Source of the DNA: a virus
Strand: one strand, 5' to 3'
IMG/VR virus record: IMGVR_UViG_3300035698_006226
Span: 1 to 29,560 of that record
Length of the DNA: 29,560 nt
Positions 1-29,560 of the stretch are shown one piece after another. The position numbers and the translations under genes are program-made. The notes under the pieces were generated by a model, which saw nothing but the letters and a program-made list of their open reading frames with translations, searched no databases and had not been told where the DNA came from. Positions within the stretch are counted from its first letter, which is position 1. Every line of letters begins with the position of its first letter.

Positions 1-473
1 ACACGATCAACATTGCTCATGTTGTATACAGCATGATATTGATCACTGGTCCATGATAGATAGTTACCTTTCTCCCAACTTGAATAAACTGTATCTTCTA
101 TTTGAAACAATTGACCTGGTGTATGATCATGCAAAAAAACTATATATCTCACAATATCAGACAGATCTGTGATGTTGTGTATTTTACTAAATGTTGGGAA
201 GGTATCTCTATGCAGTGGCATTACTCTACCAGCAGGAATCTTAGATAAAGACGGTTCGACTATATCGAAATGATCGAAATATTCTAGTATGTCATCTACC
301 CATTCCGGCATTGGATTTGGTTTTTGGTAAACGTAATTCTGCATGATATGTTCATAATTTTTGTTCGTATAGTTTACAAAAGCCCCTTGCTTGTAGTTGT
401 TGTTATTCTCTTGCCATACAATGTCGTTTGGAATACTAATGTTTTTTATTGGAAGTTTACTGTGTACTTTCAT
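1..473 (-). CDS. 2OG-Fe(II) oxygenase-like protein, C-terminus missing
   Basis: The gene starts at ATG 473 and runs off the left edge, leaving 157 codons. Visible residues fit the iron-binding facial triad of 2-oxoglutarate dioxygenases: H88-x-D90 in a PLHRDTFPTF context, then H147, with R157 ten residues later where the 2-oxoglutarate-binding Arg usually sits. Such enzymes hydroxylate proteins, small molecules or nucleobases; the substrate is not evident. Its start shares one base with the folE stop (TAATG), so it is translationally coupled to FolE and is the last visible gene of the deazaguanine cassette. A role in modifying the inserted base is possible but is only inference from position. 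The family call rests on motif spacing alone; a related cupin-type hydroxylase is the main alternative. Confidence 0.55.
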   Translation of the reverse strand, partial: MKVHSKLPIKNISIPNDIVWQENNNNYKQGAFVNYTNKNYEHIMQNYVYQKPNPMPEWVDDILEYFDHFDIVEPSLSKIPAGRVMPLHRDTFPTFSKIHNITDLSDIVRYIVFLHDHTPGQLFQIEDTVYSSWEKGNYLSWTSDQYHAVYNMSNVDR

Positions 474-1156
474 TATCTAGGAGCAAATTCTTGTTGTAGT
501 TTTATGTTGTCCATGAATTCTTTTCTAGTGTTTGGATCTTGCAAGAATGCTCCTTCTAACACAGTTGTTTGTGTCAAACTGGAATGTGCCATAATACCTC
601 TGTTTTCACAACACCCATGTGTTGCTTGAATGTATACACCTACATCATTACTGCCAGTTGCTTTCATAATCTCTCTTGCAATGTCATTGCACAGTTCTTC
701 TTGTAATGTGCCACGTCTTGCACACCATTGTGCTATTCTTGTGTACTTGCTTAACCCTATTAGTCTTTCGCCTGCAATGATACCAATATATGCTGTACCT
801 GTAACTGGTTGATGATGATGTGAACACACACTTTTAAGTTCACTTCTTACAACCAACATGCCTTTATACCCTTCTTCGACATGATTAGGAAAAGCAGTTG
901 CATTTGGTATAGGATTATATCGTCCACTCATTAATTCATTGATGTACATTTTTGCAAGACGTCTGCCAGTTTCCATGCTGTTAGGATCGTTTTGTCTGTC
1001 AATGACCAAACTGTCTAGTACATCTTCAAATTTTCCTGTAAGTTCTTTTACAAGTTCTTCTTTTTCGCCTTCATGGATGAATTGACTGATGTTGTCACTC
1101 GCCCAAAATTTTGCACCTGCATCTTTTATTCTTTTTTTAATTTGTTCCGATATCAT
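473..1156 (-). CDS. folE: GTP cyclohydrolase I
   Basis: Converts GTP to 7,8-dihydroneopterin triphosphate, the first step toward folate and 7-deazaguanines (preQ0). The 227-residue protein is of normal length for FolE. Zinc ligands are visible: C111 with the following His cluster in SVCSHHHQP, and the HGCCENRG segment (C182/C183), matching the family CEHH and HxCMxxRG motifs. The GLSKYTRIAQW and LQEEL segments match the conserved GLSKxxR and QERL parts of the active site. It begins two bases after the stop of the glycosyltransferase gene and overlaps the following oxygenase gene by one base. In this context, with a DpdA-like and a QueD-like gene upstream, it most likely feeds deazaguanine synthesis for DNA modification rather than folate. 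Confidence 0.93.
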   Translation of the reverse strand: MISEQIKKRIKDAGAKFWASDNISQFIHEGEKEELVKELTGKFEDVLDSLVIDRQNDPNSMETGRRLAKMYINELMSGRYNPIPNATAFPNHVEEGYKGMLVVRSELKSVCSHHHQPVTGTAYIGIIAGERLIGLSKYTRIAQWCARRGTLQEELCNDIAREIMKATGSNDVGVYIQATHGCCENRGIMAHSSLTQTTVLEGAFLQDPNTRKEFMDNIKLQQEFAPR

Positions 1157-1158
1157 GA

Positions 1159-2232
1159 TTATATTGTACTATCATTTATTGTTTTATACAAGGTGTCTCC
1201 TGTAAAAAATTCTGTCTGCAATTTTTTCTTTTGTCTGTTAATTTCTGCAATATATTTAGAATAATTTTCCATCAAGTCAACAATTCTGTCCATAATTTTT
1301 TGTTTGTTCTGCTGATAACTCTGTATGTCTTGAGTCCATACATTAGGATATTTAAAAGTGTCAAGGAACATTTCTTTATATGATAGTCGATCCGGAACCA
1401 TTGCAATGGTGTCCACCAACAAGCCTTCGAAGCCTGATATGCCCAATGTTTCTTGTAGATTAGCACTGAACACTAATTTTGCTTCTCCTAGGAGATTGTG
1501 ATATTCGTGCTTCTTTAACTGTTTTTCTTGACACACCACAAACTCATACTGTGGCATTGCATCTTTAAGATCATAAAATATTTCTGGTTGTTTTTCAGGA
1601 GCCAGTCGGTGAGGGAAAAGAATCAAGTTTTTCTTTGTTAATCCGGTATATTCATCTAGTTCATGATGCATGTATTCCATAGGCCATCCTGTGCGTACTA
1701 CCTTAGCATCTTGGTGTGTCATTCCATATGTTAGGTTTAGAAAGACTTCATTCCACATGTTGATATGAAAGTCAGTGGCAAAGTAATTGTGGTCATAACA
1801 GTAAAACATTGATCGTTCAGCATGTCGAACCCAGTTAGCATTGCCGATCAATCTGCCTAGAAAGTCTTGTGGGTCATATGAACCTGCATGCCACATGCCG
1901 CCTATTTTAATTTTTACACCTAACAGTTCTGCCATATACTTCAGTTGAATCACAGTTGGGTTCCAAGCATCTGTATAGAGGAAATAGTCTCCGTCTTTAA
2001 CTTGACCATTACAGAATTTTTCAGCAATAATTTCTAACTGTTTAGATTTGTATACATTAGTACCACCAAAGTTTAAAAATGCTCCAGGTGTTGTTGCTTG
2101 TGGAGTTTCGCCACCTGATATAGTAACCACTTTACAATTAGTGTTTCTTTCGATTTGCCTAGGTAAGTGTTTCTTCCACTGTGCTGTGTAACGTGTTTCT
2201 ACTGCTTCAATGTCTACTATGTATACTGTCAT
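1159..2232 (-). CDS. GT-B (GT4-like) glycosyltransferase
   Basis: A 357-residue protein that looks like a two-domain GT-B glycosyltransferase. The C-terminal half has a FPHRLAPEKQP segment (like the RL-x-EK motif of GT4 enzymes) at about 207-216 and an E261-x7-E269 motif in NLQETLGISGFEGLLV, the usual nucleotide-sugar binding signature. The N-terminal half, at about 35-125, carries alternating strands and a GGMWHAGSYD stretch. Donor and acceptor are unknown. Its ATG overlaps the QueD-like stop by one base (TGATG), so it is co-translated within the DpdA-QueD-FolE cassette. That placement makes a glycosylated modified base an attractive but unproven idea. It could also act on a host or virion glycan. 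Confidence 0.7.
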   Translation of the reverse strand: MTVYIVDIEAVETRYTAQWKKHLPRQIERNTNCKVVTISGGETPQATTPGAFLNFGGTNVYKSKQLEIIAEKFCNGQVKDGDYFLYTDAWNPTVIQLKYMAELLGVKIKIGGMWHAGSYDPQDFLGRLIGNANWVRHAERSMFYCYDHNYFATDFHINMWNEVFLNLTYGMTHQDAKVVRTGWPMEYMHHELDEYTGLTKKNLILFPHRLAPEKQPEIFYDLKDAMPQYEFVVCQEKQLKKHEYHNLLGEAKLVFSANLQETLGISGFEGLLVDTIAMVPDRLSYKEMFLDTFKYPNVWTQDIQSYQQNKQKIMDRIVDLMENYSKYIAEINRQKKKLQTEFFTGDTLYKTINDSTI

Positions 2233-2591
2233 CAGTTTGTTTGTTTGTCATAGGTGCATGAACACCCATTTTCTCCATCCTCTGACACATCGATTGTGAT
2301 TTGTCTGCCAGGATATCTTGTTTGTATTGTTATTGCTAAATCATCTGCAATCATTTCACATGACTTATAATCAAGTTCTAGTGTGCCTCGATACAAATCT
2401 TCTAACCATCTTTTAAACAAAATAAATTCTATGTCTCTATCATCATGGAATACTTCTATCATTACTTTGAAATGAAAGATGTGTCTGTGTGGATATCCTA
2501 AGAATTCTACGCCTTTAAGATCAGGATCAGTCAGTGCCGCAGGATATTTGTGAATACCTTCTTTACAGAATTTTACCCAAATATTTTTCAT
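2232..2591 (-). CDS. QueD / 6-pyruvoyl-tetrahydropterin synthase-like T-fold protein
   Basis: A 119-residue protein with the layout of the QueD/PTPS family: an N-terminal H14 (GIHKYPAA), an HRHIFHF segment (H35, H37, H40) where the family has the zinc-binding HxH, a DIEFILFKRWL segment matching the GMVIDF-xx-LK part, and a DVSEDGENG stretch holding the usual catalytic Glu near the end. QueD makes 6-carboxytetrahydropterin from the FolE product, the second step to preQ0. Oddly, the family's nucleophilic Cys just before HxH is absent; Cys occurs only at 9, 78, 110 and 112. The reaction may therefore differ, or the protein may be a distant T-fold relative. Its ATG overlaps the preceding stop as ATGA. 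Between FolE and DpdA the pathway fit is good. Confidence 0.5.
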   Translation of the reverse strand: MKNIWVKFCKEGIHKYPAALTDPDLKGVEFLGYPHRHIFHFKVMIEVFHDDRDIEFILFKRWLEDLYRGTLELDYKSCEMIADDLAITIQTRYPGRQITIDVSEDGENGCSCTYDKQTN

Positions 2592-3097
2592 ATTGCTTTG
2601 TCCTTACTGTATTCTGCCCAATCAGTAAAATGCTTTTCAGTCATCATGTCTCTTACTGACCAACACCATACTCCTGGATTAGTTGCTTTGTAGTCACGGT
2701 CATCTAATTTTATTACTACATTGCCTTTCATTTGCATGATATTTTCTATTGGCAATGCATATACCACTGTAAATTTTTGATGTTTTAATAGATCATCTAT
2801 GCCTGGAATTCTAGGAGTTATAGGAATGTCTAAAGTTACGTAATAGTCTTCAAGTAAGGTTTCGATAATTCTCAGCAGACTTTCGTAATATTCACCGCCT
2901 AGGTGTTTCATTGAATGATTAGCACCAAGATATATGTGTGTGGCATTATTCTTTTTTGCCATTGCTTTGATTTTTTTAGAAGAGTGTACACCTACCACAA
3001 ACAATGTTTCTTGACCGTATGTTGGAGTTTTTTCAACTTCTTTGCCTGTAAAGAAAACTACATTATCTTTTACACCGTTATCATAATCACGTTTCAT
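2588..3097 (-). CDS. Unknown protein in the deazaguanine cassette
   Basis: I do not recognise this 169-residue protein. It is soluble, mixed alpha/beta, with a GQETLFVVGVHSSKKIKAMA strand-helix stretch (about 28-47), a HIYLGANHS segment and a conserved-looking C-terminal half (VVIKLDDRDYKATNPGVWCW, then WAEYSKD). It has a single Cys, so it is not a radical-SAM QueE, which needs a three-Cys cluster, and no QueC-type ATP-binding loop is seen. Its start (ATG 3097) lies inside the end of the small coiled-coil gene with an 11-base overlap, and it overlaps the QueD-like gene by ATGA. Its fixed position between the DpdA-like and QueD-like genes suggests a part in the same modification pathway. Confidence 0.75.
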   Translation of the reverse strand: MKRDYDNGVKDNVVFFTGKEVEKTPTYGQETLFVVGVHSSKKIKAMAKKNNATHIYLGANHSMKHLGGEYYESLLRIIETLLEDYYVTLDIPITPRIPGIDDLLKHQKFTVVYALPIENIMQMKGNVVIKLDDRDYKATNPGVWCWSVRDMMTEKHFTDWAEYSKDKAI

Positions 3098-3260
3098 TTT
3101 TATTGGCCATCTCTTTGTATTTTAATTTTTGTTTTTTTAGATCTAATAGTTCTGCTTTGTGTTCCCATGCTCTAACTAGTTCTCTTTGTGCTTCTAGTTG
3201 TTTCACACGTTTTTTAATTTTCTTAAGTTCCTGTTTGATATCATTCTGTTCTTCTACCAT
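3087..3260 (-). CDS. Small charged coiled-coil protein (57 aa)
   Basis: A short gene read directly from the sequence. It encodes 57 residues, nearly all helix-forming and charged: KQELKKIKKRVKQLEAQREL has Leu/Ile/Val spaced as heptads, followed by a second helix rich in Lys, Glu and Leu. It has the look of a dimeric coiled coil; no enzymatic motif is present. The ATG shares one base with the DpdA-like stop (TAATG) and the end overlaps the next gene by 11 bases, so coupling on both sides supports a real gene. It could be an accessory subunit of the DpdA-like enzyme, but the sequence only shows the coiled coil and the position. Confidence 0.75.
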   Translation of the reverse strand: MVEEQNDIKQELKKIKKRVKQLEAQRELVRAWEHKAELLDLKKQKLKYKEMANKNET

Positions 3261-4720
3261 TAAGCCTCCCTAAATAAATTATTAGACATAGTTGATGCAT
3301 TCACTGTTTTTTTACCTGTTGCTCCTCTAGTACCAATAATACTCTGCCAATATTTGCTATATTCTTGTATTATAGCATCTGCTACTTGTCTGTCATCCGT
3401 TGCAAATATGGCTTCAACAATATCTTTGAAATAAACCCTATCAAATTTTTCTTCAACTAACATCTTAGGAATTATACCATTATCGTATTGTCTATTTGCT
3501 TCTTGAACTGCGTTAATGTGCATCCATACATTGTGTCCCATCATGATTCCATATGAGAACGAATCCCATGATGTTTTACCTTCTTTACCGATCTTATTTA
3601 GGTCGCCTGGTCCGTATATGCATATATCTTTTGCTGTAAGTCCGTTACTAATAGGTGAGTCTAGGAAACTATGATGTTTACCTTCTCTCACAAATGCTTC
3701 TGCAAATGGAGTGGTATCTGTTGACATTGCTTTGTTGTCAATGCTTGGCACCATTCTGTACACCCATTTTTCTCTATCATTGGTTTCTAACTCGCAGTAA
3801 ATTTGTCCATTTGCTGTTGCTAGGAAAGGAGATGCACAATCAAATGTTACAGTAAAGTTGGGATTGTGATATTTTCTTACTGCTCTTTGAATGTCAGTGA
3901 GCAGTGTGGCCCATTCAAGTTTGGATGTACCCAAGAAATGCATGAAGTCATGTTTGCCTTTTTCTAGCAGTCCGTCAAATCGCAAAGCAACTAAGCGTTT
4001 TAGAACCAGATGAACATCACACATGTTTTGTCCACCCATACTCCAACCATTGAAATGATCTGAATATACTTTGGGATCACAGTAATCTTTCATTCTTTCA
4101 TACCAGTCATCTGCATCTGCATGATTTTCACCTTGCAATACATTTAAGAATTTACAGTTGCCGTTTCTATTCTTCATAAAGTAATCATTATTAATACGTG
4201 TAGCATCTACTGCTTCTTGGTACGTGCTAATTCCTGTTGCTTTTACTCCTTCAGGAGAACGAGCCACCCACGCAGGAATATCTAATATCATGCCATAGTC
4301 CATGTAAGCGTCCATCCAAGCAAGAACTTGTTCACGTTTTTTCTTTGCACGTGGGCAGTCAATGTCTTTCCAGTTGCCTTCCCACACGCCTTTACCTATT
4401 TGGAATCCTCCAGAGTCACCCAGCAACCATGATGTGTTTCTATCACGATTGCGAATCATATCTTCTTTAGGAGAATCTTTGTTGATGTCTAATTCTGCAT
4501 GACCGGCCGAGTATAATGTCCAATTATATTCAAACAGAGAATCTTTTGGATTGAGCCAATTGAGACTCTCCATATTGCCGTTAAAGTTAGCAGGCATACG
4601 TGCTGGATCAACATAGGTATTATCAACACGTTGTTTGCCTATAAATGTCGCATAGAATCCACTAAGAGCCGGAAGAAACACAGCATAGTCTTTTTGTACT
4701 TCAGTAAGATTCTTGTTCAT
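3260..4720 (-). CDS. dpdA: DpdA-like DNA transglycosylase (Tgt superfamily)
   Basis: A 486-residue member of the tRNA-guanine transglycosylase superfamily, longer than typical bacterial Tgt (about 375), as in phage DpdA proteins. The Tgt landmarks appear in order: GDSGGFQ at 101-107 (base-binding Asp), LNVLQG near 192 (like the FGIVQGG loop), WSMGGQN at 226-232 (like AIGGLSVGE), HFLGTSK at 261-267 (like LMGVGTP) and FDCASP at 293-298, where D294 aligns with the catalytic nucleophile. Known DpdA enzymes exchange guanine in DNA for preQ0 or derivatives, protecting phage DNA from restriction. It starts directly after the gp45 stop and is followed by coupled QueD-like and FolE genes. QueE and QueC are not in the window, so the host or a distant locus must supply them. 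A tRNA-directed Tgt is less likely given the length and neighbours. Confidence 0.85.
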   Translation of the reverse strand: MNKNLTEVQKDYAVFLPALSGFYATFIGKQRVDNTYVDPARMPANFNGNMESLNWLNPKDSLFEYNWTLYSAGHAELDINKDSPKEDMIRNRDRNTSWLLGDSGGFQIGKGVWEGNWKDIDCPRAKKKREQVLAWMDAYMDYGMILDIPAWVARSPEGVKATGISTYQEAVDATRINNDYFMKNRNGNCKFLNVLQGENHADADDWYERMKDYCDPKVYSDHFNGWSMGGQNMCDVHLVLKRLVALRFDGLLEKGKHDFMHFLGTSKLEWATLLTDIQRAVRKYHNPNFTVTFDCASPFLATANGQIYCELETNDREKWVYRMVPSIDNKAMSTDTTPFAEAFVREGKHHSFLDSPISNGLTAKDICIYGPGDLNKIGKEGKTSWDSFSYGIMMGHNVWMHINAVQEANRQYDNGIIPKMLVEEKFDRVYFKDIVEAIFATDDRQVADAIIQEYSKYWQSIIGTRGATGKKTVNASTMSNNLFREA

Positions 4721-5458
4721 TTATTTTGTTTGTGCAGGTAGTATGTACTGATATTTTGCCATACCAGAGTCTATAGTAATCTGCGCCGCACCATCATCTG
4801 AAAAAGCCATCTCGCAACTGCTAGACTTTTCTTGCAATTTTAGTATTGAAGTAATCTGTGCTATTGGCCATGACCATGATTTTGTTAAAGCACCTGTAAT
4901 ACCTTTTGCAAATGTAAATTCGCCTGCGTGTGATGATGCATCTCCAAATTTGAATTTTAATTCGTCACCATCTGTAGTAACTGTGAACACTTGTTCTTGC
5001 GAGTTTGCAGATGCTTGATGATTCAGTCTCATGATATCAGGCATAGTTGGATTTATTGTTACGTGCCAAGTTACTCCTCTAAATTGCACAGACTTTAATT
5101 TTTCTTCCACAATCTCTTTACTCATAAATCTATAATCATTTTGAAAATCACCTATAGTATTTTCGAAATGCAAACCTGTTGGCACAGTTTCACCGTTTCG
5201 TTCTTGTGTGTTCACTGTTATTTTTGCATCTTTGTATTCTGGAATCTTTAAAATAATATCTAATTGCCCCAAATTAGACATTCCAAATGTTCCTTGTATG
5301 TCAGAAACTGGCTTATGCATCTGTGCTTTTACAACAACTGCTCTGTCTTCGGCCATTGCGTCTAACTCTGTTTGTTTGTCATCTCCTACAATTTTTACTA
5401 GTTCTATAAAGCCTAGTGAATGTGTGTGAGCAACAATATCTTGTAGTATGTCTTTCAT
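4721..5458 (-). CDS. 45: T4-like sliding clamp gp45
   Basis: A 245-residue protein matching T4 gp45, the trimeric DNA polymerase clamp (228 residues in T4), which also acts as the mobile activator of late transcription in T4. The N-terminus (LQDIVAHTHSLGFIELVKIV) and repeated clamp-type strands, for example FGMSNLGQLDIILKIPEY and the C-terminal AQITIDSGMAKYQYILP, fit the family. It begins at ATG 5458 with a strong Shine-Dalgarno AAGGAG eight bases upstream and is the first gene after a TTGACT-N17-TATAAT promoter. The next gene downstream is the DpdA-like transglycosylase with no gap, so the clamp and the DNA modification genes appear to share a transcript. Being near the polymerase gene but on its own promoter is typical of T4-like replication clusters. 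Confidence 0.85.
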   Translation of the reverse strand: MKDILQDIVAHTHSLGFIELVKIVGDDKQTELDAMAEDRAVVVKAQMHKPVSDIQGTFGMSNLGQLDIILKIPEYKDAKITVNTQERNGETVPTGLHFENTIGDFQNDYRFMSKEIVEEKLKSVQFRGVTWHVTINPTMPDIMRLNHQASANSQEQVFTVTTDGDELKFKFGDASSHAGEFTFAKGITGALTKSWSWPIAQITSILKLQEKSSSCEMAFSDDGAAQITIDSGMAKYQYILPAQTK

Positions 5459-5480
5459 GCGTGTATCTCCTTGTTAAATT

Positions 5481-5509
5481 ATTATACTTGTAATTAGATC
5501 GAAAGTCAA
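5481..5509 (-). promoter_or_regulatory. Sigma70-like promoter P1 for gp45-dpdA-folE operon
   Basis: On the minus strand: -35 TTGACT (5509-5504), a 17-base spacer, and -10 TATAAT (5486-5481). The Shine-Dalgarno AAGGAG follows at 5472-5467 and ATG at 5458. The TGA stop of the upstream methyltransferase-like gene lies inside the -35 box. This element is almost the same as that at 9484-9512 (two differences over the first 31 bases). Confidence 0.8.
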
Positions 5510-6339
5510 TCCTCTGATTCGATCTTTGTTAAATGTCCTTTGATGCTTACTTTAGCACCTGGTTTTGTTAAAACTACAAAAGAGTATTTTGTGTCTATAT
5601 GGAAAAATTCGGATTTTAAATTACTGTCTTTGGCAATTTGTTCTAGCATATCCTGTGAACAAAATGAAATTTCTTTGTTTATAAATGATTCCCATTCTAA
5701 TGTTAGTTCTCCGTCAGCATAATGTACAAGTGCTTGTCCACCTGGTCTAAGTATTTTTTCTAGAGAACTTATAAAAATACGTATTTGCTCAATGCTAAAA
5801 TATGGCACATAATCCAAACTAATTGCAGTACCTATTTGATAAAAAGGCACATGTTGATCTCTAATGTGCCCTGTAAACTCTAATGGTTTTACTCTAAACA
5901 TTGTTGCTTGTGCCCATTCAGTCTTTGCAACTTTTGTTAAAGTATTATGCACAAGTTCTTGTTGAGTAACATGATTTGTACAAACATAAACTAAATGAGA
6001 TTTGACTGCATGGTAAACATAATCAATATGATTAGGACAGGTAAAACACCATGGGTATCTCCAATCTGCTTGTTTAGTACACCAAAGATTGATAAAATTT
6101 TTTACTATTTTAGAATGTTTAATTTCTAAGTTTTTAACATAATCTTCAGTAAACCCAAAAACTATTTGAGACATTCCTTGGTCATGCGACAGTGCTAGTA
6201 TTTTTTTGTCTGACTCTTCCATAAGACTTTTAGCAGTGGAAAGAGCATTTTTTAATTCGTATTTTACTCCAGAAAACTCTTCTTCACATGCTTCTTCTAA
6301 AACTTTAATTGCTTGTTTAATTTGACGCCTAGATACCAT
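5506..6339 (-). CDS. Methyltransferase-like protein, motif I not evident
   Basis: A 277-residue protein. The N-terminal third (about 1-75) is helical and charged (EVLEEACEEEF-like stretches). The C-terminal part has a pattern common after the core of class I SAM methyltransferases: a strand and acidic turn (AISLDYVPYFSIEQIRIF), a helix, then ILRPGGQALVHYADGE at about 195-210, matching the typical L-xPGG step. A glycine-rich SAM loop is not obvious; HSHLVYVCTN-like sequence lies where it might be. The segment WCTKQADWRYPWCFTCP is rich in Cys and Trp. It may be a degenerate or atypical methyltransferase. It starts 13 bases after the polymerase stop without a clear ribosome site and ends inside promoter P1, so it is probably the last gene of the gp43 transcript. 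Confidence 0.5.
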   Translation of the reverse strand: MVSRRQIKQAIKVLEEACEEEFSGVKYELKNALSTAKSLMEESDKKILALSHDQGMSQIVFGFTEDYVKNLEIKHSKIVKNFINLWCTKQADWRYPWCFTCPNHIDYVYHAVKSHLVYVCTNHVTQQELVHNTLTKVAKTEWAQATMFRVKPLEFTGHIRDQHVPFYQIGTAISLDYVPYFSIEQIRIFISSLEKILRPGGQALVHYADGELTLEWESFINKEISFCSQDMLEQIAKDSNLKSEFFHIDTKYSFVVLTKPGAKVSIKGHLTKIESED

Positions 6340-6351
6340 TGTTTAAATAAT

Positions 6352-8985
6352 TTATCCAAATAGTTTGTCAAAAGTATTGTCTGCTTCTGAGTTACCTAGA
6401 TCCCAGTCTAACACACCAATTAAATTATCTAATTTTTTGTTGATCAATGTTGCTTCCATTTCGGCATCAGCAAAAGGCATTTCTTTGAACCAATCGGGAA
6501 TACGCAACTCATCTGTTGGATATGCAATCGACGTGTACCCCATAGGATTGTCTTTTAGTTTGCACACAATACATTTTTGTCCATCGATGATATCCATAGA
6601 ATATCTGTCGTTATAGACCTTTTTTAAAGTATTATAATTTATAGCCGCTCTCACATGACCTGGCATGTTCACTTTACCTTTACGTTTTTCTCGAGAATGA
6701 TATTCTGTTAGTTTGTTTACACGTCTAGGAGATCCTTTTTCCCATCCCGGCATCTTTTTGAATTCTAGTCTAAAGCCAGCAATAAAATCCATAACTTCTT
6801 CTTCTTCAGCACCGGTTAACACTTTATCTAACACATCAGACAAGAAGTCCTGTATGTAAGCAGGAGTGTCTGAACGTTTAAGATCAAGACCCATTGCTTT
6901 GATTTTATCAACTGGTTCACCTTCCAAGTCATAGATCTTCATAGCATATCTTTTTTTAGTGATGAATAATCCTTTTGAACCAACTGCTTCTCTACCACCT
7001 GCAATAATTTTACCATAAGTGGCCGGACAGTTAAACGCCTGTTGCATGTACTTTGGAAAAGACTTGTTAACTTCTTCTGCAACAGAGTCGTACAATTGCA
7101 CAACAGAATCTTTTGTCCATGGCACATTGCCTGCATCAATTTCTTTCTTCAAAGGTTGATATGCTGAAAAGTACACAGAGTCAGTGTCGCCATATATAAC
7201 GGAATCTCCTCTGTAATCATATTCGCCTGTGATAATTTCATTTGTTTTTGCCGCCATGTGCTTTGTGATACATCTTCCTGTGAGTGTGGTTGATTGACCA
7301 ATTCTGATATCAAAGAATCTACAACCAGGATTAAGAATAGCACCATACAAACTGTTCAAGTTAATTTTTTTAACAAGTTGTCTTTTATCCCAAAATGCTT
7401 GTTCAACTTTGTTGCCTGCCGCGGCAGATTGTCGCATTTTTTTCTGCAATTCTTTTCTTTCAGCATACCAACGTTCCAAAAGTCCAGGAATAACTCCTGC
7501 AAATTCATGTGTAAAAATTGTGCCATTTGCACTCAAAAACCATGGTTGATCTTTGTTGTATATCAAGTCATAAACCTCTGCCGCACTTAAAATATTTGTT
7601 TCACCATTTTCCCAATCAATAGTAATGCTTTGGGCTCTGTCTTTACGCATGACAGCAGAATACTCCAGTGTACCGAACTCACCTTCCCATGCACCTGCAA
7701 ATGTCATCTTATTAGCCATTTTGTGTTCGATAGAAGCATCGGTATCGATAGGACGTAATTGACCTACAATAGTTTCCGGACCCATATTCAATGCTCTAAT
7801 TACAGATGGATACAGTGAATTGATATCAATTGACCCTATCCAGTCATGCAGGCCTTTTTTAGGATATGCCACATACGCACCCGCGGCTGGAGTCGATCCT
7901 GGCTCACGTTTGATTCTGTCCGGAACAACCATGCCACGTCTGTGTGCTTCGTTGATAATGCCCTGTTCAGTCACTGCCACAGCACCCATGGTAGTTTGAA
8001 TCAACACTGTGTTCTGATGAGCAAGTTCATTAGACAGTGCTATAAACTTTAATTTTTCATCTAGTCTACCTAAAAGTGCAACGTCTTGTCTATTATATTC
8101 AATGAACTTTACAAAGTCTTTATTATACAACGTATCTAGTGTGCCTTCATACGGAGTCTTCTGCTCGCCCAATTCCATTTTTGAAATAAAATCCAGTGCA
8201 TATGAATGCCTTTCTTCGTATGTGTATTTTCTGTACAGTTGCATGTAATCCAAATGCACACGACCAATTATGTCATAGGTTTGTTCTTCCTTGCCAAATC
8301 TTTCAAACATTCTTTTTCGTGGCATAGCCTGCCACAAACACAGTCGTCTTGTGTCATCTTTGCTTAACACTTTTTGTATTCTGTTCACAGTGTAGGGAAT
8401 ATCAAATCCTTCTGAATTCCAACCTGACAGCACGTCTGCATCTTCAACCAGTGTAATAAATTTGTCCAACATGTCTGCTTCAGTGGGACACAGCATAGTA
8501 TTTTCAAATTCTTGTTCTATAATTTCTGGATTAGGAAAATCTTTAGGCGGAATAGCAAGAGTGATCAATTGATCGCACCATTGCAGATACACAGTGATTG
8601 ATATTATAGGCGCCCATGCGTCTGCAGGTTTAGCATAGCCTTTGGCTGGGTCAAAGTCAACTTCTATGTCAAAAAAACAAACTTGAAGTTCTGGAGCATC
8701 TTTGTTAAGATAATTTTCTTCTAGACATCTAAAGATAGGATTTATATCAGATTCATACAGACGTTTGCCATTTTGCATGGCAACTTCACGTTTAAATTCT
8801 TTTCCAGATTTAGTGGCTATTCTTGAAACAGGTGTGCCAAATATAGATTTGAATTTGCCTTTTGGATCATCGTAGTATCCTACGTATCTTGCAGGATATT
8901 CAAGATACTTTCTTTCGCCATTTATTCTTTCAACTACAGATATCTTGTCTGTGTCTCTGTCAAATAGTGCATCAACATAACTCAT
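6352..8985 (-). CDS. 43: T4-like family B DNA polymerase gp43
   Basis: The replicative DNA polymerase with proofreading exonuclease, 877 residues against 898 in T4. Exonuclease motifs: FFDIEVDF (D106, E108), WNSEGFDIPY and EYNRQDVALL. Polymerase motifs: SIDINSLYPSVIRA (motif A), KKINLNSLYGAILNPG (motif B) and VIYGDTDSVYFS (motif C), all with catalytic residues intact. It starts with an ATGA overlap with the upstream 75-residue membrane protein gene and is unbroken; no inserted intein or intron is visible at motif C or elsewhere. It is read from promoter P2 behind the DsbA-like gene and would work with the gp45 clamp encoded just downstream. Confidence 0.97.
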   Translation of the reverse strand: MSYVDALFDRDTDKISVVERINGERKYLEYPARYVGYYDDPKGKFKSIFGTPVSRIATKSGKEFKREVAMQNGKRLYESDINPIFRCLEENYLNKDAPELQVCFFDIEVDFDPAKGYAKPADAWAPIISITVYLQWCDQLITLAIPPKDFPNPEIIEQEFENTMLCPTEADMLDKFITLVEDADVLSGWNSEGFDIPYTVNRIQKVLSKDDTRRLCLWQAMPRKRMFERFGKEEQTYDIIGRVHLDYMQLYRKYTYEERHSYALDFISKMELGEQKTPYEGTLDTLYNKDFVKFIEYNRQDVALLGRLDEKLKFIALSNELAHQNTVLIQTTMGAVAVTEQGIINEAHRRGMVVPDRIKREPGSTPAAGAYVAYPKKGLHDWIGSIDINSLYPSVIRALNMGPETIVGQLRPIDTDASIEHKMANKMTFAGAWEGEFGTLEYSAVMRKDRAQSITIDWENGETNILSAAEVYDLIYNKDQPWFLSANGTIFTHEFAGVIPGLLERWYAERKELQKKMRQSAAAGNKVEQAFWDKRQLVKKINLNSLYGAILNPGCRFFDIRIGQSTTLTGRCITKHMAAKTNEIITGEYDYRGDSVIYGDTDSVYFSAYQPLKKEIDAGNVPWTKDSVVQLYDSVAEEVNKSFPKYMQQAFNCPATYGKIIAGGREAVGSKGLFITKKRYAMKIYDLEGEPVDKIKAMGLDLKRSDTPAYIQDFLSDVLDKVLTGAEEEEVMDFIAGFRLEFKKMPGWEKGSPRRVNKLTEYHSREKRKGKVNMPGHVRAAINYNTLKKVYNDRYSMDIIDGQKCIVCKLKDNPMGYTSIAYPTDELRIPDWFKEMPFADAEMEATLINKKLDNLIGVLDWDLGNSEADNTFDKLFG

Positions 8986-9209
8986 TGTGTAATATAATTT
9001 ATAAACAATCCGCCTATGCCGACTAGTGCAAGAACAGAATTAGTTACAATCAGTGCAGGTTCCTTCCACAGTATAGAAACTGTTAACCAAGCCAATCCAC
9101 CGAACACTAGCAATATAGGACCTTGTGGATAATATCCTAATGAATTGACACCAGTACCGATTACCAGTAAACTAGTGCCACTCCATTTTAAGATGTTTAT
9201 AGGATTCAT
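8982..9209 (-). CDS. Small three-helix membrane protein
   Basis: A 75-residue protein, nearly all hydrophobic, with three likely membrane segments: about 10-30 (SLLVIGTGVNSLGYYPQGP region), 31-48 (ILLVFGGLAWLTVSILW) and 54-72 (LIVTNSVLALVGIGGLFI). The GTGVNSLGYYPQGPILLVFGG pattern, followed by a Trp-rich turn and a tN stretch, recurs in small membrane proteins of marine phages and bacteria as far as I recall, but I know no function. It overlaps the DsbA-like stop by one base (TAATG) and the polymerase start by four (ATGA), so it sits tightly between two DNA metabolism genes. That position is odd for a membrane protein. Confidence 0.8.
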   Translation of the reverse strand: MNPINILKWSGTSLLVIGTGVNSLGYYPQGPILLVFGGLAWLTVSILWKEPALIVTNSVLALVGIGGLFINYITQ

Positions 9210-9463
9210 TAGGCTTTTTTAGCCGCTTCCAAAATAGTTTCTAAGTATTCAAAATCTTCTCTTTCTGCTGATAATGATTCTTTGAACGCAATGTTTACTG
9301 CTTTGCTAAGCACTGCTGGTTTTATTTCCATTTCTTCTGCCACTGCTTTTACAGTATCTCTCAATCCTTCTGAAAGATCTTTTACTTCTTGTTTAACTTT
9401 CATGCCGTCGTTGATGACTTGCGTCAACTTGGCCACTTCTTCTGAATTAAAAACTTTGTTCAT
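9209..9463 (-). CDS. dsbA: DsbA-like double-stranded DNA-binding protein
   Basis: An 84-residue, all-helical charged protein: LTQVINDGMKVKQEVKDLSE, then GLRDTVKAVAEEMEIKPAVL, then SKAVNIAFK. It resembles T4 DsbA (89 residues), a DNA-binding protein reported to bind near T4 late promoters, in length and in the order loop helix, RD-x-VKA-AEE, KP-x-L-x-KA, and a C-terminal acidic helix. The match is by eye and not strong. It has a strong Shine-Dalgarno AAGGAG six bases before ATG 9463 and is the first gene after promoter P2. If correct, a possible transcription regulator heads the gp43 operon. Confidence 0.55.
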   Translation of the reverse strand: MNKVFNSEEVAKLTQVINDGMKVKQEVKDLSEGLRDTVKAVAEEMEIKPAVLSKAVNIAFKESLSAEREDFEYLETILEAAKKA

Positions 9464-9483
9464 AAAAAACTCCTTGTTTGTTT

Positions 9484-9512
9484 ATTATACTTGTGATTAG
9501 ATTGAAAGTCAA
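9484..9512 (-). promoter_or_regulatory. Sigma70-like promoter P2 for dsbA-gp43 operon
   Basis: On the minus strand: -35 TTGACT (9512-9507), 17-base spacer, -10 TATAAT (9489-9484), then AAGGAG at 9475-9470 and ATG at 9463. As at P1, the TGA stop of the upstream gene (here the DegT-like gene) is contained in the -35 box. The spacer is almost identical to that of P1. Confidence 0.8.
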
Positions 9513-10108
9513 CTGTTGCTGTTGGCAAACACTGACATTTTACTTAGATCAGGCCACTCTGTGATAGTCCATTGTTTTGGCACTGTTTGTATAGCACTCT
9601 CTAATTTGTGCAAACCTAATTGTGCAGTTTCGGGAGTCATATGGTAATGATAACCTATATCAGTAATATCTTGTTTTGCCCATGGAATGTTGGTAGTTCG
9701 TCCATCGTGGACCATTTTCTTCAATGTGTCATATGACATTTTATTATCTGTAAGAATCATTCCACCTCTTCCAAGATTAAGATGTTTCTTAAATTGAAAA
9801 CTTAAATTCATGTAGGTCTCTGGTATGTAAGAATCTTTTTTCCATAATACAGCAGAATCAATAATGTTGGTGTTGCCAAGATAATAATAATCTTGCCATT
9901 CTGATTTATCCCAATTCCAATCTAAATTTAGTTTTATTGCTGTGAATGGAACAGAAATATAAGTCCTGGTAGGAATAGTAATAAAATTTGCTTTGGTATG
10001 TCGCAAACACAATTCGATTCCGTGTGTGCATGAGTCTGTGGCAACAGCATACGGAGAACCAAAAAATTCTGCAATTTTATTTTCGAATTGATTGATTAAT
10101 TCAAACAT
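9509..10108 (-). CDS. Short DegT/DnrJ-type PLP aminotransferase-like protein
   Basis: A 199-residue protein resembling sugar aminotransferases of the DegT/DnrJ/EryC1 class, which transfer an amino group to nucleotide-linked keto-sugars. The order of landmarks is kept: FFGSPYAVATDSCTHGIEL (about 15-33, like the cofactor phosphate loop), IPTRTYISVPFTAI (45-58), NIIDSAVLW with D84 (PLP ring nitrogen contact), and SFQFKKHLNLGRGG (103-116), where K108 aligns with the Schiff-base lysine. Normal members have about 370 residues; this one stops after the large-domain core and lacks most of the C-terminal domain. The stop is an intact TGA inside promoter P2, so it looks like a stable short form, not a recent break. 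Amino-sugar metabolism or virion glycan modification is possible. Confidence 0.65.
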   Translation of the reverse strand: MFELINQFENKIAEFFGSPYAVATDSCTHGIELCLRHTKANFITIPTRTYISVPFTAIKLNLDWNWDKSEWQDYYYLGNTNIIDSAVLWKKDSYIPETYMNLSFQFKKHLNLGRGGMILTDNKMSYDTLKKMVHDGRTTNIPWAKQDITDIGYHYHMTPETAQLGLHKLESAIQTVPKQWTITEWPDLSKMSVFANSNS

Positions 10109-10115
10109 ACCTATT

Positions 10116-10144
10116 AGTATGTAGTCTAATCAAAAGTTTGTCTA
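10116..10144 (-). promoter_or_regulatory. Weak sigma70-like promoter candidate before the DegT-like gene
   Basis: TAGACA (10144-10139), a 17-base spacer and CATACT (10121-10116) precede ATG 10108 on the minus strand. The match is partial, and the predicted start would fall next to the ATG. There is no Shine-Dalgarno. Confidence 0.22.
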
Positions 10145-10594
10145 TTATTTTTTAGTCTTTACGTTTATTGGTTTTTTGCCTGCGCCACCAGACTCTTTGC
10201 CAGGTCTGCCTGCTTTGCGTTGTGCAGAACGTTTTCTTCTTACTGCTGATGCTTTTTGTTTTTTAGTCATAGATCTTGCTTTGGATGCTGGTGCACATTT
10301 TGCATAGCCTTCTTTGTCACCTGATGTGCCACACTCGGGATGACCACCACCTTTTTTCTTTTTGGCAATGTTTACCCATTTGTCTTTGAACCATTTTCTC
10401 AGTCCACCTTTGTATGCTTCTGGTAATATAAGGTTACCGCAGTTGGCACAATAGTCTATGTCTTCTTTGACCATATGCATATACTCAAAGTATCTGCGTT
10501 GTGGTCGTTTTTTACGCAATTGTAGACCTCTAGTGCCAGGCGATTGTGGATCCTTGAGTTGTACAGGCACATCGAGTAGTTCTTGCAGTTTCAT
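10145..10594 (-). CDS. DUF5872-like basic protein with Cys pairs
   Basis: I place the start at ATG 10594 (MKLQELLDVPVQL, 149 residues), not at an upstream ATG inside the previous gene, because TAAATA lies exactly five bases before it. The protein has a CANC pair (C49, C52), a GGLRKWFKDKWVNIAKKKKG stretch (62-81) with ECGTSG and KC following, which resembles the DUF5872 domain of phages and large viruses, and a Lys/Arg-rich tail (MTKKQKASAVRRKRSAQRK). The function of that domain is unknown to me. The Cys residues could bind zinc and the tail could bind DNA. The N-terminus belongs to the M-x-phi-x-E-phi group described in the findings. Confidence 0.75.
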   Translation of the reverse strand: MKLQELLDVPVQLKDPQSPGTRGLQLRKKRPQRRYFEYMHMVKEDIDYCANCGNLILPEAYKGGLRKWFKDKWVNIAKKKKGGGHPECGTSGDKEGYAKCAPASKARSMTKKQKASAVRRKRSAQRKAGRPGKESGGAGKKPINVKTKK

Positions 10595-10598
10595 AGTG

Positions 10599-11267
10599 TT
10601 ATTTACTGTCGTCTTTGATATTGAATTGTGTAGGTGTTTCTCTTTCAAACTGAGTAAAGTATGAATCATCAGTAATCGAGTCTTCTCTGGTATTTTCTAC
10701 TGTGTAAAAGTTTTGGTCAATCAGATATCCAGGATTCTTTTGCAGTCTTTCTTCCATGAATGCATCATCATACCAAACTGTTCTATTGTTAGGATAAGCA
10801 AAGAAATTACCGTCATCCATTCTAAACATGTGAGCACATTTGTGTTCCGGATCTTCTGAGAAGTTTGTATCAAGATTGGATCCCTTTGCTTCCCAAGACC
10901 AGTCTATTGTAAACATGTATGTACCTTTGCGTTTAGCACCCTTCCAATCCAACAGTTCTGCTCTACAATTGGCAAGTCTATTTCTTACTTGCACGTTCAC
11001 ATAAGGAGAAAAACAGTCCCAATATTGATGTATGTTAAGACTGTGTTGCGGTGCATCTTTCTTCCACACAAATGAATGTATTGGTCTTCTGGTCCAATTA
11101 ACACCATTGGGCATTAACACTTCAAACAGTAATGCTCTGCGTTCCAATGACGCTACACAGTGAACATCACAGAATGTGAATTCTCCATGACCTTTGGTAT
11201 GATTGTAAAGATATTCATTTCTGATATAGGCTGAGAATGGTGGAATATTATGGTTGAGGTACGCCAT
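10599..11267 (-). CDS. Unknown late protein (222 aa)
   Basis: I do not recognise this 222-residue protein, though I believe similar proteins occur in T4-like marine phages. It is rich in aromatic residues, Asn and His, with a soluble mixed composition: YLYNHTKGHGEFTFCDVHCV near the start, FVWKKDAPQHSLNIHQYWDC, a FTIDWSWEAKGSN stretch and an acidic C-terminus (TREDSITDDSYFTQFERE). No membrane segment or signal peptide is visible. Its ATG lies 11 bases downstream of a 22-base palindrome. Its end overlaps the TAAATA element of the next gene. It is transcribed with virion-type late genes, so a structural role is plausible. Confidence 0.75.
   Translation of the reverse strand: MAYLNHNIPPFSAYIRNEYLYNHTKGHGEFTFCDVHCVASLERRALLFEVLMPNGVNWTRRPIHSFVWKKDAPQHSLNIHQYWDCFSPYVNVQVRNRLANCRAELLDWKGAKRKGTYMFTIDWSWEAKGSNLDTNFSEDPEHKCAHMFRMDDGNFFAYPNNRTVWYDDAFMEERLQKNPGYLIDQNFYTVENTREDSITDDSYFTQFERETPTQFNIKDDSK
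10600..10607 (-). promoter_or_regulatory. Late promoter-like AGTAAATA, 5 bases before ATG 10594
   Basis: The minus strand reads AGTAAATA-ACACT-ATG. It fits the window-wide TAAATA-N5-ATG pattern and overlaps the TAA stop of the upstream gene. Confidence 0.5.
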
Positions 11268-11278
11268 TCATTAGTACT

Positions 11279-11300
11279 TACCAGTTCTTAAGAATTGGTA
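11279..11300. repeat. 22-base near-perfect palindrome
   Basis: TACCAGTTCTTAAGAATTGGTA pairs at 10 of 11 positions with its own reverse complement, centred on TTAA. It sits in the 56-base gap between the GIY-YIG endonuclease gene and the 222-residue gene, 11 bases before the latter's ATG. It could be an operator for a dimeric protein, a hairpin in the mRNA or the target of a nuclease. No T-run follows, so it is not a typical terminator. Confidence 0.75.
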
Positions 11301-11323
11301 GCCCTTTGTTGATTTTTACCATT

Positions 11324-11938
11324 TTACGCTACTTCCTTGTACTTGCTTAATTGTTCTACTAGGAAGCCTTTGTGCTTGCCTCTGCTAATATATTTACCCA
11401 TACTCTTCTTCCAATGTAATGTATTATAGTTCCAGTCTTTGTTTTTGCAAAGTTCTTTAAACTCTAATCCGTTAACAGTATGTTCTTCGCCTGTGTTTGT
11501 AGTGATGCGATATGTATATTGTTCGCTACGCATACGAGAACTTTTAGATCCGCCCTTGGCATGCCAAGACTTATCCATACCAGTAAAGTTTTTGGCATAC
11601 TGTTGACCTGCTTTACGCTGGTGTTCTATAAAAGCATCGTAGTCATATTCTCTTAAACCGTGTAAATAATGTTTGCCACCGTATGCATTGTTATAAGACA
11701 TAGGATCTTTGACTACAGTTTCGTTGACTCTTTCTTTCTCCAACTCCCACAATTCATCTGCACTATTTGCTGTTGCAATAATTTCTTTAGTAAAGTTTTC
11801 AACGCCATACTTATTGATAGCATTTTTAATACCTATACCACTACCCATATAGGAATCATTTACATTTTTAGTAGCGTGTCTACCAATGTAATATTTTCCA
11901 TTTATATGGTTAGTTATTTTATAGATAGTATAATGCAT
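11324..11938 (-). CDS. GIY-YIG homing endonuclease
   Basis: A 204-residue protein starting YTIYKITNHINGKYYIG, the GIY-YIG nuclease signature, followed by the conserved Arg and helix (GRHATKN), GSG and AINKYGVENFTKEI, and a Glu in ELWELEKE that fits the metal-binding Glu. The C-terminal half (YTYRITTNTGEEHTVNGLEF onward, then TLHWKKSMGKYISRGKHKGF) looks like a small DNA-recognition module with an HTH-like segment. Free-standing enzymes of this kind cut allelic sites lacking the gene and spread by repair. The ATG shares one base with the preceding stop (TAATG), so it is inserted neatly between two late genes; no intron is seen. The following palindrome may have come with it. Confidence 0.88.
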   Translation of the reverse strand: MHYTIYKITNHINGKYYIGRHATKNVNDSYMGSGIGIKNAINKYGVENFTKEIIATANSADELWELEKERVNETVVKDPMSYNNAYGGKHYLHGLREYDYDAFIEHQRKAGQQYAKNFTGMDKSWHAKGGSKSSRMRSEQYTYRITTNTGEEHTVNGLEFKELCKNKDWNYNTLHWKKSMGKYISRGKHKGFLVEQLSKYKEVA

Positions 11939-12366
11939 TACCAGGCCTTACAACTCCAATATCTTGCTTTGGTCTTAGATCCTGGGTTGTCGCAATTGTG
12001 TCTGGCTCTGAATGATTTGCGCCTTGCGGGGTTTGATTTTCTTATTTTCATTGTCTTTTCTCCCCTTTTTTTGGCACTGGTTCCGCCATGGCCAAAATTA
12101 ACTTTTTTTATGTTTCCAGTTTTTGGATCTTTCACATACACTTTAAATTTAGAAACATCGCCACGTGTTGGTTTGTTTAGTTTAACTGTACGTCCTTGGT
12201 ATTCTGCTTCCAGAGTGTTAAGCAGTTTACCTGCTATTTCGTCTGTGTAAACTAGTATGTTGTCACCGCGTACTTCAATAATCGGAGTATCGATTGCAAG
12301 TGCATCACCAAATTCGAATGTAAGCACATCGCCTGGTATTGGATTTTGTAATTGGCCAATACGCAT
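11938..12366 (-). CDS. Unknown late protein with basic C-terminal motif (142 aa)
   Basis: I choose ATG 12366 (MRIGQLQNPIPGDVL) because it shares its first base with the upstream TAA (TAATG); an ATG seven codons earlier would overlap more. The first 75 residues look like a beta-rich fold (DVLTFEFGDALAIDTPIIEV, DNILVYTDEIAGKLL), then comes KVYVKDPKTGNIKKVNFGHG and a conserved-looking basic tail MKIRKSNPARRKSFRARHNC, DNPGSKTKARYWSCKAW. I recall such tails in proteins of marine T4-like phages, but no function. The Cys pair and Arg/Lys-rich tail suggest nucleic acid or metal binding. The N-terminus (M-R-I-x-Q-L) is a near match to the M-x-phi-x-E-phi group. Confidence 0.75.
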   Translation of the reverse strand: MRIGQLQNPIPGDVLTFEFGDALAIDTPIIEVRGDNILVYTDEIAGKLLNTLEAEYQGRTVKLNKPTRGDVSKFKVYVKDPKTGNIKKVNFGHGGTSAKKRGEKTMKIRKSNPARRKSFRARHNCDNPGSKTKARYWSCKAW

Positions 12367-13514
12367 TATTTTGTAGCCATTCTCCAACCACCGCCCATTT
12401 TTTTGTATTCTTTGGCCGCATAAGCATTTGCATAAGCAGACGGATACACATCAAATTTGGATCTGGCTTTGGCTTTGGCTCTGCTCCATTTTTCTGGAGA
12501 TGTAGGTGCAGGTTTCTTTTTGCCTTTTTTCTTCTTCTTGGCTTCATCTAGTGCTTCTCGTATCACTGCTTCATCCACATGTTCTACAGAATCAAACTTG
12601 TACATCAGTTTTGTGGCATCGTCTTCGAACTCTTCTGATGCCATATAATCTTCCAATGACTTATATTTGTTTTGAATGTCTTCTTTGTTAGGACCATTGT
12701 AATATAATTCTTTTGCTAGGTCTTCTTTGTGATCATCAAATGCTTCTACCATATTTTCTAAAAGTCCAAGATCATCCAGTTCGTCTTCGATCCATTGATA
12801 AGGATCGCCATCTCTTGCTTTTTGTGTACCATATGGCATATCACCGGTGGCAGAAAAATGTTGGAATAATGCATCGAATAAATTTGCTTGATCGTGTAAT
12901 GGTTCGCCATCTTTAAGTGCGTTATACTCTTCCGGATGTTTTGCAAGAATGTCCATCACTGCTGAAGTTTCATCTTCATTTGTTTGCTCTTGTTCAGATG
13001 TTCCAATACCTAATCCTTTATTCTGTAGTGCTTGATATACACCGTCTCTGGGATTACTATCCATACTATCTACTTTTTTATAAAAAGCATTCATATCTGT
13101 TAATGCCAATCTCATCAATTCTTCAAAATCTTTTTTATCTGCTTTACCTGAATCGCCTGTCCAAAACGCTGGATATTGTGCCACATATTGTTTTAACGCA
13201 TATGCTACTTTAGGACTTGTATTAGGCCCAATATATGCTGGGTTGTTTGGATCTTTTCTTAATCCTTTAGTTTTAACTTCTCTAGCGTCTGGAAAAGGAA
13301 GTTCATCTTCACCCATTAATACTTTTACTAATGGTGACTTTGCAAATGCTTCATTTTTTGCAACAAGATTTTTCAAATATGTTCTTGGTTGTATACCTGA
13401 TGCTCTAGCAGAGTCAGCAATCATTTTTTCAAAGTCTAAAAGTTTTGATTTTACAGTTTCTTGAACCTTTTTGTTTTCCATAGATTCGAACAGATTTGTT
13501 AGTACACTGGACAT
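12366..13514 (-). CDS. Unknown late protein with KFDVYPSAYAN C-terminal motif (382 aa)
   Basis: A 382-residue hydrophilic protein. The N-terminal part is helical (SVLTNLFESMENKKVQETV onward). The middle is acidic (DALFQHFSATGDMP, DELDDLGLLENMVEAFDDHK). The end is strongly basic: EAKKKKKGKKKPAPTSP, then a conserved motif KWSRAKAKARSKFDVYPSAY followed by ANAYAAKEYKKMGGGWR. That last motif recurs at the C-termini of proteins from phages and other large viruses, as far as I recall; its function is unknown. The gene starts five bases after a TAAATA element with no Shine-Dalgarno, so it probably leads a late transcript. The next gene is coupled by TAATG. Confidence 0.75.
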   Translation of the reverse strand: MSSVLTNLFESMENKKVQETVKSKLLDFEKMIADSARASGIQPRTYLKNLVAKNEAFAKSPLVKVLMGEDELPFPDAREVKTKGLRKDPNNPAYIGPNTSPKVAYALKQYVAQYPAFWTGDSGKADKKDFEELMRLALTDMNAFYKKVDSMDSNPRDGVYQALQNKGLGIGTSEQEQTNEDETSAVMDILAKHPEEYNALKDGEPLHDQANLFDALFQHFSATGDMPYGTQKARDGDPYQWIEDELDDLGLLENMVEAFDDHKEDLAKELYYNGPNKEDIQNKYKSLEDYMASEEFEDDATKLMYKFDSVEHVDEAVIREALDEAKKKKKGKKKPAPTSPEKWSRAKAKARSKFDVYPSAYANAYAAKEYKKMGGGWRMATK

Positions 13515-13519
13515 AGCGA

Positions 13520-13527
13520 TATTTATT
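13520..13527 (-). promoter_or_regulatory. Late promoter-like AATAAATA, 5 bases before ATG 13514
   Basis: The minus strand reads AATAAATA-TCGCT-ATG. The TAA stop of the upstream 87-residue gene (13528-13526) overlaps the 5' end of the element. Confidence 0.55.
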
Positions 13528-13789
13528 AACGACGAAGTTTAGAGTTGGATTTAGACTGCCCCATCCAACTGGCTTTTCTACGTAGTTCTGTGTAGTTATT
13601 AGGACCAATTACTTGACCATTTGCTACAATTTGATCCGAACACATGTTTTTGACCAGTATTTTGTTGATATTACCCTGTACGACAGGAACTAATTTAGTT
13701 TTTTTATAGGGTAATTGTTGGTCGACAAACAATTCATTATTGATAAAAACTCTGACTTTGGGGAGATTTTTACACTCGATGGTGATCAT
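13526..13789 (-). CDS. Unknown small late protein (87 aa)
   Basis: An 87-residue protein that I do not recognise. It is strand-rich at the start (MITIECKNLPKVRVFINNEL, then LVPVVQGNINKILVKN) and basic at the end (ELRRKASWMGQSKSNSKLRR). No motif of an enzyme is visible. It overlaps the upstream gene by ATGA and its stop codon is built into the late promoter-like element of the following gene. Its placement among virion-type late genes suggests a small structural or head-associated protein. Confidence 0.7.
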   Translation of the reverse strand: MITIECKNLPKVRVFINNELFVDQQLPYKKTKLVPVVQGNINKILVKNMCSDQIVANGQVIGPNNYTELRRKASWMGQSKSNSKLRR

Positions 13790-14028
13790 CTTTTAAGTAA
13801 CGGGCCACCAAATAATGACACATTAGGCATGTTCAAAGCATTGTCTGTAGGTTTTTGTTTTTTTACTTTTTTATGCCTTGGAGATTTAGTTCCAGACTTG
13901 CCTGGCGAGCCTGTGTATGATGTTTTAAACCTATCCGGGTTTGCAATATGTGGATTGTTTACAGTAGCAATATTTCCTGCACTTGTTGCTCCTGCTGTTG
14001 CCTGTTCTACAATTTCTTTAAATTTCAT
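13786..14028 (-). CDS. Small basic late protein with M-x-phi-x-E start (80 aa)
   Basis: An 80-residue, probably disordered protein: MKFKEIVEQATAGATSAGNI, then ATVNNPHIANPDRFKTSYTG, a Lys/Gly-rich middle (GKSGTKSPRHKKVKKQKP) and LFGGPLLKR at the end. I recall the ATAGATSAG-x-IATV-xNPH pattern from other T4-like marine phages, without a function. It is coupled to its upstream neighbour by ATGA, which fixes the start. It belongs to the group sharing M-x-phi-x-E-phi, here with E5 and I6. The composition suits DNA binding or packing inside a capsid. Confidence 0.72.
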   Translation of the reverse strand: MKFKEIVEQATAGATSAGNIATVNNPHIANPDRFKTSYTGSPGKSGTKSPRHKKVKKQKPTDNALNMPNVSLFGGPLLKR

Positions 14029-14858
14029 TTTTTTAATATCTCCAACATATTTAATCGAACTGCTAGGCTGGACATGTAAGAAAAATATATGCTATCGTGG
14101 ATAAAAAAGTGATAATCCCATATGGATTTGACTTTTTTAATGAATAAAAAAGGCCGATCGATATCAATCTTTGGCAAAATTTTTAATCTTGATTGTTCAA
14201 ATTCTCTAGCCAACCTATCTGAGCAATTGACTTGACGACCACTGTGTCTCTTTTTCTGTCTTGGAATCATTACACCATATCCTTGCACATGGTCAGGAAT
14301 AGAAAAAATATTTGATCTAAACAAGTAGCAATCTTTACTGTCTACTGTTACTTTGAGCATTTTTTGGCTGCTCATGCTAGGCGAGAATTCATGATCTTGT
14401 ATATCAATACTAATTTTAAACACTCCGTCTTCATCTATCGAGTAGTCTTTGTAATCACATACAAATTCTAATTCGTTAGGGCTAGGAGGATGTGTAATAC
14501 CATTGTGTGTGAATTCTTCTCCAAATTTACACACAGCAGACACAGTGTGTTGACTGTCTGCTATAAAACTTTTTGTTGTTATTTGAGACACCCACACTGT
14601 GTGTGTTGCACTAAATTGTCCACTTATTATTTTAAATTCAAAACTATTTGTTTGGTCGGCTGGAGTTTCTACAAATGTGTTTACATCTACAAGTTCTACT
14701 TCTGCACATATAGTATTGTTATGGAATACTCTTACAGTGTATTGTACGCTTGGATCTATTTTTGTAATCACAAATCCAAAATTGTGCACCACAGGATACT
14801 CCATGACTCTAATGTCTGGTACATGGCTCCATGGCCTGTTAATTGGTAGTAGAGACAT
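14025..14858 (-). CDS. Unknown beta-rich late protein (277 aa)
   Basis: A 277-residue protein with many alternating strands in the first 190 residues (FGFVITKIDPSVQYTVRVFH, TICAEVELVDVNTFVETPAD, AVCKFGEEFTHNG), similar in feel to virion tail, neck or decoration proteins. A VTVDSKDCYLFRSNIFSIPD segment leads into a short basic stretch (RQKKRHSGRQVNCSDRLARE) and a final aromatic helix. I cannot assign it to a named family. It overlaps both neighbours (TAATG with the gene before, ATGA with the gene after), which fixes the start at 14858. Confidence 0.7.
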   Translation of the reverse strand: MSLLPINRPWSHVPDIRVMEYPVVHNFGFVITKIDPSVQYTVRVFHNNTICAEVELVDVNTFVETPADQTNSFEFKIISGQFSATHTVWVSQITTKSFIADSQHTVSAVCKFGEEFTHNGITHPPSPNELEFVCDYKDYSIDEDGVFKISIDIQDHEFSPSMSSQKMLKVTVDSKDCYLFRSNIFSIPDHVQGYGVMIPRQKKRHSGRQVNCSDRLAREFEQSRLKILPKIDIDRPFLFIKKVKSIWDYHFFIHDSIYFSYMSSLAVRLNMLEILKK

Positions 14859-15184
14859 TATTTCTTCTTTTTAGCACGGCCACGTTTCATATTTAGATTC
14901 CATTGAGCCATTCTTTTGCGTTCGCCTGAGGCAGTGCTGGCAATTTTTTTAAGTTGAGATATACTCATTTTTTGATTGACACCAACTCGTTTTGATAATC
15001 CTTTGCGTCCTGGCTTCTTGCCATCGGCAAAACTATCTTTGATATAAGTTTGGTTGCCTTCACCGCGTCTTGGATCAGTGTTGATTGGAACATAATATGT
15101 CTTGCCATCTTTGGTCACTTTTTTTAGACCCATAGGTTTTGCTGTGTGTGGCATGGGTACGCCAATTACTTCAGTGATTCTCAT
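14858..15184 (-). CDS. Basic late protein with M-x-phi-x-E start (108 aa)
   Basis: I choose ATG 15184 (MRITEVIGVPMPHTAKP, 108 residues) because it forms an ATGA overlap with the upstream stop; an ATG further upstream would overlap by 52 bases. The protein is very basic and probably extended: KKVTKDGKTYYVPINTDPRR, then KKPGRKGLSKRVGVNQKMSI, SQLKKIASTASGERKRMAQW and a Lys/Arg tail. The GRKGLSKRVGVNQKMSISQL part recurs in marine T4-like phages as I recall. There is no enzymatic motif. The start matches the M-x-phi-x-E-phi group (E5, V6). Head-internal, DNA-associated roles would fit. Confidence 0.75.
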   Translation of the reverse strand: MRITEVIGVPMPHTAKPMGLKKVTKDGKTYYVPINTDPRRGEGNQTYIKDSFADGKKPGRKGLSKRVGVNQKMSISQLKKIASTASGERKRMAQWNLNMKRGRAKKKK

Positions 15185-15378
15185 TTGCTTCTTAGTTTCA
15201 CAGGACCAGTCATATAAGGTCTTGAAAACCATAATTTAAACCAATCTGGATCCCCTGGACGTAGACCTAGTTCACGTTCTTTGCGTCTTTTTTCTGTGCC
15301 TGTGATGGATATGTTTTCTTTGGGAGTTTGATCATACACACCTACGCCAGCAAGTTTTTTAAGTTCTTCGAGTGTCAT
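15181..15378 (-). CDS. Small late protein with PGDPDWFKLWFSRPYMTG motif (65 aa)
   Basis: A 65-residue protein. The first half is M-T-L-E-E-L-KKLAGVGVYDQ, fitting the shared M-x-phi-x-E-phi start. The second half is EKRRKERELGLRPGDPDWFK followed by LWFSRPYMTGP, a compact Trp-rich motif that I remember from other phage small proteins; its role is unknown. It starts five bases after a TAAATA element, so it probably leads a late transcript, and its end is ATGA-coupled to the next basic protein. Confidence 0.75.
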   Translation of the reverse strand: MTLEELKKLAGVGVYDQTPKENISITGTEKRRKERELGLRPGDPDWFKLWFSRPYMTGPVKLRSK

Positions 15379-15383
15379 CCATG

Positions 15384-15391
15384 TATTTAAT
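15384..15391 (-). promoter_or_regulatory. Late promoter-like ATTAAATA, 5 bases before ATG 15378
   Basis: The minus strand reads ATTAAATA-CATGG-ATG. It lies in the 139-base gap 15379-15517, which otherwise holds only a small hairpin near its far end and no gene that I can see. A real gap on its upstream side supports a promoter role. Confidence 0.6.
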
Positions 15392-15486
15392 AAATTATGA
15401 ATCTGTCATGGACTTCGTATGACTGGCACAATTCCTTGAAAATTGAATTTAAATAGGATTAGGTGTGTTAAAAGGACAGATGTTTA

Positions 15487-15513
15487 CAAAAAGATTTTCA
15501 AGCACTATGCTTG
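15487..15513 (-). terminator. Possible weak terminator after the 54-residue gene
   Basis: On the minus strand CAAGCA-TAG-TGCTTG (15513-15499) forms a six-pair stem, followed after five bases by CTTTTTG. It starts five bases beyond the stop codon at 15518. The stem is short and the T-run is offset, so termination may be weak. Confidence 0.4.
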
Positions 15514-15517
15514 TTTA

Positions 15518-15682
15518 TTATTCTGTTGTTTCTACTTCTGGTGTAAATGAGGTTTCAGAGTTTGATTTGAGACTGTTGTAAATTGCATCTGATTCTTTTT
15601 TAATCATGTCTTTGAACATGGTCTGTGCTTCTTGTTCATTGCCTGCTACAAGCGTGTCTAATACTTTTCCTAAGTCGTTCAC
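15518..15682 (-). CDS. Small acidic protein with GTG start (54 aa)
   Basis: Read directly from the sequence: GTG 15682 shares its G with the upstream TAG stop (TAGTG), the same one-base coupling seen as TAATG elsewhere. It encodes 54 residues: an N-terminal helix (LGKVLDTLVAGNEQEAQTMF), a second helix (KDMIKKESDAIYNSLKSN) and an acidic, Thr-rich end (SFTPEVETTE). The size and acidic helical nature recall small T4 prohead core proteins such as gp67, but there is no clear sequence match, and I do not assign it. A hairpin follows the stop. Confidence 0.65.
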   Translation of the reverse strand: MNDLGKVLDTLVAGNEQEAQTMFKDMIKKESDAIYNSLKSNSETSFTPEVETTE

Positions 15683-15990
15683 TATTTTACCTCTTCGATT
15701 CTAAAATTTATATTGTATGTTTTGCCATTGTGATTGTATTGGACATCGGCCGAGTTCATACTGTTTTCTGTTGATTTGACATTGCATCCTAAATCACTAA
15801 GTCCTGTTTTGATTGTTTCAGAAATTTTTAACATGTGATCAACAGTTTCTTCTGCTAACTTTGCAAACTCGTCTTCTTTGTCTTTGAGTGCATCCATGAT
15901 CTTACTGTACTGAACAGCATCTGCGTTTAGAGCAAGATTGTCTATGCTGTTTGCAAGTCTTCTCATTTCGTAACCTTCGCGACTACTCAT
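15682..15990 (-). CDS. Unknown helical late protein (102 aa)
   Basis: A start at ATG 15990 (MSSREGYEMRRLANSIDNLA) gives 102 residues and an eight-base overlap with the upstream gene; an earlier ATG at 16014 is possible. The first 75 residues are helical and charged (SKIMDALKDKEDEFAKLAEE, TVDHMLKISETIKTGL), probably a coiled coil, and the end is strand-like (VQYNHNGKTYNINFRIEEVK). I do not recognise it. It lies between the 605-residue acidic protein and the small GTG-start gene, coupled to both, and so probably belongs to the same late function. Confidence 0.7.
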   Translation of the reverse strand: MSSREGYEMRRLANSIDNLALNADAVQYSKIMDALKDKEDEFAKLAEETVDHMLKISETIKTGLSDLGCNVKSTENSMNSADVQYNHNGKTYNINFRIEEVK

Positions 15991-17800
15991 TTCTGTACAT
16001 TTCACAACCGCCAAATTCAGTTGTTACTTCTCTAAAAAGTTTTTCACCTAGATCTTCGTACATAGATTTGATTGCATCAACTGCTAAGACTTGATCTTCA
16101 AAAAAGTTATTCGCATTTAGATTTAATTTGTTTAAATTATGATTTACTGGTCGAGTGCCGTTGCCATCCTGTGAAAGATATGGTACATCACCTGCTCCGA
16201 TTTGTCCAACAATTTTGCCTTCTTTTACAAGATAAGCAACTCTGTAAGGAGTAGTATCACCTTCCCATGCTCCGTCTTCTGCTACAAGGCCTTCACCTTT
16301 GTCTACAACTTCTGCCACAATAAATCTAGAACCATCATACAGTGTTTCGTCTGCTATAACTCTTGCTGATGCTGTAAGTCCTAGTGCTTCTTGTACTCCA
16401 CCTACTAGCATTAATTCATACTGTCTGTTTAGTTCAGCAATCATTCTGTCTGTGTCTGTAACACTTTCATCTTTTTTGTTTTCTTTATCTTTGGCTGCCT
16501 TTTTCATAGGCTCTTTTTTGTCGCCATCTTTGTCAAGGTCTAGGTAGTCTGGTTTTGCTTCATCAACTTCTTCTTTGTCATCGTCTTCATCCTTACTGCC
16601 TTGTTTTTTTGCAATAGCCTTTTGTAAGCCTGCTGGTAATTTTTTTTGAGCCGCTGTTAGTTCTTCATCAATCTCTTCACTTTCTGGAAGTGGATTGTCG
16701 CCGCTAGACGCTGCCGATGGCCCCATTTTTGAATTAGGTATTACGTTACGTTTTAATTCATAATCTTTTGGGTCTAAATACTGTTCACCTGGTTCATTAT
16801 CGTAAGTTTCAGTTTCTGGTTCATCCATGCTTGATTGCATTGATGCTTCAGGTTCTTGCCCCATAGGCTCCATTGCAGGTTCCGGCATTGAGGGTTGCGG
16901 TTTCTGAATGTTCATTTGATTTGGGTCAAGTCCTGCGTTTTTAAGTATAGTCATAAGGGCAATGGAATCTTCCAATGTATCTGTTGTGATACTAATACCC
17001 TCGTTTAGTTTCTTCTTGTCTGACATTGTTGATTCTCCTATCTTTTGTATGTCGTCCTTTATCGCTTTGTCTTTTTCTAATGCTTTTTTACGGTTAATTA
17101 ATTCTTTTCTAAGTTCTGGATCTTTCGAAGTATTAGGATCTAATTGAATATCTTGCAATGCCTTTGCTTTAGCATTGTAATCATCTTTGTCTTTTGTGGA
17201 TGTGTATTTTTCAGATACTTCGTCATCTGTTGGATTTTCTAGATAGTTTCTTACTGAATTTAATTTGTCTGCCGCAACTGCAATTTTGTTGGTTAACCAT
17301 GTGTCTAAACTATCTGTGCCTTTTTTGTCTTTAAACATTTTGTACAAGTGCATTGCATCTTTCATAATCTGTGCTGTGATAGATTCCATTGAATCAGCAT
17401 CTGTGTGACCGTCTTCCATTTTTGCTATACGAAAGTGTGGACCTTCATGTGAATCATGTGAACAGTTACAATCTGGTTGTGGATTGTCTTGTTCGCATCC
17501 ACAGTCTTTGCACTTCATTACAGGTGCATCATCCATTAAGTCACTAATGTCTTGGTAGTCACTGCTATTGACTTTATCCCACATACTTGCTTTGTCTTCG
17601 CCATGTTTGGCAACAAAGTCTACTTTGCTCATTTTAGTTGCATCATCTTCCAGATCCATCAGCATGTCTTTAACTTTGCCTTCTTCTACTTCTACGCCTT
17701 CTCTAGCAAGTCTTTCGCTATAATGTTCTGGTTTAGATACTAGATTTACAGCATCCCATCTTTTATATAAGTCGGCCATAAAGTCTGATTGGTGTGACAT
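15983..17800 (-). CDS. Large acidic late protein with Cys cluster and EF-hand-like loop (605 aa)
   Basis: A 605-residue, very hydrophilic protein. Residues 97-113 hold five Cys (KCKDCGCEQDNPQPDCNCSH), followed by His-rich sequence, which suggests metal binding. Around 150-200 there is a helical stretch (IAVAADKLNSVRNYLE). Around 300-400 it is low complexity, Pro/Glu/Met-rich. Then come ELTAAQKKLPAGLQKAIAKK and DYLDLDKDGDKKEPMKKAAK; D-L-D-K-D-G-D matches an EF-hand or dockerin calcium loop. The last 120 residues look folded (RVAYLVKEGKIVGQIGAGDV). I recall the last two basic/acidic motifs in structural proteins of marine T4-like phages. The gene leads a transcript with TATAAATA five bases before ATG. 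Virion or scaffold-associated is my best guess. Confidence 0.7.
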   Translation of the reverse strand: MSHQSDFMADLYKRWDAVNLVSKPEHYSERLAREGVEVEEGKVKDMLMDLEDDATKMSKVDFVAKHGEDKASMWDKVNSSDYQDISDLMDDAPVMKCKDCGCEQDNPQPDCNCSHDSHEGPHFRIAKMEDGHTDADSMESITAQIMKDAMHLYKMFKDKKGTDSLDTWLTNKIAVAADKLNSVRNYLENPTDDEVSEKYTSTKDKDDYNAKAKALQDIQLDPNTSKDPELRKELINRKKALEKDKAIKDDIQKIGESTMSDKKKLNEGISITTDTLEDSIALMTILKNAGLDPNQMNIQKPQPSMPEPAMEPMGQEPEASMQSSMDEPETETYDNEPGEQYLDPKDYELKRNVIPNSKMGPSAASSGDNPLPESEEIDEELTAAQKKLPAGLQKAIAKKQGSKDEDDDKEEVDEAKPDYLDLDKDGDKKEPMKKAAKDKENKKDESVTDTDRMIAELNRQYELMLVGGVQEALGLTASARVIADETLYDGSRFIVAEVVDKGEGLVAEDGAWEGDTTPYRVAYLVKEGKIVGQIGAGDVPYLSQDGNGTRPVNHNLNKLNLNANNFFEDQVLAVDAIKSMYEDLGEKLFREVTTEFGGCEMYRNE

Positions 17801-17805
17801 GTGTG

Positions 17806-17813
17806 TATTTATA
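17806..17813 (-). promoter_or_regulatory. T4 late promoter consensus TATAAATA, 5 bases before ATG 17800
   Basis: The minus strand reads TATAAATA-CACAC-ATG, the exact T4 late consensus. In T4 the element spans about -13 to -6, which would place the transcript start on the A of ATG. Confidence 0.65.
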
Positions 17814-17833
17814 ACTCTACTGCTGGTAACTTC

Positions 17834-18901
17834 CTAAGTAGAAAGTCCTATCTGTGGGTAAGGATTATTGCTTGGATCTTTTAATGCTAACGCATATGCA
17901 GTGGATATTTCTAATGCAAAACCGTTGTTTATAACGTCTTTTACACTTTCAATAAAGGTATACGTTTTTTGACCCATGTTGATAAACAAAATTCCTGAAA
18001 GATCGCCTTTGGCTCTTTTAGTTTGCAAATAGTATTGCAGGCTGGCTTGTCCATAAAGTTTCCTAGCCAGTTCGTTATCCTTGATAAGTGCATTGGATAT
18101 TTTCTCTAATCCGTCCACTCCTGGAAATATATTGTTCAAAATAGTTGTTACATCGTTGATTATGGTTCTACTCTTAGAAGTTTGTACTAGTTTTGCTAAT
18201 TGTCCCAGGTTCATACCCTGTACCGACCTCATGCTTAACCCTTGATCTTCTAGATCTTTAATGTTTTTTTCATATTTGGCCATAAATTTATCAACCAGGC
18301 CAGGGTACTGAGATGTTACAGTAACATTTCTGTCTGTTAGTCTAGCATTCTTTACTCTCTTGGCCTTAAGTTCTACAGGTATGCCATCTACTAATAAATC
18401 GCCTGTACCAGCACCCGCACCTATACCTGCAATGCCTTTGCTTAACACTGCTAGAGCAAATTCACCTGGGCCTACTCCTTGTGCAATTACATCATTTAAA
18501 TCATCTACAAGTTCAGTCATAGCAGGATCTTTTCCATATCCTGAAAATACATCGCTTATTTTATGAATACCACCTGTGGTTAATAATTTTTTGTTTACTA
18601 TTTTGTCTGCGTTCCACAGTTTAAAAAGTTTTTCTCTGCCTGCGGTGTCAAAATCTACAGTGGATACTATTTTAGCAATTTTTTGTACTGATTTTTTCAC
18701 GTCAATGTCGTCAATATCTTGTACCCTAGATAGCAAAGATGATACTCTACCACCAACTCCTGCATCATTTAAAAACTGTTCTACTCTGTCTATAAGAGCC
18801 GCAGTTTTATCATCAGTTGGAAGACTTTGCAGTTTTTTAATTAAATCGACCTTCTGAAGTTTTAATTTTTCTGGATCTATCATAAGTTCGATAAGAAGCA
18901 T
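17834..18901 (-). CDS. PD-(D/E)XK nuclease-like protein
   Basis: A 355-residue protein. The central segment GPGEFALAVLSKGIAG (E147) followed by TGDLLVDGIPVELKAKR (D168, E177-x-K179) matches the E...D...ExK core of restriction-type PD-(D/E)XK nucleases, where a Gly-Asp turn sits before a strand carrying ExK. The helical N-terminal region (about 1-110) and the C-terminal region (about 200-355) have no motif that I know. If active it would cut DNA, perhaps host or competing phage DNA. It starts five bases after a TAAATA element and shows the M-x-phi-x-E-phi start (M-L-L-I-E-L), so it may be packaged in the head. A non-catalytic structural use of the fold remains possible. Confidence 0.6.
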   Translation of the reverse strand: MLLIELMIDPEKLKLQKVDLIKKLQSLPTDDKTAALIDRVEQFLNDAGVGGRVSSLLSRVQDIDDIDVKKSVQKIAKIVSTVDFDTAGREKLFKLWNADKIVNKKLLTTGGIHKISDVFSGYGKDPAMTELVDDLNDVIAQGVGPGEFALAVLSKGIAGIGAGAGTGDLLVDGIPVELKAKRVKNARLTDRNVTVTSQYPGLVDKFMAKYEKNIKDLEDQGLSMRSVQGMNLGQLAKLVQTSKSRTIINDVTTILNNIFPGVDGLEKISNALIKDNELARKLYGQASLQYYLQTKRAKGDLSGILFINMGQKTYTFIESVKDVINNGFALEISTAYALALKDPSNNPYPQIGLST

Positions 18902-18906
18902 AAGTG

Positions 18907-18914
18907 TATTTACA
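18907..18914 (-). promoter_or_regulatory. Late promoter-like TGTAAATA, 5 bases before ATG 18901
   Basis: The minus strand reads TGTAAATA-CACTT-ATG. The TAA inside it is the stop codon of the upstream 147-residue gene. Confidence 0.5.
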
Positions 18915-19353
18915 AAGAAATACTAGGAAGATGTTCTTGAGAGAGACTTTCACGTTCAAGCATGCCTACGTATACGCCTACAGCAACTCCGGATATCATC
19001 ACCGTGGCTTCCCATAATTCACCGTTTTTTCCGTCACTGTATAAGTCTTTATACACTTCTAGTTTTTCTGTGAGCAGTACTGTAAAATTGTAGTTGTTAT
19101 CTTGCACACATTCATTGGAGATAATAGCCGCAGTCCAAATTTTCATTGCTTCATTGGCATCATAAGGGTTCTTAGTCATATACAAGTCAGCCACAGTTCT
19201 TAACACAGCATCACTTTTACACATTGCAATCACTTTGGCAAATTCGCCAACCATCCATTCGTGCTCTGTACTGTGTGCAGGTTTAATTAACCAAGCCACA
19301 ATCACAATTATCATAACAAAAATGCCGGGTATTAATTTTTCTTTATTGTTCAT
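18910..19353 (-). CDS. Membrane-anchored or exported protein, unknown (147 aa)
   Basis: A 147-residue protein with an N-terminal hydrophobic segment after two charged residues (MNNKEKLIPGIFVMIIVIVA, then WLIKPAHSTEH), which could be a signal peptide ending near AHS or a membrane anchor. The rest is a helical domain with Cys at two positions (IAMCKSDAVLRTVADLYM, AAIISNECVQDNNYNF) and a second mildly hydrophobic stretch (ATVMISGVAVGVYVGMLE) near the end. I do not recognise the family. Two Cys in an exported domain might form a disulfide. It starts five bases after TAAATA and its stop is built into the next element. A role at the host envelope is plausible. Confidence 0.7.
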   Translation of the reverse strand: MNNKEKLIPGIFVMIIVIVAWLIKPAHSTEHEWMVGEFAKVIAMCKSDAVLRTVADLYMTKNPYDANEAMKIWTAAIISNECVQDNNYNFTVLLTEKLEVYKDLYSDGKNGELWEATVMISGVAVGVYVGMLERESLSQEHLPSISL

Positions 19354-19358
19354 ACTGC

Positions 19359-19366
19359 TATTTAAT
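19359..19366 (-). promoter_or_regulatory. Late promoter-like ATTAAATA, 5 bases before ATG 19353
   Basis: The minus strand reads ATTAAATA-GCAGT-ATG. It lies in the 73-base gap 19354-19426. The gap also contains TATAAT (19379-19374) upstream, GCATG-N5-CATGC and an A/T-only palindrome AAAAACTA-TAGTTTTT. These make a promoter region likely. Confidence 0.55.
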
Positions 19367-19426
19367 TTTTATTATACTGATTATAAACGAAAAACTAATA
19401 GTTTTTTTGCATGAATGACATGCAGT

Positions 19427-19903
19427 TTAGTTGATGCCGGCGTGTGTGGCACCCATCTTTTTGCCATCTCTTGCAATAGCGTTCATCTTTTTAACAATTT
19501 GGTTCATGTAGCCTTCATCCCTGCCGCCTGACACTGCTGTCATGCCACCTGGAGTTGCATCAGTCTGAGATGGTTCTTCAGGAGACAATTTACCAATGTT
19601 TTTCTGCAACCACTGAGTGGTTCTTGCAATAAATTCGTCAATTGGTATTGTACCTTCTTCATCATACCCTAGGGTATTCATTACGTCACGGGCATTTGCA
19701 TTTGCAAGGCCAAGAGCATGGTCTGGATTGTACTTAGGATTTAGATGATCAAAAGCATCACCATCAAAATCTCTTGCATAAACTTTGTCTTGGAACCTGG
19801 ATTCATCACCAGTAACTGGTCGCCAATATCCATTTTCTGGATTTTTTTTATAAGCATGGAAACTCATACTCTCCACAATTTTGTTTACTTCACTGAATCT
19901 CAT
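19427..19903 (-). CDS. Unknown late protein with M-x-phi-x-E start (158 aa)
   Basis: ATG 19903 (MRFSEVNKIVESMSF) forms an ATGA overlap with the nucleotidase stop; an earlier in-frame ATG would overlap by more than 80 bases. The 158-residue protein is soluble: a YWRPVTGDESRFQDKVYARD segment, DGDAFDHLNPKYNPDHALGL, a helical middle (FIARTTQWLQKNIGKLS), a Pro/Thr/Gly-rich linker and a final helix (GYMNQIVKKMNAIARDGKKM, then GATHAGIN). I do not recognise it. It ends the operon that begins at 22581 and shares the N-terminal sequence pattern with four proteins of that operon. Confidence 0.72.
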   Translation of the reverse strand: MRFSEVNKIVESMSFHAYKKNPENGYWRPVTGDESRFQDKVYARDFDGDAFDHLNPKYNPDHALGLANANARDVMNTLGYDEEGTIPIDEFIARTTQWLQKNIGKLSPEEPSQTDATPGGMTAVSGGRDEGYMNQIVKKMNAIARDGKKMGATHAGIN

Positions 19904-20442
19904 ATCAATTGCTTCTTCATTTGTTGTATAGTTGTATTTATATTGCCCTGTGAGTGCTGGATACCGATTCCTCCAGCAGTTTGCCACTTCTTAATATTAT
20001 ATCCAAAATCATCTATCAGTATGTTTGCAGTACCGTCTGACTGTTTGGCATAGATGCCCTTGTCAGCTGTTGCAGGCATAATAATAATTTCATTTGGTTG
20101 CAATGATAAATTTTGTTGTATCCACTGCATCTTTTGAGACTTAACTTTTTGATCACCTGCGAGTGCTTTTGATAACACTTTATATTGTCCTTGGAACAAT
20201 GCCTGTATGGCTTGCATCAGTTTAGGAGCATCTGGAAGCACCGCTAAGTCCAACCAAAAACTTTCACTCTTGGAAATGTCTCTTAGAACTTTGCTCACTG
20301 TATCTTTAGATGCTTGTTTCCAACTTGATACACCAGCCATCTTATTAAAAGGACCATAGAAATCTGCTAATACACCATCCATGTCTACATATAATATAGG
20401 TTTAGATTGTTCTTGTTCTTGTTCTAATTCAAATAGATTCAT
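19900..20442 (-). CDS. HAD-type 5'-nucleotidase-like phosphatase
   Basis: ATG 20442 ([18 protein letters not shown]) is chosen for its ATGA overlap with the zf-CHCC stop. The 180-residue protein has the haloacid dehalogenase motif I as VDMDGVLADFYGPFNK (D20, D22), as in 5'(3')-deoxyribonucleotidases, and a late ILIDDFGYNIKKWQTAGG segment matching motif IV (DD) and the following N-x2-W. A Lys that fits motif III is in the KVKSQKMQWIQQNL stretch. Such enzymes dephosphorylate nucleotides. The extra 12-15 N-terminal residues before the HAD core are unusual and carry the M-x-phi-x-E-phi pattern (M-N-L-F-E-L), suggesting an added targeting peptide. Nucleotide salvage or removal of a host signal nucleotide are options. 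Confidence 0.78.
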   Translation of the reverse strand: MNLFELEQEQEQSKPILYVDMDGVLADFYGPFNKMAGVSSWKQASKDTVSKVLRDISKSESFWLDLAVLPDAPKLMQAIQALFQGQYKVLSKALAGDQKVKSQKMQWIQQNLSLQPNEIIIMPATADKGIYAKQSDGTANILIDDFGYNIKKWQTAGGIGIQHSQGNINTTIQQMKKQLI

Positions 20443-20585
20443 TTTGGTTCCTTGTATATGTATTTGATGCCGCAGTAGCCACACACAGCAACTCCTTCAT
20501 CGCCGATCTTGTAATACACTTTAGGATGATCACCAAGTTCACCATTACATGTAACTTCTCTTTCATGCACAACTATTTCGTTCAT
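20439..20585 (-). CDS. zf-CHCC (NDUFS6-type) mini zinc-finger protein (48 aa)
   Basis: ATG 20585 ([15 protein letters not shown]) gives 48 residues and an ATGA overlap with the DUF1289-like gene. The sequence has [18 protein letters not shown] followed by [13 protein letters not shown]. This matches the zf-CHCC family (C..GHP-x-V-Y......CPYC-x-x-x-Y), found in mitochondrial complex I subunit NDUFS6 and as free-standing small proteins in alphaproteobacteria. The ligands C, H, C and C are all present. The function of the bacterial forms is not well known; in complex I the domain binds zinc during assembly. Capture from an alphaproteobacterial host is likely. Confidence 0.8.
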
Positions 20586-20740
20586 CTTGTTTCTAACTCT
20601 TTTAGGTTTTGCATCTTCCACTCATCTATAGTATCAGTGTAACCCCACGTTGCAATTTCTTCTTCGGTTCTGTTACAGCCTATGCAATAACCGCTGTCTG
20701 AATCTATAGTGCAAATACTAATACAAGGACTTTCTATCAT
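20582..20740 (-). CDS. DUF1289-like four-Cys mini protein (52 aa)
   Basis: Read directly from the sequence; it fills the space between two annotated neighbours with ATGA overlaps on both sides. The 52 residues begin [20 protein letters not shown] and continue [16 protein letters not shown]. The four Cys (6, 10, 19, 22) and the C-x2-C-x-RT-x-x-E-I-x-x-W pattern match DUF1289, a small Fe-S-like or zinc-binding family of proteobacteria. Its biochemical role is unknown. Being next to a zf-CHCC protein suggests that both work together or were captured together. Confidence 0.82.
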
Positions 20741-22008
20741 TTCTTTTTTTGTTTCTTGTTAAGATGAAGTTTTTTCACGTTCATGTATTCACTGCCAACT
20801 GGTATATCCTTTGTAGCATTTTGTTTGGTCACAATACCTACACCAGCCGCTTCGTCTAGATCATATTCAAGTGTATTTTCTCGCACTGTTCCTACAGTAA
20901 GTGCTGGTTTATTAATAACTTGTTTGTCTGATGGATTCACAGTCACACTGCTAAGAGTTAATGGATAAACTGTATGATTGTCCCGGTCTTTGTATTCTTG
21001 ATCTGTTCTAATAATGTATCTGCCATTCTGTTTAAATCCTGCTTGAGCAAGTTCTTTGGCTGGAATAGGTATAACCATCTGTCTAATGGCCTCCTCAGAA
21101 TCTTTTTTCTTGGTGTTTCTCATTGAACTTTTTTTGAATCCATCACTCACAAGTAGTTCTGGTCCATATTCATCTTTACCTACAATAAGAATAGGTCCTT
21201 GTTGACCTTCCCCAACCTTGGCATAAAAAGTTCCGCCAATGTATGGGTCAACAAAAAATACTCCAGTTGCTTCTGTGTTGAACAGCAAACTGGTTGTTTT
21301 GTTTAATGATGCAACTGTGTCTGAGTATTTGTATTCTTTGTCAATCAAATCTTTGAGTGTTTGAATGGCGTCATCTTGGGTCTTGCCACCTGCTTTGCGT
21401 TGTTGTTTGCTGTTGTGTTTGTGAACACCGTGTGCTATGAATGGAGGTGTTGCTCCTGTTTTTTGCACTGTGAGAGCAAATTCGCCATGGTCACCTGCAG
21501 GCTTGCGATCTGCATATTCTACAATGTCGATGTCCTTGAGATTGTTTTGTGTATCATCATACATCAAATCTTTTAGGTGTGGAAAATTTGGTATATTTGC
21601 TCTTATTCTTTCGAAAGCATATTGTTCAATCTTCCGAATACTTGAAGGTCCTTTCAAGTGAGGATATTTGTCCTTCAGGATGTTATAAGTTTCTTCCCAT
21701 GTTTTTCCGTCGGAACCATCAACGCCAAACCTCAATTTGATAATTTCAATAGGCAAAGGATGATCGAAAAGTTTTTCAATATGACGAAAGATTTCTTTAA
21801 ATTTTTTTTTTTGATCAGTTGTTTTTTCTAAATTCGTTCCGCTTGGTGTGTTTTTTGAAATTTTTTCTAATGATGTAAAGTATTCCGGAGAAAATAGATC
21901 TTTCTTTTTGATCCGACCACGTTTATATTTGTCTCCCAATTCCCAGGACTTGGCAAACGCATATTCTAAGTCTCGTTCTGGATTTTCGTCTATTTCGTAG
22001 AATTTCAT
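20737..22008 (-). CDS. Unknown protein with sigma-region-4-like segment (423 aa)
   Basis: A 423-residue protein. Residues 85-140 resemble sigma70 region 4: [20 protein letters not shown] fits the IIxLRFGLDG...TLEE start, and a helix-turn-helix end reads [18 protein letters not shown], like RIRQIEAKALRKLR. The insertion between the two helices is a little longer than usual. Regions 2 and 3 are not seen. From about 170 there is [20 protein letters not shown], and from 240 to 400 a beta-rich domain ([32 protein letters not shown]). The tail is Lys-rich. The N-terminus is M-K-F-Y-E-I. It lies three bases after the nucleotidyltransferase stop. It might bind RNA polymerase or DNA; a virion role for the other domains is also possible. 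Confidence 0.6.
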
Positions 22009-22011
22009 TTT

Positions 22012-22581
22012 TTACTCTTGTACACCCATACCTTGTCTTACTTCATCATACATGGCTTTAGACAGTTTTTCATTTGTGCTACTGATCATTTTTTTGAAGG
22101 ACTCGTAATCACCCTGCATTGCGGCTTGCCTCGCCTTGGATGCTGATACACCTGCTGTGCCTTCTGCATCGGGATCACGCTCACCTGCAGACACAACATT
22201 GATTGAATCGAATTTATATTCTTTTCCATTATAGTCATTTAACAATTTTTGAAATGCATCAACCCTGTCTGATCCTGCTACCATGGTTACATCTTTGATG
22301 CCTTGCTCCTGAATGGATTTCATTACATCGATTATTGTTCTAATACTGTTATCGACAACAATGCCTTTTGTGTGTTTGGGGAACTGCATACTTAAAAAAG
22401 TCAATTTCCTATCATAAGGCAGTGGATTACTTTTTTTATCTTGTTTTTGTGAAGCATATATTTTGTAGTTAGAGTTTACACTTGCTAATTTGTCTAACAA
22501 CTTTCCATGACCTGCTGTTGGTGGATTAAATCTGCCAAAAACAAATGCTAAATTATTATTTTGTACTTCGTTGAATCTCAT
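22012..22581 (-). CDS. HIGH-superfamily nucleotidyltransferase
   Basis: A 189-residue member of the cytidylyltransferase/NMN adenylyltransferase superfamily. The nucleotide-binding motif is FVFGRFNPPTAGHGKLL (13-29), where the family has GxFDPxHxGH, and a late GVSASKARQAAMQGDYESF stretch matches the ISSTxxR signature with the SxxxxR contact. The central region (VTMVAGSDRVDAFQKLL) fits the Rossmann-type fold. Substrates could be NMN, phosphopantetheine or a polar head group; I cannot tell. The fold starts after a short M-R-F-N-E-V peptide, which again fits the shared N-terminal pattern. It leads the operon 22581-19427, with TAAATA nine bases before ATG rather than five. Confidence 0.8.
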   Translation of the reverse strand: MRFNEVQNNNLAFVFGRFNPPTAGHGKLLDKLASVNSNYKIYASQKQDKKSNPLPYDRKLTFLSMQFPKHTKGIVVDNSIRTIIDVMKSIQEQGIKDVTMVAGSDRVDAFQKLLNDYNGKEYKFDSINVVSAGERDPDAEGTAGVSASKARQAAMQGDYESFKKMISSTNEKLSKAMYDEVRQGMGVQE

Positions 22582-22590
22582 GGTGTATGA

Positions 22591-22598
22591 TATTTATT
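22591..22598 (-). promoter_or_regulatory. Late promoter-like AATAAATA, 9 bases before ATG 22581
   Basis: The minus strand reads AATAAATA-TCATACACC-ATG. Spacing differs from the usual five bases. It sits in the short divergent region between the operon at 22581 and the plus-strand gene. Confidence 0.45.
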
Positions 22599-22604
22599 AA
22601 TCAT

Positions 22605-22610
22605 TATAAT
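22605..22610 (+). promoter_or_regulatory. Candidate -10 box TATAAT for the plus-strand gene
   Basis: TATAAT lies 32 bases before ATG 22643. No good -35 is seen 17 bases upstream (GGTGTA). If used, the transcript would start near 22617, after the alternative TTG start at 22610, favouring ATG 22643. Confidence 0.4.
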
Positions 22611-22642
22611 TGAGAGTTTCTTACAAATCAATAACTATCTGC

Positions 22643-23470
22643 ATGCCTCTACAGTTAATATATGGTAATAATGCAGTAGATAATGGACACACAGAAACTT
22701 ACGACATAGTTGATAATGAAATTGGTAATATATTTGCTTGGCAAATGAAACTGATACACAGAGTTCCATACAATAGATCACAGTCGATATGGCCAAATAA
22801 ACCAAGGAATAACTTAAAAAACTTGCAAGATTTAACACAATTGATTAAAACCAAGTGTTCAATTGTCATTGACTTTGACATTAGCATGGATCAACAGTGC
22901 ATGAATAAACTGCATGAAATATATGAACAGATGCACAATATAATAGATACATTTACGCATGAGCAACTTATTTTGATATATGAGTTCCATGACGCAATTC
23001 ATGATGTGGAATCAGCACACAGTCACCGAACAGATGCCTTTTGGAAAATAGAATGGGGACACCTTGCTGGACCTATCTCAAGAAATTTAGACCTGTATGA
23101 TTACTATCAATCTGAAATCCCCAGTAACACTCTAATAAGCAAGTGGGGAGAGTTGGGCAAACCTCCTGAAGGGTACTATATGGACAAAGAACCTGATGAT
23201 CAAATCAGAGTCAACGAATTAATAAAACCTCACAGGAACTTTACTCCAACTTTTTACATCTATGCAAATTCTTACAACATCGAAACGTTTGAGCCTGGGT
23301 TTGAAGACTGGTGGAAAACATATGAGAACGATTGGTGCAATCATTGGAAAACACCAAAATGGACAACAGCATTTGAGTATGGAGGTATTGTATTAGCAGA
23401 GCCAAGGCACAAACAACCGTGCGATTGGAATAATGAATTTCCTATAGTAACAGATATTTTATTTTTGTGA
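22643..23470 (+). CDS. Unknown protein, only plus-strand gene (275 aa)
   Basis: A 275-residue protein starting MPLQLIYGNNAVDNG at ATG 22643; a TTG at 22610 would add 11 residues (RVSYKSITIC) and cannot be excluded, as these look strand-like. It is acidic and rich in Trp, Tyr, His and Asn: FAWQMKLIHRVPYNRSQSIW, PNKPRNNLKNLQDL, WKIEWGHLAGPISRNLDLYD, WGELGKPPEGYYMDKEPDDQ and a Trp-rich end (WCNHWKTPKWTTAFEYGGIV). Codon use and composition fit a real gene. No known motif is seen. It converges with the next minus-strand gene, the two ends overlapping by 12 bases. It is the sole gene on its strand and has its own promoter signal, so its timing may differ from its neighbours. Confidence 0.75.
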   Translation: MPLQLIYGNNAVDNGHTETYDIVDNEIGNIFAWQMKLIHRVPYNRSQSIWPNKPRNNLKNLQDLTQLIKTKCSIVIDFDISMDQQCMNKLHEIYEQMHNIIDTFTHEQLILIYEFHDAIHDVESAHSHRTDAFWKIEWGHLAGPISRNLDLYDYYQSEIPSNTLISKWGELGKPPEGYYMDKEPDDQIRVNELIKPHRNFTPTFYIYANSYNIETFEPGFEDWWKTYENDWCNHWKTPKWTTAFEYGGIVLAEPRHKQPCDWNNEFPIVTDILFL

Positions 23471-23734
23471 GTTTCCTGTCAACACATCGTTTATCATTTC
23501 TTGATACACGTTGATTGCCAGTTCTTTTTTTGTTTCTGGAGTAATTTTTGACATTGGAATATTTGTTGTTTTAACAAAATTGTATACAGCATTATCAACT
23601 AGTTCCATTACTCTGTCGTGATCCTGTGGATTTTTTTGCATGTGACTTTTACAGGGTACAAAATGTTTGCGATACATATTTTCATCAGCAAAAATATACT
23701 CTGTAATATCATTGCTTAATGATTCATCATACAT
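23459..23734 (-). CDS. Unknown small late protein (91 aa)
   Basis: I place the start at ATG 23734 (MYDESLSNDITEYIFADENM), where TAAATA lies five bases upstream; an ATG at 23770 would overlap the previous gene by 28 bases. The protein is mostly helical and soluble (RVMELVDNAVYNFVKTTNIP, ETKKELAINVYQEMINDVLT). I do not recognise it. Its 3' end overlaps the end of the plus-strand gene, so both transcripts would be antisense to each other over 12 bases. Confidence 0.7.
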   Translation of the reverse strand: MYDESLSNDITEYIFADENMYRKHFVPCKSHMQKNPQDHDRVMELVDNAVYNFVKTTNIPMSKITPETKKELAINVYQEMINDVLTGNSQK

Positions 23735-23739
23735 GCAAA

Positions 23740-23747
23740 TATTTATC
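23740..23747 (-). promoter_or_regulatory. Late promoter-like GATAAATA, 5 bases before ATG 23734
   Basis: The minus strand reads GATAAATA-TTTGC-ATG; its TAA is the stop codon of the upstream gene. Confidence 0.5.
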
Positions 23748-24174
23748 CGTACATCTCTTGTAACAGCCACTCATATATAGGTGTGTCAAACTTAAAGTTC
23801 CATACCCCGTTAATGTGCAAAGCACCTGTTTTTTGCATCAAAGTGCCATCATCTGTGACCAAATCTGAACTGAGCACTGCTAGTGAAGTGAGTTTGATTT
23901 GGTCAATAAAAACATTTTTTATTTTTATAAAGGAATCTTGTACAATTTGGTTGTCCTTTATACTAACGTTTCTGTTGTCTTTGTTGTACATTCTGATACT
24001 TAGATTATGATTTTTTCCTTCTAGCACAATTTTTTTGTTTATGGACACACTTTTTTGCCCGGAGAGATCTAAATGCACCAAACGATTATCTACTTTTACT
24101 TCGCAATACAATGGATGATCAATCCAATTGTTTTCGTATTCTAATTGTAGATGTATCTTATTCTTTGTAGACAA
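23743..24174 (-). CDS. Beta-rich late protein, probable TTG start (143 aa)
   Basis: The reading frame has no ATG near its 5' end; a TTG at 24174 gives STKNKIHLQLEYENNWIDHP and overlaps the upstream gene by 17 bases. The protein is rich in strands (LYCEVKVDNRLVHLDLSGQK, IVLEGKNHNLSIRMYNKDNR, IKIKNVFIDQIKLTSLAVLS) and ends with INGVWNFKFDTPIYEWLLQE. I recall similar immunoglobulin-like or carbohydrate-module-like proteins in marine T4-like phages, but cannot name the function. A virion surface or tail role would fit. The exact start is uncertain. Confidence 0.65.
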   Translation of the reverse strand: MSTKNKIHLQLEYENNWIDHPLYCEVKVDNRLVHLDLSGQKSVSINKKIVLEGKNHNLSIRMYNKDNRNVSIKDNQIVQDSFIKIKNVFIDQIKLTSLAVLSSDLVTDDGTLMQKTGALHINGVWNFKFDTPIYEWLLQEMYG

Positions 24175-24349
24175 ATTCTCGCCCCATCATATTACCAACA
24201 TAGATACCAGGTTTGGTCTTTCGCAGTTGCAGTCTAATATCACCAGGTTGAATATTTGTTAACAGCCACCTATCAGTTTTATCTACTACAACAGCCTCTA
24301 CAAATTTGTCATTATCTGTGCAGTGTATTTTAATTTTATCTATATCCAT
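24158..24349 (-). CDS. Unknown small late protein (63 aa)
   Basis: A 63-residue protein of mixed composition: MDIDKIKIHCTDNDKFVEAV, VVDKTDRWLLTNIQPGDIRL and a short end LRKTKPGIYVGNMMGREFVY. It looks like a small beta-sheet fold. There is no motif that I know. A promoter-like TTGACA-N17-AAAATA precedes it and AAAATA sits five bases before the ATG, so it probably starts its own transcript, which continues into the strand-rich 143-residue gene. Confidence 0.7.
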   Translation of the reverse strand: MDIDKIKIHCTDNDKFVEAVVVDKTDRWLLTNIQPGDIRLQLRKTKPGIYVGNMMGREFVYKE

Positions 24350-24354
24350 AGTTT

Positions 24355-24383
24355 TATTTTACTTTAAAAATAGTGTCTGTCAA
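24355..24383 (-). promoter_or_regulatory. Promoter candidate TTGACA-N17-AAAATA before ATG 24349
   Basis: A perfect -35 TTGACA (24383-24378), 17 bases, then AAAATA (24360-24355). The latter is also a one-base variant of TAAATA at the usual five-base distance to ATG, so either sigma70-like or late recognition is possible. Confidence 0.4.
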
Positions 24384-24384
24384 C

Positions 24385-24729
24385 TTATTTAGAAAACCCT
24401 ACTGAGTCTCTTTTAATATCTTTTTCAGGAAACTCTGCCCAATACAGTTCATAAGCCACACAATCCTGCAAACATTCAAATTGATGAAGTAGTCCAGGTT
24501 TCACTTTGGTGTAATCGCCTGCCTTCAGCACTGTTTCGTCTATGAGCTCATAATCTTTTTGCCACACACGGATTAGAAGGCTACCAGATTCTACAAAAAA
24601 TCCGTTCCATTTGTATTCATGCAGGTGTTTCGAACACACGCCGCCTTTTTTAGTAACTATTCTGTGAAATTCTAAAACTCCGTTGCGTTCTATAAGTTCG
24701 GTGGTTCCCCATACTTTGCCTGATATCAT
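24385..24729 (-). CDS. Cupin-fold protein
   Basis: A 114-residue protein with a single cupin domain: GGVCSKHLHEYKWNGFFVES (first metal motif H-x-H with E further on), GSLLIRVWQKDYELIDETVL, KAGDYTKVKPGLLHQFECLQ (second motif P-G-x-x-H-x-F) and a closing strand CVAYELYWAEFP. It is of normal length for small cupins, some of which act as sugar isomerases or epimerases. The metal-binding residues H37, H39, E43 or later and H82 look present. The substrate is unknown. Similar cupins occur in marine phage genomes. A TATAATTA variant of the late element lies five bases before ATG, without a Shine-Dalgarno. Confidence 0.75.
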   Translation of the reverse strand: MISGKVWGTTELIERNGVLEFHRIVTKKGGVCSKHLHEYKWNGFFVESGSLLIRVWQKDYELIDETVLKAGDYTKVKPGLLHQFECLQDCVAYELYWAEFPEKDIKRDSVGFSK

Positions 24730-24749
24730 ACAATTAATTATATGCTGTT

Positions 24750-25097
24750 TTAAAAATTAAGGAGTATCTTGGTGACAGAGCCGGTGGTGACAGTGACAAC
24801 TGATCTTACCCAAACAAAATTTCCAGTAAAATTTATATACTGTGTAGAAACAACACTAGACCCGTCCCCAACAGATGTACTGTCGACGTCAAACCAGTCT
24901 GATGATGTTGGACCAGTTGCTAGTGAACCTTGTATTTTGATAGTGCCTACAAAGTCTGATGAGCACATGTATGCCACAGTGTGTAAGCCATCAGCGTTTC
25001 CGTAGTAGCCATCTGCTTTTACTGCTTCGGATACAGTTTCAGCAGAAGAATCTGAAGCATCTACTTGTGATTGTAATATAGTTGATACTGTAGGCAT
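24750..25097 (-). CDS. Beta-rich probable virion protein (115 aa)
   Basis: A 115-residue protein, rich in Ser, Thr, Val and Gly and nearly free of Lys and Arg. It starts MPTVSTILQSQVDASDSSAE and continues with strands: TVAYMCSSDFVGTIKIQGSL, DWFDVDSTSVGDGSSVVSTQ, YINFTGNFVWVRSVVTVTTG. The pattern fits a small capsid decoration or tail-associated protein; I recall similar sequences in marine T4-like phages but no function. The gene follows a TAAATA element at five bases. The base composition is slightly richer in G and C than that of its neighbours. Confidence 0.65.
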   Translation of the reverse strand: MPTVSTILQSQVDASDSSAETVSEAVKADGYYGNADGLHTVAYMCSSDFVGTIKIQGSLATGPTSSDWFDVDSTSVGDGSSVVSTQYINFTGNFVWVRSVVTVTTGSVTKILLNF

Positions 25098-25102
25098 GCG
25101 AT

Positions 25103-25110
25103 TATTTATT
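25103..25110 (-). promoter_or_regulatory. Late promoter-like AATAAATA, 5 bases before ATG 25097
   Basis: The minus strand reads AATAAATA-ATCGC-ATG; its TAA is the stop codon of the upstream 92-residue gene. Confidence 0.55.
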
Positions 25111-25384
25111 GCATTTCAGGATACAGTCTTGTTATGGTATCTTGATCCATACCATTTATTTGATGGATTTTGGATGCTCCTACAATGTATTCTCTTAGAT
25201 TTTCTGGATCACAGCCTTTTACGTATACTGCGCCTTTGTGTTCACCACAGTCTTCGAACAGCAGATCTTTTTCTAAAACAATCGGCATTCCACCCAAACT
25301 AAACGATTGTATAGTTGCATTTATTACACAGTTTGTTGTGACATAATTATTATCGATCATGAATTTTACTATATTGGTTTTCAT
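25106..25384 (-). CDS. Unknown small protein (92 aa)
   Basis: A 92-residue soluble protein: MKTNIVKFMIDNNYVTTNCV, INATIQSFSLGGMPIVLEKD, LLFEDCGEHKGAVYVKGCDP, ENLREYIVGASKIHQING. Three Cys are present without a clear metal motif. I do not recognise the family. It has a proper Shine-Dalgarno AGGAG six bases before ATG, located inside the end of the ClpA-like gene, and lies one base after that gene's stop, so it is translated as part of the DnaJ-Def-ClpA operon. It could be an adaptor for the unfoldase, but only position suggests this. Confidence 0.72.
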   Translation of the reverse strand: MKTNIVKFMIDNNYVTTNCVINATIQSFSLGGMPIVLEKDLLFEDCGEHKGAVYVKGCDPENLREYIVGASKIHQINGMDQDTITRLYPEMQ

Positions 25385-25385
25385 T

Positions 25386-27590
25386 TTATTCTCCTATGGT
25401 ATATTCGTCTTTGTTATAAGTTATTGTTAGTTTTTGATCTTTAATTTCGTCAAACAATATCTTTTTGGACAACGGTAACTTAATACGTGTGTTGATTACA
25501 CGTTGCAGTGATCTTGCCCCCATTTTTGGATCAAATCCTTCTTCCATTAGTTGTGCCTTTGCTATATCGTCTATTGTAACGGTAATTCCTTTATCTGTCA
25601 TCTGAGTATTCAATTGACTAATAAATTTATCTACAATATTTTCCATTATGTTTTTACCTAGCGAATTAAATCTTAACACAGCATCCAGTCTGTTCCTAAA
25701 CTCCGGTGAAAAGAATGCATTTATATCAATCTCTCCATCGTGTGTAGAGCCTTCTACAAAACCTAAGGTGTTAGCAGACATATCTTCTGCGCCTAGGTTT
25801 GATGTCATTATTATAACGGAATTGTTTAGTCTAACTTTTTTACCGTTTGAAGAAGTAATAACAGCATCGTCCATTGCTTGTAGCAGTATTGTCATCACAT
25901 CTCTGTGTGCTTTTTCTACCTCGTCAAACAGTATCACAGCATTAGGATGTTTTTCTAATTCATTTACCAATTGTCCCGATCCGCCGTCATCATATCCCAC
26001 ATACCCTGGAGGTGCTCCGAGAAGTTTTGCAACAGAATGTTTTTCTTGATATTCAGACATATCAAATTTTATCAACGGATAATTCAATCCCTCTGCTAAT
26101 TTACGAGCAGTTTCTGTTTTACCACAGCCTGTTGGGCCAACACATAAAAAAGATCCAATTGGTTTGTTTTCTTGTTTCAATCCTGCCTGTGCAACAAGCA
26201 CAGTGTCAACAAGTTTGTCTATAACATTGTCTTGACCAAACACTTCTGCTTTTATAATTTTATCTAAGTTCTCAAGCGATTGTGTTTTTGTTTGCACAAT
26301 AGATTCAAATCTCACACCTGATATTTTTGACACTTGTTCTTGTACATCTTTTATTTCTACATCTTTAAATGCATCGAATATTTTCGCTTTAGAACAAGCA
26401 CGATCTAGAACATCAATAGACTTGTCAGGCAACTGTCTATCTGTAATGTACTTGACACTCAAATCAACAGAAGCATTTACTGACGCATCGCTAATTTTTA
26501 CTTTATGATACTGTTCAAACTGTGTTTTAAGACCTTGCATAATCTCCTTTGCATGTTCTATAGTTGGCTCCTCAATATTAACTTTACCAAATCTACGCAT
26601 TAATGCTCGATCTTTTTCGAAGTGTTTTCTGTATTCTTCCCAAGTTGTTGAAGCAATTACTTTTAGTTCTCCCCTTGCTAACGCAGGCTTCAATAACTGT
26701 GCTAAATCAACACCACCTTGTCCGCCTGCACCTGCGCCATGCATCATGTGTGCTTCATCTATAAACATAATAGACTTATCATTCTTTTCTAATACAGATA
26801 GTAGAACTTTAAGACGTTCTTCAAAATCGCCTCGATATTTAGAACCTGCTATCAATGATCCTACATCAACAGAATAAATTGTGTGATCTTTTAATACTTC
26901 AGGAACTTTATTTTCTACTATCATGTGTGCTAGGCCTTCTGCTATTGCAGTTTTACCTACGCCTGGATCACCTATCATGATTACATTGTTTTTAATTTTT
27001 CTACCAAGTACCAATGTTATTTCGTTTACAACATCTTGTCTACCTATACAAGTGAATGTTTTGTTTGCTTTGGCTTGTTCATTAAGATTCACAGTGTACT
27101 GTTGCAGTATTCTTGCCGCTTGTTTAACAGATACTTTATTATCTTCATCATAATCAGAACCCAGGTCAGTCATGTGATCAACAACAACTTTTCTAGTAAG
27201 TCCATTTTTAGTCAAGTAGTATTGTGCATGTGATTCTTTTTCTCCATAGATAGCACCTAGTAAATGGAATAGGTTGACTGTCTGTTGTCCTTGGAATATT
27301 GCATTAGTGAATGCTCTGTTCACAGCACGTTCAGTTGCCTGCGTTCTTTTTGGGTATACATCATCGTTGCATTTGATAGAATTCATTTTATGTTCAATAT
27401 GATATTCTATATCTTTTATAAGTTGTTCTGCCTTTACAGTTGGTTTTGTTTTTATCATTTCGACTATTTCAGGTTGCACTAAAATTATAAGCAATAGATG
27501 TTCTAATGTAACATATTCGTGTTTGTGCGTTCTTGCAACTTTTATTGCTTCGTCAAAAAGTTCTTTGAGTCTATCGTCTGCTTGGATCAT
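25386..27590 (-). CDS. clpA: ClpA-like AAA+ protein unfoldase
   Basis: A 734-residue Hsp100 protein, close in length to E. coli ClpA (758). Order: Clp N domain (1-140; [13 protein letters not shown]), AAA+ 1 with Walker A GDPGVGKT (207-214), Walker B IMFIDEA (274-280) and [20 protein letters not shown] typical of ClpA, then AAA+ 2 with GPTGCGKT (485-492), [11 protein letters not shown] (552-562) and sensor 2 GARSLQRVI. There is no long middle coiled coil, which rules out ClpB. The loop LGF at 609-611 matches the ClpP-docking tripeptide, so it should pair with a ClpP; none is encoded here. It probably redirects host ClpP in infection. It overlaps the deformylase gene by 20 bases. Confidence 0.9.
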
Positions 27591-28086
27591 TTGCTTTTCC
27601 CTGTCTTTTTCTTGCCATGTCTAGTTTAAGTTTACTTGCATAATCAATAAACAGTTTCCCGTCTAAGTGATCAATTTCATGTAATATACATTGTGCCCAC
27701 ATATTGTCGAATCTGTCAACTCTTTTTTCTAGTTTTTCATCATAATATTCTAACACAATCCATTTTGGTCTTTGTAGTTTTAAGAATAAATTAGGAAAAG
27801 ATAAGCATCCTTCTTCATTAAACTGTTTCTCTTTGGAACGTTCTGTAACGTGCGGATTAATAAATGTTCTAAATCCATGCATTACAAACATACGAATTCC
27901 TACATTAACTTGATTTGCCGCTAACCCTAAACCATTAGCATTAATCATTGTCCATGCCATAAGATCTGCAATTTTATCGTATTCCAAGTCTTGTGTAAGA
28001 TCAGATTCTGGTAATACATGTCGTAAAACTTCGTTACCTTCTAGGTTTAATTTAAGGATATTTTTTTGCGATTCGGTTGATGTCAT
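27571..28086 (-). CDS. def: Peptide deformylase
   Basis: Removes the formyl group from the N-terminal Met of new proteins. The 171-residue enzyme has all three family motifs: GLGLAANQ (52-59), EEGCLSFP (91-98; metal ligand C94) and HEIDH (136-140; His ligands and catalytic Glu). The C-terminal part is short and basic ([18 protein letters not shown]). It starts at ATG 28086 with a perfect AGGAGG six bases upstream, located in the end of the DnaJ gene, giving a 35-base overlap. Deformylases are common in marine T4-like phages. In this operon it sits between a chaperone and an unfoldase, so all three genes act on new or damaged proteins. Confidence 0.95.
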   Translation of the reverse strand: MTSTESQKNILKLNLEGNEVLRHVLPESDLTQDLEYDKIADLMAWTMINANGLGLAANQVNVGIRMFVMHGFRTFINPHVTERSKEKQFNEEGCLSFPNLFLKLQRPKWIVLEYYDEKLEKRVDRFDNMWAQCILHEIDHLDGKLFIDYASKLKLDMARKRQGKANDPSRR

Positions 28087-28861
28087 CTCTGTCCTCCTTT
28101 GTTAAGTTTTTTGGTATTGATACATTTATTTTTAAAAAACAGTCACCAACCCTGTTGGCCTGATTGACTAACCCATATTCAGGTATCTTCATTACTAGGC
28201 CAGGTTGTGTGCCTGCAGGCACTTTGACTGTTAAAGTTTTACCGTCAATTGTTGGCATTTGAACTGATGTTCCGTTTATAGCATCAAAACAACTAATTGA
28301 TTTTTCAGTTATTAAATTAAGTCCTTCACGTACAAATATACGATGTGGGTTAACATAAACTTTGCATAACAAATCCCCAGGCGTTGCAGTAGGCACCGTG
28401 CTCATGCCTAATCCTTTATACCTAATGCTTTGTCCATTGCCTATTCCTTTTGGTATTGTTATTTCTAAATCTTTATTAATTTGATCAACATGAATTTGTT
28501 TTTTATTACCGTGATATACGTCTTCAAGTGTTGCTTGGATTGATATTTGTATATTCCTGTTTGCTGATCGTCTTTGAAATGGACTACCACCAAAGAATTG
28601 TGCAAACATGTCTTGCATGTCAGCAGGATTGCCACCTGTTGAAAAATTAAAACTGTTACCATGTCTAGAAGACATCTCGTACTTCTGTCTTTTTTCAGCA
28701 GTTTTTATTATGTCATATGCTGTGTTTATTTCTTTGAACTTGGATTCGTCACCGCCTCTATCTGGATGATGCTGTACTGCTAGTTTACGAAATGCTTTTT
28801 TGATATCTGCATCAGTAGCAGAAGCATCAACTCCAAGAGTCTTGTACGGATTCATAGTCAT
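28052..28861 (-). CDS. DnaJ-like (CbpA-type) Hsp40 co-chaperone
   Basis: A 269-residue Hsp40. The J domain spans 1-65 with HPD at 32-34 (VQHHPDRGG), which stimulates the ATPase of Hsp70 (DnaK). A Gly/Phe-rich linker follows (FNFSTGGNPADMQDMFAQFF, GGSPF), then two beta domains for client binding (IQISIQATLEDVYHGNKKQI, ITIPKGIGNGQSIRYKGLG, LTVKVPAGTQPGLVMKIPEYG). The four C-x-x-C-x-G-x-G repeats of DnaJ are missing, so it is class II, like CbpA. No DnaK is in the window; it must use that of the host. ATG 28861 or the second ATG at 28855 may be the start; there is no Shine-Dalgarno. Confidence 0.92.
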   Translation of the reverse strand: MTMNPYKTLGVDASATDADIKKAFRKLAVQHHPDRGGDESKFKEINTAYDIIKTAEKRQKYEMSSRHGNSFNFSTGGNPADMQDMFAQFFGGSPFQRRSANRNIQISIQATLEDVYHGNKKQIHVDQINKDLEITIPKGIGNGQSIRYKGLGMSTVPTATPGDLLCKVYVNPHRIFVREGLNLITEKSISCFDAINGTSVQMPTIDGKTLTVKVPAGTQPGLVMKIPEYGLVNQANRVGDCFLKINVSIPKNLTKEDRDDINRIAKKYP

Positions 28862-28889
28862 AGTATATTACATATGCACTATCTGTCAA
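28862..28889 (-). promoter_or_regulatory. Sigma70-like promoter TTGACA-N16-TATACT before dnaJ
   Basis: -35 TTGACA (28889-28884) and -10 TATACT (28867-28862) are 16 bases apart and directly abut ATG 28861. A start about seven bases after the -10 would fall at the second ATG (28855), giving a leaderless message. It lies in the 39-base gap 28862-28900. Confidence 0.55.
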
Positions 28890-28900
28890 ACTTAAAGTGA

Positions 28901-29230
28901 TTATTTTTTACTTGTGCCGGTGTATAAACCAAACCATGCCGCACCAGCACCGACTACGATCGATACCAATCCTGATTGCTCCATAGTTGGGGTTGGTAAC
29001 ACCATGTACCAAATTACAACTTTGTACAGCAAGAATATGTAGGTTGAAATGAACACCCTAGGGAATATTCTCCAACTGTCGACAGCTTTTGCTAGATGGA
29101 TTAATTTTACATAAGGGTTTGGTCCCAAGTCTTTTACACTTGTATCAACTTCTAATTCTACAGAAATCTTTTTCGATACTGTATCTGTATCTGCTGGCAC
29201 AACTAACTTGTCTTCTTTTAATTCGTCCAT
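28901..29230 (-). CDS. Two-helix membrane protein, holin-like
   Basis: A 109-residue protein. The first 45 residues are acidic and soluble (MDELKEDKLVVPADTDTVSK), then comes DSWRIFPRVFISTYIFLLYK with a first membrane helix (about 55-77), a short PTPTMEQSG loop and a second helix (LVSIVVGAGAAWFGLYTG, about 84-104). A long soluble N-terminus with two membrane helices is a layout seen in some holin-like proteins of marine phages; I recall similar sequences but cannot prove the function. It is coupled by TAATG to the preceding small membrane protein. Confidence 0.7.
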   Translation of the reverse strand: MDELKEDKLVVPADTDTVSKKISVELEVDTSVKDLGPNPYVKLIHLAKAVDSWRIFPRVFISTYIFLLYKVVIWYMVLPTPTMEQSGLVSIVVGAGAAWFGLYTGTSKK

Positions 29231-29391
29231 TAGTCTTTTTTAAATATTTGCCAAAGTGAGTATGCTAAGCCAACATATGCAATAATTTTTGCAAGTGGGC
29301 CAAACAGGATGATCAGTACACAGGCAATCAGTATGCCTGCACCGTTGAGTGTTGAAAATTCTTTTAGTCTATCTTTAATAAAGTCTATCAT
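29230..29391 (-). CDS. Small membrane protein (53 aa)
   Basis: Read directly from the sequence. It encodes 53 residues: MIDFIKDRLKEFSTLNGAGI, then a long hydrophobic stretch (LIACVLIILFGPLAKIIAYV) and GLAYSLWQIFKKD. One or two membrane helices from about 18 to 49 are likely, with a basic C-terminus. The ATG overlaps the upstream stop as ATGA and the TAA overlaps the next ATG as TAATG, which strongly supports a real gene. With the holin-like protein next to it, a role in membrane permeabilisation or its control is possible. Confidence 0.75.
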   Translation of the reverse strand: MIDFIKDRLKEFSTLNGAGILIACVLIILFGPLAKIIAYVGLAYSLWQIFKKD

Positions 29392-29560
29392 TTTTTCTTC
29401 TCCAGTTTGATAAGACGAGATTCTAACTCATCTATTTTTTTGGTTACGTGTGGATATTTCTTTCGCCACGCATCGGTTGGTTGTTGCAACCAAGTCCAGC
29501 CATATCGCTCAACAAAAAAATCAACTATACGATCAAAATAACCATACAGCCAAAGTCCAA
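29388..29560 (-). CDS. Unknown protein, N-terminus outside the window
   Basis: The last 57 codons of a gene (56 whole residues and the stop) enter from the right edge. The visible part reads GLWLYGYFDRIVDFFVERYG, WTWLQQPTDAWRKKYPHVTK and KIDELESRLIKLEKKK. It is rich in aromatic residues at first and ends in a charged helix with Leu/Ile heptads, probably a coiled coil. The TGA overlaps the start of the small membrane protein (ATGA). It cannot be assigned from this piece. Confidence 0.7.
   Translation of the reverse strand, partial: GLWLYGYFDRIVDFFVERYGWTWLQQPTDAWRKKYPHVTKKIDELESRLIKLEKKK

Follow-up and report, generated by a model that had tools for sequence, protein, structure and literature searches.

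A putative QueC-free DpdA-type DNA modification cassette with a linked glycosyltransferase in marine phages

Gene organization of the locus

The window analyzed here is a viral DNA fragment of 29,560 nucleotides (IMG/VR record IMGVR_UViG_3300035698_006226), in which a string of minus-strand genes begins with a family B DNA polymerase and runs to a reading frame truncated at the contig end (Table 1). From the clamp gene to this partial reading frame the intergenic gaps are 0, -1, -11, -4, -1, +2 and -1, such that neighboring genes abut or overlap, and the coupled transcript proposed in the original prediction is thus plausible from clamp to FolE. Its identification of the clamp gene as gp45 is partly supported. 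In profile searches the 245-residue product matches neither T4 gp45 nor any clamp in the PDB; we call it a probable sliding clamp on two grounds, namely that Sinorhizobium phage Phosso has a homologue annotated as such and that the gene follows the DNA polymerase. PHROGs gives no function for its family.

Table 1. Minus-strand features of the window, in order of transcription.
Feature	Coordinates	Strand	Evidence
Family B DNA polymerase	6352..8985	-	phrog_262, E 4e-200; starts the gene string
Probable sliding clamp, 245 aa, phrog_12062	4721..5458	-	Annotated homologue in Phosso; position after DNA polymerase
DpdA-like DNA-guanine transglycosylase, 486 aa (predicted)	3260..4720	-	GDSGGFQ and FDCASP; TGT fold match; DpdA2 profile match
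57-aa ORF, coiled-coil-like	3087..3260	-	Position and overlap; similar short ORF in 13 loci (BLAST)
169-aa conserved protein	2588..3097	-	Present in 78/78 marine loci extending 6 kb or more past dpdA
T-fold-like protein, 119 aa, phrog_17812	2232..2591	-	His pattern H14, H35, H37
GT4 (GT-B) glycosyltransferase, 357 aa (predicted)	1159..2232	-	Model fold; R209, K214, E261-x7-E269
FolE, GTP cyclohydrolase I	473..1156	-	PF01227 (GTP_cyclohydroI), E 1.7e-39
Partial ORF, iron/2-oxoglutarate oxygenase-type by eye	3..473	-	Open reading frame, truncated at contig end

The clamp gene directly precedes dpdA in 131 of 133 marine loci. The same pairing occurs in phage 9g and in cyanophage Yong-L2-223, so it is not peculiar to this phage, and adjacency alone does not show that modification is newly tied to replication, as was suggested from the placement in the clamp operon. 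The DpdA-like reading frame, with its two signature motifs, and FolE were both correctly recognized from the outset; the glycosyltransferase gene was overlooked, as were the 57- and 169-residue reading frames between dpdA and the T-fold gene. The partial reading frame has no Pfam or PHROG match above cut-off, and related ORFs are present in loci L004, L010 and L023.

Searches of Pfam, NCBIfam and PDB sequences return no match for the DpdA-like, glycosyltransferase, T-fold or 169-residue proteins, and the sole PHROG match among the four is the family of unknown function that contains the T-fold protein. Structure and profile comparisons, unlike these searches, are informative. The 169-residue protein, for example, matches by profile (prob 98.9) the gene preceding dpdA in Acidovorax phage ACP17.

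Three predicted enzymes of the cassette

Asp102 (in GDSGGFQ) and Asp294 (in FDCASP) of the DpdA-like protein are invariant in 28 of 28 relatives in the family alignment, and correspond to the catalytic residues D102 and D280 of tRNA-guanine transglycosylase (TGT). Its predicted structure, of moderate confidence (pLDDT 66; TM about 0.5), contains the TGT (beta/alpha)8 barrel, and the best 50 PDB matches listed are all TGT (top match E 1.8e-5, prob 1.00, TM(target) 0.50), as expected from the initial assignment. When aligned by hhalign to a profile of seven DpdA2 proteins, the catalytic half (residues 95-308) matches with prob 95.1 and E 3e-8. The family profile finds no match in phages 9g, nt-1, CP220, HVTV-1, Dp-1 or phiSM, of which we take CP220 and HVTV-1 to be DpdA3/DpdA4 carriers; BLAST with the protein recovers no 9g-type or nt-1-type record, and the PA5oct group is absent among the matches listed for nt-1 or 9g DpdA queries. 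By sequence search the protein thus appears to fall outside the DpdA1-DpdA4 representatives compared, in a subfamily of its own. A DpdA-like enzyme within a deazaguanine cassette is well supported, also by its QueE and FolE neighbors and by the deazaguanine genes that surround its relative in Vibrio phage 2.275.O.

The glycosyltransferase is the most unusual part of the cassette. Its model (pLDDT 84) has BshA, whose acceptor is malate, as top PDB fold match, followed by glycogen synthase and other GT4 enzymes, and it has the GT-B fold, E-x7-E motif and R/K donor-site pair of GT4, with R209, K214 and E261-x7-E269 invariant in the family. The ACP17 homologue matches Pfam Glycos_transf_1 with a score below cut-off. 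The gene adjoins dpdA or the T-fold gene in phages PA5oct, ACP17, X1, Phosso and BUCT-ZZ01; in BUCT-ZZ01 the family profile picks a gene starting at 7644 of locus L188, directly behind the T-fold gene, which is distinct from a 447-aa gene of that phage. A 370-aa gene following dpdA in Vibrio phage 2.275.O was ruled out by profile comparison. In Xanthomonas phage PhiXhv-12 a relative neighbors both a Gat-QueC fusion gene and the gene for a GlcNAc de-N-acetylase, which ties this type of glycosyltransferase a second time to deazaguanine and amino-sugar chemistry.

The T-fold protein retains a histidine pattern of metal-ligand type, lacks both the QueD catalytic Cys before HGH/HGY and the DH motif, and has no Pfam PTPS match. 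When compared with QueD, QueF and FolE by hhalign, its sole match is a weak, C-terminal one to QueD, and a PDB profile match to a designed repeat protein is spurious. The loss of catalytic residues, together with a true QueD encoded elsewhere in the same phages (9/9 T-fold phages checked), leads us to reject QueD function; of the 'QueD-like T-fold' description, only the T-fold part is retained. QueC is found above cut-off in one of 11 T-fold phages, the exception being a partial QueC-family match in Vibrio phage D479, versus 13/13 phages lacking the T-fold gene (p about 6e-6, computed ignoring kinship). The T-fold protein thus appears to mark a route that ends at the QueE product without QueC, and is a candidate for an enzyme acting on 7-carboxy-7-deazaguanine (CDG).

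Conservation and relationship to known systems

The gene order of the cassette is repeated in more than 100 marine viral contigs, and so is not a chance arrangement. Among the 78 marine loci in which 6 kb or more of sequence follows dpdA, the glycosyltransferase, T-fold and 169-aa genes are each present in every one, FolE in 75, a phosphoribosyltransferase in 72, QueE in 60 and QueC in none. Profile comparison identifies QueE, a little downstream of folE, as a 7-carboxy-7-deazaguanine synthase (PDB 6nhl, E 1.3e-8; NCBIfam QueE models). The original prediction took both QueE and QueC to be absent. QueE is not found in the window; this fragment ends one partial gene after folE, so absence cannot be deduced from it, and relatives carry QueE just beyond the point where it stops. 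Nor is QueE found in the nearest relative extending past folE, L004 (93% in DpdA), whose sequence stops about 3.5 kb beyond that gene. For QueC the prediction fares better, with no gene above cut-off in 143 marine loci or in 20 longer records. Three marine relatives carry a true QueD at a locus apart from the cassette, and none is found in several long contigs (up to 256 kb, incomplete). The preQ0 set of FolE, QueD, QueE and QueC is therefore incomplete in the marine relatives, with QueC as the missing member.

Five marine contigs contain a QueC-superfamily gene below cut-off (15 bits) within radical-SAM clusters; these are of ATP-pyrophosphatase type, with best NCBIfam matches, also below cut-off, to NAD synthase/TilS; the likeness of a 315-aa gene on a 335-kb MAG contig is confined to about 70 residues. 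QueF (PF14489) is detected solely in Vibrio phage 2.275.O, where a relative of the DpdA-like protein is grouped with QueF, QueC, FolE and a COG1738-type preQ0/preQ1 transporter; the transporter is also present in ten marine loci.

The Pseudomonas phage PA5oct group (NC_071039) has a DpdA of the same subfamily (37%) and the order polymerase, clamp homologue, dpdA, glycosyltransferase, T-fold, phosphoribosyltransferase and QueE; the 169-aa gene has a weak distant match, and the record annotates no modification system apart from QueE. ACP17 (KY979132) shares the 169-aa gene, DpdA, GT4, T-fold, QueE and FolE and also lacks QueC, but it has a DpdA of the DpdA2 group and a QueD inside the cluster, and several genes are annotated as hypothetical. 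Phage X1 carries the glycosyltransferase, DpdA2, T-fold and QueE, and Phosso and BUCT-ZZ01 also have both glycosyltransferase and T-fold genes, such that the two appear to form a module independent of DpdA type. The dG+ system of phage 9g (KJ419279) likewise has a sliding clamp followed by dpdA, folE and queD, but with DpdA1, a bacterial-type clamp, a Gat-QueC fusion and an archaeosine product. The DpdA2 systems of Vibrio phages nt-1 and KVP40 (PMC6884629) resemble the cassette in having a TGT-fold enzyme with both aspartates, FolE and QueD partners, and large T4-like genomes; they have QueC and no T-fold gene, whereas the cassette has GT4, T-fold and 169-aa genes and no QueC, and no BLAST or single-profile match links DpdA2 and the DpdA-like protein in either direction.

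Proposed chemistry and alternatives

We think it probable that the operon is a QueC-free DpdA-type DNA base-modification cassette whose product is likely sugar-decorated. FolE, together with QueD and QueE encoded elsewhere in the genome as in the relatives, would convert GTP to CDG; the QueC step from CDG to preQ0 would not be used, the T-fold protein replacing QueC in the gene set. The likeliest substrate of the T-fold protein is CDG, whose carboxyl group it might, for example, remove to give 7-deazaguanine, and the DpdA-like enzyme would swap guanine in phage DNA for the deazaguanine base by the covalent TGT mechanism, with Asp294 as nucleophile and Asp102 as general acid/base by analogy. 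The glycosyltransferase would most likely attach a sugar to the inserted base, and the phosphoribosyltransferase adjoining QueE may recycle the released guanine. The T-fold and sugar steps are hard to join in one scheme, since carboxyl removal takes the obvious sugar acceptor away. Also weighing against this reading are the moderate confidence of the DpdA model, the partial QueC-family match in D479, the five genes below the QueC cut-off, the detection of QueD in no more than three marine relatives, and QueE not being found in the window or L004. The specific outcome, a glycosylated 7-deazaguanine common in ocean phages, with enzymes of a new DpdA subfamily inserting CDG or its product and GT4 adding the sugar, is put forward tentatively, as somewhat short of an even chance; it would be a hypermodification without description in the literature searched.

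The strongest alternative, which we regard as possible but distinctly less probable than a sugar-bearing base, is that a QueC-free 7-deazaguanine or 7-carboxy-7-deazaguanine is inserted with no sugar, and that the glycosyltransferase acts on a cell-surface sugar or another base. T-fold and DpdA-like genes can stand alone, as phages phiST, RHph_I1_18, Ahp1_CNU-2021, D479 and MA9V-3 have both with no glycosyltransferase of this family in the neighborhoods read (Cellulophaga phage phiST also has QueD, QueE and FolE, and QueC was not found), and many further sugar genes are present in the marine relatives. Two such bases, dDG and dCDG, were reportedly described in phages by Cui and colleagues in 2023, in QueC-free systems for which DpdL is said to be proposed as a decarboxylase; they resemble the cassette in the predicted stop at CDG or 7-deazaguanine, and no glycosyltransferase is known to feature in that description. 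Against this stand the invariable presence of the glycosyltransferase in the 78 marine cassettes, its adjacency to dpdA or T-fold in the five phages named above (PA5oct, ACP17, X1, Phosso and BUCT-ZZ01), and its relative in the Gat-QueC cluster with a de-N-acetylase.

Insertion of preQ0 or a derivative, the host or a remote phage locus providing QueE and QueC as first proposed, is improbable. QueC is frequent in bacterial hosts, and both the transporter genes and the pairing of QueC and QueF with a DpdA relative in Vibrio phage 2.275.O are in its favor, but these phages bring their own FolE, QueD and QueE and consistently no QueC, which preQ0-type phages also carry, and the presence of the T-fold gene, whose product is not QueD, predicts QueC absence. 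Modification of host or phage tRNA by a tRNA-guanine transglycosylase, despite the fold and catalytic residues shared with bacterial TGT, is very improbable, as the Cys3His set of the TGT zinc site is missing (no invariant Cys past residue 297, after the nucleophile, in the family alignment), related cassettes are of DpdA type, with replication genes around them, and T-fold and glycosyltransferase partners are part of no tRNA queuosine path known to us.

Exchange of guanine for deazaguanine shields phage DNA from restriction. If correct, a QueC-free branch with a T-fold marker and a linked glycosyltransferase would be a new class of hypermodified DNA, and possibly a new chemical camouflage against bacterial defences in a very common ocean phage group, and would explain why genes without names form a conserved operon in highly abundant marine phages and the PA5oct/Paride group. 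Some sequencing libraries may contain too little of such modified DNA, a concern for ocean virus surveys. The proposed QueC-free, sugar-decorated modification is directly testable, since PA5oct, ACP17, phiST and RHph_I1_18 are cultured carriers.

Cassette organization and conservation

The 29,560-base window is entire as deposited in IMG/VR, yet is a genome fragment. All of the genes in the original prediction are present on the minus strand and are closely packed, with gaps of 0, -1, -11, -4, -1, +2 and -1 bases from the clamp to the partial ORF at the edge, although a 357-aa glycosyltransferase (GT) gene had been overlooked. A PF01227 match in its sequence makes the identity of FolE certain; Pfam and NCBIfam give no assignment for the other cassette proteins. 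Elsewhere the window has a gene for a GIY-YIG type homing endonuclease (11324-11938), a short ORF (199 aa, 9509-10108) that resembles DegT/DnrJ sugar aminotransferases mainly over short stretches of that family, and consecutive genes for a ClpA-like ATPase, a peptide deformylase and a DnaJ-like protein (25386-28861), a phage-encoded protein quality-control set.

Genes of the deazaguanine cassette
Feature	Position	Strand	Basis
Probable clamp	5458-4721	-	PHROG of unknown function
DpdA-like	4720-3260	-	ORF; in original prediction
57-aa ORF	between DpdA-like and 169-aa ORF	-	
169-aa ORF	between 57-aa ORF and T-fold	-	
T-fold-like	2591-2232	-	PHROG of unknown function
357-aa protein (GT4)	2232-1159	-	model and fold matches
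FolE	1156-473	-	PF01227
Partial ORF	window edge, past FolE	-	

The cassette is real and conserved. Of the marine loci, 78 extend 6 kb or more beyond dpdA. All of these carry the 169-aa gene, the T-fold gene and the GT gene; 75 have FolE, 72 a phosphoribosyltransferase, 60 QueE and six a COG1738 transporter, and none has QueC. A clamp homologue lies upstream of dpdA in 131 of 133 marine loci. The case is strong for QueE and FolE being present, QueC absent, and GT4 and T-fold constant partners. QueE is found neither within the window nor in its nearest relative continuing past folE (L004), but the earlier claim of its absence fails, since the window ends too early and the relatives show that this phage type does not lack it. 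The QueE family matches a PDB 7-carboxy-7-deazaguanine (CDG) synthase (E 1.3e-8) and NCBIfam QueE models. It is a variant (e.g. L031:17299-18192) in which a long insertion separates the second [4Fe-4S] cysteine from the third (C31, C35, C75, PA5oct numbering).

A GMP reductase gene immediately follows folE in two closer relatives of the window (L007:6154-7197 and L010:15120-16163), and together with the phosphoribosyltransferase suggests that purine recycling, perhaps of guanine, is linked to the cassette. A COG1738-type queuosine-precursor transporter, over the TIGR00697 cut-off, lies near folE in L020:10061-10744 and nine other loci. The L031 record (256,558 b) and related records are unusual for phages in the number of their radical-SAM domain matches, which are clustered and reach 20 in one viral record; a QueC-superfamily ATP-pyrophosphatase lies within these clusters. 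Contigs L107-L111 carry the cassette but have been placed in MAGs of disparate bacteria and archaea (Neomarinimicrobiota, Pacearchaeota, Euryarchaeota); they are probably mis-binned phage DNA.

The transglycosylase and its probable clamp neighbor

At least 599 IMG/VR stretches encode relatives of the DpdA-like protein, as do 13 cultured phage records (11 of the PA5oct/Paride group, Sinorhizobium phage Phosso and Vibrio phage 2.275.O). Asp102 (GDSGGFQ) and Asp294 (FDCASP) are invariant among 28 diverse members, but no invariant Cys follows the latter motif, indicating that the tRNA-TGT zinc site is absent. The predicted structure agrees with the proposed assignment, as all 50 PDB matches listed for the AlphaFold model (pLDDT 66) are TGT structures. 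The family profile matches seven DpdA2 proteins (probability 95.1, E 3e-8, residues 95-308), and whole-record profile searches give no match in 9g (DpdA1), nt-1 (DpdA2), CP220, HVTV-1, Dp-1 or phiSM. These results place the protein in the TGT/DpdA superfamily, closest to DpdA2 but outside the representatives tested. The transglycosylase assignment is strong, and DNA is the likely substrate. In 2.275.O the relative lies alongside QueF, a COG1738 transporter, QueC, an amidotransferase-like protein and FolE, tying the subfamily to deazaguanine chemistry.

A probable clamp gene abuts dpdA, an arrangement proposed to couple modification to replication, although sequence does not prove the identity of the window's clamp. 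The arrangement itself is not new: dpdA also lies beside a clamp gene in phage 9g and cyanophage Yong-L2-223, and the clamp is within or close to the cluster in Dp-1 and phiSM. For nt-1 and KVP40, the stretches read have no annotated clamp nearby. Such recurrent linkage is of interest for post-replicative modification.

The T-fold protein and QueC

The T-fold family occurs in cultured phages carrying several DpdA types. The protein had been called QueD-like, a reading we reject because true QueD coexists with it in all nine T-fold records searched for QueD and at a separate locus in three marine relatives. It keeps metal-ligand-type histidines but has lost the QueD catalytic Cys and DH motif; an SCE motif is invariant. 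Whole-record searches of 11 T-fold phages (PA5oct, ACP17, X1, Phosso, RHph_I1_18, phiST, Bakedbeans, Ahp1_CNU-2021, BUCT-ZZ01, D479 and MA9V-3) find no QueC over the Pfam cut-off in ten; D479 has a partial match resembling a second, separate copy in KVP40. QueC is present in all 13 records without T-fold (9g, nt-1, KVP40, Moby, Dp-1, phiSM, CP220, 2.275.O, pf16, PhiXhv-12, VPv64, R5C and Yong-L2-223), PhiXhv-12 having been included for its GT and not for a confirmed DpdA. This exclusivity (Fisher p 6e-6) is uncorrected for kinship and concerns records picked in the course of the analysis. In the simplest reading the T-fold protein would act downstream of QueE, replacing QueC. For phages whose DNA contains 7-deazaguanine, Cui et al. 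2023 reportedly put forward DpdL as the enzyme that decarboxylates CDG, and the T-fold protein may be DpdL.

The glycosyltransferase and a possible sugar

The 357-aa protein model (pLDDT 84) matches GT4 enzymes, with BshA and glycogen synthase at the top, and its invariant R209, K214 and E261-x7-E269 are the usual GT4 donor-site pattern. GT and T-fold accompany DpdA across changes of DpdA type: the 169-aa gene, DpdA2, GT, T-fold and QueE are in a row in ACP17, as are DpdA2, T-fold and GT in BUCT-ZZ01; X1 has GT, DpdA2, T-fold and QueE; and in Phosso T-fold and GT overlap near FolE and QueE, with DpdA elsewhere. A more distant GT4 relative in Xanthomonas phage PhiXhv-12 lies consecutively with a Gat-QueC fusion, a PIG-L GlcNAc de-N-acetylase and a GFO/IDH/MocA oxidoreductase (L206:2669-6755), apparently another sugar-deazaguanine cluster, but one that uses QueC. 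This linkage and the PhiXhv-12 cluster are good circumstantial evidence that a deazaguanine is decorated with a sugar, perhaps an amino sugar, and the GT would perform the glycosylation. If the T-fold protein removes the carboxyl group, however, an obvious sugar acceptor is lost; the two steps are hard to fit into a single scheme, and gene linkage would not indicate the site of attachment. Within the literature searched, DpdA and a glycosyltransferase together yielded general papers only. There is recent precedent for a DNA base whose carboxyl group serves as a handle for further modification (PMC12783734).

Follow-up and report, generated by a model that had tools for sequence, protein, structure and literature searches.

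In phage T4, a ten-residue tag has been shown to be able to load foreign proteins into the head. To our knowledge, few natural cargos are known outside T4, while the virions of marine phages contain many proteins without an assigned place or function. In T4 IPIII, mutants have shown that residues 4 and 7 of the capsid-targeting sequence (CTS) serve targeting and residues 8 and 10 serve processing (PMC9026906). T4 IPI starts with MKTFKEFTSTTTPVSTITEATLTS and is 95 residues in length, and its mature form has 76 residues (PMC3012670); therefore, cleavage occurs behind E19 rather than at Glu6. In cyanophages, mass spectrometry has detected T4-GC190 in virions of S-SM1 (PMC3037559), and the virion proteins of S-CREM2, including non-structural ones, have been published as a set (PMC10665884). 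The text of the S-CREM2 paper makes no mention of capsid targeting or prohead protease (PMC10665884), and the loading signal therefore appears to have gone unnoticed in that work. For Atu_ph07, 131 virion proteins are reported.

The window analysed here is a stretch of 29,560 nt of the IMG/VR record IMGVR_UViG_3300035698_006226, from a marine giant phage. Nine of its genes, starting at 10594, 14028, 15184, 15378, 18901, 19903, 20442, 22008, and 22581 and all located on the minus strand, encode proteins that begin with M-x-phi-x-E-phi (phi, a hydrophobic residue). The relevant features are as follows (a slash marks a predicted or candidate cut).

10145 to 10594, minus strand: basic protein of 149 aa, phrog_23735 with a weak match to DUF5872; MKLQELLD is the putative targeting half, with D instead of E at position 8
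11938 to 12366, minus strand: near miss with an MRIGQL start (Q for E); its 82% identical relative in G002 starts with MNFEEL
13786 to 14028, minus strand: 80-aa family member, MKFKEIVE/QATAGATSAGNIATVN, comprising a putative targeting half, a predicted prohead-protease site after E8, and the mature N-terminus sequence of the major capsid protein (MCP)
13957 to 14028, minus strand: first 24 codons of the 14028 gene, matching the MCP maturation junction of Phosso and K64-1
14858 to 15184, minus strand: basic 108-aa protein with an MRITEV start and a basic C-terminal module
15181 to 15378, minus strand: 65-aa protein with an MTLEELKKLAG start, whose family is maintained throughout the marine clade (with starts such as MDLSELKRLAG and MELSELKRLAG)
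17834 to 18901, minus strand: 355-aa protein with an MLLIEL start, whose invariant D168, E177, and K179 give only a hint of a nuclease
19427 to 19903, minus strand: 158-aa protein, MRFSEVNKIVE/SMSFHAYKK, with possible cleavage after E11
19900 to 20442, minus strand: 5'(3')-deoxyribonucleotidase (NT5C) with an MNLFEL start
20737 to 22008, minus strand: 423-aa protein with an MKFYEIDE start, possible cleavage after E8, and no family match
20761 to 20853, minus strand: C-terminal module (31 residues) of the 22008 protein, common to other motif-bearing phage proteins
22012 to 22581, minus strand: cytidylyltransferase-like enzyme with an MRFNEV start

With a probability of roughly 0.8, the nine proteins are head cargo that carries the targeting half of a T4-like CTS, some of them being cut and others loaded uncut. 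The T4-like CTS reading of the shared start is well supported; that this phage packages the proteins, and that they bind the core, are cleaved, are injected, and affect the host, is inferred. Late in infection, the start segment would bind the prohead scaffolding core, and this binding would lead to the enclosure of each protein before the shell closes; the enclosed proteins would remain among the DNA and enter the host with it. The hydrophobic residues at positions 3 and 6 would replace T4 Tyr4 and Phe7, and E5 would replace T4 Glu6, giving a tag that is one residue shorter; candidate loading-tag peptides are MKISELLETATAGA and MKLQELLDVP. In some members, the processing half would follow shortly downstream as a phi-x-E that a gp21-type prohead protease cuts (after IVE8 in the 14028 protein, probably after IVE11 in the 19903 protein, and perhaps after IDE8 in the 22008 protein). 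Others, such as the one with MKLQELLD and hence Asp8, would be loaded and left uncut, which is also the reported effect of Asp in T4 IPIII.

The nine shared N-termini described in the initial annotation are present letter for letter on the minus strand, and its choice of Met is borne out for eight of the nine genes by the same start in homologues from G001 and/or G002, two close syntenic relatives with 50–90% identity (for example, MKISEIMD in G001 and MKLIELGID in G002 for the 10594 gene). For the remaining gene, 22008, there was no full-length relative with which to check the start, and no relatives were found in IMG/VR; in an annotated phage collection, no nearly identical phage was found. 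BLASTP among the nine revealed no homology, in agreement with the claim that the rest of each protein differs, and their common ancestry beyond the start was rejected. The initial annotation had also stated that an equal frequency of the pattern in early genes would refute its claim, a check that the claim withstands: the motif occurs in 9 of 21 genes at 10.1–22.6 kb, the late cluster, and in none of the 24 genes elsewhere (Fisher p = 3e-4), a count that is circular when taken alone because the pattern was defined on this very window. Counts in relatives are less circular, yet homologues recur among them.

Such counts were obtained from 11 related jumbo-phage contigs (the window's contig and ten others) with 2,107 called genes in total; gene starts in the relatives were taken from a simple purpose-written caller. 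M-x-phi-x-E-phi at an ATG start was found in 107 genes, compared with 10–46 for controls of the same shape, in which E was replaced by D, K, S, N, A, T, or Q, E was moved, or the frame was shifted. Chance or composition as the source of the motif was rejected on these controls. M-[KR]-phi-x-E-phi was found 55 times in the same genes and M-[KR]-phi-x-K-phi 4 times. When the first 12 residues were removed, the marine group's motif-bearing proteins formed 46 unrelated clusters. Some of them share other parts: a basic C-terminal module of the 15184 protein (at about 14861–14968) recurs on other motif-bearing proteins, and a second module, EAAGVGIITKQNTTxDV, is present on 44 distinct full-length proteins, 37 of which have such a start. 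Members of the marine clade show a strong excess, but in Atu_ph07 and P-RSM4 it is weak or missing, and neither of these two has a genome-wide excess of the exact window pattern; cyanophages use T4 spacing, not window spacing. The clade itself is RaK2/Atu_ph07-like, not phiKZ-like.

With regard to the anatomy of the tag, the hydrophobic residues at positions 3 and 6 of all nine proteins have the same +3 spacing as IPIII positions 4 and 7, and E5 therefore corresponds to T4 Glu6, with which it also aligns via cytidylyltransferase intermediates. A two-part organization is seen in some 45 variants, comprising a fixed start, a variable spacer, and phi-x-E before xA. In the 14028 family, a spacer whose length varies by 0–6 residues splits the motif from the phi-x-E junction, and the predicted junctions lie at E8–E14. 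These junctions at residues 8–14 mostly follow L/I/V-x-E and do not fit a long propeptide ending in A/S-x-E of the phiKZ/SPN3US type. Clade-wide, phi-x-E beyond the motif is only about twofold over background (0.43 vs. 0.20 at positions 8–14). Among the nine proteins, a second phi-x-E is clear in 14028 and plausible in 19903 and 22008, and no convincing one was found in the other six. The candidate site of 19903 is retained in G002 (MRLHEFKQINE/GMSFHAYKK); the window's own cytidylyltransferase has lost the ancestral cut site (MRFNEVQNNN).

The 14028-family junction, ELLE/TATAGATSAGN, has its counterpart in the MCP of the same phages, YLAE/SATAGATSAGN; in G004, the MCP reads YLAE/SATAGATSAGNVATLN and the small protein ELLE/TATAGATSAGNIATV, and the situation is similar in G003 and G006. 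In the 14028 protein, the protease would act on a duplicate of the MCP's own maturation junction. The window itself contains no MCP, protease, or scaffold gene; according to annotation and synteny, the relatives encode a gp21-type protease, a scaffold core, and a gp23-like MCP with a matching predicted junction. In these relatives, motif genes adjoin the portal, protease, and scaffold genes. The motif is borne both by the gene directly after the portal (MLLNEFFYF, MILRELYYF, MKLTELFNPLTES in Atu_ph07, and MRYNEFSKES in Phosso) and by a gene upstream of it (MRINELLTES, MKVFEIISEN).

The cytidylyltransferase family of the 22581 protein has been detected by published mass spectrometry in the virions of S-SM1 and S-CREM2. 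Of the N-termini of 57 relatives of the 22581 protein, 47 match phi-x-x-phi-phi-(x)-E, a pattern written after the sequences had been viewed; the match rate is 5% for shuffled sequences, and the control pattern with K in place of E matches 1 of 57. The intermediates MKKFSELVE/A, MRRFLELIE/Q, MFLRELFE/A, and MRLREIFE/A bridge T4-type and window-type starts, and the P-RSM4 member (T4-GC190) starts with MKKFNAFLIE/A. In S-CREM2, most of the packaged non-structural proteins bear T4-type tags, including the SAM hydrolase (MKDFDSFLEE), kinase ((V)KRFDAFLTE), cytidylyltransferase (MKNFSSFLTE/A), Cas9-like nuclease gp12 (...LRFASFMAE/A), gp13 (MKDLHSFLTE), and gp136 (MQTFSMFFSE). These tags and most cytidylyltransferase tags have T4 spacing, not window spacing. 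A loose T4-type pattern fixed beforehand gave no clear excess in S-CREM2 (5 of 52 detected vs. 7 of 137 undetected proteins), and the two groups were separated only by a pattern tightened after the list had been seen (5 of 52 vs. 1 of 137, p = 0.006).

The initial annotation had proposed a head-targeting peptide of the T4 kind that is cut at the shared phi-x-E5. Its targeting part, a peptide of this kind at the start of late proteins and lacking in the window's other genes, is supported, but its cleavage part is not. If the prohead protease cut after Glu5 (phi3-x-E5/phi6), all nine proteins would be processed five residues in; phi-x-E5 formally satisfies L/I-x-E, the rule in T4, and another good site is missing from six of the nine. 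However, E5 pairs in the cytidylyltransferase intermediates with T4 Glu6, which in IPI is not the final cut (E19 is), and the residue roles in IPIII speak against it as well. The MCP-like junction of the 14028 family lies beyond a spacer at E8–E14, away from E5, and the residue after E5, hydrophobic by motif definition, is always large, whereas that at MCP-like junctions is mostly S/T/Q. Cleavage after E5 was rejected on these grounds and is, in our view, unlikely.

The start might instead be a docking tag for a target other than the head core, such as the tail, a partner in the host, or the path of injection, on proteins that are virion-bound or late-acting in some other way. That most members seem uncut and that motif genes tend to be late would suit such a tag, but motif genes adjoin those for portal, protease, and scaffold, the 14028 member has the MCP maturation junction, and the same enzyme has T4-type tags elsewhere, which makes this explanation distinctly improbable. 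A signal in translation or mRNA would require that the first codons of leaderless-looking late messages are constrained for initiation. TAAATA-N4-5-ATG is indeed over-represented upstream of motif genes (20/88 vs. 55/1432 others), but 68 of the 88 motif genes are without this promoter, and the motif is absent from 55 leaderless genes. Codons at motif positions 3, 5, and 6 are mixed; therefore, the signal lies in the protein, not in the DNA. A DNA or initiation signal was rejected on codon diversity and the promoter split, the codon data refuting it as the main cause, and we give it hardly any weight.

For the head cargo that we favor, the list given in the initial annotation stands in part. 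The nucleotidase (Pfam NT5C), the nucleotidyltransferase (CTP_transf_like), and, from their sequences, the basic proteins were recovered, while the nuclease and the sigma-like protein were not. The 18901 protein as a nuclease is unsupported by Pfam, NCBIfam, PDB, or its low-confidence fold (an AlphaFold model built from three sequences, mean pLDDT 47), and was rejected, as a profile search against PDB gave chance matches only. The sigma-like assignment of 22008 was likewise rejected, as Pfam, NCBIfam, and PDB gave no support and IMG/VR no relatives.

More tentatively, and at somewhat less than even odds, marine jumbo phages and T4-like cyanophages may share a modular code by which head cargo is loaded and which marks dozens of unrelated injected proteins. 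In such a code, the N-terminal targeting half would work cut or uncut, enzyme and DNA-binding domains would be interchangeable, and a second module, E-AAGVGI[IV]TKQN[TA]TxDV, would often be present. If this is true, sequence alone would suffice to list the effectors that abundant ocean phages inject, including the Cas9-like nuclease of S-CREM2. Provided that the short tag is real, proteins that whole clades of uncultured ocean phages pre-load and inject would become predictable from sequence, among them nucleotide-metabolism enzymes, DNA-binding proteins, and a Cas9-like nuclease in a cyanophage; the targeting and processing halves would also be separated in nature, with many members apparently loaded yet uncut.

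Compared with known systems, the window's starts resemble the CTS of T4 IPI, IPII, IPIII, and Alt in their N-terminal position, two hydrophobic residues three apart around Glu, an optional spacer, a candidate phi-x-E in some members that precedes a small residue, unrelated remainders that share the tag, and late expression. On the other hand, the first hydrophobic residue is at position 3 here and at 4 in T4, at least nine tagged proteins, including metabolic enzymes, lie in one 12-kb cluster, and many members seem to be without a processing half. Phages phiKZ, 201phi2-1, and SPN3US likewise have N-terminal propeptides on many head proteins, which a gp21-type protease cleaves behind Glu, but several of these exceed 100 residues, and they have A/S-x-E sites and no known common six-residue start. 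The virion-associated non-structural proteins of S-SM1 and S-CREM2 share with the window the same cytidylyltransferase family, and T4-type tags are found on most of the S-CREM2 set.

The window is a 29,560-base virus fragment from IMG/VR. Its DNA polymerase is closest to those of Agrobacterium phage Atu_ph07 and Sinorhizobium phage Phosso, followed by the RaK2/PBECO4 group, so the virus is, by sequence, a T4-superfamily jumbo phage. Two contigs, G001 (69 kb) and G002 (50 kb), are close and syntenic to it, sharing most genes at about 50-90% identity, and head genes are included in the larger relatives G003, G004, G006, G012, G016, and G018.

All nine late proteins to which the initial annotation ascribed a common M-x-phi-x-E-phi start (phi, hydrophobic) were found with the quoted N-termini, each on the minus strand, and no homology among them was detected beyond the start. 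The motif occurs in 9 of 21 genes at 10.1-22.6 kb vs. none of the 24 elsewhere in the window (p = 3e-4). Across 11 related contigs, which are not independent of one another, it was counted 107 times in 2,107 genes from our own caller, compared with 10-46 times for equal-shape controls, alternative starts being permitted for both equally. The motif is real and statistically strong; it is also present on G001/G002 genes without a window homologue (MKVNEITGITE, MRLSEFVESFADG, and others). On the marine contigs, the motif proteins sort into 46 clusters, and codon use shows that the signal acts at the protein level.

The first 24 residues of the 14028 protein (named by its start position) match residues 50-73 of the Phosso major capsid protein (MCP), SPLMETATAGATSAGNVATLN; propeptide removal takes place in this region of the MCP in T4-like phages. 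The same stretch matches RALFESATAGATTAGNIASVN in K64-1, upstream of and outside the annotated MCP gene. There (NC_027399, about 86475-86689), MCP has been annotated from a start too far downstream; its propeptide-bearing N-terminal part is upstream in a different frame, pointing to a frameshift either in the gene itself or in its database record. Relatives of the small 14028 protein are encoded on more than 200 IMG/VR contigs, and their distinct full-length variants read, with minor departures, M-[KR]-[IL]-x-[ED]-phi, zero to six variable residues, phi-x-E, and (Q/T/S)A(T/S)AGATSAGNIATV. The MCP of the genomes encoding them reads NTRKYLAE↓SATAGATSAGNVATLN (↓, known or predicted cut). Since the variants join both parts via a variable spacer and the MCP junction matches the second part, start motif and cleavage junction are, on these alignments, two distinct elements.

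The 22581 protein, a cytidylyltransferase-like enzyme, has relatives whose N-termini form an unbroken series: MKSFSQYITE↓A, MKKFSELVE↓A, MRRFLELIE↓Q, and MFLRELFE↓A or MRLREIFE↓A. The second Glu is missing or displaced in the versions from the window and its two close relatives (MRFNEVQNNN, MKLQEVNSKE, MKLTEVENNT). A T4-type tag pattern, composed after the N-terminus list had been seen, fits 47 of 57 distinct N-termini, vs. 5% of shuffles and 1/57 with Lys for Glu. The cyanophage member T4-GC190, which starts MKKFNAFLIE↓A in P-RSM4, was detected in S-SM1 virions (PMC3037559), as was the S-CREM2 cytidylyltransferase in virions of that phage (PMC10665884).

For S-CREM2, virion mass spectrometry has been published (PMC10665884), and all 52 detected proteins were translated. 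A start of the form [FL]xxF[LMF]xE is found on the SAM hydrolase, APH-like kinase, cytidylyltransferase, Cas9-like nuclease, and two hypothetical proteins. The nuclease, gp12 (OR473000 7704-10313, minus), reported from the virion (PMC10665884), carries LRFASFMAE↓A near its start after a short extension, as if loaded via a T4-type tag. A loose pattern set in advance did not separate detected (5/52) from undetected (7/137) proteins; a strict one gave 5/52 vs. 1/137, with p = 0.006 indicative only because it was tightened once the detected list was known. Regardless of statistics, the tag is borne by nearly all non-structural, non-lysis enzymes of this virion. The text of the S-CREM2 paper mentions neither capsid targeting nor any prohead protease (PMC10665884).

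Two C-terminal modules are also shared:

20761-20853, minus: [E]AAGVGI[IV]TKQN[TA]TxDV, C-terminus of the 22008 protein; also loci L412-L491
14861-14968, minus: basic, SLRKKAKxASGERxKMYHWCANMKSGRKKKK-like; also loci such as L432, L462, and L479

The AAGVGI module, present on more than 100 contigs in a scan, is carried by many otherwise unrelated phage proteins; the tag starts 37 of 44 distinct full-length carriers, and several of the other seven look tagged by eye (MRAYQFISE, MRSYEFVSE). A Glu shortly precedes the module in all 56 distinct copies. A role as a second element for processing or binding is possible; in T4, Alt is cleaved at each end (PMC9026906). The basic module, repeated on several motif-bearing proteins, is perhaps DNA-binding.

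Similar starts occur in the head cluster of relatives. The gene directly after portal begins MLLNEFFYF, MLLREFFYF, MILRELYYF, or MILRELFYF (MKLTELFNPLTES in Atu_ph07; MRYNEFSKES in Phosso), a place occupied in T4 by gene 67, and another gene, upstream of portal, begins MRINELLTES, MRLNEFITED, or MKVFEIISEN. A 54-aa window protein (15518-15682, minus) is similar to the N-terminal domain seen in head-core proteins beside portal/MCP (34% with Phosso gene 325 over 35 residues); it may be a free-standing paralogue lying within the cargo cluster. The late cluster also contains a homing-endonuclease-like gene (11324-11938, minus) with a weak NCBIfam match to a group I intron endonuclease.

In 74 marine-clade genes, the ATG follows the TAAATA of a T4-type late promoter by 4-5 nt:

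10605, 13525, 15389, 17811, 18912, 19364, and 25108, minus: TAAATA sites close to ATG in the window; others on ten marine contigs

By T4 numbering, transcripts would then start at or beside the ATG, and leaderless late mRNAs are possible in this clade; in Phosso, Atu_ph07, and cyanophages, the gap is usually 18-28 nt.

The initial reading of T4-type targeting is mostly correct, with its cleavage site, placed at phi-x-E5, needing to be moved, as motif and junction are separate in the 14028 family; its nuclease and sigma-like cargo labels are withdrawn. Cleavage is predicted for three of the nine proteins. Position, spacing, gene context, junction sequence, and an orthologous enzyme argue for a motif of the T4 capsid-targeting kind. 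The T4 internal proteins begin MKTYQEFIAE↓AS (IPIII) and MKTFKEFTSTTTPVSTITE↓ATLTS (IPI); mature IPI has 76 residues (PMC3012670), so maturation removes 19 of 95, and the cut is not at Glu6. In the IPIII tag, mutagenesis assigned targeting mainly to residues 4 and 7 and processing to 8 and 10, and Asp at 10 blocked processing while targeting was kept (PMC9026906). Window positions 3 and 6 are spaced as T4 4 and 7, and the 10594 protein (MKLQELLD) likewise has Asp at the processing place.
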